64,000 bases of DNA from Halovenus rubra (GTDB taxonomy: Archaea > Halobacteriota > Halobacteria > Halobacteriales > Haloarculaceae): contig NZ_JAODIY010000001.1 in NCBI RefSeq assembly GCF_026586665.1, positions 372,001-436,000 of the forward strand, in the 5' to 3' direction. This document shows positions 1-64,000 of the stretch, piece by piece. The position numbers were made by a program, and so were the translations under genes. The notes beneath the pieces are model-generated. The model did not search any database. It worked only from the letters and a program-made list of their open reading frames with translations, and was not told where the DNA came from. Position 1 is the first letter of the stretch; each line of letters begins with the position of its first letter.

Positions 1-1407
1 GCGAACAATAGCAGTCACCAGATCGATATCACTGCCACCATCAGGGTGTAGCGCCTCCGACTGGCGGCCCCCGTCGGTCGCGATGTTTGGCTCTCCGAAC
101 TCGGGGTACGTCTCGACGCCGTGTTCGCTGATATCCAGCCCGTCGCGTTCGTGGTGTTCGCTGACGCGTGCCTGTCCGATTGCTTTGAACCCGCCCCAGA
201 TACCCAGCGTCGTCAGGACAGTCCAGACTGTGATGACGGCAACGCCGATGACCTGTGGGCCAAAGGCGCTTGCCTCGATGGAGAGAACGCCACCAGCAAC
301 GATACTGTCGCCGATAGCTGTCCCGTCGACCGACCACAGCGGAAACAGGACGATACCGAGAACACCTGCACTGCCGTGGACCGGAAAGACAGCACAGACA
401 TCGTCGATTTTGAGATAGTTTTCGACGACCATGAACACAAGCGGGAGCTGGAGGCCAGCGAGCAGACCCAACGCGAGCGCACCAACTGGCGTGACGACAT
501 CTGCAACACCAGTAACGGCAACGAGCCCGGCGAGCAGGCCATTTGCCACGTACAGCGTATCGACTTTGCCGCTGATCTGGAGCGACGCTGCTGCGGCTCC
601 GACCGCACCCATTGCCATCCCGAGTGTCGTTGCCATCGCGACCCGGCCGACGAATCCATACTCTCCAAGTACCAGTTCGCCACTGTCGACTGCAAACACT
701 GTCGCTGCGGTCCCGACATTGAACCCATACCAGCCAAAAGCAAGAATCAGTGCCCCGAGCACTGCAAAGGTCATCGAGTGGCCGGGAATGACGTTCACGC
801 TTCCATCGTCATTGTAGCGATCGACACGAGCGCCTAACACGTACGCAGCCGTCAGGCCAGCGATACCACCCATTCCGTGAACAACCATCCCACCAGCAAA
901 ATCGTGGAAACCGATGTCGGTCAGAATTGGCGGGTCGCCGCCACTCCAGACCATCCCCGCCACGACCGGGTAGATGACTGCAGCCAACAAGACTGTATAG
1001 GTAAGATAAGCCCGGAGCCTGGCTCTGCCGGCCACTGCACCCGAAACGATGGTCGCTGCAGTCATCGCGAACACTGCGCTGAATAGCCACATGACCCAGC
1101 CAGACCCTTCTCCGGCTCCGAACATCGTTAGCTCGGAACTCTCGCCACCGGCCACGAGCGAACCGAAGTTGTTCGCCACACCCATGCCGACGATGAAAAA
1201 CACGACAACACCGATTGACCAGGTTAACATGTTTTTGGTCAACTGGTTGGCGACGTTCTTCGAACGCACCTGTCCTGACTCTAGCATTGCGAAACCAGCG
1301 TGCATAAAGAAAATAAGAAATATTGCCATGAGCGCCCACAGCATGTTCGTACCATCCGCTACTACGTTCGGGTCGATTGTGAGTATCGCTGATTCGATGA
1401 ATGTCAT
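1..1407 (-). CDS. amt: Ammonium transporter Amt, apparently fused to a P-II domain (3' end outside window)
   Basis: Cytoplasmic-membrane channel for ammonium/ammonia. It reads open for 469 codons from an ATG at 1407 to the window edge. It has many hydrophobic segments and Amt-family stretches such as FFMHAGFAMLESG near the N terminus, VVHGMGGIAGL in the middle, and FPVHGSAGVLG further on. The Amt part ends near residue 420. After an acidic linker, the last visible residues, DIDLVTAIVR, match the usual start of a P-II (GlnB/GlnK) protein, so the regulator is probably fused in frame to the channel. P-II proteins normally bind Amt and block it according to nitrogen status. The Amt call is firm; the fusion rests on about ten residues. 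Confidence 0.93.
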   Translation of the reverse strand, partial: MTFIESAILTIDPNVVADGTNMLWALMAIFLIFFMHAGFAMLESGQVRSKNVANQLTKNMLTWSIGVVVFFIVGMGVANNFGSLVAGGESSELTMFGAGEGSGWVMWLFSAVFAMTAATIVSGAVAGRARLRAYLTYTVLLAAVIYPVVAGMVWSGGDPPILTDIGFHDFAGGMVVHGMGGIAGLTAAYVLGARVDRYNDDGSVNVIPGHSMTFAVLGALILAFGWYGFNVGTAATVFAVDSGELVLGEYGFVGRVAMATTLGMAMGAVGAAAASLQISGKVDTLYVANGLLAGLVAVTGVADVVTPVGALALGLLAGLQLPLVFMVVENYLKIDDVCAVFPVHGSAGVLGIVLFPLWSVDGTAIGDSIVAGGVLSIEASAFGPQVIGVAVITVWTVLTTLGIWGGFKAIGQARVSEHHERDGLDISEHGVETYPEFGEPNIATDGGRQSEALHPDGGSDIDLVTAIVR

Positions 1408-1711
1408 TGTTTTCCTTATTATTGACTGTGTGTCCAACAAATCCATCAAATCGAACAATATCTCTTCTCTTATCACAGAAGATGTATCCAATACGGCAGT
1501 ATATATAATTTTGTTTTAAAAGATTATTTTTAATACAGCGTCATTCGACATTCAGTCGATATTTAGCAGAATATTACCGATATAAGGTTGTACTTTCTTC
1601 ACTTTCGACACGCTTGTGAGACAAATAATTTGACATTCACAACCACCTGATGGCGTCATGTGGCGCAAAATGGTGGCGCGCGGTCACACACTTGGCGTGA
1701 CAGGGCCGATG
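1408..1711. other. AT-rich intergenic region upstream of amt
   Basis: About 300 bases between amt and the aminotransferase, both on the minus strand. The amt-proximal half is very AT-rich and holds the likely amt promoter. I see no convincing gene, RNA or repeat in it; the open frame entering it from 1658 on the plus strand is a shadow of the aminotransferase. Confidence 0.5.
1499..1512 (-). promoter_or_regulatory. Putative TATA box of amt
   Basis: On the minus strand this reads AAAATTATATATAC, a good archaeal TATA element about 95 bases before the amt ATG. It would give a transcript with a leader of about 70 nt, unlike the leaderless pattern of most genes here. Such a leader could carry post-transcriptional nitrogen control; that is inference. 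Confidence 0.4.
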
Positions 1712-2875
1712 CTACGCTTTGGGATTTGTCTCGTGAGTGTCGACAAACTGTTCGAGACGGTTGAGGGCTTCTTTGAGGTCGTCCATCCCTGTTGCGTAGG
1801 ACACTCTGAGATGACCGTTTCCACCCTCACCGAAAGCAGTCCCGGGGACGGCTGCGACGTTTACCTCTTCGATAAGTGCCTCGGCGAACGCCTCGGCATC
1901 GTCCCACGGCGCGGCGGGGAATGCGTAGAACGCGCCGCTGGCGCGGAAACAGTCGATACCCATCTCCTCGAACCGCGAAAGCACGAGGTTCCGTCGCCGG
2001 TCGTACTGGGTGACCATTTCATCGACCACGCCATCACAGGAGGCAAGCCCCTCTAGGGCTGCGTACTGGGCCGTTGTCGGAGCCGAGAGCATCGTATACT
2101 GGTGAACCCGATTCATTGCTGTCGTCGCTTCGGCAGGTGCAAGGGCGTACCCGAGCCGAAGACCGGTCATCGCGTAGGCCTTGGAAAAGCCGTTGATGAC
2201 GATTGTCCGTTCACGCATCCCCGGTAGCGTCGCAATCGAGGTATGCTCGTGTTCGTAGCTGAGTTCCGCGTAGATTTCATCCGAGACGACAGTGAGGTCG
2301 TGCTCCCGGGCGAACGCAGCAACCTCACCGAGTTCCTCGCGAGTCATCGTTGCGCCAGTCGGGTTGTTCGGATAACACATCACTAGCATCTCTGCCTCGT
2401 CAGCCCCAGCGTCGGCGAGGACCTCGCGAGTGAGTTTGAACTTGTCCTCTCGGCGCGTTGGGACTGGACAGACTTCGCCGCCGGCGAACTGTACGCCCGG
2501 AACATACGAGACATAACAGGGTTGAGCGACTGCGACGGTATCACCCGGATCGACAAACGCACGGAAGGCAAGGTCGACGGCCTCGCTTGCCCCTGCGGTG
2601 ACGAGCACTTCCTCATCTGGGTCGTACGAGAGGTCATAGCGCTGGTCGACCGTCTCTCCAATTGCCTCTCGAAGGTCACGTCGTCCTCGGTTGGCTGTGT
2701 ACGACGTTTTTCCCTGCTCCAGAGAAGCGATTGCTGCTTCGCGCGTTGCCCACGGTGCTGTGAAGTCGGGTTCGCCAACGCCCAGCGAGATGATATCGTC
2801 TTGCTCTTCTGCGAGTTCGAAAAAGCGCCGGATTCCCGATGGAGGAACCCGTTCGACACGGTTGGCCGGTTTCAT
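1712..2875 (-). CDS. Class I/II pyridoxal-phosphate aminotransferase
   Basis: A 387-residue fold-type I PLP enzyme that probably transaminates an aromatic or acidic amino acid with 2-oxoglutarate in the cytoplasm. Visible landmarks: LGVGEPDF near residue 31, YPNNPTG at about 168-174 (PLP-contacting Asn), VSDEIYAELS at about 197-206 with the PLP-ring Asp, and NGFSKAYAMTGLRLGY with the Schiff-base Lys at about 232. Full length for the AspC/AAT-I family. Its ATG overlaps the stop of the upstream Lrp-type regulator by four bases (ATGA), so the two are co-transcribed and probably functionally linked. The exact substrate cannot be told from sequence. Confidence 0.93.
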   Translation of the reverse strand: MKPANRVERVPPSGIRRFFELAEEQDDIISLGVGEPDFTAPWATREAAIASLEQGKTSYTANRGRRDLREAIGETVDQRYDLSYDPDEEVLVTAGASEAVDLAFRAFVDPGDTVAVAQPCYVSYVPGVQFAGGEVCPVPTRREDKFKLTREVLADAGADEAEMLVMCYPNNPTGATMTREELGEVAAFAREHDLTVVSDEIYAELSYEHEHTSIATLPGMRERTIVINGFSKAYAMTGLRLGYALAPAEATTAMNRVHQYTMLSAPTTAQYAALEGLASCDGVVDEMVTQYDRRRNLVLSRFEEMGIDCFRASGAFYAFPAAPWDDAEAFAEALIEEVNVAAVPGTAFGEGGNGHLRVSYATGMDDLKEALNRLEQFVDTHETNPKA

Positions 2876-3357
2876 GGTGATATTGAAAGGCGGTCATCGT
2901 CGTGACCGTCCCCGAGCAGTATCCCCTGTTCTTTGTACGAATCCATCACGTAGTGCGTGATTGTCTGTGTTATTTCCGGAACTGGGGCGACTTTGTCGCT
3001 AATAAACTGCGAGACCTCACGCATCGATCCTGCTTCGACTTCCATCAGAAAGTCGAAATCACCGCTCACGAGATGCAAAGAGTCGACCATCTCGAATTTG
3101 GCGAGTCGACTCGCGATATCCTCATATCCTGTCTCGCGGTCAAGAGTAACGTTCAACTGGACGGCTGCCCGGACTACCTCTTCATCGAGTTTTCGCCTGT
3201 CGAGTATAGCCTGGTAACCCTTGATGACGCCCTCGTCTTCGAGTTGTTCAATGACGGCCTCAACCTCGTCAGTGTCCATATCTAGCTGCCGTGCGATATC
3301 TTCCGGGCTGTTGCGTGCGCTCTTTCGGAGCACCGCCAGCACATCCTCCTGGCTCAT
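2872..3357 (-). CDS. Lrp/AsnC family transcriptional regulator
   Basis: About 161 residues: an N-terminal HTH (ARNSPEDIARQLDMDTDEVEAV, a winged-helix Lrp signature read in pieces) followed by an RAM/ligand-binding domain with the VSGDFDFLMEVEA stretch typical of the family. I chose the ATG at 3357; the longer reading begins with a TTG at 3375 and adds six non-conserved residues. Translationally coupled to the aminotransferase, so it likely senses an amino acid and controls that operon. Confidence 0.9.
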   Translation of the reverse strand: MSQEDVLAVLRKSARNSPEDIARQLDMDTDEVEAVIEQLEDEGVIKGYQAILDRRKLDEEVVRAAVQLNVTLDRETGYEDIASRLAKFEMVDSLHLVSGDFDFLMEVEAGSMREVSQFISDKVAPVPEITQTITHYVMDSYKEQGILLGDGHDDDRLSISP

Positions 3358-3490
3358 ATCGCTGTATACGAACAATAATCATGAAAGACTTGTCGAAATC
3401 GGTCACGGAACGGCCCCGTCACTCAGTCCACAGGAGTTGATCTCTCGCCAACAACGGTAGATTCAGGTAGGCAGGCTCCAACCGCTCAGT

Positions 3491-4546
3491 ATGGACGGCT
3501 CAAAACGAGAGTTCCTCGACTCGCTCCTCCAAACATCAACACCGTCTGGTTTCGAGACAGCCGGACAACGCGAATGGGTTGCTTACGTCTCGGAGTTCGC
3601 TGACGACGTACGGACCGACGAATACGGCAACGCTATCGCGGTCATCGAGGGTGGTGACCCAACTGTCGCCATCACCGGTCACTGTGACGAAATCGGGTTC
3701 ATGGTTCGAGATATCAATGAGGACGGCTCGATTAGTCTGACTCGAATCGGCGGCTCTGACAAGACCGTCTCGCGGGGGCAACACGTTGTCATCCATGCTG
3801 ACGGTGGCCCGGTCCCGGGCGTTATCGGACAAACGGCAATTCACCTGCGCGAGAGAGATGACGATTCCTACAGCGATATCCGCGAACAGCACGTCGATAT
3901 CGGGGTCGACGACAGCGAAGAGGCCAACGAACTCGTCGAGGTTGGCGACCCGATTACCTTCGAACAACGTATCTCAGAGCTAGAAGACGGCCGTATCACG
4001 GCACGTGGTCTCGACAACCGTATCGGCGTCTGGGCAGCAGCAGAGGCACTTCGCCGCGCTGCCGAGCACGACCCGGACGCGACGGTCTGTGCGGTTAGTA
4101 CAGTTCAGGAAGAAGTTGGGCTAAAAGGCGCACAGATGGTCGGGTTTGACCTCGCACCGGACGTTGCTATCGCCACTGACGTGACGCACGCGACCGACGG
4201 ACCGGGTGTCCCCGGTGACCGAGACACCGGTATCGAACTTGGCGAAGGGCCAGTTGTCGCACGCGGCAGTACGAACCATCCCAAACTCGTCGAAGCGGTC
4301 CGGACCGTCGCTGTGGATGCTGAGGTCGATCACCAACTCCAGGCGGCCGGGAGCCGAACCGGAACCGATGCCGATGCGTTCTATATCTCACGTGGCGGCA
4401 TCCCATCACTGAACATCGGCGTCCCGAACCGGTATATGCACACGCCCGTCGAAATGCTTGACCTGGACGACCTTGACGCGACAGCAGAACTACTCGGCGC
4501 GTTTGCTGCCCGAGCTGCTGAGTTCTCGTACGCTGTCGACATCTGA
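3491..4546 (+). CDS. M42 family metallo-aminopeptidase
   Basis: A 351-residue cytoplasmic di-metal aminopeptidase of the M42 (TET/glutamyl aminopeptidase, DPRP) family, which removes N-terminal residues from peptides in late protein turnover. All expected metal and catalytic residues are visible: His64 in ITGHCDEIGF, Asp175 in RGLDNRIGV, the catalytic Glu207 and ligand Glu208 in VQEEVG, Asp230 in IATDVTHA, and His317 in YMHTPVE. Length fits the family. Stand-alone gene, convergent with the lipoprotein gene that ends 19 bases downstream. Confidence 0.93.
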   Translation: MDGSKREFLDSLLQTSTPSGFETAGQREWVAYVSEFADDVRTDEYGNAIAVIEGGDPTVAITGHCDEIGFMVRDINEDGSISLTRIGGSDKTVSRGQHVVIHADGGPVPGVIGQTAIHLRERDDDSYSDIREQHVDIGVDDSEEANELVEVGDPITFEQRISELEDGRITARGLDNRIGVWAAAEALRRAAEHDPDATVCAVSTVQEEVGLKGAQMVGFDLAPDVAIATDVTHATDGPGVPGDRDTGIELGEGPVVARGSTNHPKLVEAVRTVAVDAEVDHQLQAAGSRTGTDADAFYISRGGIPSLNIGVPNRYMHTPVEMLDLDDLDATAELLGAFAARAAEFSYAVDI

Positions 4547-4564
4547 GGACTGCCACGTCTGGGT

Positions 4565-5617
4565 TTATGAACACACCAGTGAGTCCGCAATCCCAAGCAG
4601 CGTCTCGTCGCTAACGCTCCCTAGCAGCCGATAGCTTGTCTCACCACACGCCCACGTGAGCGTGGTGAACGGACCGCTGTCAGTCCGGTACGTCGTTGTC
4701 CCGTCGATGTCGACGGGGGTCCCATCTAGGTTCCAGGTCCTGTCGTCCCACGCCTGCGTAATAAACAGATCTGCTGTACCATCTGTGTACGCGAGTGTCA
4801 CCTGCTCGTCGGCGGCAAAGAGTGTCCCGCTATCGAACGTGAACCGATCTGGGATGTCAGGCTCGGGAACTGACCACGTGGTCGCATTAGCGAGCGCGTC
4901 GTATCTATCGAACTCTTGGATAGAGTGATGGATATCGTCTGGCGTCGTCACTGTCGCGTTTTTGGGCACGTCGAAGACGAACGTTTCGTCGCTGAGGCCA
5001 GGATTAATACTGATATCGGTGTACCGTACAGTCATCGAATGCTCACGGTTGCCGTTGCTCGCACCGGTCACTATCTTGACTGGGAACAGTGTGTCTTTGT
5101 CTAGCCAGAGCGTTTTGGGGGTGTCGACCGCGACTGTCTGGTCGTCAGGAACAAGTGTCATTTTGTGGGCTTTTGTTCCCGCGGCCGACGCTGTTCCGTT
5201 GTAATATATTTCATGTGTTTCGGTAAGCCTGGTCATGTTGCCGATGACGCGTTGTCCGTGGCTACGTGTGAGCGCTGTGACAAAGATATCGTTCTCACTT
5301 GCATCGTAACTTACTGTTTGGCTTGCGTTCGTCACGATGACATCTCCGGCACGGTTGTCGGGTTCAAGAACTTCTTGGCGAACTTCGCCGGTTTTCGGGC
5401 GAGTCTTGACACGCATCAGTAGCTCGGCCGTTTCGTTGCCAAACAGTGTTGTCCTAACGGTTGCACTGTACTCGTTAACGTCGTCTATCGCCGCTTCGAA
5501 CTCGCCGATTATTTGTTCTTCTTGGGCGGTGGTCAGCGGGTTGGCGGAGAGACAGCCACTCGCTATAATAACGGTCACTACCGCAACTGCTAGTACCGCC
5601 GACCGGTCGAGACCCAT
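4565..5617 (-). CDS. LolA-like membrane-anchored lipoprotein
   Basis: About 350 residues. The ATG at 5617 gives a hydrophobic signal of about 20 residues ending in the lipobox IASGC, so the mature protein is lipid-anchored facing outward. A longer frame up to 5668 would bury the signal and is unlikely. The first mature half (EFEAAIDDVNEYSATV onward) resembles haloarchaeal LolA/LppX-fold outer-lipoprotein-sorting-like proteins. The last about 100 residues, with paired beta strands and TYRTDSGPFTTLTW, look like a DUF4367-type module. Function unknown; the fold suggests binding of a lipid or hydrophobic ligand at the cell surface. Confidence 0.82.
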   Translation of the reverse strand: MGLDRSAVLAVAVVTVIIASGCLSANPLTTAQEEQIIGEFEAAIDDVNEYSATVRTTLFGNETAELLMRVKTRPKTGEVRQEVLEPDNRAGDVIVTNASQTVSYDASENDIFVTALTRSHGQRVIGNMTRLTETHEIYYNGTASAAGTKAHKMTLVPDDQTVAVDTPKTLWLDKDTLFPVKIVTGASNGNREHSMTVRYTDISINPGLSDETFVFDVPKNATVTTPDDIHHSIQEFDRYDALANATTWSVPEPDIPDRFTFDSGTLFAADEQVTLAYTDGTADLFITQAWDDRTWNLDGTPVDIDGTTTYRTDSGPFTTLTWACGETSYRLLGSVSDETLLGIADSLVCS

Positions 5618-5770
5618 ACAAACACCGTCTTTGGGCAGCAACATAAACTGGCGACGGCTGTTTCCCACCCAGAAACGCCAGAAGAAACCAACAAGTCGTG
5701 ATATGCTGCAGCCCTCTCCGCCACTGTCCCGGGCCGGACACTTTTGCCCGCACGGGTGTCAATATCTGCT

Positions 5771-6523
5771 ATGAGTGAGGACAGCGCGGCTGCCGAGGTA
5801 GCACGCATGCTCGCGGCCGCCGATAGCGCCGCTGCACTGACTGGGGCAGGCGTCAGCACTGCCTCTGGGATTCCCGATTTCCGGAGTGAAGGCGGCATCT
5901 GGGATGAGTTCGACCCATCAGAGTTTCGCTACGCCCGTTTCCGGTCCGACCCAGATGGGTTCTGGGAGCGTCGCGTCGAAATGCACGCTGCAGTGTATGG
6001 CGGTGATATCGAACCAAACGCAGCACACGAGGCGTTAGGGACACTCGAACAGGCGGGGGTCCTCGATACGGTTGTGACACAGAACATCGACGGGCTACAT
6101 CAGGCGGCTGGCTCGGAGACAGTCGTCGAACTACATGGCAATGCTGACCGTGTTATCTGTGATGGCTGTGGGCAGCAACAGCGTGCGGCCCCGGTACATG
6201 AGCGGGTCGTCGACGGTGACGTACCGCCACGATGTAGTGACTGTGAGGGGCTCCTCAAACCGGATGTCGTCTTATTTGGTGAATCACTGCCACAGACAGC
6301 CCTTCAGCGGGCACGCGAGTCTGCACGAGAAGCTGACATTTTCCTCGCTGCTGGCTCGTCGCTGTCAGTCCAGCCGGCATCGTCGCTTCCCCGAACAGCG
6401 GTACGGACGGGTGCAACGCTGGTCGTCGTCAACCTCGAAGAAACACCAGTCTCAGACATCACGGAGTATGAGCTTTTGGCCGATGTGACTGAAATGCTCC
6501 CAGCAATCGCCGACCGAGTCTAA
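5771..6523 (+). CDS. Sir2-family NAD-dependent protein deacylase
   Basis: A 250-residue sirtuin, which removes acyl groups from lysines using NAD+. Motifs in order: GAGVSTASGIPDFRS at 25-39 (NAD binding), TQNIDGLH, the catalytic His in ELHGN, two Cys pairs (CDGCG and CSDCEG) forming the structural zinc site, KPDVVLFGE, and GSSLSV. The ATG at 5771 is preferred over the upstream TTG at 5744. Its 3' end overlaps the convergent DUF5793-type gene by four bases. The protein-acetylating RimI-like enzyme lies about 20 kb away, not linked. Confidence 0.93.
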   Translation: MSEDSAAAEVARMLAAADSAAALTGAGVSTASGIPDFRSEGGIWDEFDPSEFRYARFRSDPDGFWERRVEMHAAVYGGDIEPNAAHEALGTLEQAGVLDTVVTQNIDGLHQAAGSETVVELHGNADRVICDGCGQQQRAAPVHERVVDGDVPPRCSDCEGLLKPDVVLFGESLPQTALQRARESAREADIFLAAGSSLSVQPASSLPRTAVRTGATLVVVNLEETPVSDITEYELLADVTEMLPAIADRV

Positions 6524-6963
6524 AGCTCGACGCCGCTGGGAATAAGGCTATGCTGGCGGAGCAAGTCACCATCACTGTCGTAAACGAACAGGGTGTCCAT
6601 CTCGTGGCTAATCGGTTTCTTGTCGCCGCGTTCGATATGGAGGATATAACTGCTGGTGTCCTCATTTGTGTCCCGTGCGGTATGGATGAGGTCGAAGACG
6701 GTCTCAGCCGGCGCGTTCACTTCGAGCAGGTACTCGCCAGTTACCCGGTGTGTGAGACTAAACACTCCTGTTGTGTCCTCTTTATCGAGGGAACCTTGTA
6801 ACCGAAATGCCGTATCTATCTTTTCGGGTGCGTAGGGGTCGTCGCTCTCGTCGGTCAGTTGATTGGTCAGTGTCATCGCAGGTCCGGTGTACTCGATATC
6901 GAGCGCTGGTCGACCGTCGGAATCGGGAAGCCGGACAGTGACTGTAAAGTTATCACGCCTCAT
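6520..6963 (-). CDS. Conserved haloarchaeal protein (DUF5793-like)
   Basis: 147 residues beginning MRRDNFTVTV, which I recognise from memory as the DUF5793 family found in haloarchaea; function unknown. Acidic, soluble, predicted mixed alpha/beta, no membrane segment, no catalytic motif. The stop lies inside the end of the convergent sirtuin gene (four-base overlap). Confidence 0.75.
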   Translation of the reverse strand: MRRDNFTVTVRLPDSDGRPALDIEYTGPAMTLTNQLTDESDDPYAPEKIDTAFRLQGSLDKEDTTGVFSLTHRVTGEYLLEVNAPAETVFDLIHTARDTNEDTSSYILHIERGDKKPISHEMDTLFVYDSDGDLLRQHSLIPSGVEL

Positions 6964-7366
6964 TCCGTCAATACAATCTAGCGGATGCTCACCAATTAAC
7001 GTAACGCCGGTTTCGGAGGGGATACCCGTGTTCCATCACTGACTGGACGGGAGAACAGTCCTTGCTCTCTTCTGGAAGTCCTATAACAGCCAAAAAATAA
7101 CAACCCAATCAGATACCAACGTGCGGCGACAAAAACGACGAAACCGAGCGAGAACATGATACCAACGAGATGGCCACGTTGCACATTCAGGCCTTGCTGA
7201 CCAGCGACCGTCTACATGAATGGACCGACACTGATGAGTTGACACAACTCGTTGCCGATATTCCGCACCTGCAGCGGTCACCGTTGTGAACGATAACAGA
7301 GAGGGTGCTGTCTCATCGTCACTCGAAGTGAACGAGGTTTTACCTTCGCGCTATCTAGGTCGGATA
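6964..7366. other. Intergenic region upstream of the beta-propeller gene
   Basis: About 400 bases. It contains no recognisable RNA gene. A short plus-strand frame at 7170-7289 has haloarchaeal-looking codon use (listed separately). The rest shows no structure I can name. The promoter of the propeller gene should lie near 7335-7345 but no clear TATA box stands out. Confidence 0.4.
7170..7289 (+). CDS. Possible small protein or gene remnant (39 residues)
   Basis: An ATG-started frame of 39 codons ending in TGA. The same frame is open upstream to about 7100. Composition (MATLHIQALLTSDRL at the start, then WTDTDELTQLVADIP) is acidic and looks like real haloarchaeal coding sequence. I recognise no family. 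It may be a genuine small protein or the C-terminal scrap of a lost gene; the lack of a strong start supports a remnant. Confidence 0.25.
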   Translation: MATLHIQALLTSDRLHEWTDTDELTQLVADIPHLQRSPL

Positions 7367-9208
7367 ATGACTTCGACCCGGCGGCAGTTTCTCGCGTCCG
7401 TCGCGGGAGCGACGGCCGCAGGTACGCTGGCCACCCGTGGAAGCGGCGTGAGCGAAGCGTCCCGTCAAACCACGGGCGCATGGCCGATGCACGGTGCAGA
7501 CCCCGCAAACACTGGCTATCGCCCCGACGCGACAGGCCCCAAATCGGATGTCGGTCCAGCATGGGAGTTCGAAACCGACGAACCGGTGACTGCCGGGGCT
7601 GCAGTCGTTGACGGCACAGTTTACGTTGGTAGCCGAGACGGCAACCTTTATGCTATCGACGCCGCGGCAGGCACACAAGCGTGGCGCTTTGATACCGGAA
7701 GCGATGTCCGAACGACTCCGGCTGTCGCCGACGACACTCTCTATGTCGGGGCACAAGATGGGGTCATCTACGCTGTTGACACGACAGCGGGCAACGAAGA
7801 GTGGCGTTTTGGCACCGGCGATGCAGTGATGTCCTCTCCAGCTATCGTCGATGAAACAGTGTACGTCGGCAGTCGAGACGGCAACGTCTATGCGATTGAT
7901 GCCACGGATGGAACCGAACGCTGGCGGTTCGAAACCGAATTTTGGATTGAATCGTCACCGGCTGTCGTCGACGGGATTCTCTATACGGGCAGCGACGACG
8001 GGACGCTCTATGCAATCGACACTGAGGAAGGTGAAAAACTGTGGCAGTTCGAGTCGGGTAACAGGATTCCTGGGTCGCCAACTGTCGCCAATGGAACTGT
8101 CTATATTGGCGGACAAGACGGGTTCATCTACTCGCTCGATGCAAAGAGTGGCGAAGGTGGCTGGCGGTTCAATACCGATGGTGCGATTACTTCGTCGCCA
8201 GCGGTTGCAAACGGCGTTGTCTACGTTGGCAGCCGGAGCCACCAAGTGTATGCTCTTGACGCCGAGGAGGGTGAGTCCCTGTGGTCCGTTGACACCGGCA
8301 GGCAGGTGTCGACATCGCCGGCAGTTGCTGACGGTGTTGTCTACGTGAGCAGCGAAAGTGAACAGGTATTTGGCTACGATGCCGAGGACGGGAACGAACT
8401 GTGGTCGGTCAATACTGGCCGGCCTGTTGAGGCTGCCCCTGCGGTGGATGACGGTGCGGTGTACGTTGGAAGCGAGAACGGGTACGTCTACGGGCTCGAA
8501 GAAGGCTTTGGGTCGACAATCCCAACTGGTGCAACAGCACCTGGTTCCGGTAACGACTCTGCTCCAGCCGCCCAGACTGACGACCCCTCTCTGTTCGATG
8601 ACCTTGGCTATCTGGCCGTCCCGCTGGGTGTCGCAGGCGTGACAACAGCTGTCGGCGGTGGGTACTACTATCTCTATCAGTCCGGCGTCCTCGACCCCGT
8701 CGACAGCGCGAGCGAGACGTTCGGGGACGGTGAAGACGACACAGCCGACGACAAGTCGAACGAGGAATCGGAGCCAGAGCCAGAAGACGAAGCCCCAGAC
8801 GACACAGACGACAGCGGCGATGCCATGCCGCCCCAGCAGTCACAGCTCTGGCAGTTGATCGTCGACGACGTTACCGAACGAGCCGCCGAGTCCGAAACAA
8901 CGGCGATACAGGATTTCGTCGTAACGAAACATCTTGACCGGGAGACATTATCAGCCCCAGTGCTCGTCTACGAGATAGAATCTGTCAGGGAAGAGGCTGC
9001 AGAGGTCCAACTCACCGAGGCACTCGTCACGACAGATGGAGAACAGCCAAAAGGTGATAACTGGCACGTCGAAGGTGAAAAACTGATTTATGAGGCAGTG
9101 CTCGACCCTGACGAGACAGTTACGACACTCGTTGGCCGACCCGACTGCCCGGCCGACCGAGCAGACGACCTCCTTGGTAAACCGACCGTCTCCGTACAAG
9201 ATATCTGA
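7367..9208 (+). CDS. Tat-exported PQQ/BamB-like beta-propeller protein with C-terminal anchor
   Basis: 613 residues from the ATG at 7367. The N terminus has a Tat signal (TRRQFLASVAG), so it is exported folded. Eight repeats of about 40 residues follow, each with the pattern VYVGSRDGNLYAIDA then G..W.F.TG, predicting a closed eight-bladed PQQ-like propeller. After about residue 415 come a low-complexity linker, one membrane-spanning segment (YLAVPLGVAGVTTAVGGGYY), a Glu/Asp-rich stretch, and a C-terminal domain of about 120 residues that I do not recognise, which would lie inside the cell if the signal is cleaved. Binding partner unknown; such propellers serve as scaffolds or, with PQQ, as dehydrogenases. 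Confidence 0.85.
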   Translation: MTSTRRQFLASVAGATAAGTLATRGSGVSEASRQTTGAWPMHGADPANTGYRPDATGPKSDVGPAWEFETDEPVTAGAAVVDGTVYVGSRDGNLYAIDAAAGTQAWRFDTGSDVRTTPAVADDTLYVGAQDGVIYAVDTTAGNEEWRFGTGDAVMSSPAIVDETVYVGSRDGNVYAIDATDGTERWRFETEFWIESSPAVVDGILYTGSDDGTLYAIDTEEGEKLWQFESGNRIPGSPTVANGTVYIGGQDGFIYSLDAKSGEGGWRFNTDGAITSSPAVANGVVYVGSRSHQVYALDAEEGESLWSVDTGRQVSTSPAVADGVVYVSSESEQVFGYDAEDGNELWSVNTGRPVEAAPAVDDGAVYVGSENGYVYGLEEGFGSTIPTGATAPGSGNDSAPAAQTDDPSLFDDLGYLAVPLGVAGVTTAVGGGYYYLYQSGVLDPVDSASETFGDGEDDTADDKSNEESEPEPEDEAPDDTDDSGDAMPPQQSQLWQLIVDDVTERAAESETTAIQDFVVTKHLDRETLSAPVLVYEIESVREEAAEVQLTEALVTTDGEQPKGDNWHVEGEKLIYEAVLDPDETVTTLVGRPDCPADRADDLLGKPTVSVQDI

Positions 9209-9297
9209 GCGCCGAGGCTACAGTCGTGATTTTGTCCCGGCGCTAAAGCGCGAGACTTTCTTCTCGTATCTTGACACGTGGCATATCTGGGCTGTCG

Positions 9298-9966
9298 TCA
9301 GTAAATCAACTCGTCATCGTTTTCGACCATATACACTGTACGGGAACAAATATTGACTGCATGGTCACCGACACGTTCGAGATCTCGTACTGTCAACAGT
9401 GCCCGTGAAATCTGGTCGAGCAGCGCGTCGACGTCGATGGTGTGTTCGTAGTCCTCTAGCAGTCGCCGGGCAATAGCTTCACTCGCTGTGGTACACTGCC
9501 GGTCAAGTTTGTTATCCCGCGTTGCGACAGCCCTAGCTCTATCAGCGTCGTCCTTAGCGTATGCGTCCATCGCGTCGGCGACCATCTTACCGGCCACCTC
9601 CGCAATCGGTGTAAGATTGACCGATGTCGCCAGCTCGCCGCTCGCTTCGTGTCCGTAGCGGGCGAGATTCGTCGCGAGGTCTCCCACGCGTTCGAGATCA
9701 GTCAGTATCTTGAACGACGCAGTGATCATACGTAGGTCGCCGGCGACTGGCTGCTGGAGCGTAATAAGTTCCGTACATTGGTCTTCGATATCGAGGAACC
9801 ACTCGTTGATACTTTCATCTCCATCGATAACTCGGGTTGCTGTCATTGAGTCGCCAGTTTCGAGCACATCGAGAGCCAACTCGTAGCGGTCAAGAACCAT
9901 ATCACCGAGGGCAGCAACCTCACCGCGGAGCTGTCTGAGCTGGTCTTGATAACGCTTACGTGGCAT
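9298..9966 (-). CDS. phoU: PhoU-family phosphate signalling regulator
   Basis: 222 residues with two PhoU helical-bundle repeats: the first around DSMTATRVIDGDESINEWF with the metal-contacting E/D-rich helix and LERVGDLATNLARYG, the second with RDLERVGDHAVNIC. PhoU proteins bind the Pst transporter and two-component or metal ligands and restrain phosphate uptake. Its ATG comes three bases after the pstA stop, the position normally held by pstB followed by phoU. Last gene of the pst operon. Confidence 0.92.
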   Translation of the reverse strand: MPRKRYQDQLRQLRGEVAALGDMVLDRYELALDVLETGDSMTATRVIDGDESINEWFLDIEDQCTELITLQQPVAGDLRMITASFKILTDLERVGDLATNLARYGHEASGELATSVNLTPIAEVAGKMVADAMDAYAKDDADRARAVATRDNKLDRQCTTASEAIARRLLEDYEHTIDVDALLDQISRALLTVRDLERVGDHAVNICSRTVYMVENDDELIY

Positions 9967-9969
9967 CGC

Positions 9970-11997
9970 TTATGCGTCTCGCTGGTAGCGATTCCGGATG
10001 ATAATTGCTGTCGCATTCATTAACAGGAGTACAATCAGCAACGTGACAACGCCGGCCGCGACGGCTCCATACCTGAAGCCGGACTTGACCGAAGATGACC
10101 AGACGTAGATTTGCATCGGCATCGCTGTTGTCGTCTCAAGAATACCGCTGGGTGGGTTGAAAATCGAGTTTGGAAATCCAATCATAATGAGCGGCGCAGT
10201 CTCGCCGATTGCCCGCCCGAGCGAGAGAATCATGCCAGTAAGAATACCCTGAATCGCCTCGGGCAACACGACGTTTTTCGTTGTCTGCCACCGCGTTGCA
10301 CCCATCGCGTAGGACCCGTTTCGCATGCTATCAGGAACGGCCCGGATTGCTTCCTGTGCGGAGACAATTGAAATCGGGAGAATAAGCAGGGTGAGAGTGA
10401 GTGCTCCGGTAATAGCGGTCCCGAGGCCGAAACCGAGGAGATTCGCGAACAGTCCAAGCCCGAGCAGGCCGTAAACAACCGATGGAACTGCTGCGAGGTT
10501 GGCGATATTAATCTGGAGAATCCGTGTGACTTTCCCGCCGAGGCCGGTGTCCGGTGCGTACTCTTCGAGGAAGACTGCTGTCCCGACACCGAGCACAAAC
10601 GAAAACACTGCGACAAGCGAAATGAGAAGGACTGACCCGACGATTGCCGGATAGAAGCCTGCCAGTTCGGGCGTCGCAGACGGGCCGGCCGTGAGGAACG
10701 ACCAGTTAAGCCAGATATCCGGCGGTGTAACGCCCCAGATGTCGACGATAACTGCACCGATGATGACGCCACCAGCGAGCAATACCGGTAATACAACTCC
10801 GATGACACCATTCTGCCGTTTAGCAACCTGCCGAAGGAAACTAAGCGTCGGAATAGAGACTGCTAGGAGGAACAAAACTGCCGTTTTGGGTGAGATACCA
10901 ACCACTGTCGCGGCTTGACTGCCAACCACCGTGACGAACAAGATAATAACTCCCGTCTGGCGGGCAGCCTTGCGTGACACTTGCAGTGCGGTCAGCCCCG
11001 CACTCGCAAGCGTAAGTGGAATCACAAGACTCCAGACATAGATGCCCCAGTCTCCGGGGTAATCCGCGTAGTTCGTAAGAATTAGTTCTGGTGCGAAACC
11101 AGCGACGCCGATTCCAATACTTGCTGTGACCCCCACGACGAGAGCGAGGATGCCACCAATCTGTGCCTGTCGAGTTCTGCGCCGACGTTCGATGGCGCGC
11201 TTGACTACGATTGCTGCTGGTACTGAAAGCACTGCGAGGTAGATTGTAACTGCACTAATAGTCCCTTCTATCCAGTCTGCGGCGTACGGCAAGAACGAAT
11301 AATCAAGTGGGATTCTAATCGTGATGAACGGGTCATCAGGCTTCACAGCGAGGATTGAAGCCGCAATCAAACCTGGTGCGAAAAACACCGAGACGATTGA
11401 TTTTGGCTGTCGTCGGCTGTACGCCAGCATCCCGACTGCGGGAAGGAACCCGAGGGTGTACGCCCAGAACCAAGCCTGTGGTTCGAAGACAACAAACAGG
11501 ATAAGGAACATGAAGCCAAGCGCAGTTCCGCCGACGAGTCGGCCAAGCAAGCCGAACCCGACGCGACCGACCGGCTCGCGACTGCCGGCAAACCCGACGT
11601 ATGCCGTCACTGGAACAACGACTGTGAACAGATAGATAAGCTGCCACGTGAGGCCAGGAACCGGCCTAATGAACGCCTCGACTCCTATGTATGTCCCTGC
11701 GATGGCTGGGAGGCCACCGCCGAGTGCAAGCACGGCCTGTTTCGTGAGCTTTGGGTCGTTTGCACTGTAAAGACAAAAGCCAATGAACGGAACGACGAGC
11801 GTGATGAAGTAGGTAAGTAGCCACTCTGGACTAGCACTGGACAGATTGAACGCATCGACGACAACGTAGACGAGCAACACTGCCAGCATGAGGATACCGA
11901 ACACCGAGGCCCCAAGCGATAGCTTCTCAAATATCTTCCCCCTGATTCTGCTAACCTGTCCGAAATTCGTCTGCTCGTGTTCGTGTTCGACTCCCAT
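9970..11997 (-). CDS. pstA: Phosphate ABC transporter permease PstA, long form
   Basis: 675 residues. The last about 270 form the usual PstA permease, with the ABC-contact EAA-like loop around AIRAVPDSMRNGSYAMGATRW and IGETAPLIMIGFPN. About 400 extra residues with roughly ten hydrophobic segments precede it. Haloarchaeal PstA proteins are often longer than bacterial ones, so the extension is probably native, but its role is unknown. It starts one base after the pstC stop, so translation is likely coupled. The partner ATPase PstB is not encoded in this operon. Confidence 0.9.
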   Translation of the reverse strand: MGVEHEHEQTNFGQVSRIRGKIFEKLSLGASVFGILMLAVLLVYVVVDAFNLSSASPEWLLTYFITLVVPFIGFCLYSANDPKLTKQAVLALGGGLPAIAGTYIGVEAFIRPVPGLTWQLIYLFTVVVPVTAYVGFAGSREPVGRVGFGLLGRLVGGTALGFMFLILFVVFEPQAWFWAYTLGFLPAVGMLAYSRRQPKSIVSVFFAPGLIAASILAVKPDDPFITIRIPLDYSFLPYAADWIEGTISAVTIYLAVLSVPAAIVVKRAIERRRRTRQAQIGGILALVVGVTASIGIGVAGFAPELILTNYADYPGDWGIYVWSLVIPLTLASAGLTALQVSRKAARQTGVIILFVTVVGSQAATVVGISPKTAVLFLLAVSIPTLSFLRQVAKRQNGVIGVVLPVLLAGGVIIGAVIVDIWGVTPPDIWLNWSFLTAGPSATPELAGFYPAIVGSVLLISLVAVFSFVLGVGTAVFLEEYAPDTGLGGKVTRILQINIANLAAVPSVVYGLLGLGLFANLLGFGLGTAITGALTLTLLILPISIVSAQEAIRAVPDSMRNGSYAMGATRWQTTKNVVLPEAIQGILTGMILSLGRAIGETAPLIMIGFPNSIFNPPSGILETTTAMPMQIYVWSSSVKSGFRYGAVAAGVVTLLIVLLLMNATAIIIRNRYQRDA

Positions 11998-11998
11998 G

Positions 11999-12973
11999 TT
12001 AGTACTCCTCCCTGTAGCGTTCCGCGATGATATCGCTGATAATGTTCATAATCAGTGTGGTAATAAACAAGAACAGTCCAAGAGCGAACATTGCATCATA
12101 CGGAATCGTTCCGCCCACAAGGTCGCCGCCGACAATGTTGACCATCGCCACGGTGATTGTCATCCCTTGTTCAAGTAACACATCGCCAGGGTGAATGAAC
12201 GGAATGTTGAACAACCCCTCTCGAACTGTCGGAAGCGTCGCGTTTGACCCCATCGCGACGACGACAATCATCGTCTCACCAATGGCTCGCGAAATGGCCA
12301 GGATGTACGACGAGACGATGCCGGAAATTGACGCTGGAACCACAACCCCTGTCGATACTTCGAACTTCGTTGCACCGAGTCCGTACCCGGCTTGTCGAAG
12401 CTCGTCCGGAACGGCACTCATTGCATCTTCACTGATTGATGAAACCATCGGGATGACCATGATACCGACCATTAGTGACGCCGAAAGCGCGTTGAACGTG
12501 CTCATACTGGGGAACAGCGTCGCTTGTAGTGCCGGTGTGATATACACGAGCGCGAAGTATCCGTAGACAACGGTCGGGATACCTGCGAGAATCTCTAGCA
12601 TCGGTTTGAGAATTGCCCGTTTGCGCGTACTCGCGTACTCGCTCAGATAGATTGCGGTCAGCGTGCCAATTGGCAGTGCAATGAACGCTGACGTGATTGT
12701 TACCACAATGGTCCCGAATAGCAACGGAACGATACCGAACAACAACTCGCCACCTGCTGGGTTGGGACTCCATTCAAGTCCGGTCAGGAAATCGACTATC
12801 GGGTACTCTTGGACGAATGAAATCGTGTCGTGTAGTAGTGTAAAGGCAATCGCGACTGTTGTCAGGAGTGTCACGGCTGCACAGACCAGCATGAACCCAC
12901 CGTAGGTCCCCTCTTTAATTCGCTCGGTGCCCCGCGAACGCTGAAGATTCAGATCAGACTGCGAGTCACTCAC
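11999..12973 (-). CDS. pstC: Phosphate ABC transporter permease PstC
   Basis: 324 residues, about six membrane segments, with the family's periplasm-facing GLEWSPN stretch and the ABC-ATPase contact loop DAMSAVPDELRQAGYGLGATKFE, then SRAIGETMIVVVAMG. Full length. Sits between pstS (137-base gap) and pstA (1-base gap). Confidence 0.95.
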   Translation of the reverse strand: MSDSQSDLNLQRSRGTERIKEGTYGGFMLVCAAVTLLTTVAIAFTLLHDTISFVQEYPIVDFLTGLEWSPNPAGGELLFGIVPLLFGTIVVTITSAFIALPIGTLTAIYLSEYASTRKRAILKPMLEILAGIPTVVYGYFALVYITPALQATLFPSMSTFNALSASLMVGIMVIPMVSSISEDAMSAVPDELRQAGYGLGATKFEVSTGVVVPASISGIVSSYILAISRAIGETMIVVVAMGSNATLPTVREGLFNIPFIHPGDVLLEQGMTITVAMVNIVGGDLVGGTIPYDAMFALGLFLFITTLIMNIISDIIAERYREEY

Positions 12974-13110
12974 AGCGTACCACTACTGTTGGATTGTATG
13001 AGGGGGTACATGCACTTTCCGAAATTACAATTCCTTGCGCAGGCGAGGCAGGCAATGTATTCGTCGCGTCGTAGTTACGCGTTCGGTGCCAATTCGCAGT
13101 GCTCATATGC

Positions 13111-14232
13111 TTACTGTGCTTCCTCGATAGCGGCTTCGAGCTTTTCCATCTGCTTTTTCTGTGTCTCTTCGGTCGCAGGCACGTAGCCAACACGCTCGGC
13201 AACAATTTCCTCGTTGGTGGTCTGCTCGACAAAGTATCGAGCAAACTCTGCGACGTGTTCTTCGGCAAGAGAACTCATCGATGGGTAGGTGTAGAGATTC
13301 CGAGAGAGTGGCTGGTAGTCGCCCGAGGATGCCGTTTCGAGGGACGGAGCGACAGGACCGTTTCCGTTATCGATGTGGACGGCAGTCGCTTGGTCAGGGT
13401 TCTGGTAGTAGTAGGCAAAGCCGAAGTATCCGATAGCGTACTCGTCGCCTTTGACACCCTGGACAATCGTTTCGTCGTCCTCAGTCGGCTGGTAGTCGTC
13501 GGTGTGGCCCCGCTCAGTACCCTGTACGTTCTCGATGAAGTAGTCGTAGGTACCGGAGGTGTCGGCTGCACCGAAGCGGTTAATTTCTTTTTCCGGCCAG
13601 TCGGAGTTGATCTCGTTCCAAGTGCTCGCTGCGTCACTCTCCCAAATCTGAGCAAGTTCCTCGACGGTCAGGCTCGGCGAGTCGCCGAGGAAGCTGTTGT
13701 CATTGTTGACAACAACTGTCAGGGCGTCAGTTGCGGCCACGAGTTCGATATAGTCAACATCGTTGTCCGAACAGAGGCTTTTCTCTTCTTTTTTGATTGG
13801 ACGGCTTGCGTTGTTGAAATCCGTGTTCCCCGGACAGAAGTGATTTGAGAAGCCTCCACCCGAGCCAGTCGAACTGAGGCTGACAGTTACATCATTGTAC
13901 TCCTTAGAGAACTCCTCACTGACTGCTTGCATGAGCGGGAAGACAGTACTCGATCCTGCAATCTCGATTTCCCCTGATATCTTTGTGTCGCCGCTCGTTG
14001 ACTCCCCATCGCTGCTACTGTCGCTGCTGTCGCTGCTGTCACTGCTGTCGTCGCTGCCGTCACTACTCTCACTGTTATCGTCGCTGCTATCACTGCTGCC
14101 GTCACTCCCGTCTTCGTCGTCGCTTCCTGTGGTACAACCTGCAAGCGCAACTGCTCCCGCAGATCCTGCACCGACAAGGAAGTTCCGCCTCGATACACTA
14201 GTAGCAAGTCGTGAGGACCTGTCCTCTGTCAT
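13111..14232 (-). CDS. pstS: Phosphate-binding lipoprotein PstS
   Basis: About 373 residues. The N terminus carries SRRNFLVGAG and the lipobox ALAGC: a Tat-exported lipoprotein that captures phosphate outside the cell. A Ser/Asp-rich tether of about 50 residues follows, then the PstS domain starting EIEIAGSSTVFPLM with the phosphate-contacting SST and GSGGGFSNHF segments. GTG at 14235 and ATG at 14232 are adjacent; the TATA box spacing places transcription start at either, so the mRNA is leaderless. First gene of the pst operon. Confidence 0.95.
   Translation of the reverse strand: MTEDRSSRLATSVSRRNFLVGAGSAGAVALAGCTTGSDDEDGSDGSSDSSDDNSESSDGSDDSSDSSDSSDSSSDGESTSGDTKISGEIEIAGSSTVFPLMQAVSEEFSKEYNDVTVSLSSTGSGGGFSNHFCPGNTDFNNASRPIKKEEKSLCSDNDVDYIELVAATDALTVVVNNDNSFLGDSPSLTVEELAQIWESDAASTWNEINSDWPEKEINRFGAADTSGTYDYFIENVQGTERGHTDDYQPTEDDETIVQGVKGDEYAIGYFGFAYYYQNPDQATAVHIDNGNGPVAPSLETASSGDYQPLSRNLYTYPSMSSLAEEHVAEFARYFVEQTTNEEIVAERVGYVPATEETQKKQMEKLEAAIEEAQ
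14000..14113 (-). repeat. Low-complexity Ser/Asp codon repeat inside pstS
   Basis: Tandem near-repeats of the type CTGCTGTCG/CTGCTGTCACTG on the plus strand encode the SSD/SSDG tether of PstS. Such tethers are common in haloarchaeal lipoproteins and can change length by slippage. Confidence 0.7.
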
Positions 14233-14252
14233 CACCTGTTTGTAGCTGATTT

Positions 14253-14262
14253 CAATATAAGT
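14253..14262 (-). promoter_or_regulatory. Putative TATA box of pstS
   Basis: Minus strand reads CTTATATTGA centred about 26 bases from the pstS start, the right distance for a leaderless transcript. A second AT-rich run (14270-14283, alternating TA) lies just upstream and could be part of a phosphate-responsive control region. Confidence 0.45.
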
Positions 14263-14402
14263 ACGCTTCTATTATATATATAGTATCTGTGGTAGATGTA
14301 TATTTATAACAATACTACAACTTATGTCTTTGTTTGACTATATATTTTCTTGGGCAAGGAAGGGACGGAACAAACATATGAATAGCTCTTCAACTATCAT
14401 CT

Positions 14403-14807
14403 ATGGGCCAGAGCGAAGACCGTCTTCGACGCCTTCTCGAAGACGAACTCGAAGAGTGCTGTGAGGCAGACGTCGAACACCGGATGGGAGAGCTAGAACA
14501 GGTTGCCGACCGGGCCGACCGCGTCGTACACACGGATACTGCTGTATTGGGGGTATTGAGTAACGAGACACGGCTGTTACTCGTCCGAGCCCTCGATACG
14601 GCCGGCCGAGAACTGTGTGTCTGTGAGCTCGAAGCTCTCGCCGATGTAAGCGAAAGTGCAGTGAGTCACGCCCTGTCTGACCTTGCTAATGTCGGGTTGG
14701 TGACGCGTGAGAAACGTGGAAAGTGGCGGTACTACAACGCCACCGAGCGGGCGACAGCGATTCTGTCGACGCTCGATGAGACACGTCCTCGGGGAGAAAA
14801 CGCGTGA
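14403..14807 (+). CDS. arsR: ArsR-family arsenic-responsive repressor
   Basis: 134 residues with a winged-helix HTH (LSNETRLLLVRAL at about 51, then VSESAVSHALSDLANVGLV). The helix-alpha3 motif ELCVCEL at about 75-81 supplies the Cys pair used by classical ArsR/SmtB proteins to sense arsenite. It leads the arsR-arsC-acr3 run and overlaps the next gene by four bases. It faces pstS divergently across about 170 bases. Confidence 0.9.
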   Translation: MGQSEDRLRRLLEDELEECCEADVEHRMGELEQVADRADRVVHTDTAVLGVLSNETRLLLVRALDTAGRELCVCELEALADVSESAVSHALSDLANVGLVTREKRGKWRYYNATERATAILSTLDETRPRGENA

Positions 14808-15115
14808 ACCTCGCATCTGTTTGCGTCCAGAACGCTTTGCGTTCTCAGATGTCGGCGACTTTCGCCAAGCGCGAGGCGACGGAACGCAGTCTTGACGATA
14901 TCGAAATCATCACAGGCGGCACTGACCCTGCTAACGCAGTCTATCCAGCAGTCCTGAACACGATGCAGGAACTCGACATTGACATCGCTGACAGGGCTGT
15001 TCGGGACTGGGTGCTGTCGGAACCGAAAAGGGGGTCATCTGCACGCGTGCGAGAGATGGACACCAAGGTCCAAGCGCATGTGACGGCACTGTTTGACGAG
15101 AGTGGTGGGCGATAA
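14804..15115 (+). pseudogene. arsC: Internally deleted arsenate reductase (LMW-phosphatase type ArsC)
   Basis: 103 residues; intact haloarchaeal relatives are about 130-140. The P-loop (VCVQNALRSQM, C-x5-R) and the region through ITGGTDPANAVYPAV are present, but the usual Gly before the P-loop Arg is Leu. After DIDIAD the sequence jumps directly to RDWVLSEPK and the C-terminal helix. The central part that should hold the redox Cys and the catalytic loop (about 30-35 residues, typically ending TMGC) is missing. The frame is intact and coupled to both neighbours, so translation may persist for coupling, but catalysis is very unlikely. Confidence 0.75.
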
Positions 15116-16272
15116 TGAGTGCTGTCGAACACGACCACGGCCCGAGATGTGAGTGTCCGGACTGTGGTGACCCTCGGTCGATGGATTTCCTCGATAAGTA
15201 TCTCACCGTCTGGATTTTCGGGGCGATGGCGGTCGGTGTCGGCCTTGGCTCCGTTGCCCCGGGTGTGACAGAGACAATCGAGGAGTTTTCTCTGGTTGAA
15301 ATCGGGCTGATCCTGATGATGTACCCGCCACTGGCGAAAGTCGACTACGGCCGGTTGCCAGCAGTGTTCAGCAAGTGGCGTGTGCTCTCGCTTAGCCTCA
15401 TCCAGAACTGGCTCATTGGCCCGACACTAATGTTTTCGCTTGCTGTTTTCTTTTTCAGTGGCATCACACCTGGGCTGCCGGCTCGCCCCGAATTTTTCCT
15501 CGGCCTGATCTTCATCGGGATGGCCCGATGTATTGCGATGGTACTCGTCTGGAACGAACTCGCAGAAGGGTCAAACGAGTACGCCGCTGGCCTCGTTGCG
15601 TTCAATAGCGTCTTCCAGATTCTCACCTACGGAGTGTACGTCTGGTTTTTTGCCCTCGCATTACCCCCGGTGCTGGGTCTGGATATCGGTATCGGATCTG
15701 GGTTCGATATTACCGTCGTACAGGTCTTCAAGGCCATCGCCATCTTCCTCGGTATCCCCTTTGCTGCTGGTATTGCGACCCGGTCTCTCGGTACATCTGT
15801 CAAGAGTGAACAGTGGTACGACGAGGTGTTTGTTCCGACAATTAGCCCCCTTACTCTGATTGCGTTGCTGTTTACCGTTATCATCATGTTTGCGACACAG
15901 GGTGATGCTATTGTCGACCAGCCGACTGATGTGTTGCTCATCGCTGTTCCGTTGACCATCTACTTCGTCGTGATGTTTTTCATCAGCTTCGGGATGGGTC
16001 GCCACATCGGTGCAGATTACTCGACAACGACTGCCATTGGCTTTACCGCTGCCTCGAACAACTTCGAACTCGCTATTGCGGTCGCGGTCGCCGTCTTCGG
16101 TGTTGGCTCCGACGTGGCCTTTGTCACTGTCGTTGGCCCACTTATCGAAGTACCTGTGTTGCTTGCTCTTGTCAGGGTCGCCATCTACCTGCAGCGGCGC
16201 TTGGCCTGGAGCGGTCATGATACTGGGTCGCTCGATACGCGTGACGCCGAGACGACAGCGAGAGATGACTGA
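15115..16272 (+). CDS. acr3: ACR3-family arsenite efflux transporter
   Basis: 385 residues, ten predicted membrane segments. Recognisable ACR3 stretches: MDFLDKYLTVWIFGAMAVGV, MYPPLAKVDY, QNWLIGPTLMF, GMARCIAMVLVWN with the conserved transport Cys, and FTAASNNFELAIAVAV. It exports arsenite using the membrane potential. A cytoplasmic N-terminal tail has a CECPDC cluster that could bind As(III), a feature I recall in haloarchaeal relatives. The ATG shares a base with the arsC stop. Confidence 0.95.
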   Translation: MSAVEHDHGPRCECPDCGDPRSMDFLDKYLTVWIFGAMAVGVGLGSVAPGVTETIEEFSLVEIGLILMMYPPLAKVDYGRLPAVFSKWRVLSLSLIQNWLIGPTLMFSLAVFFFSGITPGLPARPEFFLGLIFIGMARCIAMVLVWNELAEGSNEYAAGLVAFNSVFQILTYGVYVWFFALALPPVLGLDIGIGSGFDITVVQVFKAIAIFLGIPFAAGIATRSLGTSVKSEQWYDEVFVPTISPLTLIALLFTVIIMFATQGDAIVDQPTDVLLIAVPLTIYFVVMFFISFGMGRHIGADYSTTTAIGFTAASNNFELAIAVAVAVFGVGSDVAFVTVVGPLIEVPVLLALVRVAIYLQRRLAWSGHDTGSLDTRDAETTARDD

Positions 16273-16366
16273 GTTTCCACTGGGTTTTATTGTGTTCTAT
16301 ATTGACATCAGTTGCTGTCCGGCTTGCTTGGACGGTTATCTACACAAATATATATTTCAACAAGTA

Positions 16367-16377
16367 GATATTTATTT
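16367..16377 (+). promoter_or_regulatory. Putative TATA box of the metallophosphoesterase gene
   Basis: GATATTTATTT lies about 27-30 bases before the ATG at 16402, as expected for a leaderless transcript. It supports that start over the in-frame TTG at 16312. A second AT-rich run is at 16341-16356. Confidence 0.45.
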
Positions 16378-16401
16378 GAGCAACGTAATGAATACATACC
16401 G

Positions 16402-17427
16402 ATGTTCCCGGAACCATCAACTGGTCAGAGAGACACAGGAGGTCGTCCGGCCTTTCCCGCGAGCGGGGGTGCACCCCTGTCTCGGTTCGCCCGACCACGG
16501 GGCAGTGGAACCACCATCGCACTGGTCTCAGACTCACATCTGACTCCGACCGCCCGCGGTTCGATGAAGGTTTTCCATCGGACGAAACAGCGGTTCCAGA
16601 TGGCTATTGCCGACGCACATCGACTTGATGTCGACGGTGTCGTGGTTGCAGGCGACATCACCAAAGACGGCAGGGCAGACGAGTTCCGCTTGGCTGATAC
16701 ACTCGTTGAGACACTCCCCGAACCAACAGTTGTTCTCCCCGGGAATCACGATGTTGGCCCTCAACGTTTACTCTCTGACGGCGCGGCGTTCGGGCGACGG
16801 TACGGACACAACGGCTATCCGGTTACAACAGCGATGGGTTCCGCGACCGTTCATGGAGTTGACAGTACCTCCCCCGCCACGAATCACGATGGCGGGGCAA
16901 CGGCCGCCCCAGAGCTTGCAGAGCTGACAACCCAATCTCGGCCACAAATAGCTGTCATGCACCAGCCGCTTGCACCGATTCCTGCACCGTTCGATTCTGT
17001 ACTTCCGGAGACGGATTACCGGGTCCACAACCCCAAAGCGACTGCCGATGCACTCGTAGAGGCCGGTGTTGAACTCGTCGTTACCGGACACCTTCACTGG
17101 CCGTTTGCCACTACCTACCGTGGGCTGAACGTTGTCGGTGCTCCGGGCTGTTCGACGTTTCCACCGTCATATCTCCTTCTCCACATTGACGCGCGCGGGA
17201 CAACTGTCACAGTTGTCCCTCTCGCGGGTGAAGAGGGATTGACCGAAGCCTACGACTCTGCGGTTAACGACCACGACCGCGGCGCTGTTATCAGGTCTGT
17301 CGTCCAAGATGGCTACTTCAGGAGTTTCCCACAGATAGACAAGCAACGGCCCTCCAGTCGCCAAAGCGGACAGTCACCGACGCCTACGGAGCCAACATCG
17401 CAAACACCCTCGGGACGGTCTGGATAA
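16402..17427 (+). CDS. Calcineurin-like metallophosphoesterase
   Basis: About 341 residues with the full di-metal motif set: SDSH, AGDITKDG, PGNHD, MHQPL and TGHLHWP. Closest in layout to cyclic-nucleotide or Icc-type phosphodiesterases, but the substrate cannot be told. The first about 35 and last about 40 residues are low-complexity (Pro, Gly, Ser, Thr) and unconserved-looking. No signal peptide, so cytoplasmic. Monocistronic by appearance. Confidence 0.85.
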   Translation: MFPEPSTGQRDTGGRPAFPASGGAPLSRFARPRGSGTTIALVSDSHLTPTARGSMKVFHRTKQRFQMAIADAHRLDVDGVVVAGDITKDGRADEFRLADTLVETLPEPTVVLPGNHDVGPQRLLSDGAAFGRRYGHNGYPVTTAMGSATVHGVDSTSPATNHDGGATAAPELAELTTQSRPQIAVMHQPLAPIPAPFDSVLPETDYRVHNPKATADALVEAGVELVVTGHLHWPFATTYRGLNVVGAPGCSTFPPSYLLLHIDARGTTVTVVPLAGEEGLTEAYDSAVNDHDRGAVIRSVVQDGYFRSFPQIDKQRPSSRQSGQSPTPTEPTSQTPSGRSG

Positions 17428-17491
17428 CTCGACTCGGCCAAAAGACTCACGATGATGCCACCCAAATTCAAACGAACTGAGATTTATAGCT

Positions 17492-18301
17492 ATGACTCAA
17501 ACTGAACTCAAACCGACCGATGTCCTTGATGTTGCCCACGAGAGCGCCAACGCTGGAGGCAGCATCGCGTTGCAACTTTTTCGGACTGACCTTGCAGTTA
17601 AAACGAAAGAAAGCAAAACCGACGTTGTCACGCGTGCAGATAACGAGGCTCAAAGAGCTGTTGTCGATGTATTAGAACGCGAGTATCCCGACGCGGTTAT
17701 TGTCGGGGAAGAAGACGACCAGCGAGCAACGATTCCATCTGAAGGCATAGCTTGGCTTGTCGACCCGATTGACGGGACGAACAACTATGTGACAGGCAAC
17801 CGACGATGGGCGACCAGCGTCGCCTGCCTCGTCGATGGACGACCTATTGCTGCTGTCAACGAGTTGCCCGCACTGGGAGATACCTACACGGCGACGCCGG
17901 AAGGCGTTCAGCGAAACGGGCTGTCGGTGACGGTCAACGATATGACCGACCCCGAACGGTTCCGTGTTGCGCCGGTTATCTGGTGGTCGATGGACCGTCG
18001 TGACGAGTATGCCGCGGCGACGACGGCTATCGTCGACCGCTTTGGCGACCTGCGCCGCCCCGGCTCTGCACAAGCAGCGCTTTCGATGCTTGCAAGTGGT
18101 GGTATCGAGGGAATTGTCACGAACGTGCAGGCAAACCCTTGGGACACTGTTGCTGGCGCTGCAATGGTCGAGTGGGCCGGCGGAACTGTTACCGACCTCA
18201 ATGGCGATGAGTGGCGACATGACAGCCGCGGTATTGTCGCCTCGAACGGTGGCGCTCACGATGTCGTGCTGGAGGCTGCACAGGCCATTGATTCAACGTA
18301 G
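17492..18301 (+). CDS. Inositol-monophosphatase-family phosphatase
   Basis: 269 residues. Metal-binding motifs: GEED at about 71, WLVDPIDGTNNY at about 89-98 and PWDTVAG at about 211. In archaea this family includes IMPase and fructose-1,6-bisphosphatase activities; either is possible. Full length. Confidence 0.9.
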   Translation: MTQTELKPTDVLDVAHESANAGGSIALQLFRTDLAVKTKESKTDVVTRADNEAQRAVVDVLEREYPDAVIVGEEDDQRATIPSEGIAWLVDPIDGTNNYVTGNRRWATSVACLVDGRPIAAVNELPALGDTYTATPEGVQRNGLSVTVNDMTDPERFRVAPVIWWSMDRRDEYAAATTAIVDRFGDLRRPGSAQAALSMLASGGIEGIVTNVQANPWDTVAGAAMVEWAGGTVTDLNGDEWRHDSRGIVASNGGAHDVVLEAAQAIDST

Positions 18302-18325
18302 TCCGCCCCGGCAAGCACTAACTCT

Positions 18326-19129
18326 CTAGCTCGGCGTGCTCTGTCCTTGCTGTTCTAGTGCAGCTTGCACGTCATTTTGCAACTCATCAAGCATTTGAAT
18401 ACATTCGGCGAGTGTCCCGAGCACGGGATACCGTTTCTCCCGTTCGACGTCGGTATACACGTAGCTTGGAAGGTCAAGTTCGTCGATTGGGAGTGTCAGA
18501 GTCCGGCGTTGTTCGACAATTGTTGCCTGTCGTCGCTCTAAGAGTCGGTCACACTTTTCGGCGAGCACAGTGAGTCGAGCGTCGTGTGCATCGAGAATAC
18601 CCATCTGTCTGTTTGCTCGGCTCGAACGGCGTATTTCGGCCAACTCTTGGCTCAGTGGCAGCAAGACACTCTGTGCCTCAGAGAGCGAGGACTCTTCGTC
18701 GGCCAGCGCGTCTACGAGGAGTTCACGTCTCGTTACCGCCTCCTCGACTGCATCGAGCAGGCCTTCCTTGCAGGCCTGAGTGAACTGCTCCCCTCCGACG
18801 AGTGCAGCAGCGATTTCGGGACCGAACTCGACTGCGAGACTCTGTACGTATGGTTCGTCGTAGTCTTCGTCGTAGTGTGGGGTAGACATGAACGTCGACT
18901 CGTAGGCAGCCCGCACCGTCTCAAGCGTTTCATTCGACTTGGAGACTGATAGGTTGACAGCCGGAGCGACAGTTGCTGGCTGTGCCTGTTCAGGCTTGCT
19001 GTTTTTGACATGGTCTGTGAACGCCTGCAGTGCGTCAAGCTCATCAGTCACCCGGCGGCGTTCTTCAGAAAGCGTCTTTGTTGCCCTGTCAAGCCTCGCT
19101 TCGATTGCCGCGGGGTCAATCGTGTTCAC
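18326..19129 (-). CDS. Conserved haloarchaeal coiled-coil protein (DUF7260-like)
   Basis: 267 residues, mostly helical and acidic. Predicted coiled coil at about 10-50 (LDRATKTLSEERRRVTDEL) and again at about 135-215. From memory this matches the DUF7260 family; no function is known. No membrane segment or enzyme motif. Confidence 0.7.
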   Translation of the reverse strand: MNTIDPAAIEARLDRATKTLSEERRRVTDELDALQAFTDHVKNSKPEQAQPATVAPAVNLSVSKSNETLETVRAAYESTFMSTPHYDEDYDEPYVQSLAVEFGPEIAAALVGGEQFTQACKEGLLDAVEEAVTRRELLVDALADEESSLSEAQSVLLPLSQELAEIRRSSRANRQMGILDAHDARLTVLAEKCDRLLERRQATIVEQRRTLTLPIDELDLPSYVYTDVEREKRYPVLGTLAECIQMLDELQNDVQAALEQQGQSTPS

Positions 19130-19268
19130 GGTCGAAACGTTCCTGAAGCGATATCTTAACTGGTTATAATAGCTAGCAATGTGTCTCGTGACCTATCAAG
19201 AGCAGTATATAGCAATCCGAGAACGGATAGGAGGCTTTTCCTACGACCCGGTTGATTGTCTACATAGA

Positions 19269-19688
19269 ATGACAATCAAAGACATGGCGCGGACCGATGT
19301 CGTCACTGCTGACCCGGACACAACAACACGTAAGATTTCGACACTGCTTGAAGAGGAAAACGTTGGGAGTATTATCATCACCGAGGACAAGGCACCGGTC
19401 GGTATCGTTACCGACAGAGACCTCGCGCTTGAGGTTATTGGTGAGGGCAAAAACTCTGCGACCATCACTGCAGCCGAGGTCATGACCGAAGATCTCTATA
19501 CCGTCGATGTCACGGAGAGCATCTACGACGTACTCGAAGGACTACGCGAGCGTGGTGTCCGTCGTGTTCCGGTTCTCGAAGATGGAGAGCTACAAGGCAT
19601 CGTCACACTCGACGACTTTCTGGTTTTGCTCACGAGCGAACTCGAAATCGCTTCAGGCGTTGTCCAGGCTGGCATTCCAGAATACTAA
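19269..19688 (+). CDS. Paired CBS-domain protein
   Basis: About 139 residues made of two CBS domains: MTIKDMARTDVVTADPDTT with VGSIIITEDKAPVGIVTDRDLA, then VMTEDLYTVDV with RRVPVLEDGELQGIVTLDD. Such stand-alone Bateman modules sense adenine nucleotides. I start at the ATG at 19269; the 30 residues before it do not belong to the domain. Located between the DUF7260-like gene (divergent) and citrate synthase. Confidence 0.88.
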   Translation: MTIKDMARTDVVTADPDTTTRKISTLLEEENVGSIIITEDKAPVGIVTDRDLALEVIGEGKNSATITAAEVMTEDLYTVDVTESIYDVLEGLRERGVRRVPVLEDGELQGIVTLDDFLVLLTSELEIASGVVQAGIPEY

Positions 19689-19771
19689 CAGACAGGATGC
19701 GGACTGACACGCAATCTAACTCTGCGGTAACGACCAACGACGTTTTTTATGCGTAGTACGATAATGCGGGT

Positions 19772-20947
19772 ATGGCAGACCTACTCAAGAAGGCGACCAG
19801 CCCCGAGGTACACCGCGGGCTTGAAGGTGTTGTCGTCGATGAAACCGAATTAAGTGTCATCGACGGCAGCGTCGGCAAGCTGTGCTATCACGGCTACCAT
19901 ATCGAAGACCTAGCACGGCATGCCGAGTTTGAAGAAGTGCTCTATCTCCTCTGGCACGGCCAACTTCCCAACGAAGCGGAGTATGAAACCTTTGTTGATG
20001 AGATGGCGGATGAACGGGCCGTCGACGAAGACGTTCTCCAAATGGCCGAGACACTTGCCGCCAGCGACGAGGAGCCAATGGCCGCGCTCCGAACGCTTGT
20101 TTCGATGCTCTCGGCGTCGGACCCTGAGACGGATGCTGACCCCGAAAATATCGATGCGGCACTCCGGAAAGGCCGTCGCATCACGGCGAAGATTCCGACG
20201 GTGCTTGCTGCTTTCGACCGCTACCGCAACGGCGAGGAACCGCTTGCTCCCCGAGACGACCTTGGGCATGCAGCGAACTTCCTTTACATGCTAAACGGGG
20301 AAAAGCCAGACCAGGTTGCTGCCGATATCTTCGACGTTGCGCTCATCTTGCACGCCGACCACGGGCTGAACGCATCTACGTTCACGACGATGGTCATTTC
20401 TAGCACGTACGCTGACATCTACAACGCCGTCACCGGCGGTGTTGGCGCGCTGGCGGGCAAGTGGCACGGCGGCGCAAACCAAGATGTTATGCAGACACTC
20501 ATTGAACTCGATGAGAGCGGCGAGGACCCACTGGACTGGGTGAAAAATGCTATTGACGAGGGACGGCGCATTCCCGGCTTTGGCCACCGTGTCTACGATG
20601 TCAAAGACCCCCGTGCGAAGATTCTTGAGGAGTACAGTGAGGACCTTGCCATAGAGAGCGGCGACCGCAAGTGGTACGAGTACACCACCACCATCGAGTC
20701 CCACCTGCTCGACGAGTTGGGTCTTGGAGAGAAAGGAATTGCCCCGAATGTCGACTTTTACTCTGGCTCGGTTTACTACCAGCTTGGCATCCCAATTGAC
20801 CTCTACACTCCAATCTTCGCGATGTCCCGTGTCGGGGGGTGGGTCGGCCATGTTCTTGAATACCAGGCAGAAAACCGGCTTATCCGACCTCGGGCACAAT
20901 ACGAAGGACCTGAAGACACGGAGTTTATCCCCCGCCCAGACCGCTAG
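19772..20947 (+). CDS. citZ: Citrate synthase
   Basis: 391 residues, full length. Condenses oxaloacetate with acetyl-CoA to start the TCA cycle. Landmarks: GLEGVVVDETELSVIDG at the N terminus, the catalytic His in ADHGLNAST, GALAGKWHGGANQDVM, FGHRVYDVKDPRA with the second catalytic His, and the catalytic Asp in NVDFYSGSVY. Aconitase for the next step lies about 14 kb downstream, not linked. Confidence 0.96.
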   Translation: MADLLKKATSPEVHRGLEGVVVDETELSVIDGSVGKLCYHGYHIEDLARHAEFEEVLYLLWHGQLPNEAEYETFVDEMADERAVDEDVLQMAETLAASDEEPMAALRTLVSMLSASDPETDADPENIDAALRKGRRITAKIPTVLAAFDRYRNGEEPLAPRDDLGHAANFLYMLNGEKPDQVAADIFDVALILHADHGLNASTFTTMVISSTYADIYNAVTGGVGALAGKWHGGANQDVMQTLIELDESGEDPLDWVKNAIDEGRRIPGFGHRVYDVKDPRAKILEEYSEDLAIESGDRKWYEYTTTIESHLLDELGLGEKGIAPNVDFYSGSVYYQLGIPIDLYTPIFAMSRVGGWVGHVLEYQAENRLIRPRAQYEGPEDTEFIPRPDR

Positions 20948-20976
20948 CACCGCCTGCCACTCCTTTCTTGCCGAAG

Positions 20977-21356
20977 ATGTACGGGACAGAACCGACAGAA
21001 CCCGTCACCGTCGCAACGGCTATGGACCAATCGAATCGGTGTCCAGACCTCGCGAAGCGAGTCGTCGACCCGACAGCTCTACTCGACTATCAGGAGGGTG
21101 CCATTGTCCACAGGACGCTGCTTGAGGTTGAGAGCGCGAGGAGTATGATTTTTGCACTCGATGACGGTGAGACAATACACGAACACACTGCCCCACACGA
21201 CACGGTGTGCAGGTGCTCACAGGCACCGCCATTGTTACTATCAACAGCCAAGAATACACCGTCGAGGCGGGCGAAGCGATTGGTATGCCCGCAACCGAAC
21301 CGCATGCAGTCGCTGCTCCAGAGCAGTTCAAGATGCTTCTGACGATGGTTCAGTAA
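20977..21356 (+). pseudogene. Frameshifted small cupin protein
   Basis: Read in one frame from the ATG at 20977, the protein runs through LLDYQEGAIVHRTLLE and ALDDGETIHEHTAPHD, the first cupin motif with its His ligands. It then loses sense at about 21203-21212. Moving to the next frame recovers the rest at once: VQVLTGTAIVTI, EYTVEAGEAIGMP, ATEPHAVAAPEQFKMLLTMVQ (in two parts) and a TAA at 21354. The two halves together make one normal single-domain cupin of about 125 residues. A net one-base loss near GGTGTGCAGG explains it. Either a real pseudogene or a sequencing error. The start codon is uncertain (an internal ATG at 21022 is also possible). Confidence 0.8.
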
Positions 21357-21560
21357 CTGATACTGATGGCTGTAAGTCTGTGAAGATTCGAAGTTGGCGT
21401 TTTCTAAAGGAGGAACTCTCGTCTGGCGAATCAGGGACCAGTAATTCAAAGAATTACAGCCACCAGTCTGAGGGACCGAGATGCCACTCACTGCGATTGG
21501 TCGGTAGATACAACTCGGAGCCTCGGAACGCTTTACTGGCTCCTGGCACTCTACGTAGCT

Positions 21561-21881
21561 ATGACCGACTTTGACCCTGAGAAATTCGAAGAGAAGTACG
21601 TCCACTACTTCGAGGACCTCGAATCAGCGTACTCGAATGCGTACGACCAACTTCACGGTGAACACCCGTCCGACGTATTACGCGCTATTGACCGACAGAT
21701 TCTGGCCGAGAGTGAACCGTTCTACGAAGGAGACGGCCACTTTCGGGTCGAACTGCCCGACGATACTGACAGTCGGCTCGAATCGATGCAACTCGACTCG
21801 ACACAGTGTGAGACTGTCCTCGACGAGTTTGTCGCCCACATCGAGGCTGAACTCCGAGCACGCTTTGAGTTCGACAGCTAA
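21561..21881 (+). CDS. Small conserved haloarchaeal protein (DUF5783-like)
   Basis: 106 residues, very acidic, beginning MTDFDPEKFEEKYVHYF, which I recall as the DUF5783 family of haloarchaea. Soluble, helical, no known function. Convergent with the HTH regulator gene 52 bases downstream. Confidence 0.75.
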   Translation: MTDFDPEKFEEKYVHYFEDLESAYSNAYDQLHGEHPSDVLRAIDRQILAESEPFYEGDGHFRVELPDDTDSRLESMQLDSTQCETVLDEFVAHIEAELRARFEFDS

Positions 21882-21932
21882 CAGGGATCTGCTTGTGTCC
21901 TTTGTCGACACAGTGTCTCTGTTGGCATATCG

Positions 21933-22571
21933 CTACAGAAACAGCTGCTCGAACAGCGTCCGCTGGGCACGGTGAAGCCGTTCGAGAAACGCCGACTTGC
22001 TGATTCCAAGGCGGTCTGCAACTTCCGAAGCCGTAGCCTCGCGTGGAATCGAAAAATAACCAACTTCGAGAGCCGCTCTGATGCAAGCTTCCTGCTTTGG
22101 GGTAATATCCCACTGCTGACTCGGACTCGGCTCGTCTTGACTCTGTAGCTGGTAGGCACGCCTGAGTTTGACGCCCACTGTCTTTCCCGCCCGCTCCATC
22201 ACGCCCTGTAACACATCACGGCCGACGACCGCTCCTGTTACGAGTGCCCGGCCGTCCTCATACTGGACTGATTCGACCATACAGCCGGCACTGACGAGTT
22301 CGTGGACGACACACGGATGTTTCGAGAGACACCGATAGGAGGCTTCGCTTCTCGAATCCGAAACATGCAGGTAACGAACCCGGTCGTCGCTGTCTAGTGT
22401 CTCCTGAAGCTGTGGGTCCGATGGCGCACGAAACTGTAACAGAACGTTCCCGTCCTCACGCAACTGTGGTGGCCGTGAATCGATACGCACGTCGACAGCC
22501 CGTGTCGCTGCCGCTAACGGGCAGTCATCACCCCCGACCTCGAACTCGACAGCCAGGCATTCGTCGATCAT
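21933..22571 (-). CDS. HTH-10 (bacterio-opsin-activator type) transcriptional regulator
   Basis: About 212 residues from the ATG at 22571 (MIDECLAVEFEV); the frame extends upstream but that part overlaps the promoter. The N-terminal two thirds is a haloarchaeal sensor-like domain. The C terminus is the HTH-10 motif: LTPKQEACIRAALEVGYF-like text followed by SEVADRLGISKSAFLERLHRAQ. It is divergent from paaA across about 90 bases and is therefore the probable regulator of phenylacetate degradation. Confidence 0.88.
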   Translation of the reverse strand: MIDECLAVEFEVGGDDCPLAAATRAVDVRIDSRPPQLREDGNVLLQFRAPSDPQLQETLDSDDRVRYLHVSDSRSEASYRCLSKHPCVVHELVSAGCMVESVQYEDGRALVTGAVVGRDVLQGVMERAGKTVGVKLRRAYQLQSQDEPSPSQQWDITPKQEACIRAALEVGYFSIPREATASEVADRLGISKSAFLERLHRAQRTLFEQLFL

Positions 22572-22591
22572 CCACCGCCACTTTGTCCCGG

Positions 22592-22621
22592 TTTTATATA
22601 AAAGCCCCATATAGACGGGGC
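22592..22621. promoter_or_regulatory. Shared divergent promoter with inverted repeat, paaA / HTH regulator
   Basis: TTTTATATAAAA at 22592-22603 is a near-palindromic TATA element usable in both directions. Immediately next to it, GCCCC (22604-22608) and GGGGC (22617-22621) form an inverted repeat with an 8-base spacer. That is a plausible operator overlapping the core promoter for the adjacent HTH-10 regulator. The shared control is inference from position. Confidence 0.45.
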
Positions 22622-22660
22622 AATTGCTTTGTCCCGTCACCCCATGTATAATCATGAGAG

Positions 22661-23608
22661 ATGACAATGGATATCGAGACAGTCAAAGAGAAGGCCGGGT
22701 CCCGAGAGTTCAACCCCACGGACGATATGCCAGAGGAGTATCGGAAGGCAGCCACCAGAATGCTCGAATTCCACGCCAACAGTGAGATTATGGGGGCGTA
22801 CCTTGAGCGGCCGTTCATCCGGAAAGCACCGAGTATCGAACGGAAGCTGGCGTTTTCGGCAAAGGTGCAAGACGAGATTGGTCACGGACAGATGCTTTAC
22901 CGTGCGGCGGAGTCACTGGGTATCAAGAGCCGCGAGGAGATGCTTGACGACTTGGCTACCGGTGACGGCAAGTTCCTGAACTGCTTCCATTACCCGATGG
23001 ACAGCTACGTCGAGACGCCGATGATTGCCTTCTTCGTCGATGGTGCCGCGATGCGCCGGCAGGCGACGCTGAAACAGTCCAGTTGGGAGCCATACGCACA
23101 TGCGATGGACAAAATTTGCTTCGAGGAGGGAATGCACGTCAAACACGGAGAATCAATCCTTAGAGAGCTGACGAACGGCTCGCAGCGAGAACAGGAGATG
23201 GTCCAAGAGGCCTTCGAAGAGTGGTGGCCGCGTATTCTCCAGTTCTTCGGACCGAGCGACGATGCAAGTACGCACCACGACTTTGCTGCAGACGTTGGTC
23301 TGAAAACCGCCACGAACGACGAGCTTCGGAACGCGTTCCTAAACCAGTACATGGACAAAGCCGAAAAGTACGGACTGGAAATTCCCGCCGAGCCACGCAT
23401 CCGAGACAACGGCGACGGCACCTACGAGGTTGTCGAAGATGACCTCGACTGGGACGAGTTCTTCACCGTCTCGAAAAACGAGTATGAGGGCAGCATTACA
23501 CAGATTGGTGGCCGCCAGCAAGCACAGGAAGCCGTCCAGTGGGTCCGTACGATGATGGACGGGCAGACGACCACAGACACGAGCCCTGAGCCACAGGCAG
23601 CAGACTGA
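22661..23608 (+). CDS. paaA: 1,2-phenylacetyl-CoA epoxidase, catalytic subunit PaaA
   Basis: 315 residues; ferritin-like di-iron monooxygenase that epoxidises phenylacetyl-CoA with O2, the committed step of aerobic phenylacetate breakdown. Iron-binding E-x-x-H motifs are visible in VQDEIGHGQMLY at about 68 and CFEEGMHVKHGE at about 155-165. The PaaA opening REFNPTDDMPEEYRKAA is clear. ATGs at 22661 and 22667 are both possible starts. First gene of paaABCD. Confidence 0.95.
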   Translation: MTMDIETVKEKAGSREFNPTDDMPEEYRKAATRMLEFHANSEIMGAYLERPFIRKAPSIERKLAFSAKVQDEIGHGQMLYRAAESLGIKSREEMLDDLATGDGKFLNCFHYPMDSYVETPMIAFFVDGAAMRRQATLKQSSWEPYAHAMDKICFEEGMHVKHGESILRELTNGSQREQEMVQEAFEEWWPRILQFFGPSDDASTHHDFAADVGLKTATNDELRNAFLNQYMDKAEKYGLEIPAEPRIRDNGDGTYEVVEDDLDWDEFFTVSKNEYEGSITQIGGRQQAQEAVQWVRTMMDGQTTTDTSPEPQAAD

Positions 23609-23613
23609 GAATC

Positions 23614-24141
23614 ATGATTTGGGAAGTCTTCCGACAACAACAGGAAGGTGACGAGTTCGTTCACTGCCGCGACGTTCACGCACCTGACCGTGAGATGGCA
23701 AAGCAGTTCGCCGTGATTCAACACGGCCGACGAAAACCGACACATGCGCTGTGGGTTGCCCCACAGGACAAGATATCGCAGGTCTCCCCCGGCGCGGATA
23801 TCGACGATACTGCCGGTGACGGTCCCGAGACGACGTGGGCGGTGTTCCGTCAGGACAGAGCCGGCGGGTATCACGGCCACTGTGGCGATGTCGAGGCAAC
23901 AACTGCGGGCGATGCCAAGCAGGCTGCACTCGATGCCCTCGCCGACAACGACACCCACAGTCTCTGGGTTGTCAAAGAAGAGTATATCGGTGTGGTTTCA
24001 GAAGACGATGTCAACTTCGGCGGGACGACCAACAAGTCCTACCGGTTCGCACAGACGTACAACGTCGACCCGGCCGCCAAAGAAGTCGAGGCATCGGAGT
24101 CCGAGCAGATTGAAGCGGAGAAACAGCGGGGTGACATCTAA
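23614..24141 (+). CDS. paaB: Phenylacetyl-CoA epoxidase subunit PaaB with two tandem PaaB modules
   Basis: 175 residues, nearly double the usual about 95. Two homologous segments are visible: residues 2-57 (IWEVFRQQQEGDEFVHCRDV ... ALWVAPQDKISQV) and about 71-126 (TWAVFRQDRAGGYHGHCGDV ... SLWVVKEEYIGVV). The second is followed by a C-terminal extension with NKSYRFAQTYN. PaaB is a small bridging subunit of the PaaABCE complex. The stop overlaps paaC by one base. Confidence 0.9.
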   Translation: MIWEVFRQQQEGDEFVHCRDVHAPDREMAKQFAVIQHGRRKPTHALWVAPQDKISQVSPGADIDDTAGDGPETTWAVFRQDRAGGYHGHCGDVEATTAGDAKQAALDALADNDTHSLWVVKEEYIGVVSEDDVNFGGTTNKSYRFAQTYNVDPAAKEVEASESEQIEAEKQRGDI

Positions 24142-24974
24142 TGTCAACAACGAACGCAGACCTCGGAGAGCCGACTGAGCTTTCGGAAGACGAGCAACGC
24201 GCAGTCGAAGCACAGCTGTTCCGGCTGGCTGACGACGAGTTCATCCAAGCCGAGCGGTACACGTTCTGGCAAGTCCGCGCCCCAACTCTGGAGTCGGACC
24301 TTGCCGTCTCGAACAACGCACAGGACGAACTCGGACACGCCCGTTTGTGGTACGATGCAATTCAGCAATTGGGTTACAGTGAGGAGTCACTCATTTACGA
24401 GAGCGACCCAAGCGACTTCCAACACAGCACGCTTGTCGAACTGCCCTTCGAGGAGGGCGACTGGGCAAACGCTGTTGTCCGGGCGTATCTCTACGATGTT
24501 GCCGAAGATATCCGCCTGTCCGCGCTTGAGGAGTCCTCCTACGAACCAATCCGCGACCGAATCGGCCGCATCCAAGGAGAAGAAGAGTATCACCTCGAAC
24601 ACGCACGCAGCTGGCTAGAGCGGATGGCCTTGGACGACGACGCGAGTGAGCGTGTCCAGCACGCACTAGACGAACTCTATCCGTACGCGCTGACTCTCTT
24701 TGAGCCAGTTGGAGACGTAGAAGACGATATCACGAACCTCGGTATTCGGTCAATGAGTCTGTCGGAGATGCACACCGAGTGGGCAGACCGTGTCGAGTCG
24801 TTCCTGACTGAACAGGGCTTTGAGGTCCCGACCGACGCCGAGCCAGCGACACCAATCGGGCGCGACAACCAACACACGGACCACTGGCACTCACTCCATG
24901 AGGAGATGACGAGCACGTACCGCAACCTCGGACGAAACGAAGCAACGCTACTCATGGACGAAGACGATGAGTAG
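24141..24974 (+). CDS. paaC: Phenylacetyl-CoA epoxidase structural subunit PaaC
   Basis: 277 residues, ferritin-like, homologous to PaaA; it is the structural partner that pairs with the catalytic subunit. Visible: RLADDEFIQAERYTFWQVRAP, NNAQDELGHARLWYD and GEEEYHLEHARSWL. It overlaps paaD by eight bases. Confidence 0.93.
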   Translation: MSTTNADLGEPTELSEDEQRAVEAQLFRLADDEFIQAERYTFWQVRAPTLESDLAVSNNAQDELGHARLWYDAIQQLGYSEESLIYESDPSDFQHSTLVELPFEEGDWANAVVRAYLYDVAEDIRLSALEESSYEPIRDRIGRIQGEEEYHLEHARSWLERMALDDDASERVQHALDELYPYALTLFEPVGDVEDDITNLGIRSMSLSEMHTEWADRVESFLTEQGFEVPTDAEPATPIGRDNQHTDHWHSLHEEMTSTYRNLGRNEATLLMDEDDE

Positions 24975-25398
24975 CGACTATGACCGTCCGCGTGCGGACC
25001 CTGACGCCACAGCATGTTCGTACACAGACTACGAGACAACAGACCACGCGACCGGTGACGTTCCAGCCACCGGTGACGATGCTGAGGGGCTTGCACGCGA
25101 GGTCTGGGCCGAACTGTACACAGTCGAAGACCCGGAGATGCCGGTCAGTATCGTCGATTTAGGCCTCATCTACGGGCTCGACGTTGCGGGTAACGAGGCG
25201 ACTGTCGACATGACGCTTACTTACAGCGGTTGCCCGGCACGGGAGCTCATCCTTGACGAGGTTGAGGAGGCCGCCGAGCGTGTCGACGGCATCAAAAACG
25301 CCGAGGTCCGCCTGGTGTGGTCCCCAGACTGGTCGGTCGACCTCGTCACCGAACAGGGTAAAGAAGCACTGCGTGAGTTCGGTATGAGTCTCGAATAA
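24967..25398 (+). CDS. paaD: Phenylacetate degradation maturation protein PaaD (MIP18 domain only)
   Basis: 143 residues. The core is a MIP18/DUF59 domain: VEDPEMPVSIVDLGLIYGL, then LTYSGCPARELI with the conserved Cys, and RLVWSPDW. PaaD helps mature the epoxidase and its Fe-S reductase. Classic bacterial PaaD ends in a zinc ribbon, which here is absent and encoded by the next small gene. An N-terminal polar tail of about 45 residues is extra. Confidence 0.92.
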   Translation: MSSDYDRPRADPDATACSYTDYETTDHATGDVPATGDDAEGLAREVWAELYTVEDPEMPVSIVDLGLIYGLDVAGNEATVDMTLTYSGCPARELILDEVEEAAERVDGIKNAEVRLVWSPDWSVDLVTEQGKEALREFGMSLE

Positions 25399-25565
25399 TG
25401 AGCGAACAAGACCCAAGTGTCACAACGAGCGGTGAAACCGAGGGCGCAGAGTGCCCTTACTGTGAGTCGACTGATACCGAGCGCGAACATCCCAAGGGGC
25501 CGTCATTATGTCGCTCGATGCATTTCTGTAACGAGTGTCAGCAACCGTTCGAGAAGTTCGAGTAA
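25398..25565 (+). CDS. Small zinc-ribbon protein, the detached PaaD C-terminal module
   Basis: 55 residues. The ATG shares its A with the paaD stop. Two Cys pairs, CPYC and CNEC, enclose a segment CESTDTEREHPKGPSLCRS and an FCNECQQPFEKFE ending, which closely resembles the zinc ribbon at the C terminus of bacterial PaaD (with its typical ...FEYFK-like tail). Haloarchaea seem to make PaaD as two polypeptides. Too short for a standard gene-length cut-off, so easily missed. Confidence 0.85.
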   Translation: MSEQDPSVTTSGETEGAECPYCESTDTEREHPKGPSLCRSMHFCNECQQPFEKFE

Positions 25566-25690
25566 CCATTCTTTCCTTTCGGCGGGGTCGGTTGTCGTCG
25601 ACAGTACTATAGAGAGAGACGGGTGTACGTCCACTGTCTGCTGTGCGCGCCGCCAGCACACCTTTGTATCAGGGTCACGTAACGTGTGGT

Positions 25691-26155
25691 GTGACCACGA
25701 CAGCGCCCGAGCGTTCGACGCCGACGGTTCGGGAAGCTGAACGGGGGGACCTGCTTGCAGTTTATCGTATCGAGGAGAGTTCCTTCGACCAGCCATGGCC
25801 GTTCACTGCGTTTCAGGGCTACCTTGGGGAACGAGGGTTTCTGGTTGCCGAGGATAGCACCGTTGTCGGATACGTTGTCGCCGATATCATCGACTCACAC
25901 GGTCGCGACCTCGGTCATATCAAAGACCTTGCTGTCCGTGAACCCTGTCGCAATGGGGGCATCGGGACACGACTGCTGACTCGGGCACTTGCTATCCTCG
26001 AAACTGAAGGAGTTGACTCGGTCAAACTCGAGGTCAGGAAGGGCAACGAAAACGCCCTGAGCCTGTATCGGACTCACAGTTTTGAACACCGGCGGACACT
26101 GCCCGAGTACTACAGTGACGGCGAAGACGCACTGGTACTCGTTCGACACTTGTAA
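25691..26155 (+). CDS. rimI: GNAT acetyltransferase, RimI-like
   Basis: About 154 residues from a GTG at 25691 (another GTG at 25643 is in frame). GNAT core: VREAERGDLLAVYRIEESSF, the acetyl-CoA loop EPCRNGGIGTRLLTRAL (R/Q-x-x-G-x-G/A), and LEVRKGNENALSLYRTHSFE, the RimI/Ard1-type ending. Archaeal members acetylate protein N termini. Stand-alone gene between the paa operon and an MFS transporter. Confidence 0.85.
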   Translation: MTTTAPERSTPTVREAERGDLLAVYRIEESSFDQPWPFTAFQGYLGERGFLVAEDSTVVGYVVADIIDSHGRDLGHIKDLAVREPCRNGGIGTRLLTRALAILETEGVDSVKLEVRKGNENALSLYRTHSFEHRRTLPEYYSDGEDALVLVRHL

Positions 26156-26237
26156 TCACCTGTGACGCCGACGCAGTCTGGCTCTTCCCGGTATACAGAC
26201 CGTTATCTGCTTACCGCTTGCGCCCTACTAAACTTCC

Positions 26238-27467
26238 ATGCAGTCTAGGCGCGATCGCGCAGTTCTGTCGGGTGTCGTGTTCGCTGTGTTGTTTGCGCAG
26301 GTTCTCCTCTACCCAGGGATTCCGGAACTTGTGGCCGCACTTGGTGCGACGCCGGCTGCGTGGGGTGGCAACGTCGGTGCCGTTCTCGACGCCGGTAAAT
26401 GGTTTCTGACGGCTGAGTTCCTGGGTTTTGTTCTCTTTGCGAGTCTCTGGGGTGCACTCAGTGACGCGCTTGGAACCCGGAAGCCACTTATTTTCTTTAG
26501 CGCGCTTGGCGGTGGGGCAGGCTACCTTTCGCTTGCGCTTCTTGGACAGTTCGGTTCCGTCCCCTATGACCTCATCCTCGGGATTCGCTTCCTCCAGGGA
26601 GCGGCGACCATCGGTGCGTTCTCGCTTGCCATCACGACGTTGATGGACCTTGAGGGTGGCCATGGTCGAAACATGGGCGCTGCTGGCCTCGCTATTGGCG
26701 GTGGGACCGCGCTTGGCTCGCCACTTGGGGGGCAGCTTTATGAGCTTGGCCCGTTCGTTCCGTTGTACGGTGCCGCGCTCGCGCTTGCCAGCGCGGGCGT
26801 GCTGGTGACTTTTGCCACAGATCACACGCCGTCTACCAGCGGGCGAGACCTGCGAGCAATCCTTGGCAGTATCCGCACTCGACCGGCGGTCACGGTCCCG
26901 TTTGCGTTCGGATTTATCGACCGGCTCACTGCTGGCTTTTTTGCGTTGGTAGGAACAGTCTACTTCCAGTCAACGTTCGATATCGAAGCCGCTGGAACTG
27001 GCATTTTGCTCGGTGCATTTTTCTTCCCGTTCGCGCTGCTACAGTACCCGATGGGTCGGTTGTCGGACCGTATTGGCCGTCTCATGCCTGTCGCAGTCGG
27101 CTCGATTGGGTACGGCGTTGCCATCATCGGAGTGTTCTACGCACCGACGGTCGGCGTTGCGCGAGTGGCGATGGTCAGCGTCGGTGTGCTTGGTGCGCTC
27201 GTCTCACCGGCGACGATGGCGCTTGTCACCGATCTCGCCTCTCCAGACCAGCGCGGCGTCGCAATGGGTGGGTTCAACGTTTTTGGGAGCCTTGGGTTCC
27301 TGACCGGTATTGTCGGTGGTGCGACAGTTGCTGGCGGTGTCAGCTTTAGAGCCGCGTTTCTCGCTGTTGGCCTTTCTGAGGTTGCGATTGCGCTTGCCAT
27401 GTTACCTGTGTTGCTCTGGCTCGATGTCCCGTCTGCCAGTGTCAACCTGTTAGACCGGGGCCAGTGA
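26238..27467 (+). CDS. MFS transporter
   Basis: 409 residues with about twelve hydrophobic segments in two halves. The MFS signature loops are GALSDALGTRKPLI after segment 2 and GRLSDRIGRLMPV in the second half. Substrate cannot be inferred; neighbours give no clue. Confidence 0.9.
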   Translation: MQSRRDRAVLSGVVFAVLFAQVLLYPGIPELVAALGATPAAWGGNVGAVLDAGKWFLTAEFLGFVLFASLWGALSDALGTRKPLIFFSALGGGAGYLSLALLGQFGSVPYDLILGIRFLQGAATIGAFSLAITTLMDLEGGHGRNMGAAGLAIGGGTALGSPLGGQLYELGPFVPLYGAALALASAGVLVTFATDHTPSTSGRDLRAILGSIRTRPAVTVPFAFGFIDRLTAGFFALVGTVYFQSTFDIEAAGTGILLGAFFFPFALLQYPMGRLSDRIGRLMPVAVGSIGYGVAIIGVFYAPTVGVARVAMVSVGVLGALVSPATMALVTDLASPDQRGVAMGGFNVFGSLGFLTGIVGGATVAGGVSFRAAFLAVGLSEVAIALAMLPVLLWLDVPSASVNLLDRGQ

Positions 27468-27530
27468 ACTCGGCCAGACCGCAACGCCCATACCCCCCCG
27501 TCGAGTGATACAGCATAACAGGTGGTTTGG

Positions 27531-28637
27531 GTGACCAAGAAACAAGAGTACACTGACGACTACCCCGACAAGACGCTGTATCTCCCGGGACCGACCGAAG
27601 TCCGTGAAGATGTCATTGAGGCGATGGCCCAGCCGATGTTTGGCCACCGGATGGACCGGATGACAGATCTCTACACGACAATCGTCGAGGACACGAAAAC
27701 ATTCCTCGACACAGACCAGAACGTCATCGTACTGACGGCCTCTGGCACTGAGTTCTGGGAAGCAACCACACTCAATCTAGTCGACGAGCGGATGCTCGTG
27801 CCGACGGCTGGCTCGTTCAGCGAACGGCAGGCAAACGTTGCTGAGCGACTTGGCAAAGATGTCGACCGAATCGAGTACGACTGGGGGCAAGCAGTCAAAC
27901 CTGAGGATATCCGTGACGCGCTTGAAACTGGTGAGTACGACGCTGTCGGAACTGTGATGAACGAAACGTCGACGGGCGTACGTAACCCAATCGAGGCGAT
28001 TGGCGATGTCATTTCCGAGTATCCAGACACGTACTTTATCGTCGACGCTATCTCATGTCTGGGTGGCGATTCAATCGACATTGAAAAACATGGCATCGAT
28101 GCTATCTTCACCTCTACACAGAAGGCCTTCGCCATGCCACCGGGGCTTGCAGTCTGTACCGTCAGCGACGCGGCCTACGAGCGGGAACTGAGCAAAGAGT
28201 CGGCGTCGTGGTACGGCGGGTTCGAACGGACGCTGGAGTACTACGACCGCAAGGGACAGACACACTCGACGCCTGCCATCCCGCTCATGCTCGCTTACCG
28301 AAAACAGATGAAACATATGCTTGAGGAGGGTCATAAAGCCCGCGACAAGCGCCACCGCGAGATGGCCGAATACACCCGCGACTGGGCACGCGAACAGTTC
28401 GGTCTCTTCGCCGAGACAGGACACCGTTCGCAGACGGTGACCTGTGTCGAGAACACGCAGGGCATTGACGTTGCAGACACTATCGAGACAGTCTCCAAAG
28501 AGTACGATATGGTCTTCTCGGACGGCTACGGTTCGAAACTGGGCCAGAAGACGTTCCGAATCGGCCACATGGGTGAACATACAGTCGAGAGTATCAAGGA
28601 ACTTACCGACGCTATCGAGGACGTCGCCGGGCTTTGA
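27531..28637 (+). CDS. Alanine-glyoxylate / serine-pyruvate family aminotransferase
   Basis: About 368 residues, fold-type I PLP enzyme of class V. N terminus has the family's LYLPGPTEVREDV; TASGTEFWEA and VDAISCLGG contact PLP, and the Schiff-base Lys is in FTSTQKAFAMPPG. The C terminus has FRIGHMGEH. Likely interconverts Ala/Ser and glyoxylate/hydroxypyruvate, or acts as a phosphonoacetaldehyde-type transaminase. The start is GTG; 27522 is also in frame. Confidence 0.9.
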   Translation: MTKKQEYTDDYPDKTLYLPGPTEVREDVIEAMAQPMFGHRMDRMTDLYTTIVEDTKTFLDTDQNVIVLTASGTEFWEATTLNLVDERMLVPTAGSFSERQANVAERLGKDVDRIEYDWGQAVKPEDIRDALETGEYDAVGTVMNETSTGVRNPIEAIGDVISEYPDTYFIVDAISCLGGDSIDIEKHGIDAIFTSTQKAFAMPPGLAVCTVSDAAYERELSKESASWYGGFERTLEYYDRKGQTHSTPAIPLMLAYRKQMKHMLEEGHKARDKRHREMAEYTRDWAREQFGLFAETGHRSQTVTCVENTQGIDVADTIETVSKEYDMVFSDGYGSKLGQKTFRIGHMGEHTVESIKELTDAIEDVAGL

Positions 28638-28711
28638 GCCCCTCGTCTCAACTTTGCCCTGAGCTGTCACTGACAGACGACAACTTCGGTTGAGAGTCAC
28701 CGACATTTTAG

Positions 28712-30811
<2,100 letters not shown>

Positions 30812-30818
30812 CTGCTCG

Positions 30819-30830
30819 TTGCCTTTTTGA
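30819..30830 (+). terminator. T-rich terminator between ligA and the convergent small gene
   Basis: TTGCCTTTTTGA follows the ligA stop. Haloarchaeal termination commonly uses a short oligo-T run without a hairpin. Weak on its own. Confidence 0.3.
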
Positions 30831-30836
30831 CAGGCG

Positions 30837-31106
30837 CTACACTGCTTCGTCAGGGTCGTGATTTTCGACCATTCGAACTGCCTCCTCGTGATACCGCTCG
30901 TGAGTTGCTTCATCAGCAACACGCTCTAGGCGGTCGACCTGAACTGTCCGGCCGGCGGTAATCTCTTTGTCGAATAGCATCTGGTGAGAGAGTTGCTGTT
31001 TCACGTGTCGCTTGCCATCCTTTGTCGCGTACACTAGCGTGACGAGGTCCTCGGTCTGTCCGTAACTCCGCTCGACGAGCCACGTTTGGGTCGTCTCTTC
31101 GCTCAT
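30837..31106 (-). CDS. Small conserved hypothetical protein
   Basis: About 89 residues from the ATG at 31106 (MSEETTQTWLVERSYG). Beta-rich first half (LVTLVYATKDGKRHVKQQL) and acidic helical end closing HDPDEAV. I know similar small proteins in haloarchaea but no function. The frame extends to 31154 without a good start. Confidence 0.7.
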   Translation of the reverse strand: MSEETTQTWLVERSYGQTEDLVTLVYATKDGKRHVKQQLSHQMLFDKEITAGRTVQVDRLERVADEATHERYHEEAVRMVENHDPDEAV

Positions 31107-31191
31107 ACCGCCCTCTTTTCGGTCCATTCTGTTGTATCCTCCGAGTTGGGACACCCGAGCGTTCTTGATGGGGGGTCACGTATAGGTGTAT

Positions 31192-31899
31192 ATGTCTCGC
31201 TGGCAGCGTCGAGTGGACGACCTGCTCTATGACGGGGAGACTGTGCGAAAAAACATCGACATCAGGGCCGCACGCGTCGTCGTAACGAGCCACCGTGTTC
31301 TCACGTTTACGCCACAACTCGATGGAGAAAACTTCCAGCAGGCTGACCGACCTAACGTCACCAGTGTCACCACCAGCGCGCTCGCGCCAGCGAACGTGCT
31401 TCGGCGCGGACTGCTGATTGGTGTCATTGGAGCTGTTCTTGTGGTTGCTGGCGTGCTTTTTGATCCGGAATCAATCTTTGGCGACAGCCTCGAACTCGAT
31501 ACCACGGCAAGTAGTGACTTTGGCCTCGGTGGGTTCATGGATGCGACTCGGTCGATGTTCTCGCTGTTGATGAACCTCGACACGTTGCTGTTGAACATTG
31601 GTGCGCTCGGCCTGTTGCTTGCGACTGTCCTCCTTGGCGTCTACTGGTATCTTCGGACGCCGACGCTCGTTCTCGAACAGGCAGGTGACAACGATGATGT
31701 TCATCTCCCCCGTCCGGAGGCTGCAAGCGACGTTGCATACCAGCTTGAAGAGGCGATTCTCCCCGACCCACGCGAGGACACTGAGAGTGGCACGGACACG
31801 CCATCGAAGACAGGACATAGCTCAGCCAGTAGCGATAGAGTCACCGACGAGACGGTCGCGGACGATACTGGGTTCATCGACGACGGAGCGACCGACTAG
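31192..31899 (+). CDS. Membrane protein with PH-like N-terminal domain
   Basis: About 235 residues. The N-terminal 65 ([29 protein letters not shown]) resemble the bacterial PH-like fold with its xVVTxxRVL signature. Two hydrophobic segments follow (about 75-92 and 132-155), then an acidic, Ser/Thr-rich tail. Probably a small membrane-stress or scaffold protein; function unknown. Ends 73 bases before uvrC. Confidence 0.72.
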
Positions 31900-31972
31900 G
31901 AGACGAATACAAGACCAACCTACCGCTGTTTCAAAGACCGACGGCGTCATAGGTATCGAGCCGTATCTCCGT

Positions 31973-33766
31973 ATGATGGATGCCGAGGCGGTTCGCCAGC
32001 GCGCAAACGACCTCCCGACCGAGCCGGGCGTCTACCAGTTCCTCGATGGCGACCGGGTACTGTACGTCGGGAAAGCAGTTGATTTGCGGAGCCGTGTCCG
32101 TTCGTACACCGACCACCGAGGCGGAGACGCCGACACAAACCGCCCAAACGACGATGTCCTAAACGGCCCAAGGAGTAAACGCATCCGACAGATGGTCTCT
32201 CGGGCCGAGGAAATCGACGTTGCAGTCACTGAAACGGAGTCACAGGCGCTGTTACTCGAAGCGAACCTAATTAAGCGCCACCGGCCGCGGTACAACGTCC
32301 GGCTGAAAGACGACAAATCCTACCCGCTCGTCGAGTTGACGGCCCACACATTCCCACAAATCCGCGTCAGTCGTGATCCCAACTCGGGGTCGACTGTCTT
32401 CGGGCCGTTTACCGACAGGGGGCAGGTCGAGACGGTCGTGAAATCGTTGCGGGAAGTCTACGGTGTGCGGGGCTGTTCGGACCACAAATACGACAGTCGA
32501 GACCGGCCCTGTCTAGACCACGATATCGGGCTGTGCAGTGCACCCTGTACCAATGAAATCGACCACAAACAGTATATTAGCGACATCGAGGCGGTCGAAC
32601 GATTTTTTCGCGGCGAAACTGGGCTTCTTACGGACCCGCTCCGTCGCCAGATGGATACAGCCGCACAGGACGAGCGATTTGAGCGGGCTGCCAACCTCCG
32701 TGACATGCTTTCGGCTGTCGAGAGCTTTCAGGCTACCAGTGCAAGCGCAGTCAGCACCGCTGCCAGTGAGCGACAGCGAACTGACGTTATCGGCGTTTCA
32801 CTCGCTGGTAACGCACCGACTGTCGCCGTGCTCAGGGCCGAGCGCGGGCAACTCGTCGGCCGAGAACAGCACACGCTCGATGCCCCCGAGACAATCACCG
32901 ACCCAGCGGCGGTTCTTGGGGCTTTTCTCCCCCAGTACTATGCGTCGACTGAGCTGCCAGAGGTCATCCTCTGTCCGGAACACCCAGCAGGTGACGATAT
33001 TGCGTCCTGGCTAGACGGTGTTGGCGTGGAGCTTCGTGTGCCCGGCGCTGGGCGGGAAGCAACGCTGGTCGACCTCGCGATAAAAAACGCTAGTCGCCCG
33101 GAGCGAGAGCGCAACGAGAGCGTCGCAGTCGCCTCTGCACTTGGCCTCGATTCGGCAACGCGTATCGAAGGGTTCGACGTGAGCCATACTCAGGGAACAA
33201 ACGTCGTCGGCAGTAACGTCGTCTTTGTCGACGGAACGCCGGAAAAACGCGACTACCGCCGCCGCAAACTTCCCGAGCAAAACGACGACTACGACAATAT
33301 GCATAAGCTGGTCTCGTGGCGAGTGACCCGCGCGATTGAGGGCCGTGACGACCGCCCTGAACCGGACCTATTGCTCATTGATGGCGGTCGTGGTCAACTT
33401 GACGCCACACGCGATGCACTCCGGAGTGCTGACTGGCAGGTTCCAGCAATTGCGTTGGCCAAAGCTGAGGAACGCGTGGTAACGGCCGATAGAACGTACA
33501 ACTGGTCTGGTGACGACCCGAAGTTACACCTGCTCCAGCGGGTGCGAGACGAAGCTCATCGGTTTGCGGTCCAGTATCACGAAACACTCCGTGACGATGT
33601 GTCGACGCCACTGGACGAGGTTGCTGGTGTTGGGCCAGAGACGCGGACCCGTTTGCTCCGGCGGTTTGGTAGCATTGACACTATCCGTGAGGCTTCTATG
33701 ACGGAGCTCCAAACTGTCGACGGCGTCGGCGAGATGACAGCGATACGTCTCGACGAGCAAATATAG
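31973..33766 (+). CDS. uvrC: Excinuclease ABC subunit C
   Basis: About 597 residues from ATG 31973 (ATG 31976 is also possible). Domains: GIY-YIG nuclease ([23 protein letters not shown]), the Cys-containing region (YGVRGC ... [13 protein letters not shown]), the UvrB-interacting UVR motif ([21 protein letters not shown]), the RNase-H-like endonuclease domain ([26 protein letters not shown]) and the C-terminal tandem HhH ([17 protein letters not shown]). Makes both incisions in nucleotide-excision repair with UvrAB. A longer open frame back to 31598 overlaps the previous gene and is not coding. Confidence 0.96.
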
Positions 33767-33770
33767 GAAC

Positions 33771-33814
33771 GGGTACCACCCCCATGCTTGGGTGACCCCA
33801 AGCTGTGGCTACCC
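33771..33814. other. Extended hairpin just downstream of uvrC
   Basis: GGGTACCAC (33771-33779) pairs with GTGGCTACCC (33805-33814, one bulge). Inside it GCTTGGG (33786-33792) pairs with CCCAAGC (33797-33803) around a TGAC loop. The sequence starts four bases after the uvrC stop, then continues GC-rich to about 33880. It may be a transcript-end structure or part of a small RNA; no known RNA family recognised. Confidence 0.45.
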
Positions 33815-34098
33815 GTAGTTGCCGGCTGGGGTCCGGTCAAGTGTTGTCAGAGGCACGGTCCGGGTTTCCTTCCCCAACGCGGCTATATAAGGATTCTAAA
33901 CCCGCCTATTTAATTGTACTGGTCTTTAGCTAAAATAGTATACACCTGACTATCAATGTACAACTCTGTATGTATATTTTTTACGTGATATTGAAGTATA
34001 GACGAGATATTATTAGGGGGACAGCTCCGATTATTCTGGACGTTAGTATATGTTCTTTCTCTTATATATGGTTGTCATTGTCGTACTAACATTCTTTA
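33815..34098. other. Intergenic region between uvrC and dut
   Basis: The first about 65 bases are GC-rich and continue the structured region after uvrC. A TATA-like CTATATAAGG lies at 33883-33892. From about 33893 to 34098 the sequence is very AT-rich with no credible gene. No tRNA, SRP RNA or RNase P RNA signature was found on either strand. Confidence 0.45.
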
Positions 34099-34560
34099 TT
34101 ACATATTTTCATTTTGATACGAGCCGTCGTACCGTTCACTGTGGTTTGCCTTCGAGAGCACAAGCTGTGCGATTCTTGCACCACGTTCGAGTTCGATGTC
34201 GTGGTATACTTCGAGTAGTCCTTCACCGCGACCCTTGTACCCGGCATCCCAGACGGCTGTATCGAGCATACAGGAGTTACGCAAGAGCGACGAGCGCGGG
34301 TAGAGAAAGCCGACATGCCCTGCAGGAATCTGTATTTGCTCGCCGTAGCGGACAACGTAACCGCCCGGCTCTAGGTGATAGACTCCGTCAGTAGCGTCGA
34401 GTTCGTTGCGCTCGCCGACAACCTTGTCCCCTTGTTCGATGCGGCCTGGTTCTGTCTGTTCAAAGACTGCATCAAACGTAAGATCGACACCATTGGGTTG
34501 TACCTGAGAGTCACGCAGGTCACCGAACTGTTCAGCGACAAACTGACCGCTTCTGAACAT
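34099..34560 (-). CDS. dut: dUTP diphosphatase / dCTP-deaminase-family nucleotidohydrolase
   Basis: 153 residues from ATG 34560. Beta-rich trimeric dUTPase fold: VQPNGVDLTFDAVFEQ, GFLYPRSSLLRNSCMLDTAVWDAGYKG (in two motifs) and GARIAQLVL. It cleaves dUTP to dUMP and keeps uracil out of DNA. The short length and N terminus fit the haloarchaeal dut group rather than dcd. Divergent from aconitase across 64 bases. Confidence 0.87.
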   Translation of the reverse strand: MFRSGQFVAEQFGDLRDSQVQPNGVDLTFDAVFEQTEPGRIEQGDKVVGERNELDATDGVYHLEPGGYVVRYGEQIQIPAGHVGFLYPRSSLLRNSCMLDTAVWDAGYKGRGEGLLEVYHDIELERGARIAQLVLSKANHSERYDGSYQNENM

Positions 34561-34624
34561 ACGTCGACTGGGGGGCGACCGTATAACATCTTTTATGTCC
34601 GTGGCTAGCCGAGTTAGAGTTGCT

Positions 34625-36586
34625 ATGGGAAAGACAGTCACCGAAAAAATACTCGATGACCACCTCGTTGAGGGCGACCTCGAACCTGGCGAGGAAATCG
34701 GTATCGAGATTGACCAGGTACTCACACAGGACACGACTGGGACGCTGGTCTGGCTTCAGTTTGAGGCACTCGGCCTCGACAACGTCCAGACTGAGCTTGC
34801 CGCCCAGTACTGTGACCACCAGACGTACCAGTTCGACTTTAAGAATACGGACGACCACCGATTCCTCCGCTCGGCCGCAGGAACGTTCGGAGCGTACTTT
34901 TCCCGACCGGGCAACGGAATCTGTCACAACGTCCACCGCGAGAACTTCGCTGCACCGGGAAAGACCCTGCTTGGGTCTGACTCTCATACGCCGACCCCCG
35001 GGGGGCTCGGCCAGCTCGCAATCGGGTCTGGCGGACTCGATGTTGCCGTCGCCATGGGTGGCGGTGCATACTACATCGAGATGCCCGAAGTTGTCGAGGT
35101 CCGGCTTGAAGGCGAACTTCCGGAGTGGGGCACTGCCAAAGACATCATCCTCGAAATGCTCCGTCGTCTCTCCGTCAAGGGCGGCGTCGGCAAAATATTC
35201 GAGTACACCGGACCGGGTGTCGAGTCACTCAGCGCGCCCGAGCGGATGACTATTACCAACATGGGAACCGAACTCGGCGCGACGTCGAGTATCTTCCCTG
35301 CCGACGAGCAGACCAAAGATTACCTCAACCGCGTTGGTCGTGGCGAGGAGTACGACCCACTCCAGCCTGACGACGATGCTGACTACCACGACTCGATTAC
35401 TATCGACCTCTCGGACCTTGAACCGCTCATCGCCGAGCCGTCGATGCCCGACAACGTCGTCCCTGTTCGCGAGGCCGCCGGTGCTGATGTCGACCAGGTT
35501 ATGGTCGGCTCCTGTACCAACGGCGCATACGAGGACATCCTGCCTGTCGCAAAGATGCTCGAAGGGCGTAGCATCAACCTCTCTACGGAGATGATTGTTG
35601 CTCCCGGATCGAAGAAGGCAAGCGAGATGCTCGCTCGAGAGGGTTGGACGGCCGAGCTAATGGCCGCTGGCGTCAATTTCTCCGAAGCAACCTGTGGAGC
35701 CTGTATCGGTATTGGACACGTCCCAGGCTCCGATTCGATTTCACTGCGGACGTTCAATCGTAACTTCGAGGGGCGCTCGGGTATCGAAGACGACAACGTC
35801 TATCTCTGCTCACCTGAAGTTGCCGCAGCCTCCGCGCTTGCTGGTGAAATCGTCGATCCGCGCGACCTCGACGAAGATCTCGAAGATCCTGGGTTCGAGA
35901 TGCCCGACAGCTTCGAGGGGGCCGAACACGACATCATCGACCCCGACGAGGCTGTTGACGACGACCTCATCAAAGGACCGAACATCGGCGACGTGCCGCT
36001 GAAAGACCCGCTTGGTGCGGACATCGAAGGGTCAACTCTCCTTCGGATGGGCGACAACATCACGACCGACCACATTATCCCGGCGACTCAGGACATCCTG
36101 ATGTACCGGTCGAACATCCCCAAACTGTCCGAGTTTACGCTCTCGCGTGTCGACGACACGTTTGCAGACCGCGCACTCAACGCCGACGGCGGCTTCCTTG
36201 TCGCCGGCGAGAATTACGGACAGGGTTCCTCTCGTGAGCACGCAGCCCTGTGTCCGATGTTCCTCGGTATCGAGGGAGTTCTCGCACAGAGCTTCGCCCG
36301 GATTCACAAGGCGAATCTCTTCAACTTCGGTGTCTTGCCACTAGAGATTGAGGAAGACGCCTACGAGAACATCGACCAAGGTGACGATATCGAAGTCGTC
36401 GATAACGTCGCCGACGCTGTCCGGTCGGGCAAAGAAGAGTTTACTATCCGCGTAAACGACGACTGGGAAGCAACGGGCGTTCTCGATGCCTCCGAGCGTG
36501 AGCGCGACATCCTCGCTGCTGGTGGCAAACTATCCTACGTCAAACAGCAGCACGAAGACGGCGGCGCTGCGCCTGCTGACGACTAA
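34625..36586 (+). CDS. acnA: Aconitate hydratase
   Basis: About 653 residues. 4Fe-4S dehydratase of the TCA cycle (citrate to isocitrate). The cluster Cys residues are in GSCTNGAYED and ATCGACIGIGH; SDSHTPTPGGLG and the swivel-domain GENYGQGSSREHAAL are present. The layout (short, LeuC-LeuD-like order in one chain) is the mitochondrial/archaeal type. The ATG at 34625 is chosen; ten upstream codons in frame are not conserved-looking. Confidence 0.95.
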   Translation: MGKTVTEKILDDHLVEGDLEPGEEIGIEIDQVLTQDTTGTLVWLQFEALGLDNVQTELAAQYCDHQTYQFDFKNTDDHRFLRSAAGTFGAYFSRPGNGICHNVHRENFAAPGKTLLGSDSHTPTPGGLGQLAIGSGGLDVAVAMGGGAYYIEMPEVVEVRLEGELPEWGTAKDIILEMLRRLSVKGGVGKIFEYTGPGVESLSAPERMTITNMGTELGATSSIFPADEQTKDYLNRVGRGEEYDPLQPDDDADYHDSITIDLSDLEPLIAEPSMPDNVVPVREAAGADVDQVMVGSCTNGAYEDILPVAKMLEGRSINLSTEMIVAPGSKKASEMLAREGWTAELMAAGVNFSEATCGACIGIGHVPGSDSISLRTFNRNFEGRSGIEDDNVYLCSPEVAAASALAGEIVDPRDLDEDLEDPGFEMPDSFEGAEHDIIDPDEAVDDDLIKGPNIGDVPLKDPLGADIEGSTLLRMGDNITTDHIIPATQDILMYRSNIPKLSEFTLSRVDDTFADRALNADGGFLVAGENYGQGSSREHAALCPMFLGIEGVLAQSFARIHKANLFNFGVLPLEIEEDAYENIDQGDDIEVVDNVADAVRSGKEEFTIRVNDDWEATGVLDASERERDILAAGGKLSYVKQQHEDGGAAPADD

Positions 36587-36601
36587 CTGCTGTCGCTTTC
36601 A

Positions 36602-36618
36602 GTTTTTCTCTTCTCTTT
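36602..36618 (+). terminator. T-rich terminator after acnA
   Basis: TTTTTCTCTTCTCTTTT between the aconitase stop and the end of the convergent pcn gene: a strong pyrimidine run of the kind that ends archaeal transcripts. Confidence 0.4.
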
Positions 36619-37362
36619 TTACGCGTACTGCATGCGTGGCGCAATCCGATAGGAGACAGACTGTTTTGCCTCGGGAACTTCGAACTCAAGCCCAGCAAGA
36701 AACTCTTCACCGAGTTCAAGCGTGACAGGTTCGTCGTTGGGAATCACACGATTGATTGCGGTGAGATACTCCAATGAATACAGTGAATCGGCAGAGCCAG
36801 GAGCGAGCGACGTTACCTCCTCGCGTCCAAGCTCGACAGCCACGTCATCAGTGTCGCCCTCTGCCTCGATAGCAAATGTCTCTTCATCCTCGTCGACGGC
36901 GAGCCGAAGGTGGTTCGAAACCATCTCTGCAGCCTTCACACCTCGGTCGATGTGGTATCCTTTCAGCGTCACCGTTGCAGGGGGTTCGAGGTCGGGAAGG
37001 TCAGGTTCGTCCCGAATTGAGTCCGGGTCGAGCAGCCCCAGTGTGTATGAGAGTGTCCCGACCTCAACGGTAAGTTTGTGTGAGGATATGTCAAGTTCCA
37101 TCTGGATGGAATCTCCCGATTCAGCGACGCTTAAAATCTCTGTCAGTCGTTCGATATTCACGCCTAGAACTGTCTCCCTGGCCTCGTAGTGTTCGAAGTG
37201 CTCGGCGTCGAGGGTCAGGTCGACCAGCGCGACCAGCGCGGGGTCGGCCGCCCGAAACCGCATCCCGTCACTGTCGATATGGACCCGACACTCCTCAACT
37301 AGAACGCCAACAGATTCCAGTACGTTCCGAAACGCCTTCGCGTCGATAGTCGCCGTGAACAT
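36619..37362 (-). CDS. pcn: DNA polymerase sliding clamp PCNA
   Basis: 247 residues, two-domain clamp subunit. Family stretches: DAKAFRNVLESVGVLVEE, VDLTLDAEHFEHYE, and the inter-domain connector region LPDLEPPATVTLKGYHI. C terminus SVSYRIAPRMQYA. Trimeric ring that tethers polymerase, ligase and flap nuclease. Divergent from the next gene across 110 bases. Confidence 0.96.
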   Translation of the reverse strand: MFTATIDAKAFRNVLESVGVLVEECRVHIDSDGMRFRAADPALVALVDLTLDAEHFEHYEARETVLGVNIERLTEILSVAESGDSIQMELDISSHKLTVEVGTLSYTLGLLDPDSIRDEPDLPDLEPPATVTLKGYHIDRGVKAAEMVSNHLRLAVDEDEETFAIEAEGDTDDVAVELGREEVTSLAPGSADSLYSLEYLTAINRVIPNDEPVTLELGEEFLAGLEFEVPEAKQSVSYRIAPRMQYA

Positions 37363-37472
37363 ACCTCGTCTCTTTTTGCGAACCGGTTAACTATTATCGA
37401 ACTCATCTGGTAGATAACCGATATTAGGTTAGAAATTTATATACGGGTTAGATAAATAATCTATAATAGGTT
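37363..37472. promoter_or_regulatory. Divergent promoter with repeated GGTTA elements, pcn / 37473 gene
   Basis: Three direct copies of (A/G)GGTTA lie at 37426, 37445 and 37468, an inverted copy TAACC is at 37415, and the palindrome AACCGGTT is at 37381-37388. TTTATATA at 37436-37443 is placed for leaderless transcription of the plus-strand gene. ATAATAGTTA (minus strand, about 37388-37397) could serve pcn. The repeats suggest a bound regulator, perhaps coordinating the two genes; that is inference. Confidence 0.4.
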
Positions 37473-38027
37473 ATGTCTGATGACAGAGACCGCGGCATAT
37501 TGAGTCCGTCGGACAGGGAGTACCTGCACGGTGAGGCAGAGTTTTCGAGCGTACAGGCCGAACGCAACGCCCGAGCGCGGATTCGTGACCGACTGTACGA
37601 GTCGACCTACGACTTCGAGTTGTTGGTTGAGCAACTTGCGGACCGGGACCGCGGACTTGTCTTCGAGAAACGACTTGGCGACGAGGGCAAGGAGGCATAC
37701 GACGCGCTCGTCTCCGCGCTGGCGTTTCTCTACCAGGGTATCGAAGAGACTGGCATCGACTTCGAGGATGCGCTCGCCGAGGCAGTCAACGTCGCGGAGG
37801 CGGGAAATGACCGGGCCGCGACTGTCGACCTCGACCTAACCTTTCATACGCTCTCGGCTGACGAACTCCTCCGGAAACTCCGTGCCGGCGAGACGCTGTC
37901 GTTGACCGAAATGGCCTACCTTCAACAGAGTGACGAGGTGTCTCAGGCCGAACTCGCACGGTATTTCTCCGGTGAGGAGGAGACGGTCGACGATGGCCGT
38001 ATCCAGTCCAAGGTCACCCAGTTCTGA
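37473..38027 (+). CDS. Conserved hypothetical protein divergent from pcn
   Basis: 184 residues, acidic and helical: SPSDREYLHGEAEFSSVQAERNARARIRDR (quoted in two runs: SPSDREYLHG and SSVQAERNARARIRDR) then YDFELLVEQLADRDRGLVF, and a C-terminal stretch DLTFHTLSADELLRKLRAGE. I recall close haloarchaeal homologues but no function. No membrane segments or enzymatic motif. Placement beside pcn may point to DNA metabolism. Confidence 0.75.
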   Translation: MSDDRDRGILSPSDREYLHGEAEFSSVQAERNARARIRDRLYESTYDFELLVEQLADRDRGLVFEKRLGDEGKEAYDALVSALAFLYQGIEETGIDFEDALAEAVNVAEAGNDRAATVDLDLTFHTLSADELLRKLRAGETLSLTEMAYLQQSDEVSQAELARYFSGEEETVDDGRIQSKVTQF

Positions 38028-38089
38028 GACGGTTCCACGAAACTTTTACCGGCCGGTGTGGTACTGACTGCCAACAACCCTGCTCATCT

Positions 38090-39481
38090 ATGTCCGTTCG
38101 CATCCTCCACTATTCGGATATCGAAAACGCAACTGACGACCCCCAGCGCATCGGCCGCCTCACCCGCTGTCTCCGCGACCACCGGGATGACCGGACGCTC
38201 GTCTGCGGGACGGGCGACACCACCTCGCCGGGACTGCTCTCGATAGAGACCGGCGGCGAGCACGCCCACCGATTTTTCGAGGCCGCCGACCCCGATTTCT
38301 CGGTGCCCGGCAACCACGATTTCGACAGCGGCGTCGACAGATTCCGGGATATCGCCGCCGAGTCCCCCCAGACATGGCTCATCGCCAACCTCGCTGACGG
38401 CGACCGACCGGTCGCTCATGATCTTGGCGTTCGCGCGACGGCGGTCACCACGGTCGGGACCGAGCGCGTCGGGTTTGTCGGCGTAACCGACCCCGGGACG
38501 CTCGCTGACCACGTCACGTCGGGCGAGTTGACCGTGACCGACCCCGTGGCCGCCGCCGAGGACGCCGTCGCCGACCTGCCGTCCGACCTCGACTATGTGG
38601 TTGTCCTCTCTCACGCCGGCTCCCGGGACGACGACATCGCCCGAATCGACCGCGTCGACATGGTGCTGGGCGGCCACGACCACGAGCGCCGGGCTGATAC
38701 CGTCGCAGAAACACCGGTCGCTCATCCCGGCGAGCGCGGCGAACGACTCACCGAGGCCGAACTCACGGGTGAGGGGGCGACGGCTACGCTCCACGACGTT
38801 ACCGAGTACCCCGTCGCCGAGGACGTGGCCGGAACATACCGGGAGCTGTTCACTGAGCTGGGACTGAACGAGATGCTCACGGACGTTGATTCCCCAGTTG
38901 GTCGGGACCGCAACGACCGATACCCGGAGACGCCCATCGGCAATTTCGTTGTCGACTCGATTCGGTGGGCTGCCGACGCCGACGTTGCTGTTGTCCATCC
39001 GCTGATGTTACGGAGCGGGCCGCCCCTCGAAGAGACAGTGTCGGTCGGCGACGTACGTTCGACCACGCCGTTCGACAACGACCTCCACTCGACCTGCCTC
39101 GACGGCGACGAACTAGTGGCGCTGTTCGAGAGTCTCGCCTCCCCGGAGTTTCTGGAACTCGACGCCGAGGTGTACGGTCACGTTAGCGGGGCGACGCTCT
39201 CGTGGCGACGTGACGACGACGGCCTCGAACTCCTCGAAGCAACTGTCGACGGCGAACGGCCCGACGCTACCGAGTCGTACACCGTCGCCGCACCCTCTCT
39301 TGAGTTCATCAGCGACGGTCTCTACCCGGTGCTCACAGAGGAATGCATTGAGGTTGACCACGGCTCACAGCACGATGCGCTCGTCGGGCACGCCCGCGAA
39401 CAGGGAATCGACTCAGAGATTGACGGGCGGATGCAGGTAGCGTCAGATACTGCGTCTGGTGAGTTCCGGTCGCTACGCTGA
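38090..39481 (+). CDS. 5'-nucleotidase / UshA-type metallophosphoesterase
   Basis: 463 residues. The first about 210 form the metallophosphatase domain (HYSDIENA in place of the usual D-x-H, GDTTSPG, PGNHDFDSG, LSHAG, GGHDHE). The last about 200 form the substrate-binding 5'-nucleotidase C domain (ETPIGNFVVDSIRW, DNDLHSTCLDGDEL). No signal peptide, so cytoplasmic, unlike UshA. The usual Asp-x-His at the start reads Asp-Ile-Glu, which may alter a metal site. GC at third codon positions looks higher than in neighbouring genes. Confidence 0.85.
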   Translation: MSVRILHYSDIENATDDPQRIGRLTRCLRDHRDDRTLVCGTGDTTSPGLLSIETGGEHAHRFFEAADPDFSVPGNHDFDSGVDRFRDIAAESPQTWLIANLADGDRPVAHDLGVRATAVTTVGTERVGFVGVTDPGTLADHVTSGELTVTDPVAAAEDAVADLPSDLDYVVVLSHAGSRDDDIARIDRVDMVLGGHDHERRADTVAETPVAHPGERGERLTEAELTGEGATATLHDVTEYPVAEDVAGTYRELFTELGLNEMLTDVDSPVGRDRNDRYPETPIGNFVVDSIRWAADADVAVVHPLMLRSGPPLEETVSVGDVRSTTPFDNDLHSTCLDGDELVALFESLASPEFLELDAEVYGHVSGATLSWRRDDDGLELLEATVDGERPDATESYTVAAPSLEFISDGLYPVLTEECIEVDHGSQHDALVGHAREQGIDSEIDGRMQVASDTASGEFRSLR

Positions 39482-39550
39482 AGAACAGAGAGCGTACCAT
39501 AGAACAACTCTCACGGTGTTACAATCGCGTGCGTTGGATGTGCCATCAGA

Positions 39551-39745
39551 TTAGTTCCGCCATTCGTTGATGAGTGTCGGTATAATAATACCAACGCCAA
39601 GCAACACAGCGAAGTGAATCCATTGTCTGTCAGTTACAGTTGTTGTACCGTACAGCGATGGGAGAGCTACTATGACGAAGAATGCTGTAGTCTTGGTCTC
39701 TGTGCTAACGAGGCCGGTCGACGCTTTAGAAGACTGGTCTGACAT
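39551..39745 (-). CDS. Small membrane protein (about 64 residues)
   Basis: ATG at 39745 (MSDQSSKASTGL). Two hydrophobic stretches, TAFFVIVALPSLYG and WIHFAVLLGVGIIIPTLI, predict two membrane spans, closing with NEWRN. A TATA-like TATTTATATG at about 39766-39775 sits about 25 bases upstream, as for a leaderless transcript. No family recognised; the good promoter and start make it credible. Confidence 0.6.
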   Translation of the reverse strand: MSDQSSKASTGLVSTETKTTAFFVIVALPSLYGTTTVTDRQWIHFAVLLGVGIIIPTLINEWRN

Positions 39746-39891
39746 ATACAAAAGTTCTAGTTCATCATATAAATACCATTTTGACAGTGTCACTGCCTGT
39801 AACTCTCTGGGCGAGAAAAACTGGAGTTCTAACCATCTACTGAGTTACTGCGAATGATTCTATGACACGCTCACAGAGGTAAAATACCGCG

Positions 39892-42009
39892 TTAGACGGC
39901 TTCTTCGAGTGACTCCGCGAGCAGTTCTGTTAGACCGACGACCTCGATGTCTTCCTCGAACCCACCGGTCTTGCGGCCGTCTTCGTACATCGTCATACAC
40001 ATTGGGCAGGCAACGACGAACTTCTCGACGGCGTCGCCGGCGTCAGTGTCTTCGAGTGCTTCCCGTAGCCGTTCCTCACTCGGTTTGGGGTCTTCATCGT
40101 AGTCCATCCAGAGACCGCCGCCACCGCCGCCACAGCAAAAGGAGTCGGCGCGGTTGCGTGGCATCTCGTGAAGGTCACAACCCGTTTCGACGACCAACTC
40201 TCGGGGTGCCTCGAACACATCGTTGTACCGGCCGAGGTGACAGGGGTCATGGTAGGTGACGGTATACTCAAGCGCCCCCGGCACGTCAAGCGTCCCGGAC
40301 TCGGCGAGGCTGGCGACCACTTGCGTGTAGTGTTTCACGTCGTAGCTCCCGTCAGCGTTCCAGTAGCCCTCGACGGGCACTTCCATCATCGGGTCGTCGG
40401 CGTATTCGCCGAAGTCGATTTCAGAATACTCGTTCGTGATAGTGTTAAACGAGTGGGGGTCCGTACAGACGATAGTCTCGAACTCGCAGTTCTCAAACGC
40501 ACCGATGAGTTGGGAGGCTTGATCGACGTACAGTAGCTCCTCTCCCATCCGACGCACATCGTTGGCGTCATAGACTTCATCCTCGTAGAGGATGCCGTAC
40601 TGCACGTCTGCGGCCTCGAAGATACGTGCAAGGCTTTTTGCAACCTCTTGATTGCGCTCGTCGTAGCTCGGGTAGTCACCGACATACCAGAGGAACTCAA
40701 CTGGCTCTTCGCGGGCGTCGGGAATTTCAAACTCAAGGTCATCGGTCCAGTCAGGTCGGTTGCGTGCCGGGTTGCCGAATGTATTGCCCTGTTGCATTAC
40801 GTTTTGGAAGATGTCTTGAGCGTTCGAGTCGACATCAGCCTGCTCGACAAGCTGTCGGTTCATATCGGTAAAGTGAGTAAGATGCTCAATTTCGACTGGA
40901 CAAGCGTCCATACAGGCCATACAGGACATACAAGACTCCATAGTCGAACTGTCGATGACGCTTGTTCCGCCGTCAGTGATAATAGGAACGTCTTCGCCGC
41001 CGGCGTCACGGTCCTCGCGGTAGGTCTTCAAGTCGAGAATGACATCACGGGGGTCAAGTGGCCGACCGGACGCTTTAGCCGGACAGACTGACGAACAGCG
41101 CCCACATTTTGTACAGGCGTCTTGGTCGAGAATCTGCTTCCAACTGAAGTCGTCTATCTCTTCGGTTGCGGTATCGGCCGTAGGGTCGGCTGGGACGCCG
41201 GGGAGTCGAGCACCAGCCTTGGGGTCTCGTGTGACAACGTTGGCAAACGACGAGAGCATGTGGAACGGTTTGGCGTAGGGAATCCATGCGATGAACCACA
41301 GTGCCACTATCGAGTGGCTCCACCAAACGACCGGATAGAACGCTTCGGCCTGGCTTGCCGTAACACCGAGCCAATCGTAGCTGTTTGCGAGGAAGTAGGC
41401 GACGAAACTCGCTTGTTCGAAGTCCTGTGGGCCGCCCTGCCAGCCGAGAACGCGGACGGATTCGAGCGCGAAGCCGCCAACGCCTAGCACGAACAGCGAC
41501 CAGATGAACAGGTCGTCTTCATAGCCCGTATGTTTGCCCCAGAGCCGTTCGTTCCGAACGACGTAGCGCCGATAAATTGCAATCGAGATGCCAGCAACAA
41601 AGAGCAGTCCCATCAGGTCCATCACGAACGAATACGAGAGGAAGAAGTCGCCGACGTAGAAGGAACTGTTCGTGAAGGGTTTGTATGCGTACTTGTCGAC
41701 AGACAGAATGGTCGTTCCAATCAACAGCGTCAGGAAGCCCCAGAGAATAAACGAGTGCATCAGCCCGCCGACGAGGTCGCGGTCGAACTGCTTTTCGTTT
41801 GAGAAGGCGATGCGCGTTGCCTCCGAAATACGCGTCCCAACGTTGTTGAGACGTGGGAACGGGTCTTCTTTTCCTTGTGCATAGCGTGCAAAGCGGCTGT
41901 AGAGGCCATAAATGAAAACGAGTACTGTGACTGCCGTCAGGAAGTAAAAGATAACCTCCCCGACCGAGCTTATCTGCCAGAATGTTTTGCGTGTGGGCGT
42001 GGTGCTCAT
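39892..42009 (-). CDS. Membrane-bound HdrD-like Fe-S oxidoreductase
   Basis: About 705 residues from ATG 42009; a TTTAA box at about 42036 supports this start over the frame's earlier codons. Five or six membrane spans come first (NarI/HdrE-like, FILWGFLTLLIGTT, WWSHSIVALWFIAW), with His residues that could bind haem b. Next comes a dicluster ferredoxin module (CTKCGRCSSVCP and CMSCMACMDACP), then two CCG-type cysteine domains (YHDPCHLGRYN ... FCCGGGGGG and CPMC). It probably moves electrons between an acyl-CoA or hydroxyacid dehydrogenase/ETF and the quinone pool. The exact partner is unknown. Confidence 0.88.
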   Translation of the reverse strand: MSTTPTRKTFWQISSVGEVIFYFLTAVTVLVFIYGLYSRFARYAQGKEDPFPRLNNVGTRISEATRIAFSNEKQFDRDLVGGLMHSFILWGFLTLLIGTTILSVDKYAYKPFTNSSFYVGDFFLSYSFVMDLMGLLFVAGISIAIYRRYVVRNERLWGKHTGYEDDLFIWSLFVLGVGGFALESVRVLGWQGGPQDFEQASFVAYFLANSYDWLGVTASQAEAFYPVVWWSHSIVALWFIAWIPYAKPFHMLSSFANVVTRDPKAGARLPGVPADPTADTATEEIDDFSWKQILDQDACTKCGRCSSVCPAKASGRPLDPRDVILDLKTYREDRDAGGEDVPIITDGGTSVIDSSTMESCMSCMACMDACPVEIEHLTHFTDMNRQLVEQADVDSNAQDIFQNVMQQGNTFGNPARNRPDWTDDLEFEIPDAREEPVEFLWYVGDYPSYDERNQEVAKSLARIFEAADVQYGILYEDEVYDANDVRRMGEELLYVDQASQLIGAFENCEFETIVCTDPHSFNTITNEYSEIDFGEYADDPMMEVPVEGYWNADGSYDVKHYTQVVASLAESGTLDVPGALEYTVTYHDPCHLGRYNDVFEAPRELVVETGCDLHEMPRNRADSFCCGGGGGGLWMDYDEDPKPSEERLREALEDTDAGDAVEKFVVACPMCMTMYEDGRKTGGFEEDIEVVGLTELLAESLEEAV

Positions 42010-42145
42010 GCTATATATGTCCGGGAATGCAATCTGCTTAAACCTTTTCTCCATGGCTGTTGGGTTTTTTTGCGTTGGGACGAGTGTCCGTTGCGTGATA
42101 CCGAGAGTTAGGTTTTTATGTCCGACCAACAGAATTCCCGGTCAT

Positions 42146-42751
42146 ATGGACGAAAAGACGGAGGAACTCCGTGACATCTTTCTCGATGTTGCCGACGACG
42201 AGACAGTAACGGAGTCACAGGAGGCTTCTCGCGGGTCGGTCGCTGATACCGGCGAGGTTGATGAGGAGCGACTCGTCGACACTATCGAGAAGATGGATGA
42301 GCGGTTTGGATTCACTCCCGACCTCTCAGTTGCGGACCGCGCCCAACTTGTCGAAGCGTTCTATGATGGAGATGACGACGAGGCGATAGGCGAAAGGCTC
42401 TCGGTCACGCCGGCAACTGTTTTCGAGGCCCGAATGGCGCTTCACCTCGTCCGCGATGCGGACCCAGTCGGTACCGAAATCGAAGAACAACAGCTCAAAC
42501 GCCTCCGTGAGCGGACGACCGAGGAGACGGCACAGCTACTCGAAGAGACTGAGTTTGCACAGACAGATATCAAACGAGCAACTGCGGTCATCGACGCTAC
42601 TGACCGGGGACGACGGGCCAGCCACCGCTTTCGGACAACCTTCGAGGAGTGTCTCACTGACATCGACCTGAGTACACAACTTGCGGCAGAAACACAACGT
42701 GACGGTCTCGACGACGCGACCGAGGATGCTGAGGTTGACGTTGAGTTCTAA
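42146..42751 (+). CDS. Conditioned medium-induced protein 4 homologue
   Basis: About 201 residues from ATG 42146. The opening MDEKTEELRDIFLDV and the closing acidic tail match, from memory, the haloarchaeal Cmi4 family, first noted as induced by conditioned medium (possible quorum response) in Natronococcus. A middle segment (FYDGDDDEAIGERLSVTPATVFEARM) looks like an HTH-type fold. Molecular role unknown. Confidence 0.85.
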   Translation: MDEKTEELRDIFLDVADDETVTESQEASRGSVADTGEVDEERLVDTIEKMDERFGFTPDLSVADRAQLVEAFYDGDDDEAIGERLSVTPATVFEARMALHLVRDADPVGTEIEEQQLKRLRERTTEETAQLLEETEFAQTDIKRATAVIDATDRGRRASHRFRTTFEECLTDIDLSTQLAAETQRDGLDDATEDAEVDVEF

Positions 42752-42859
42752 ACTGCGAGTGGGAGTTCCCCGACCCATCGGGGTCGCGGTTTCTCATACC
42801 GAAGACAAAGCGGTTTATAACCCGAGGCCGTGGTAGTTAACAACAGTAGGGAGGCGACG

Positions 42860-43429
42860 ATGGATATATACGAACAACTCGACGGGACGACGAACGTGCT
42901 GCTCGCAGAGCCACCGATGGCACAGGGCCGAGATGTCTGTACCTCGTTGCTGGCCGGACAGCAGTCAAATCCAAGTGTATTGTTTGTCACATATACGCGC
43001 TCGCCAGCGGCTTGTCTCAATCAACTTGACGGCCACGACCACAGTGAGAATGTTGGCGTCATCACTGTTGGCGACAACGCCGCTAGCATTGACGGTGTCG
43101 TCACGGAATCAGTTTCAACCGCTAGCGACTTGACTGGACTTGGAATCGCTATCGGCCAGTTCCTCTCGCGGTGGGATGACTCGGTGTACGTCTGTTTTGA
43201 CTCGGTTACATCGATGCTCCAGTACGTTGACGTTACAACCGCCTACGAGTTCTTGCACGCAATCACTGGTCAGATACATGCTGCCGGTGCAAGTTCACAC
43301 TTCCACATCGACCCGAACGCACATGACGACCAAGATGTCGCCTCCATCACGTCGCTTTTCGACGCGAAAGTTTCGCTTGAAGGTGAAACAACCGTTCGCA
43401 CGCGAGAGCTCTTGGAACCAACAGACTAG
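42860..43429 (+). CDS. RecA/KaiC-superfamily-like protein lacking a Walker A (DUF7504-like)
   Basis: About 189 residues. The overall plan is a degenerate KaiC/RadA core: TTNVLLAEPPMAQGRDVC where the P-loop would be (no GxxxxGK[ST]), VLFVTYTRSP as the second strand, WDDSVYVCFDSVTSML as a Walker-B-like strand, and HFHIDPNAHDDQDVASITSLFD at the end. From memory this is DUF7504, whose members replace ATP binding and often sit with signalling genes. First gene of a five-gene run. Confidence 0.75.
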   Translation: MDIYEQLDGTTNVLLAEPPMAQGRDVCTSLLAGQQSNPSVLFVTYTRSPAACLNQLDGHDHSENVGVITVGDNAASIDGVVTESVSTASDLTGLGIAIGQFLSRWDDSVYVCFDSVTSMLQYVDVTTAYEFLHAITGQIHAAGASSHFHIDPNAHDDQDVASITSLFDAKVSLEGETTVRTRELLEPTD

Positions 43430-43507
43430 CGTTTTTCGTGCGTATCCGAGTAACGACCTGACGATATATAGATACGTTTACGTGAGTGACAGCCACCATC
43501 ATCTGGT

Positions 43508-43846
43508 GTGTTGCTCGTCATTGCTTACTCCCGAGAAGCACGGCAAACGCTCCGAAACATTTGCCGAGGCCACGAAGAGAGTGTTGTCCGGCGATTCGGG
43601 CGGGTCGTGTTGCTTGAGGAGACCGAGTTTGGTGCGTTTCTGGCAACCCGTCTCCGTGTGAAACACGGCGGCGACATTCAGGTCGAACGGACTGCTCCGT
43701 TCAACGAGTTCGACGCTGTTCGCCCGGCTGTCAGAGAGGCAGCGACCGACTACGAGTCGCGCGAGACGCCATCTCTGCCATACAAGCAATTTCGCTCAGA
43801 AACCGACCACCCCACGTCAGCCGAGATGAAAGAGCAGTCGTTATGA
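43508..43846 (+). CDS. Small conserved haloarchaeal protein (DUF7855-like)
   Basis: 112 residues from a GTG at 43508. Alpha/beta: VLLVIAYSREARQTLRNICR then VVLLEETEFGAFLATRL, and a polar C terminus. From memory it corresponds to DUF7855. It overlaps the next gene by four bases, so the operon is tight from here on. Function unknown. Confidence 0.72.
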   Translation: MLLVIAYSREARQTLRNICRGHEESVVRRFGRVVLLEETEFGAFLATRLRVKHGGDIQVERTAPFNEFDAVRPAVREAATDYESRETPSLPYKQFRSETDHPTSAEMKEQSL

Positions 43847-44700
43847 TTTGCCGGGTTGGCGATGTTGTCCGGTGTGGGGAGGTAGTATCAATCGAGCCAG
43901 AAGTTACGGCAACGACGGTGGCTGACGCGGTTCGTACAGAGAGTACTGACGCCGACGACCGAATCGAAGTCTCCTGTCCTACCCCATCGCTGTTACATGA
44001 GGCTGTCGGCTGTCTCTACCCCGGAATGGGAGTTCAAACAAAGACAGCACTCGCACGAGCGGCACGGACACGCGGAATGACGACACCATACGACGAAGAC
44101 CTAGAGGCAGCCCGAGCAAAACTCACAGACGTGTGTGTCGAGAGCATATCACTCAGACAGCATCGAGAGGTAATGGCTGGGACAGAGGAAACCGTCGAGC
44201 AAGCGCGAGTGCGCGCTGCGGAGGCACGCGGTCGAGTCCGGGAGTGCGAAGAAAACGGGCTGGCGACCGACGAAGCGAACTCTCGACTAGCGGCTGCGCT
44301 TCAGTACCTTTCTGAGGCCGAAACAGCGGCCATCGCGGCTGAGCAAGCGTACACCAGCGCACGCGAGCAGCGCCGCGCTCAACTAGACAATCGGGAGCAA
44401 CGATTTCGCCTGCAGGACCGGGTAGCGAACTACGAACGGGAAGCACACGCCTATCTTGTGGACCAGCTCCGTGATGAGTTCAGCGAGACACTCACGACAC
44501 TCTCAGAGATGATGGCCGACCAGCTCAGCGATGCGCTATCGACTCCAATAAGGTCTCCGTTCGATGTGGAGCCGGTTCCGGCGGCGCTTGCGGTTGGTCA
44601 TCTTGGGAATCTATCCGCACCGGTGGTGCTCGCTATTGACTGGTTTGAATCCCCATCTAAGGCAAGCGAGTGGCTCGACACCTCTGTTATCCACATTTAA
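43843..44700 (+). CDS. Coiled-coil protein of the MinD-linked operon (DUF7856-like)
   Basis: 285 residues. The N-terminal about 100 form a small alpha/beta domain (MICRVGDVVRCGEVV, LHEAVGCLYPGMGVQTKTALARAARTRG in two parts). Residues about 115-210 are a long coiled coil rich in Ala, Glu and Arg (VEQARVRAAEARGRVRECEE). A folded C-terminal domain contains VVLAIDWFESP. The coiled coil could drive oligomerisation or span a distance. Starts inside the previous gene; 25 bases before the next. Confidence 0.72.
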   Translation: MICRVGDVVRCGEVVSIEPEVTATTVADAVRTESTDADDRIEVSCPTPSLLHEAVGCLYPGMGVQTKTALARAARTRGMTTPYDEDLEAARAKLTDVCVESISLRQHREVMAGTEETVEQARVRAAEARGRVRECEENGLATDEANSRLAAALQYLSEAETAAIAAEQAYTSAREQRRAQLDNREQRFRLQDRVANYEREAHAYLVDQLRDEFSETLTTLSEMMADQLSDALSTPIRSPFDVEPVPAALAVGHLGNLSAPVVLAIDWFESPSKASEWLDTSVIHI

Positions 44701-44725
44701 GTACGGTGCCGAGACCAGACTGCCT

Positions 44726-45463
44726 ATGGCGACGCTCGACTGGCAACTCGAAGACACCGGAGCAGTGACACTTGTCGAACTCTCGGTGCGTAGTGACCGG
44801 ACCAAGCAGGTCCGAATCGAGAGCCGGCTCCAGCCGGTCTGGCCCCCACGACAACAGGGGGTTCCTGCTCGCGGCTGGAACGACAGCTCATTCGAGGGAA
44901 CGGTCCACAGTGGTGAGCCGCTGGTCGTCGGATACGCAACCCCTGCTTCGCCCGTAGAGCCGCCTGCGGAGATAACAGACACGGGCAGTCCTACACAGGA
45001 GCCGACAGTAACACCCGAAACTATCGTCCGGACGCTCGGCGATTCTCGGCCACCTCGGGAGACGCTTTCGAAACCAGAACAAGCCAATAGTCTCGAAGAA
45101 TCTGGCACTGTTCCGATGTCGGAGCGACCACACGTTGACCGCAGAGTGGCGACTGCGGGCACTGGGACAACACAAGACAGCGTAACACCGACAACGGATA
45201 CCGACACAGACGGACCAATAGAGTGGTTCGAAGCAGTCGAAAAGCGCGTCGCGACGACCGAACAACTCGCTGAGACAACTGACGCCGACGAGATACGGAC
45301 CGCGGTAGATGAGGCCGGCGGCATCGGCGCTGTCAGAGAGCTACAGGCCCAGCTGGATGCCGACAGACAACACATTCAGGAGGTCCAACGCCGGTCGGAA
45401 GCGCTCGCCGACCAGCTATCGGCTGTCGAACTGCCGTTATCAACACTCGAGCGTGTGGTATGA
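44726..45463 (+). CDS. Beta-domain plus coiled-coil protein of the MinD-linked operon (DUF7857-like)
   Basis: About 245 residues from ATG 44726; an open frame reaching back to 44564 lies within the previous gene. The N-terminal about 80 are beta-rich (LDWQLEDTGAVTLVELSVRS, with WPPRQQGVPARGW), followed by a long disordered Thr/Pro/Ser linker and a C-terminal coiled coil (IGAVRELQAQLDADRQHIQEV). It overlaps the MinD gene by four bases. Confidence 0.72.
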   Translation: MATLDWQLEDTGAVTLVELSVRSDRTKQVRIESRLQPVWPPRQQGVPARGWNDSSFEGTVHSGEPLVVGYATPASPVEPPAEITDTGSPTQEPTVTPETIVRTLGDSRPPRETLSKPEQANSLEESGTVPMSERPHVDRRVATAGTGTTQDSVTPTTDTDTDGPIEWFEAVEKRVATTEQLAETTDADEIRTAVDEAGGIGAVRELQAQLDADRQHIQEVQRRSEALADQLSAVELPLSTLERVV

Positions 45464-46134
45464 AACTCGCCGTCACTGGAGGAAAAGGTGGTGTCGGTAA
45501 GTCGACTGTCGCGTACAACCTCGGCGCGGAGTTGGACGCGGTCGTTGTCGATGGCGACCTCGGCATGGCAGACTTACCACAACGGCACGGTCCCGACCTA
45601 CACGATGTGCTTGCTGGCCGGGCAACGCCGCTTGAAGCCGTCTCGGAAGACGGCTCTGTGGCGTTGTTGCCTTGTGGTCGTTCGCTTGCGGGAGCCCGGA
45701 AGGCTGACCAGACGGCGCTTGTCGAGACGGTCGCAACCGTTGAGCGTCACTACGGCACCGTCGTTATTGATTCGCCAGCAGGACTACGGGCCGATGTGGG
45801 ACTGGCGTTGCTCGCATCTGATGCATGTGTGCTGGTGACGCGGCCAACCAGACCAGCAGTCGCTGACAGCCTACGAGCACGAGAACTCGCTCGGGCTGTC
45901 GAGACACCGCTTGCACGGATTGTTCTTAATCGGGTTGAATCACAGCAAACAGCTACCGACACCCGCGTTCGACAGCTGGCAGCGACACTTGAGGGACCCG
46001 TTACACAGATACCTGACTCGGCGGTCGTCCGTCGCGCACAGCGGTCAGGTGTCCCGGTTCGTGCTGTCGACGCTGACGCATGTGCAACGGCAGCCTTTCA
46101 AACGCTTGCAAACCAGGTTGCGTCGCTCTTTTGA
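45460..46134 (+). CDS. MinD/ParA-family ATPase
   Basis: 224 residues with the deviant Walker A GGKGGVGKST at 7-16 (both signature Lys), switch I VVDGDLGMAD, and switch II VIDSPAGL. Shorter than MinD, with no obvious membrane-targeting amphipathic helix at the C terminus (ending ANQVASLF). Such ATPases position or partition large assemblies. Last gene of the operon that starts with the degenerate RecA-like protein. Confidence 0.92.
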   Translation: MKLAVTGGKGGVGKSTVAYNLGAELDAVVVDGDLGMADLPQRHGPDLHDVLAGRATPLEAVSEDGSVALLPCGRSLAGARKADQTALVETVATVERHYGTVVIDSPAGLRADVGLALLASDACVLVTRPTRPAVADSLRARELARAVETPLARIVLNRVESQQTATDTRVRQLAATLEGPVTQIPDSAVVRRAQRSGVPVRAVDADACATAAFQTLANQVASLF

Positions 46135-46147
46135 CCCACGTATCCGC

Positions 46148-47098
46148 TCAGTCAAGCCGCTCGATTGCGAACTCGCGGTCGGAATCCGGGTACGGTACTG
46201 TGACCTGCATGCCGTCATCGGCAACGAACAACGTCCCGTCGAACCGTTCTGCCGCTTCGGATTCAAGTTCAGCCACACGACCCGTGTATCGCGTCGAGAT
46301 ATGGGTCAACGCGAGGCGTTTCACACCAGCATCATCGGCGACCTGTGCGGCCTCCCGAGCCGTCGAATGGGCTGTATTAAGTGCTCGCTCGCGGTGCTCT
46401 TTGCCAAAAGTCCCGTCGTGTACGAGCAGGTCGGCGTCTGTGGATGCATCCACGATACCGTCGGTCGGTCGGGTGTCCCCGGTGTAAACCAATCGCCGAC
46501 CGGTGCGTGGTGAACCGACGACTTCTTCGGGCTGAATGGTTCGCCCATCGTGTTCAATTGCCGTGCCATCGTGGAGCTTCGAGTACTTCGGCCCCGGTGG
46601 TATCCCGAGTTCCTTTTCTGCTTTCTCGCGGTCGAATTCCCCTTTGCGGTCGTCCTCGACGAGAGCGTACCCAACAGCATTCGTACGATGGTTGTTCTGG
46701 ATTGCGCGTACCTCATACTCCTCGCAGTCGAGGACAACATCCCCAGCCGACACTTGGGTCACCCGAATCGGGTAGGAAGGGCTCTGACCGGTCGCCGACA
46801 GCAGTTGCTCAACTCGGCTTCGAGTCCCAGTCGGCGCATGAATAGCTAGTGGCTTCTCACGGTCCTGAAAATCCCATGTTTGTGTGAGTCCCGGCAGTCC
46901 AAAGATATGGTCGCCGTGCATATGGGTCAGAAAGATATGTTCAATATCGAAGCCGGTTCCGTAACGCATCATCTGGCGCTGGGTCCCCTCGCCGCAGTCA
47001 AACAGCAGGCGGTCACCTTCTCGTTCCACAAGCAGTCCGCTCGGGTTGCGTACCGTTGTTGGAACTGCGCCGCTGGTCCCGAGGAACGTCACTTTCAT
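46148..47098 (-). CDS. rnz: Ribonuclease Z
   Basis: 316 residues, metallo-beta-lactamase fold. LFDCGEGTQRQMM, the HxHxDH site in FLTHMHGDHIFGLPG, NNHRTNAVGY, YTGDTRPTD, HDGTF and LTHISTRYTG are all present. Cleaves the 3' trailer of pre-tRNAs. Full length, convergent with the MinD-type gene. Confidence 0.96.
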   Translation of the reverse strand: MKVTFLGTSGAVPTTVRNPSGLLVEREGDRLLFDCGEGTQRQMMRYGTGFDIEHIFLTHMHGDHIFGLPGLTQTWDFQDREKPLAIHAPTGTRSRVEQLLSATGQSPSYPIRVTQVSAGDVVLDCEEYEVRAIQNNHRTNAVGYALVEDDRKGEFDREKAEKELGIPPGPKYSKLHDGTAIEHDGRTIQPEEVVGSPRTGRRLVYTGDTRPTDGIVDASTDADLLVHDGTFGKEHRERALNTAHSTAREAAQVADDAGVKRLALTHISTRYTGRVAELESEAAERFDGTLFVADDGMQVTVPYPDSDREFAIERLD

Positions 47099-47175
47099 TA
47101 TGTCCTTCTCAACGAGCGAGGGCTAAACGCGTATCGACTCATCATGACTCTGCGTGCTATGGGTGTCTGACCAAC

Positions 47176-48453
47176 TTACGGTACTGTGTCAAGTGGAATT
47201 GACGGAGTTGTCTCCTCGGCGACGAACAACCCGTCGAACGACGCGTCGAGGTCTGTTTCCATGATACGCCGCTCACGGCCTGCAGACGGGTCGACCACGG
47301 CTGAAACGGCCCGTAACTGTCGGTTTTTGACCCACGATGTGAGCCGACTATCATCCGCGGCACGCTCAATATTGAAAAACGCGTTTGGCGTGTCGACGCT
47401 GTCGAGAACTGCGGTTGCTGACGCTGTCGGCGGTTCTATGGCAGTTATTGTCCGGACACCTCGGTTTTGGGGTGTATCCGCGTTGGCAACCGCACGATAC
47501 GCACCGTGGGCAAAGTCGGTCGCGTAGGGATGGTATCTTGAGCCATGCTCGCGGGTGAGGAACTCGCCCATCGTCGTTCCGCTTGCCCATTCGTGGGCCA
47601 TGTCGAATGACCCTCGCTTTATATGCGTGTTGTGCGCCCAGACGATAACCCCGTTTCCAGGGTCGGTTTCTACACACCAGGTTGCGTTTTCTGCCATATA
47701 CTGGTCACGGCACTCGAAGGCATCGGAGTTGAACCCCTCTGTCGCGAGTCGGAGCCGGTTCCATTCGCAGTTCTGTTCAAGATGCCGACACAGGTGTACC
47801 GCCGTCTCCCACCCCCGTTCCGACCACTGCTCGACGAACTCCTCACGGTGCTCGTTGAGGTGGTCCCGAAGAGTCGCGGCAACCGTAATTCCACTGTCAA
47901 GAAACGAATCACGGGCAACTCCGTTGTCTGGTATCTCTTCGTCTGCAAGTCGGGTTAGTCTGTCTTGCTCGGGAATTGCTCTGTCGATGTCTGAGAGAAC
48001 CGTTCGGAGCCTGTCAGCAGGGCCACTCGGGTTCGAAAGACTGACGCCGTAGATGCGGACCCTGTCTTCGGGTGGCCGCCCCACATTGAACGTGCGGAGC
48101 CACTCGACAGTGTCCCGAATTGTCTCGGTTTTCCAGACCCAAAGAATCAAATCGTCGAGCGCGTCTGCTGGCGTGCCGACGCCGTGGTGAACAAACTCGT
48201 CAAGTGCTAGTGTGTTGACGAAATCCGTCTCGAAGGCGACTGTCCGAAAGCCACACTCGGCGACGAGGTGACAAAGCAGTCGCTGTTTCAACGTAAAGAG
48301 TTCGTGTGTTCCGTGAGTCGCCTCGCCTAGCCCTACGATCTCCCCTTTCGTGGCGCTGGACTCGAAAACCGGTAGTTGCTCGCCGTCCGGATGCATCGAG
48401 TCCAGTGGGTAGCTGTGAGCGTCTAATCCAGCAGAAACGTCATCTCCGGCCAT
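47176..48453 (-). CDS. Erythromycin-esterase-family protein
   Basis: 425 residues. Catalytic-site motifs of the family: VGLGEATHGTHE at about 41-52, AFETDFVN, and WAHNTHIKRG. The true substrate in haloarchaea, which do not use erythromycin esterase for resistance, is unknown; the family hydrolyses esters or lactones by a His/Glu mechanism. No signal peptide. Confidence 0.85.
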   Translation of the reverse strand: MAGDDVSAGLDAHSYPLDSMHPDGEQLPVFESSATKGEIVGLGEATHGTHELFTLKQRLLCHLVAECGFRTVAFETDFVNTLALDEFVHHGVGTPADALDDLILWVWKTETIRDTVEWLRTFNVGRPPEDRVRIYGVSLSNPSGPADRLRTVLSDIDRAIPEQDRLTRLADEEIPDNGVARDSFLDSGITVAATLRDHLNEHREEFVEQWSERGWETAVHLCRHLEQNCEWNRLRLATEGFNSDAFECRDQYMAENATWCVETDPGNGVIVWAHNTHIKRGSFDMAHEWASGTTMGEFLTREHGSRYHPYATDFAHGAYRAVANADTPQNRGVRTITAIEPPTASATAVLDSVDTPNAFFNIERAADDSRLTSWVKNRQLRAVSAVVDPSAGRERRIMETDLDASFDGLFVAEETTPSIPLDTVP

Positions 48454-49040
48454 ACGGTTGTTTTCCTCTCGCGGTGGTAAATACCCAGTCGCTTATGAGT
48501 GCGGATTTTGCAGCCGTTCTCTTGGCAGACCGTCGTTGCTTGTCGGCAGACCAGTTTGGCGACGACTTGTTTTGTGTCTCACAGAGCCACTCGACGAGCC
48601 AGTCGCTGATAGCTGTGATTTCATCGTCACCATTGTTTCGTGTCTACTACTGTTACCCGTCCGCTCGCCACTGTGATACTGCTGTAGACGGAAGCTACCG
48701 AATGTCGTTCTACGGAGCGACAGTAGCTGACCGCAGATGAAAGGCGGCGACGAGGCGGTCGAGCTAAGCGATTGATTTCAGACACAGGGACGGACGAACT
48801 TCGGTTTGTGAGGCCGGTGTCTATCGGCGATACGGTCCACGCTGAAGCTGAGAGGCTCACAAAGTGAGAAAGCGTCCATTCCACGGCGACGGGTGTCGTC
48901 AGACAGCAGGTAACGATCCATATTCAGGACAATGAACCTGTGCTATCGGTTGATCTCCTGTTGACCGTTCGATGATTTCGGTCTGTGGAAGTCTCCGGTG
49001 GTGCCCGAAATTTATGAGAGATGCTGTACATTCTTTCCCT
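48454..49040. other. Gene-poor region with remnants
   Basis: About 590 bases. It holds a plus-strand open frame (48495-48740) with poor haloarchaeal character and a scrap resembling a MaoC-type dehydratase (48781-48867). A good TATA box (AATTTATGAG at about 49010-49019) is placed for leaderless expression of the next gene. Everything else is unassigned, and the region reads like decayed coding sequence. Confidence 0.5.
48781..48867 (+). pseudogene. Remnant of a MaoC-like dehydratase
   Basis: Translated in the frame ending with the TGA at 48865, the text TDELRFVRPVSIGDTVHAEA matches the RFxxPVxxGDTV hallmark of MaoC/FabZ-type hot-dog dehydratases. No upstream hot-dog core or start codon accompanies it, and it stops soon after. 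A C-terminal scrap of a lost gene. Short, so cautious. Confidence 0.4.
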
Positions 49041-49955
49041 ATGGACCATCCGCAGTTCGTCGAACACGACGAACCGGAGGACGTCTTCACGTTGCTATCA
49101 GACGACAACCGAATTGATATCCTTCGGGCACTCTGGAACAGTGACGACCTGATGACGTTCTCGGCGCTTCATGATGCCGTCGACATCAGGGATTCTGGAC
49201 AGTTCAACTACCACCTGGACAAGCTTGTCGGCCAATTTGTCACCAAGACCGAGGAGGGGTACGAACTCACCGCAGCCGGCTGGCAGGTAAACGGCGCAAT
49301 TGAGGCAGGCTCGTACACAGCTAAGGGACGGATGGAACCGATAGCAATCGACCCTCCGTGTCCGGCTTGCGATGGATCTCGGACATTTTATTATGAGAAC
49401 GAAGTAGCCCGCGTCGAGTGCGATACGTGTGATGTCCGGATGGAATTCCCCATCCCGCCCAGCACTTTTGTCAACTGTAACCGTGAAGACATCCCAACGG
49501 TAGCCGGTAAGTACCTCCGAACGACAATCAAGGGGCTTGATACCGGGTTTTGCGCGCAGTGTGACGGACCGGTCGAACGGACCGCCTGCCATGTCACTGA
49601 CTCGTCGTTATGGGACTCCTCTGTCGACGATGTTGACCAGCAACTGGGCAACGTTTCCGACATGCCTGTCGTGGAGTACGAGTGCCTACAGTGTGGGCGC
49701 GAGCCGACGAGCGGATTACCGTTTTCCTTGCTCACCCACCCCGAAGTCGTCGGCTTCCACTACGACCGCGGTATCGACATCCGGAGACGCTCGATCTGGG
49801 AGTTCACACCCTTTGGCACAGAACACGCACAGGTCACAAGTAATGACCCATTCCGGGCGAGTGTGAGTTTTATAGCCGGCGACGACAAGCTGACACTCAT
49901 TGTTGACGAGGAGATAACGGTCCTCGAGACGACCGTAACGACCACCGCAGAATAG
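49041..49955 (+). CDS. Winged-helix / zinc-ribbon transcriptional regulator (paralogue 1)
   Basis: About 304 residues from ATG 49041. N-terminal ArsR-like winged helix: EDVFTLLSDDNRIDILRALW, SGQFNYHLDKLVGQFV, EEGYELTAAGWQV. Then two zinc-ribbon-like Cys groups (CPACDGS ... CDTCDVR, and CAQCDGP ... CLQCGRE), and a C-terminal beta domain ending IVDEEITVLETTV. Same architecture as the gene at 56911-57792. The ligand is unknown; candidates are a metal or a small metabolite. Confidence 0.85.
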   Translation: MDHPQFVEHDEPEDVFTLLSDDNRIDILRALWNSDDLMTFSALHDAVDIRDSGQFNYHLDKLVGQFVTKTEEGYELTAAGWQVNGAIEAGSYTAKGRMEPIAIDPPCPACDGSRTFYYENEVARVECDTCDVRMEFPIPPSTFVNCNREDIPTVAGKYLRTTIKGLDTGFCAQCDGPVERTACHVTDSSLWDSSVDDVDQQLGNVSDMPVVEYECLQCGREPTSGLPFSLLTHPEVVGFHYDRGIDIRRRSIWEFTPFGTEHAQVTSNDPFRASVSFIAGDDKLTLIVDEEITVLETTVTTTAE

Positions 49956-50062
49956 TAGCGGACACGAGTATCCAGAGTGTGTCCTAACGTGCGTTAGTTT
50001 GCGTGAACGTCATGTACCGTCTTCGGGCTCGATTGTAGCTACAGCCCTCAGGAAGTGACCAG

Positions 50063-52192
50063 TCACTCTTCGTCGTCGATTTGCTCCATCCGAGCAACGA
50101 TATCGTAGGGCGTTTCGTCCTTACGGATACCATCGAGAAGAACGAATGCATCCCCCGGTGAGAGGAAGTGACTCGTTACTGCACGCCCGAGTCTTGTCGG
50201 TTCGAGGCCGTCGATAAACTCGTACTCTAGAAGCTTCCCCAGCGCGTACTTTGCCGGTATCTCCCCGACCATCCGTTCGTTGAGATCGCCTGCACGGTCG
50301 CCCGCGACAGTGATATTCGCCAGTGTTTCTGCGACTGCGGCGGCTCCATCGTAGCGGGTAGTCACCGGCTCCATCTCGCCCTTTAGTAGCTTGAATGCGA
50401 CCTCGTCTTCGGTCATTTCTTGGCTACCATGGTAGGCACCGTCGGGTTCGACCAGTACGTAGACTGTTCCTTTGTCGTGGTAGTCAGGGCGACCGGCACG
50501 ACCGAGCATCTGGTGGAACTCCTGTACTGAGAGCCACTCGATACCCATTGCTAATGAGTCAAAGATAACCTGTGAGGCAGGAAAGTCGACCCCGGCGGCA
50601 AGCGCGGCGGTCGTTACAACGGCCGACAGCTCTTGGTCAGCGAACTGTCGCTCGACGCGCTTGCGACGTTTGTTGTCCAGCCCGGCATGGTACGGTGCCG
50701 AGGAATACTCTAGCTTTCGGGAGATTTCATGACAGCGCCGACGCGAATTGGTGAAAATAATTGTCTGACCGCGGTACCCCTTACTTGATTTCTGGTCGAA
50801 CGCCCGCCGAACAAGTTTGTTCTCGATGCGGCTTTTCTCTTTGCCGTCAGCGAACGTGACGTGGCGCTCGATGGGGACAGGACGCTCTTCGAATTCAATG
50901 AGCGTTGTTTTCAGCGACTTAGCCAGTGTCCCGGGGTTCCCAACTGTCGCTGAGAGGTAAATCCACTGGGTGTCGCTGTTCGTGTTTCGGTCCCGGCAGT
51001 AGTGTTTGAGCCGGGTGATGAGTCCGTCAAGTCGGTGTCCGCGCTCACCTTCGCCGAGGGTATGTACCTCGTCGATGACGACCGTGCCGACATCGCCGAG
51101 ACTCTTGTCTGTTCGGAGAGAATGGTCGATACCTTCGTAGGTACCGACGATGACATCTGCAGTGGGGTCAAATTGTTGGCCGGTATCGTTGACTCGGCTG
51201 GCACCGACACGAAGTGTGACATCAACGATATCGCCGTAGCGGTCCTGAAACTCGTGGTACTTCTGGTTTGCCAGTGCGACCAGCGGGACGAGAAAAAGCA
51301 TCTTGCCTTTCCCGTTGAGTGCTCTGTCGAGACCAGCCATCTCACCGATGAGTGTCTTCCCGGTTGCCGTTGCACTCACGATAAGCTGGTCGTCGCCGGC
51401 GGTTACACCGTTCTCAACAGCGAGACTCTGTACCGGTAAGAGAGTGTCAAAGCGTCCTTGTAGCTTCGATTGGATGCCTGGATGCAAGTCGAGCGAGTCA
51501 ACGGAAACAGGGTCGACATCTTCGACTGTCGGACTGATTTCGTCGAACTTCGTAAGCTCAGGGTCAAGATCCCCTTTGAGCAGGTTCGTGATGCGCTCTA
51601 GGTCCTGTACTTCGAGTAGAAGCGATTCGAGGCGGTTCTGTGCGGTACCGGATATCTGGCCCTTGTAGGCGAGTTCGCGGTCCAACTGCTCGCGGGCACA
51701 GTCCGGACAGATTGACTCATCGTTCTCGGTTTCAATTGCCGTCTCGGTGGTAATCGGTGAGTATCTGCCACTTGATGCACAGAGACGACAGGTACGGACA
51801 ACCTTTGCTTCCTGTTGATAGGCGTCGAGTAGTTCGTGCAGTTCCTCACGCCCCTGTCGCGAGGTCTGTTCGGAGAGACGAATACGGTTCGCCCGACGGG
51901 CCATGCTAACGAACTCGTCAGGGCTATGGAGTTGTTCATCGCTCCCGTCAACAACCCGGAGCCGAGCCGGCCTCGGGCCTGCATTCGTCTCCTTGACCTC
52001 CAGACGCCCGCCGAGAATCCGCTCGTCGTCGCGTTCGACAACGAGCCGATAGGTATCGCTAGCCTCGTGCAAAAAGAGCGTATCGACGCGTGGTACCTGC
52101 CGTGACACACCGATGCGTAGTCCCTCACGGTATTTGAGTGAACCGGACTTTTGCTGACCCCTCTCAACATGTGGCCTTACTCTCTGTCTCAC
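50063..52192 (-). CDS. Ski2-like DEAD/DEAH-box helicase
   Basis: 709 residues. An N-terminal domain of about 240 (VERGQQKSGSLKYREGL) with a four-Cys zinc module (CRLCASSG ... CPDCARE) precedes the SF2 core: ATATGKT (Walker A), VVIDEVHTLGEGERG (DEVH), YLSATVGNP, TIIFTNSRRRC and QMLGRAGRPDYHDKG (motif VI). ATP-driven nucleic-acid unwinding. The start is a GTG at 52192, the first available codon after a stop; a TATA-like element around 52216-52224 fits. Confidence 0.93.
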   Translation of the reverse strand: MRQRVRPHVERGQQKSGSLKYREGLRIGVSRQVPRVDTLFLHEASDTYRLVVERDDERILGGRLEVKETNAGPRPARLRVVDGSDEQLHSPDEFVSMARRANRIRLSEQTSRQGREELHELLDAYQQEAKVVRTCRLCASSGRYSPITTETAIETENDESICPDCAREQLDRELAYKGQISGTAQNRLESLLLEVQDLERITNLLKGDLDPELTKFDEISPTVEDVDPVSVDSLDLHPGIQSKLQGRFDTLLPVQSLAVENGVTAGDDQLIVSATATGKTLIGEMAGLDRALNGKGKMLFLVPLVALANQKYHEFQDRYGDIVDVTLRVGASRVNDTGQQFDPTADVIVGTYEGIDHSLRTDKSLGDVGTVVIDEVHTLGEGERGHRLDGLITRLKHYCRDRNTNSDTQWIYLSATVGNPGTLAKSLKTTLIEFEERPVPIERHVTFADGKEKSRIENKLVRRAFDQKSSKGYRGQTIIFTNSRRRCHEISRKLEYSSAPYHAGLDNKRRKRVERQFADQELSAVVTTAALAAGVDFPASQVIFDSLAMGIEWLSVQEFHQMLGRAGRPDYHDKGTVYVLVEPDGAYHGSQEMTEDEVAFKLLKGEMEPVTTRYDGAAAVAETLANITVAGDRAGDLNERMVGEIPAKYALGKLLEYEFIDGLEPTRLGRAVTSHFLSPGDAFVLLDGIRKDETPYDIVARMEQIDDEE

Positions 52193-52356
52193 CGTTGTGG
52201 CTTGTTATATATTGATATTTATTATATTATACGTTTGTATATTATTCCTAGCAACTCATTTAATCCAACTCCAGATATATTGGAAACGCAGACCTTGCGA
52301 CAGTGGACGGTAACAACTCGACGAAGGCTCTATGAACGCAGTTGCGAAGTCCGAAT

Positions 52357-54564
52357 ATGACAACAACGTCGACAATGGCAGATAAAAGACAACAATATGA
52401 CTGTTTCTCCTGTGGCAGGGGATTCGAGACGCGAGCACAGTTACGAGGACACGTAAACAATGGACACACAGAGTGTGAATGGGTCGATGACGATACCGTC
52501 GACCTCCGTGATACGGAGTACTACTTGAGCCGTGAACTGAGCAAACTTGAGTTCAACGGACGCGTTCTCGCGGAGGCGACCGACGAGCGGAACCCACTGT
52601 TCGAGCGCGTGAAATTTCTCTCCATTTTCACCCAGAACATGGACGAATTCTTCATGAAACGGGTTGGTGGTCTCGAACAACAGCGCGCCGCGAACATCAC
52701 GGCGACATCACCTGACGGCCGAACCCCAGACGAACAGTGGCGCGACGTGCTAGCGAAAGCTGGGCCGCTACTCAACAGGCAGGCCCAGTGTTACCACGAC
52801 CAGCTCAGACCGGCCCTCGCCGAGGCTGGCATCGATATCTGTGAGTACGAGGAGCTCTCGGCCAAAGAACAGGAAGACGTTAATTCCTACTTTGAGAGCT
52901 CTGTACTGCCGACGCTTACCCCGCTGACAATTGACTCGGCAAAGCCGTTCCCACACATCTCGAACCTTTCGCTCTCGCTTGGGGTCTTGACACAGCAAAC
53001 CCACGAGAGCGAGCCGACGTTCTCTCGTGTCAAGATACCAAAAAACAGGCCACGCTTGGTTCAGGTCGGCGAGACAACCCGGTACGTACCGCTCGAACAG
53101 GTTGTCGCGGCTAACCTCTCTTTTCTCTTCCCGAACGTAGATGTCATCGAACACGCTACGTTCCGTGCGACGCGCAACGCTGAGGTCCGGCGCAACGAAG
53201 AAATTGCTGAGGACCTCGTCCAGCGCGCCGAAGAAGTCATTGAACGCCGGCAGTTTGCGACAGTTGTTCGACTCGAGATTACCGAAACAATGTCCGAGCG
53301 TATGCTCGACACGCTGCTTAGTCACCTCGATGTGGACGAACGGGCTGTCTTTCGGCTGGCGCCGCCACTCGATTTCAGAGATTTTGATCAGTTACTGAAT
53401 CTCGACAGGCCGGACCTGACTCTCGACGAGTGGACACCACAGCCACATCCACGGCTGTCTCACCGGGGACACGACTCCGGAGAGTCGATTTTCGAGGAAA
53501 TCAAGCGCGATGACGCTCTCGTCCATCATCCGTACCATTCTTTTGACGGGACAGTCCAACGATTCCTCGACGAAGCAGCCCATGATCCTGACGTGCTCGC
53601 AATTAAGGCAGCAATCTACCGAACAGCGAGCGATTCACAGATAATTCAGCGGCTTATCGACGCCGCCAAGAACGGCAAACAGGTTGCGGTCATGGTCGAA
53701 CTCAAGGCCAGATTCGATGAAGAAAACAACCTCGAATGGGCCCAGCGACTCGAAGAGGAGGGTATCCACGTCGCCTACGGTACCATCGGCTACAAAACGC
53801 ATACGAAGACGACACTGGTCGTCCGTGAAGAAGACGACGGCGTCGAACTCTACTCTCATGTCAGCACTGGAAACTATCACTCGGAGACAGCCAAACGCTA
53901 CGAGGACTTGGGTTTGTTTACGTCCAATCGCGATATTGGGCAAGACCTCGTGAAACTGTTCAACTACTTTACCGGCCATTCCCTCCACAACGAGTACAGA
54001 GACCTCCTGATTGCGCCGGGTAACATGCGTGAGCGGTTCGTTGAGCTGATTCAGCAAGAGGCTAAACACGCCCACGACGGCAAGGAGGCACGGATTGTTG
54101 CCAAGGTCAACCGACTAGAAGATCCCGGGATTATCAGGGAACTCTACCGTGCGTCTCGCGCCGGTGTCAACATCGATCTCATCGTCCGAGACATCTGTCG
54201 ACTCCGTCCTGGGCTGGCTGGCGTCAGCGACAATATCACCGTCCACAGCATCATCAACCGTTTTCTCGAACACTCCCGCATCTACTATTTCCATGACGAC
54301 GGTGCTGACCGCTACTTTATCGGCTCGGCGGACTGGATGGAACGTAACCTCGATAACCGCGTTGAGGCTGTGACGCCAATACACGATACGCAGATTCAGC
54401 GACGACTTCAACACGTGCTCGACCTGTGTCTCACAGATAACGACAAATCTTGGGAGCTTCACCCTGACGGCAGCTATTCCCGCCAAACGCCCGATGACGA
54501 CGAGTCGATACGGAATGCACAGGCGATACACATGCGGGAAGCCCGGGAAACCCATCCGAACTGA
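52357..54564 (+). CDS. ppk1: Polyphosphate kinase 1 with N-terminal C2H2 zinc finger
   Basis: 735 residues from ATG 52357. Residues 14-37 form a zinc-finger motif with C16, C19, H32 and H37 (C-x2-C-x12-H-x4-H). The PPK1 fold follows: YYLSRELSKLEFNGRVL, IFTQNMDEFFMKRVGG, TIDSAKPFPHISNLSL, LIDAAKNGKQVAVMVELKARFDEENN (in two parts), the autophosphorylated His482 in YKTHTKTT, and EHSRIYYFHDDG. It makes and can degrade polyphosphate from ATP. The next gene encodes a PPP phosphatase. The finger is not part of standard PPK1. Confidence 0.93.
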   Translation: MTTTSTMADKRQQYDCFSCGRGFETRAQLRGHVNNGHTECEWVDDDTVDLRDTEYYLSRELSKLEFNGRVLAEATDERNPLFERVKFLSIFTQNMDEFFMKRVGGLEQQRAANITATSPDGRTPDEQWRDVLAKAGPLLNRQAQCYHDQLRPALAEAGIDICEYEELSAKEQEDVNSYFESSVLPTLTPLTIDSAKPFPHISNLSLSLGVLTQQTHESEPTFSRVKIPKNRPRLVQVGETTRYVPLEQVVAANLSFLFPNVDVIEHATFRATRNAEVRRNEEIAEDLVQRAEEVIERRQFATVVRLEITETMSERMLDTLLSHLDVDERAVFRLAPPLDFRDFDQLLNLDRPDLTLDEWTPQPHPRLSHRGHDSGESIFEEIKRDDALVHHPYHSFDGTVQRFLDEAAHDPDVLAIKAAIYRTASDSQIIQRLIDAAKNGKQVAVMVELKARFDEENNLEWAQRLEEEGIHVAYGTIGYKTHTKTTLVVREEDDGVELYSHVSTGNYHSETAKRYEDLGLFTSNRDIGQDLVKLFNYFTGHSLHNEYRDLLIAPGNMRERFVELIQQEAKHAHDGKEARIVAKVNRLEDPGIIRELYRASRAGVNIDLIVRDICRLRPGLAGVSDNITVHSIINRFLEHSRIYYFHDDGADRYFIGSADWMERNLDNRVEAVTPIHDTQIQRRLQHVLDLCLTDNDKSWELHPDGSYSRQTPDDDESIRNAQAIHMREARETHPN

Positions 54565-54652
54565 GCAGGCGGTACATATGAGTATATAGCTATCTTTCCC
54601 CTTTCGTACTAGAACTAGCAGGACCTTTTAGGGTCAATCACTGAGGATTTGT

Positions 54653-55429
54653 ATGGCAACGGAGCGTGCCGAGGATGTGCGTACAGAAGCGAAACCGCCC
54701 AACGATAAGTTTGTTCGACCAACTGGTAGTTGGGGCACAGAGTCGGCCTTCAGCGACGCTGAGTTCAGTGAACGCGTCGCCAACTACCACTGGCGGTTCG
54801 ACGCTGATGCGTACGAAAATGTTTATGTTGTGGGCGATGTCCACGGTTGCCTTTCGGAGCTACGGACGCTCTGGGACCGGCTTGACCCGACGCATGATGA
54901 GATGGTCGTATTCGTTGGCGACCTTATTCGAAAGGGACCGGCAAGCACCGGAGTCGTTGAGTTTGTTGATGACCAGCCAAATGCTGTGAGTGTCAGGGGC
55001 AACAATGAGGCCAAAGTCCTCAATGGCAGCGTCGACCCGGAAGCGTTCGAACCGGCTGTCGAGAGTATCGAGTCGATGCCACTTGTCGTTAGCTGGGGTG
55101 ACTCGATGGCCGTTCACGGCGGTGTCGACACCCGGCGAGACCTCTCCGATCAGACACCGACCGACCTGCTCGAATCGCGCGCGATTCCGCCTGAAAATGG
55201 GTACGACGGCCCCTTCTGGTTCGAGCAGTACGATGGCCCCGGCCGTATTTTCTTTGGGCATACGGTGGTTGAATCACCGTTTATCTCTGACGGGGCTATC
55301 GGTCTCGATACCGGTCTCGTCTACGGCGGTGAACTAACAGCCTACGACTGCAAAGCGGAGACGCTTGTCAGTGTGTCTGCTGAACGCACCTATCAAAAGC
55401 GCCCTGCCGAGAAGTTCCTCTCTTTTTGA
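54653..55429 (+). CDS. PPP-family metallophosphatase
   Basis: 258 residues. Motifs: VVGDVHGCLSELRTLWDRL, VFVGDLIRKGPAS, VSVRGNNEAKVL, GVDTRRDLSDQ and FFGHTVVESPF. These match the PrpA/ApaH-like PPP group (protein Ser/Thr phosphatase or dinucleoside-tetraphosphatase). The usual GNHE reads GNNE and GDxxDRG reads GDLIRKG, so the active-site acid differs from the classic set. Located 89 bases after ppk1. Confidence 0.85.
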   Translation: MATERAEDVRTEAKPPNDKFVRPTGSWGTESAFSDAEFSERVANYHWRFDADAYENVYVVGDVHGCLSELRTLWDRLDPTHDEMVVFVGDLIRKGPASTGVVEFVDDQPNAVSVRGNNEAKVLNGSVDPEAFEPAVESIESMPLVVSWGDSMAVHGGVDTRRDLSDQTPTDLLESRAIPPENGYDGPFWFEQYDGPGRIFFGHTVVESPFISDGAIGLDTGLVYGGELTAYDCKAETLVSVSAERTYQKRPAEKFLSF

Positions 55430-55497
55430 GTAGCCAGCATCGGCCGTGTTTTGTTGTGTCGTACTGCGTATTCACAAAGATACATTGCAAACAGCGG

Positions 55498-56379
55498 CTA
55501 TGTGAGATTTTGCTCCGCTCCCGCGTCGGCCTGAATAATGAGGACTCCGCTGAGAATCAGTGCCCCTCCAACGAGGAGTAGCAGCGTTGGAGACTCCTCA
55601 AGAACGAGAATACCCAGCACGACAGTCACGAGTGGTTCAGCGGTTCCGAGCACGCTCGCGTGACTCGCTTGAATCCGGTCAAGTGCGGAGATATACAGAA
55701 ACATTGGGAGCGCCGTCCCGATGGTAGCGATACCGAGCACGACAAGCCATTGGTCCAGTCCACTTGGGAGGCCAAGTCGCCCTGAACCGGTGCTAAACAC
55801 GAGAAACGAGAGTGCAGTACCGACCAGCGCAGTACCGGCAAAGGCGTCCGAGTCAGCCGTGGCGAGTGCAGCTCGGCTGCCGATGATGTAGCCGGCCAGG
55901 CCCAGTGCGGCCAGCACCACGAGAACAATGCCAACGAAGTCGACCGCATTGGAGCCGCCGCCGAGGATGAGACCGACGCCACTCAGCGCAAGGAGTAACG
56001 CACCGACTTTGTATCGCGAAACTCTCTCATCGAGGAGCCATACGGCGAGCACGTAGACGTAGACAGGGTACGTATAGAAAACGAGCCCGGTGAGACCTGC
56101 CGAGAGGAACAGTAGTCCCCAAAAATAAAACCCGGTAAAAAACGCATAGAGGACGCCCAGCGCAAGTGCAACTCGGCGGTCCCACGTTCCCAACAGCTCT
56201 GCCCGGCCCGACAGTACAAGCCCAACCCAGAGAAGACCTGCACCGAGGATGAAACGGAACGTAAGCAGTGTTGTCGTTGCTAGCCCGACGTCTTCGGCAA
56301 GCTTTCCGAAAATTGCGAGTGTCCCGAAACAGGCAGCCGAGAGCAGTCCCATGACAACTCCAACGCTCCTACGGTCCAT
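55498..56379 (-). CDS. DMT-superfamily (EamA) transporter
   Basis: About 293 residues with ten hydrophobic segments and two EamA repeats (GLLSAACFGTLAIFGKLA early, ALDRIQASHASVLGTAEPLV in the second half). Start at ATG 56379; an in-frame GTG at 56403 is also possible. Substrate unknown. Confidence 0.87.
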   Translation of the reverse strand: MDRRSVGVVMGLLSAACFGTLAIFGKLAEDVGLATTTLLTFRFILGAGLLWVGLVLSGRAELLGTWDRRVALALGVLYAFFTGFYFWGLLFLSAGLTGLVFYTYPVYVYVLAVWLLDERVSRYKVGALLLALSGVGLILGGGSNAVDFVGIVLVVLAALGLAGYIIGSRAALATADSDAFAGTALVGTALSFLVFSTGSGRLGLPSGLDQWLVVLGIATIGTALPMFLYISALDRIQASHASVLGTAEPLVTVVLGILVLEESPTLLLLVGGALILSGVLIIQADAGAEQNLT

Positions 56380-56454
56380 CGACGCCAGCCCCAGTCGGTT
56401 CACGGACAGAGAAACGGTTACAGGAGGCTAAACCCTTCTTTTGGAATATCTGCG

Positions 56455-56829
56455 TCATTCGACCAACTCGATGTCGTCATCGCCAGTTGGAACCGCACAG
56501 ATGAATGCAGCTTCTGTATCGCTGGGGTTGTGGTACCAGTGAACTGCGCCGTCTGGGATGTGCAGCGAGTCGCCGGCACTGACGGTGTACTCGGTGTCTT
56601 CGATACCGACGACATACTCCCCGTGCAGGACGTACTGCTCGTGCTCGATTTCGTTTGTGTGTTCTGGGACCTCGCCACCGGCTGTCAGCGTGAACCGACG
56701 AATTGCAACGTTTGGAGCGCCATGGTCCTCGTTTATCAAGACGCCTTTCGACAGTCCGTTGGCAGCCTCGACAGATTCGTACTCGATATCCTCTGCGTGA
56801 CGAACAAGTGGCTCACTCTCTGAGTCCAT
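56455..56829 (-). CDS. Cupin-domain protein
   Basis: 124 residues, single cupin: GEVPEHTNEIEHEQYVLHGE (motif 1 with His/Glu metal ligands), then DSLHIPDGAVHWYHNP (motif 2 with its His). Small-molecule or metal-binding; typical of archaeal stand-alone cupins of unknown substrate. It starts soon after the HTH regulator ends and may be under its control. Confidence 0.87.
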   Translation of the reverse strand: MDSESEPLVRHAEDIEYESVEAANGLSKGVLINEDHGAPNVAIRRFTLTAGGEVPEHTNEIEHEQYVLHGEYVVGIEDTEYTVSAGDSLHIPDGAVHWYHNPSDTEAAFICAVPTGDDDIELVE

Positions 56830-56910
56830 GGTCGAACAAGCGTGCGGACGGAAAATAAACTATCTGGAAACAGAGGTGGTGATATCTTTCAATGCAGGTA
56901 GTCGACGGCG

Positions 56911-57792
56911 CTAGCAGTCGACGCAAACCGTCTCAGCTACCGTTAGCTCCTCGTCGATGATAACGTGAAGCTCGTCAGAACCAAGCGGGATTCTGACCGA
57001 GACCTCCCAAGGGTCTTCAGCGTTGACAGTGGTATACTCGTCGTCGACACACCAGGGAAGGGTCCAATAACGGCGGTCCGTCAACGAGATGTCGTGGTCA
57101 GCATAGAAAGAGGTGACCGCTGCTTCGTCGAGCAATACGAGACCAACCGGCGAACACAACTCGTGGTGGCACTGCTTGCAGACGTGCTCGGCACGAACCG
57201 AAACATCGAGACAGCAGGATTCCTCGCGTGCAATTTCAGTTTCCATCCGCCCACTACAGACGGGGCAGACGCCGTCAGCGGCCAGACAGTGCAGGTGACG
57301 GACTCGCTCGTCAAACGCCTGTGCAATCTCTTCGGGTGTCCGGTCGACCAGTCCACCGGGCGGGAACGGGTACTGGCCGTGTGCCTTGCCACAGTCGTCA
57401 CAGCTAACCGAAAGTTGCTCGTCGTCGTAACTGGCATACAGCGGGCCGCCACACCGCGTACATGACCCTTGCACGTCGAAGGGGTCGACCTCGGGTTGCC
57501 GTGTGAACGTGCCTGCCCGAATGGCACGGATGACCTGTCCGCCGGCAAAACGGAGGTCGTACCCCTCGTCTGTCTTGGCGACGAACTGGTCGGTGAGCTG
57601 TTTGAGGTGGTAGTTGAACTGGGCGCTGTCGTCGAGATTGATTTCGTCGAACAGCTCCGAAAATCGGATTGGGCGGTCCTCTGCACGCCAGAGGGCTTCA
57701 AGAATATCTAGACGGGTTTCGTTTGCGATGACCGAAAGCGCCTCCGCTGGCGGGACGTTGCTCCCGGTCGATTTGTCGGTCATAGAGCTCAT
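56911..57792 (-). CDS. Winged-helix / zinc-ribbon transcriptional regulator (paralogue 2)
   Basis: About 293 residues from ATG 57792 (ATG 57783 is also possible). Winged helix: LSVIANETRLDILEALW, AQFNYHLKQLTDQFVAK, GYDLRFAGGQV; then CTRCGGP ... CDDCGK and CPVCSGR ... CKQCHHE zinc ribbons, a C-terminal beta domain and IIDEELTVAETVC. Same plan as the gene at 49041. Upstream palindromes suggest self-regulation. Confidence 0.87.
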   Translation of the reverse strand: MSSMTDKSTGSNVPPAEALSVIANETRLDILEALWRAEDRPIRFSELFDEINLDDSAQFNYHLKQLTDQFVAKTDEGYDLRFAGGQVIRAIRAGTFTRQPEVDPFDVQGSCTRCGGPLYASYDDEQLSVSCDDCGKAHGQYPFPPGGLVDRTPEEIAQAFDERVRHLHCLAADGVCPVCSGRMETEIAREESCCLDVSVRAEHVCKQCHHELCSPVGLVLLDEAAVTSFYADHDISLTDRRYWTLPWCVDDEYTTVNAEDPWEVSVRIPLGSDELHVIIDEELTVAETVCVDC

Positions 57793-57858
57793 ACTGTTTT
57801 GTTCGTTGGAACAACACAAAAACATTCGCTGAACTGAGTTTCAGTAGCGTCCTGTCGT

Positions 57859-57907
57859 CACCGTGTTGGTGACCGAGGCGAATCGTCACGCCGTTCAGCG
57901 TGACGAA
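57859..57907. promoter_or_regulatory. Tandem palindromes upstream of winged-helix regulator 2
   Basis: GTCACC-GTGTT-GGTGAC at 57859-57875 and CGTCACGC-CGTTCA-GCGTGACG at 57886-57907 are two perfect inverted repeats sharing the half-site GTCAC. They lie 67-115 bases before the regulator's start codon, close enough to serve as operators for it. They could also form hairpins in RNA. A short frame starting GTG 57871 runs through the area to 57976. Confidence 0.5.
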
Positions 57908-57976
57908 CAACGCAGACAGCGCCTGCAGACTGACCGTTTCGATGCCGACGAGCAGGAGCGGCAGCGCCTGTCATAG
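57871..57976 (+). CDS. Possible 34-residue protein or remnant
   Basis: GTG-started frame with charged helical text (DEQRRQRLQTDRFDADEQERQRLS read as DEQRRQRLQTD and FDADEQERQRLS, a visible internal repeat of RQRL). Plausible haloarchaeal coding composition but overlapping the palindromes. Could be the lost 5' part of the following HAD gene or a chance frame. No family recognised. Confidence 0.2.
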
Positions 57977-57981
57977 AATAG

Positions 57982-58371
57982 TTCTCGTGGACTCAGATAG
58001 CGGTCAGTACAGGTCGAGACGAGGTTGGCCTCGTCACGAACGGCCGAAAAGAGACACAGCAGGCGAAACTCGAAACGTTGGGTATCGCCGACAGCTTCGA
58101 GGTGACGGTGTACTGTGACCTGGCTGGCGGCGTCGACCCAAAACCTGCGACGGAGCCGTTCGACCGCGCACTCGCGGCACTCGCTGTGCCTCCAGCGGCG
58201 ACAGCGTACGTCTGGGACGACCACAGCGCGGACGTCGTCGGTGCGCACGAGGCTGGTCTCCAGTCGGTCTGGGTCCCCCCGGACCGTCCCCACGAGAGTC
58301 ATCTGACCGACCCCGACCCTGAACCGACACACCGGCTGGAATCGCTGACCGACCTGCCAACGGTTCTCTGA
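57982..58371 (+). pseudogene. 5'-truncated HAD-superfamily hydrolase
   Basis: About 129 codons in frame with no good start. From DEVGLVTNGRKETQQAKL (motif II Thr) through GGVDPKPATEPFDRAL (motif III Lys), YVWDDHSADVVGAHEAG (motif IV, with Trp where Gly is usual) and SVWVPPDRPHESH it is clearly the C-terminal half of a haloarchaeal HAD phosphatase. The nucleophile motif DxDxT and the cap domain are absent. An ATG at 58078 lies inside this conserved text. A 5' deletion is the simplest explanation. Confidence 0.75.
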
Positions 58372-58386
58372 CCGCCGCTGTCTTTT

Positions 58387-59670
58387 TTAGCTGCCGGCTA
58401 TTCCGTCCCGCTGTATCGCCTCAGCAGCCTCCCGGCCGCTGTCGAGTGCGCCCTGTATCGAGGACCACTCCGTGTACTCCCCGGCGAGGTACACCGGCCC
58501 GCTGGGCGCGTCAACGTTAGGCCACTCACGGCCAAACCCGGGGGGTTGGGCGAGTTGTGCGAACGGAATCCGGTCCGTTCGAAGCAGTTCGAGCGCTTCG
58601 AACTGATTTTCGGGGAACCACGCACCCAGCGCAGCCTGAACCGCCTCGGCAAGCTCTTCATCGGTGGCTGACTGCTCCCCGAGGAACGTCGCACTGAGGA
58701 GATGTGTCTCGTCTGGGGCGTACTCCGGGGCGACTGCCGAAAGCACAGCAACCTGGTTCGGCCGCGCGTCGGCCACGTTAAGCAAAAGCCGGTCGCTCCC
58801 TTCAAGTCGCTGGGTCTTGGGAACCGAAAAGTACTGTGTCACACAACCATGTGCCTTCGTGGGAATCGAGTTAACTCCCGTCAGAGTGCTAGCTGTTGGC
58901 GGGTCCGTCGCGACGACTGCTGCGTCTGTCTCTATCGTTTCGAGTGGTGTTTCGACGACTGCGCCACCGCTGATTGTCCCGTCTGTCGGCTCGACTGCTT
59001 CGACTGGTGTACCGGTCTCGATTGTCGCCCCTGCATTCCGTGCTGACTCGACAAGCTGGTCGGTGATGGCTCCCATTCCGCTAGCTGGGACCGCCGCCGG
59101 GCCGGCAGTGAGCATCTTAAAGGTGTATTCGAAGACGAACGCCGAACTCGACAGCGAGCGGTCGAGGGTGATGCCACCGTAGAAGGGCGTGGCAAACCGG
59201 TCGCAAAACCGGTCTGAAAAGCCACGCTCGTCGAGGTATTCCTCGATGCTCATCTCCGTTGCCGTATCCAAATCGTTGAGAGACTTTCCAGCAAGCTCTC
59301 GACGCAAGCGTAACACTCGTAGCTTATCGCCAAGCGTCACGTCACGGTTGAACAGCGTCGACAGCAACGCGCCGGGGTCTCGGAGTGGGTCGGCAAGCGT
59401 CGTTCGCTCACCGGGTCTGACGAGTGTCGCGCCGGGTCTGAATGCTCTTAGAGAGAGGGAATCGAGGTCGAGTTCGCGTTGTGTGGCGGGGTACGATGGA
59501 AAGAGAACCTGGAACCCGCGGTCGAGAACGAATCCGTCCTCGTGGCTGCTCCGGACGCGCCCCCCGATTTCGCTCTCGCGTTCGAACAGCGTTACGTCAA
59601 GTCCGGCGTCGGCGAGGTGTCGTGTGGCTACCAATCCAGCAAGTCCGCCGCCGGCGACTACCACTTTCAT
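58387..59670 (-). CDS. FAD-dependent amine-oxidase/phytoene-desaturase-like oxidoreductase
   Basis: About 427 residues from ATG 59670. Dinucleotide-binding GGGLAG at residues 8-13 with Glu ending beta-2 (LFERESEIGGRVRS), LDRGFQVLFPSYPAT, an FAD-binding C terminus (YLAGEYTEWSSIQGALDSG) and a flavin Asn/Gly-rich loop. The order matches phytoene-desaturase / protoporphyrinogen-oxidase-like enzymes. Substrate not certain; the carotenoid-type gene at 62620 lies nearby. Confidence 0.85.
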   Translation of the reverse strand: MKVVVAGGGLAGLVATRHLADAGLDVTLFERESEIGGRVRSSHEDGFVLDRGFQVLFPSYPATQRELDLDSLSLRAFRPGATLVRPGERTTLADPLRDPGALLSTLFNRDVTLGDKLRVLRLRRELAGKSLNDLDTATEMSIEEYLDERGFSDRFCDRFATPFYGGITLDRSLSSSAFVFEYTFKMLTAGPAAVPASGMGAITDQLVESARNAGATIETGTPVEAVEPTDGTISGGAVVETPLETIETDAAVVATDPPTASTLTGVNSIPTKAHGCVTQYFSVPKTQRLEGSDRLLLNVADARPNQVAVLSAVAPEYAPDETHLLSATFLGEQSATDEELAEAVQAALGAWFPENQFEALELLRTDRIPFAQLAQPPGFGREWPNVDAPSGPVYLAGEYTEWSSIQGALDSGREAAEAIQRDGIAGS

Positions 59671-59805
59671 ACGGAATATCTCCGGGTCGACGTGTAAAAA
59701 TGACTCCGGAAACGTCACTTACTACATCGGAGTGCATCATATAATTCTTTACTATTTTCAGATACCCAACATTTTCTTACCCACCACTCCCTTTGAGTAG
59801 GTTGT

Positions 59806-60999
59806 ATGGTAGAGATACAGTGCCCGGCGACGGCTCAGCGGGACGAACAGACACCACTCGTTGTCACCGACCTCCCGGCGGGTACGCGAACTACCCTCAT
59901 CGCCCGGACTGACGGGTTCTACGGCGGTGCTAGCTCGCGACAGGTGTTCGATTCGGGGCCAGAAAGAACGGTAGACACAGGTAGTGACATACCCATCGAC
60001 GGAGACTACGAGGGAGTTGCGCCGATGGGGTGGTTGTGGTCGATGACACCAGAACGAGACGATCAGACATCGAGTGCGATACACGACGAGCCGGTGACAA
60101 TCGAGCTCTCGGTTCAGGTTGAGGGAGAGACACACGCAACTGCGACCACGATACGACAGCCTGGTGGTGCGGGCGTTCATCTCCAGTCTATCGAGTCGTC
60201 GACGGTTGCCGGCGAGTTCGCGTATCCGTCCAGCGGCGATCCGTGTCCAGGCGTGCTTGTCCTCCACGGGTCAGATGGTAAGCCAATGACCGGTGTCGCC
60301 CGTCTGCTTGCCAGTCACGGGTTCGCGGCGCTTGCGCTTCGCTGGCTTGGCGATGGCGCACCGACCGACGTACCCACAGATGTCCCGCTCTCATACATCG
60401 ACGATGCCGCAGCCTGGCTGAAAGGTCATGAGGTCGTCGACTCCGACTCTCTCGGCATCTGGGGCATTTCCAAGGGGGGCGAACTTGCATTTGCCGCCGC
60501 CGCATACGGCGACTGGGTCGACGCAGTCGTCGCCGTCTCACCGAGCGGTCTAATCATGCCAGGTGAAAGGCCAGGAAGTGCCACGATCGCTATCGACGGC
60601 GAGTCGCTTCCCTCACTTTCAATCCCGGATGGACCACCGCCAGAAAACGGGCTGGAGATGACACACGACTTGTTAGACGCGTCGGACAACGAGACACTCG
60701 AAGCAGCGACAATTCCGGTCGACGACACTGACGCACCGTTGCTCGTTTTGGCTGGGCGTGAGGACACGGTCTGGGATGCAGTAGCGCTGACCGACGAGAC
60801 GATGGACCGTCTCGCGTCGGCAGACACCTCGTTTCCCGCCAACCGGGTCGTCTACGACGATGCCGGGCACTCACTCCGTCCCCCGTACGTTCCGCACACT
60901 GTTGGAACCGCTGGCGGTACCACGGTCGGAAAAGCCACCGCAGCGGTCGATGCCTGGGACCGGACCTTATCGACGCTCGGGCAGCTATCGAACCGGTGA
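59806..60999 (+). CDS. Acyl-CoA thioester hydrolase / BAAT-family protein
   Basis: 397 residues. The N-terminal about 120 are a beta-sandwich (acyl-CoA thioesterase/BAAT N domain); the rest is an alpha/beta hydrolase: VLVLHGSDG, GIWGISKGGELAF with Ser nucleophile, an acid in LLVLAGREDTVWD, and His in YDDAGHSLRPPY. BAAT amidating enzymes use Cys at the nucleophile, so the Ser here points to thioesterase activity. Followed at once by the M28 peptidase. Confidence 0.87.
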   Translation: MVEIQCPATAQRDEQTPLVVTDLPAGTRTTLIARTDGFYGGASSRQVFDSGPERTVDTGSDIPIDGDYEGVAPMGWLWSMTPERDDQTSSAIHDEPVTIELSVQVEGETHATATTIRQPGGAGVHLQSIESSTVAGEFAYPSSGDPCPGVLVLHGSDGKPMTGVARLLASHGFAALALRWLGDGAPTDVPTDVPLSYIDDAAAWLKGHEVVDSDSLGIWGISKGGELAFAAAAYGDWVDAVVAVSPSGLIMPGERPGSATIAIDGESLPSLSIPDGPPPENGLEMTHDLLDASDNETLEAATIPVDDTDAPLLVLAGREDTVWDAVALTDETMDRLASADTSFPANRVVYDDAGHSLRPPYVPHTVGTAGGTTVGKATAAVDAWDRTLSTLGQLSNR

Positions 61000-61094
61000 C
61001 CTCCATCCGGTGCCGGCACTCTGGCAGAATATCGAGAGAGAAATCACACCGCGGGATGGGACAGGCTCTTGTGAGGGCTCGCCTAACCGCGAGT

Positions 61095-62429
61095 ATGAGA
61101 AAGCTCCCCAATAGCGTCGTCGGGGATGCACAGACCAGCGACTTCGGCTGGCAAGTGCTTACTGACCTCGTCGACGTCGGGAATCGGATGGCCGGACAGG
61201 CGGGCGAGGCCGACGGTGCGGCTGTCGTCCGCGACGCGTTTGAACGGGCCGGGCTCCGCAAGCCAACCATCGAGCGCTTCGACATCCCCGGCTGGTGGCG
61301 TGAGGAGGCGACGCTCACGGTCGAAACGCCGCACGAACGCGTACACGACAATACACATGAGGTCATCTCGTTGCCCGGCTCGCCGTCCGGGAGCGTCACC
61401 GCCGATGTCGTCGATGTCGGCCCGGGCGGGTACGACGACTTCGAGGCCGCAGATATCGACGGCGCGGTCGTCATGGCCTCAAGCGAGACACCGGAATCGG
61501 CCGACCGCTGGATTCACCGAATGGAGAAGTATTCAAACGCCGCCACCGAGGGCGCGGCCGGCTTCATCTTCCGGAATCACATCGATGGCTCGCTCCCGCC
61601 GACCGGTGAGGTGGGATACGGCAACCGTCCCGGCCCGATTCCGGCTGTCGGTGTCAGCAGTGAAGTCGGAACACGTCTTGCTCGCTACGCTGTAGACGGG
61701 GCGACAGTCAGTATCGACTCACAGTGCCGGAACGAGCCCTCGACCTCACGCAACGTCGAGGCACGCCTCGGTCCCGAAGATGGTGAGGAGGTGTTGGTTA
61801 CAGCCCACGTCGACGCTCACGATATCAGTGACGGCGCGCTCGACAATGGAACCGGCTCCGCGCTTGTCGCGGAGATTGGCCGCCTGCTGACAGCAGTCGA
61901 GGGCGAACTTGATCATCCCGTTCGGTTTATCACCTTTGGCTCCGAGGAAATTGGCCTTCGCGGGGCGTATCACTGGTCGGAGAGTCACGATCTGGACAAC
62001 GTGAAATGTGTCGTGAACATTGACGGCGCAGGCTCTTCGCGGAACCTCTGGGTTGGAACCAACGGCTTTGAGACATTAGCGTCAGTCTTCGAATCTGTGA
62101 CCGACGAGTTCAACGCGCCACTCTCGACGCGGTCGGGCATTTCGCCCCACGGTGACCAGTGGGCATTCGTTCAGGAGGGGATTCCTGCAGTGATGGCCGG
62201 CAGTACCTCCGACTCTACAGGCCGGGGCTGGGGGCATACCCACGCCGACACGATAGACAAACTCGACAGCCGGGACCTGCGTGACCTCGCTGTTTTACTT
62301 GCTGAAGCCGTTGCCCGACTCGCCGACAACGAGGTTTCTGTCGCGACAAAGTCCCGTACGACGATTCGGGAACACATCGATGACGGCTATGTCCAAGAAC
62401 TCAAAACCGGTGGCCGATGGCCGTACTGA
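61095..62429 (+). CDS. M28-family zinc metallopeptidase with PA domain
   Basis: About 444 residues from ATG 61095. A PA insertion (residues about 100-215) precedes or interrupts the M28 fold. Zinc ligands appear in TAHVDAHDISDGALDNGTG (His, Asp), GSEEIGLRGAY (catalytic and ligand Glu), NIDGAG (Asp) and WGHTHADTIDKLD (His). Aminopeptidase-type; no signal peptide, so cytoplasmic. A longer frame starting at 60996 overlaps the previous stop. Confidence 0.88.
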   Translation: MRKLPNSVVGDAQTSDFGWQVLTDLVDVGNRMAGQAGEADGAAVVRDAFERAGLRKPTIERFDIPGWWREEATLTVETPHERVHDNTHEVISLPGSPSGSVTADVVDVGPGGYDDFEAADIDGAVVMASSETPESADRWIHRMEKYSNAATEGAAGFIFRNHIDGSLPPTGEVGYGNRPGPIPAVGVSSEVGTRLARYAVDGATVSIDSQCRNEPSTSRNVEARLGPEDGEEVLVTAHVDAHDISDGALDNGTGSALVAEIGRLLTAVEGELDHPVRFITFGSEEIGLRGAYHWSESHDLDNVKCVVNIDGAGSSRNLWVGTNGFETLASVFESVTDEFNAPLSTRSGISPHGDQWAFVQEGIPAVMAGSTSDSTGRGWGHTHADTIDKLDSRDLRDLAVLLAEAVARLADNEVSVATKSRTTIREHIDDGYVQELKTGGRWPY

Positions 62430-62619
62430 CACAACAACGCTGAGTGGTTGTCAAACCACTGTTGTCTTGCTAGCATCACGAACGAGGCGTTCTTGTCTGC
62501 CGATGCCGACATACAACACCGCGTCTGCACGGCAGCGCTTCGAAATCTGTTGTCGTCTCTCGATATACTAGCCCAGTATACACGGACAAACTTATTCGGG
62601 TACTGTTCTATGCTAGTAT

Positions 62620-63858
62620 ATGACAATCGCTCGCCATGCGACCGGCGTTCGCGCCGACCTGCAAGCGCTCGCATCGCAGGTGCATCCGGTGTTTATGTTG
62701 CCGCCGTTGGCAGCTTCGTGGTTCGGTGCAATCCTCGCTGGTGAGTTTGCGCTCGGACTCGGAGCTATTCATATGGTCGCGATGTTCTGTGCGGTCTACA
62801 CTGCCCACGTCAAAGATGGGTACGTCGATTACCACCACCGTGGCGAGGACGACGACCATCCATTGACCGTCTATGGCTGTCGGGTTGCTCTGGTTGGGGC
62901 GACTGCTGGGTTCGTGGCTTGTGCTGTTGCCCTTTTTGTCGTCGTCAACGCCACGGCGGCCCTTATCACTCTCCCGACGTGGTTCATTGGCTATCTGCAT
63001 GCGCCCCAACTCGATACAAACCCGGTGACGACGACGCTTGGCTACCCAACCGGTATCGCGCTGGCAATTGTCGGCGGTCACTACGCACAGGCAACGACGA
63101 TATCCAGCACATCGATTGGGTTCGCGCTCGTCTTCATGACGACGCTTGCAGGCGTCAAAATCATCGATGACGAGCAAGACTATCGGTACGACCGCTCTAT
63201 TTCCAAGCGGACGGTCGCGGTTGTGCTTGGCCGGCCACAGGCGCGGACACTGGCGTTTGGGCTTGTTGGACTCGGGATGATTGGCGTTCTCTGGGGAGCA
63301 ATATCTGGGCTGTTTCCGCCCGCTTCACCGCTCGCTGCGCTGGCGTTCGCGTCGATAGCGGCCGTTGCAAGCAGAGCAAACCCGACAGTCGGCACGATGC
63401 TCCTCATTCGCGGAGCGTATGTCTTTCTCGCCGTCCTTGTCGTTGCGGTCTGGTTCCAACCCCTTTCGGCAACGGGGCTACCGGATATCACCGTCTTTGG
63501 GTCGTACACGTACCTGCTCACCGAGGTGGCGTTTGGCTCGCTCGCGCTTGTCTTGCTCCGCTACGCTGGCGCGCTCCGTCGGGCCGCCCAGACAGTGGCC
63601 GCGCTGTATCCGATTGCCTATGTCTGGGACTGGTACACCCTCGAAGTCGGCGTCTTTGATATCACGATGCGCACTGGCTATAACCTGTTTGGTATCCCTA
63701 TCGAGGAACATATCTTCATGATTGTTGTCCCGGCACTGGTCCTCGGGATACACGAGTGTATCGACACTCTTTCCGTGGAGTCAGAGACGGCACTGCCATC
63801 TGCCGGCGAGCAGCGTACTGAGCCAAGCGACGTGACCGATGGTAAACCCCGCGAGTGA
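62620..63858 (+). CDS. UbiA prenyltransferase fused to a lycopene-cyclase-type domain
   Basis: 412 residues, about ten membrane spans. The UbiA half has both Asp motifs: HVKDGYVDYHHRGEDDDHP (D66-x3-D70) and GVKIIDDEQDYRYDRSISK at about 185-203. The C-terminal about 90 residues (AALYPIAYVWDWYTLEVGVFD, FGIPIEEHIFMIVVPALVL) carry the P-[LI]-E-E-x-x-F motif of heterodimeric-type lycopene cyclases. Likely a lycopene elongase/cyclase-like enzyme acting on C40 or C50 carotenoids, or another prenyl acceptor. A TATA-like AACTTATTCG sits about 27-30 bases upstream. Confidence 0.82.
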   Translation: MTIARHATGVRADLQALASQVHPVFMLPPLAASWFGAILAGEFALGLGAIHMVAMFCAVYTAHVKDGYVDYHHRGEDDDHPLTVYGCRVALVGATAGFVACAVALFVVVNATAALITLPTWFIGYLHAPQLDTNPVTTTLGYPTGIALAIVGGHYAQATTISSTSIGFALVFMTTLAGVKIIDDEQDYRYDRSISKRTVAVVLGRPQARTLAFGLVGLGMIGVLWGAISGLFPPASPLAALAFASIAAVASRANPTVGTMLLIRGAYVFLAVLVVAVWFQPLSATGLPDITVFGSYTYLLTEVAFGSLALVLLRYAGALRRAAQTVAALYPIAYVWDWYTLEVGVFDITMRTGYNLFGIPIEEHIFMIVVPALVLGIHECIDTLSVESETALPSAGEQRTEPSDVTDGKPRE

Positions 63859-64000
63859 ACCACACTAATCGGATACCCAGACTACACGAGTCCACTGCAA
63901 GACAAAAGAAACACAGAAAACAACAACATCGCTGTCAGTGGGTCACGCGGTCAGCTCAATCCGTCAACGGTGTGCCTGTGCCAGCCAGAGCGCTTCGAGA
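63859..64000. other. Window tail; possible 3' end of a minus-strand gene
   Basis: The first about 100 bases are AC-rich spacer. From the right edge the minus strand can be read LEALWLAQAHR then TGA (complement of 63963-63965), which looks like a protein C terminus, but two other minus frames also stop nearby. Too short to assign. Confidence 0.25.

Follow-up and report, generated by a model that had tools for sequence, protein, structure and literature searches.

In this study we describe a widely conserved haloarchaeal gene group consisting of two pairs, DUF7855-DUF7856 and, usually adjoining it, DUF7857-MinD, which in Halovenus rubra lies within the window, the 64,000-nucleotide stretch of DNA that was analysed. 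We propose that this cassette may encode a ParA/MinD-type ATPase system in which an adaptor, DUF7857, would bridge MinD1 to a DUF7855/DUF7856 unit. Going by the sequences, we put the probability of this reading at roughly 45%; that DUF7857 and MinD form a functional pair is, taken by itself, highly probable. The five plus-strand ORFs between 42860 and 46134 exist as the initial annotation described them (Table 1), and so do their junctions, with 4-base overlaps between DUF7855 and DUF7856 and between DUF7857 and MinD, and a 25-base gap between DUF7856 and DUF7857; a 78-base gap separates DUF7504 from DUF7855. Families were assigned with Pfam for the four DUFs and with NCBIfam for MinD, and the domain sketches drawn earlier from the letters (a RecA-fold, an alpha/beta, a coiled-coil and a beta-linker-coiled-coil protein, and a deviant Walker A ATPase) were confirmed by family, alignment and model data. 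The names of the cassette's DUF families were absent from the literature searched. A defence system was rejected, as there was no PADLOC match, and so was a viral origin, with PHROGs matches for DUF7504 and MinD only.

Table 1. Genes and promoter-like elements of the cassette and its upstream neighbour, in positions of the window.
Feature	Position	Strand	Length	Description	Family match
Cmi4-like neighbour	42146..42751	+		Outside the cassette; 5' of mcm in Haloferax and relatives	
DUF7504 protein	42860..43429	+	189 aa	RecA/KaiC-like fold without P-loop; optional cassette member	PF24336, E 2.3e-34
TTTACG, TATA-box-like element	43477..43482	+		Ends 25 bases before the DUF7855 start	
DUF7855	43508..43846	+	112 aa	GTG start; ferredoxin-like alpha/beta domain and C-terminal helices (model)	PF25253, E 1.3e-52
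DUF7856	43843..44700	+	285 aa	Both termini form a small alpha/beta head; the middle is a long antiparallel helical hairpin (model)	PF25254, E 8.7e-63
TTTAAG, TATA-box-like element	44696..44701	+		Ends 24 bases before the DUF7857 start	
DUF7857	44726..45463	+	245 aa	Candidate adaptor: beta domain, IVRTLGDSRPPRETL motif, coiled-coil tail	PF25256, E 2.7e-26
MinD/ParA-type ATPase	45460..46134	+	224 aa	Very probably MinD1 orthologue, by synteny; without C-terminal membrane-targeting extension	TIGR01969, E 5.2e-38

How consistently are these genes kept together? Our survey covered 145 genomes of the class, each at least 90% complete, in which DUF7855 was found in 93, DUF7856 in 89, DUF7857 in 105, and the cassette-type MinD group, whose membership was cut at a clear score gap (219 versus 152 bits), in 102. 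All four are present in 81 of the 145. Within the first pair, DUF7856 never occurs without DUF7855 in these genomes, and the two lie less than 5 kb apart in 88 of the 89 genomes that have both, the remaining one being split over two contigs; their reading frames overlap in 67 of 89 loci. The second pair is tighter still, with DUF7857 and MinD adjacent, within 5 kb, in every one of the 101 genomes that carry both, and with reading frames that overlap, by four bases in nearly all cases, in 93 of 95 loci. This bears out the tie between the MinD ATPase and a coiled-coil partner that had been suggested for this locus. Of the five families that had been put forward as one system, four are thus widely kept; they fall into two modules, however, which several genomes carry apart, and DUF7504 is optional. 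Gene order and overlaps have been kept across dozens of genera, which is far beyond chance. When DUF7855 was sought across the phylum, it was found in 33 of 247 genomes, all of them in the order to which Halovenus rubra belongs.

The division into two modules is also visible upstream of the start codons. Between -35 and -26, 58 of 71 DUF7855 orthologues and 89 of 92 DUF7857 orthologues have a TATA-like hexamer; since gene bodies served as the background, any intergenic DNA would partly show the raw enrichment, and it is the sharp position that is specific. The orthologues of DUF7856 and MinD almost never have such a hexamer upstream of their starts. A box at this distance fits leaderless haloarchaeal transcripts. 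Because a TATA-like box precedes each of the two modules, and DUF7856 and MinD have none, the single operon proposed in the initial annotation is unlikely, although the contiguity of the genes on which it was based is real. From the predicted promoters we infer two bicistronic units, DUF7855-DUF7856 and DUF7857-MinD, and there may be read-through from the first into the second.

In the usual haloarchaeal order, mcm is followed by DUF7854, optionally DUF7504, and then DUF7855, DUF7856, DUF7857 and MinD, after which tfb lies on the opposite strand. In 86 of 93 genomes DUF7855 is no more than 8 kb away from the 3' end of mcm, at a median of 698 bases, and among the 80 named loci a same-strand mcm is present in 63, DUF7854 in 65 and tfb in 59. 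The proximity to mcm favours an explanation in which MinD1, DUF7857, DUF7856 and DUF7855 act on the replication machinery, placing the chromosome or replisome. Nonetheless we consider this unlikely, as the far side of the cassette, consisting of tfb, DUF7858, a P-loop gene and HIT, is conserved likewise. Because these flanking genes are about equally well kept, adjacency to mcm has been downgraded as a sign of a replication role, and an ancestral gene order may explain it. Furthermore, growth of H. volcanii MinD mutants is normal (PMC11588486), and the cassette is not bound to mcm: loci named Halovenus have the four genes together away from it, with Cmi4 directly before DUF7504, and most Natrialbaceae-type genomes also carry cassette genes elsewhere. 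In Halovenus rubra, mcm-DUF7854 is found on a separate contig from the cassette. Haloferax and its relatives have Cmi4 just 5' of mcm and the cassette just 3' of it, so that the proximity of Cmi4 to the cassette in Halovenus rubra is best seen as a remnant, both having flanked mcm before mcm-DUF7854 moved. The meaning that had been read into this neighbour is thereby left unsupported, and Cmi4 was dropped as a signal input, being an mcm neighbour in other genomes. These relocations also bear on a plainer explanation, namely that four unrelated housekeeping genes stand together solely through slow change of gene order near mcm. Short-range order around mcm and tfb is indeed generally kept in the class, and two predicted promoters are what such an assembly might show. 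Yet DUF7857 and MinD have stayed side by side in each of the 27 genomes in which DUF7857 lies away from mcm, the cassette remained intact after leaving mcm in Halovenus, and the genes are joined by translational overlaps, which together render this explanation rather improbable.

The deviant Walker A motif of the ATPase, GKGGVGKST (G8 K9 G10 G11 V12 G13 K14 S15 T16), is invariant in 19 aligned orthologues, as are K9, K14, D31 and D33. Against the Pfam superfamily profiles the protein scores 42.9 bits for CbiA and 43.7 bits for ParA, both above the cut-offs. Its nearest solved structures are the archaeal MinDs 1hyq and 1g3q (Archaeoglobus/Pyrococcus), with which it shares the core; the Halovenus rubra protein, of 224 residues, has D38 at the position, following the second conserved Asp, that is N in those. 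Judged by its sequence, it nevertheless falls outside the MinCDE type. It reaches 130.6 bits against TIGR01969, the archaeal MinD subfamily, below the curated cut-off of 201.75; inspection revealed no C-terminal membrane-targeting amphipathic helix, most orthologues ending no more than about 10 residues past the core, with unconserved ends; and none of the cassette proteins matched a MinE or MinC family in Pfam or NCBIfam. In H. volcanii, mcm is HVO_0220 (PMC3972481), MinD1 is HVO_0225 (PMC11588486) and TFB is HVO_0226 (PMC7714728). Since this matches the order seen in Haloferax relatives, the Halovenus rubra MinD is very probably the orthologue of MinD1, as inferred from gene order alone; the orthologue group occupies the place between mcm and tfb, while the Halovenus rubra copy itself has left mcm.

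No function has been described for MinD1, and haloarchaeal MinDs have no clear MinE-equivalent partner known (PMC11621097); nor has a partner been reported for MinD1 itself. Its H. volcanii paralogues differ in that MinD2 (MinD2-HVO_0596) has a conserved neighbour gene and MinD4 an extended tail, and both affect motility and shape; the Halovenus rubra MinD forms a group separate from these, its scores being clearly set off from those of the paralogues. Does the cassette then position motility, chemosensory or division structures, as is known for MinD2 and MinD4? Membership of the MinD family would allow for it, and in Natrialbaceae-type genomes DUF7857-MinD often lies beside a ParA-DUF7125 fusion. 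However, the quadruple MinD mutant of H. volcanii shows the swimming behaviour of the minD2/minD4 double mutant and a normal placement of FtsZ (PMC11621097), MinD1 thus adding nothing detectable, and the protein is without the C-terminal membrane-targeting segment, so that we regard this role as improbable. Deleting all four MinDs affected neither division nor growth (PMC11588486); under the tested conditions, H. volcanii can do without the system. Of the positioning role that the initial annotation had in mind, the link between an ATPase and a coiled-coil partner therefore stands, whereas the mutants show neither a division or growth defect nor a motility phenotype beyond that of minD2/minD4.

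In DUF7857, as seen by sequence alignment, a variable linker connects a beta-rich domain to a coiled-coil tail; the protein occurs in three architectures. In genomes with both DUF7856 and MinD, the beta domain is followed by a linker with VVRxLGDPxPPRDAV and usually by the coiled-coil tail. Where MinD is present without DUF7856 (family code f7, genus codes g2 and g4, inferred to be Natrialbaceae- and Halobacterium-type), the protein is tailless, has about 120 residues and ends past a related LxxWxPPxxVL segment. With DUF7856 and without MinD, as in Natronomonas, the L111 bin and genus code g10, the beta domain nearly abuts the tail. The LGDxxPPRDAV motif is found in 70 of the 72 DUF7857 proteins that accompany both MinD and DUF7856, and is missing from all eight Natronomonas-type proteins without MinD, which keep the tail. 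Conversely, the tail is missing in 18 of 19 DUF7857 proteins from genomes without DUF7856. Exceptions are L091, in which the motif is present and MinD is not, and G164 (L138), in which the tail is present and DUF7856 is not; in 17 rows DUF7856 is present and the tail falls below scoring, and in L117 MinD is interrupted at a contig end. The motif was scored by a weight matrix, on which the short LxxWxPP form does poorly (9 of 23 over 10 bits); its putative homology to the long motif rests on position and shape. On trees, motif and MinD, and tail and DUF7856, change in step once or twice each, which is too few for a statistical test. With one or two independent losses behind each, the association of the motif with MinD and of the tail with DUF7856 is suggestive, and on this pattern DUF7857 looks like a modular adaptor.

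The model of DUF7855 (pLDDT 96.7) has a beta-alpha-beta-beta-alpha-beta order by DSSP, followed by C-terminal helices, and the family has a mean column identity of 65% in 63 sequences. This is the order of a predicted ferredoxin-like fold, which in itself shows no function: compared with known structures, the model matched scattered ferredoxin-like folds, with Z up to 7.2 over residues 1-64. Assigning a function from the fold was abandoned, as numerous unrelated proteins with ferredoxin-like folds score about equally, at Z 5.6-7.2, and the Foldseek E never fell below 0.04. In the model of DUF7856 (pLDDT 95.3, pTM 0.83), both ends build a small alpha/beta head, from which helices 105-137 and 143-223 extend as a hairpin. 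No significant structural match was obtained for this model, and no ABC/SMC head profile in Pfam or NCBIfam matched the protein over its cut-off. When an SMC/Rad50 head fold was looked for, the best Foldseek E was 0.012, with low TM, and the VIA rows cover mostly the helical hairpin; a relationship to SMC/Rad50 was set aside, the matches being weak and driven by the hairpin. Sequence searches gave no convincing solved relatives for either DUF7855 or DUF7856.

As for DUF7504, none of 21 aligned orthologues has a GK[ST] P-loop. It is present in 41 of the 80 named cassette loci, and the Halovenus rubra genome has six members of the family, which weakens the suggestion that this RecA-like protein provides a signal input. 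A mild hint in its favour comes from Natrialbaceae-type genomes, where DUF7857-MinD, having moved away from mcm, often has as its neighbour a fusion of a ParA-type ATPase and the KaiC-like DUF7125; the fusion gene of locus L120 matches 13 of the other 19 loci examined. In Halovenus rubra the ParA-type ATPase and DUF7125 are encoded by two separate genes that lie next to each other. A MinD-type ATPase encoded next to a RecA-like protein without a P-loop is thus a repeated arrangement in haloarchaea, which mildly supports that the RecA-like protein matters. Compared with other MinD-like genes that have KaiC-like neighbours, the partner in the cassette, DUF7857, belongs to another family.

Returning to the ATPase system that we favour, MinD1 would have its dedicated partner in DUF7857, which would contact the ATP-bound MinD1 dimer through the beta domain and the LGDxxPPRDAV segment. 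The coiled-coil tail of DUF7857 would contact the helical hairpin of DUF7856, which in turn would carry DUF7855, and MinD1, by binding and hydrolysing ATP, could then act as the switch for assembling or placing the DUF7855/DUF7856 unit. If MinD1 binds a surface, the nucleoid or a protein scaffold is likelier than the membrane, because it is without a membrane-targeting tail. The usual place beside mcm points weakly to the chromosome or replisome as the first cargo candidate. From general knowledge, MinD-MinE, McdA-McdB and PomZ-PomXY resemble this arrangement only in how they work, through an ATPase and a dedicated partner, whereas the partners in the cassette are haloarchaeal families known as DUFs only. 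A more far-reaching version is a long shot: a ParA/MinD system new to archaea whose modular adaptor, with an ATPase-linked motif and a coiled-coil tail that are separable, would anchor a DUF7855/DUF7856 complex specific to haloarchaea at the nucleoid or replisome and thereby place or partition the many chromosome copies of these cells. While work on haloarchaeal MinDs has so far concerned motility and shape, MinD1 now gains a candidate partner in DUF7857, whose LGDxxPPRDAV segment is pointed to as the probable MinD contact site. As such, four protein families of most of an archaeal class can now be tested together, as a single system, in an organism with easy genetics.

In the Natronomonas-type genomes (loci L099, L103, L111, L113 and L140-L143), the MinD of the cassette has been lost and the DUF7855-DUF7856 pair kept, with a DUF7857 devoid of the LGDxxPPRDAV linker motif. 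No MinD was found adjoining DUF7857 in Haloquadratum walsbyi J07HQW2 (L091), although DUF7857 there does have the motif. Where the DUF7857-MinD pair lies away from mcm, in Natrialbaceae-type genomes, it often adjoins a ParA-DUF7125 fusion (Table); in the Halovenus rubra genome these are unfused, as two adjoining genes. This genome also encodes a further MinD-like protein, whose gene is separated from mcm by about 700 bases and lies on the opposite strand.

In most haloarchaea, DUF7858 and a ParA/BcsQ-like protein form a conserved block on the far side of tfb. Several Haloferax (L087, also L070, L076, L090 and L116) carry a putative lipoprotein gene between mcm and DUF7854. Furthermore, because mcm open frames reach 1200-2600 codons, we suggest that mcm contains inteins in many of these genomes.

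Table. Features of individual haloarchaeal loci (coordinates within each locus)
Feature	Locus:coordinates	Strand	Setting
Putative lipoprotein, without Pfam match	L087:5357-6478		mcm/DUF7854, Haloferax
Intein-bearing mcm (LAGLIDADG and intein splicing domains)	L112:4364-6613		
DUF7858; ParA/BcsQ-like P-loop protein	L087:10982-11536; 11645-12412		beyond tfb
MinD-like, 317 aa	L162:4379-5332	-	Halovenus rubra
ParA-type ATPase/KaiC-like DUF7125 fusion	L120:2529-3833		relocated DUF7857-MinD, Natrialbaceae-type
Same fusion	L122:248-1711		as L120
Same fusion	L137:2363-3790		as L120
ParA-type ATPase and DUF7125 as separate genes	L166:1798-2484 and 2544-3182		Halovenus rubra
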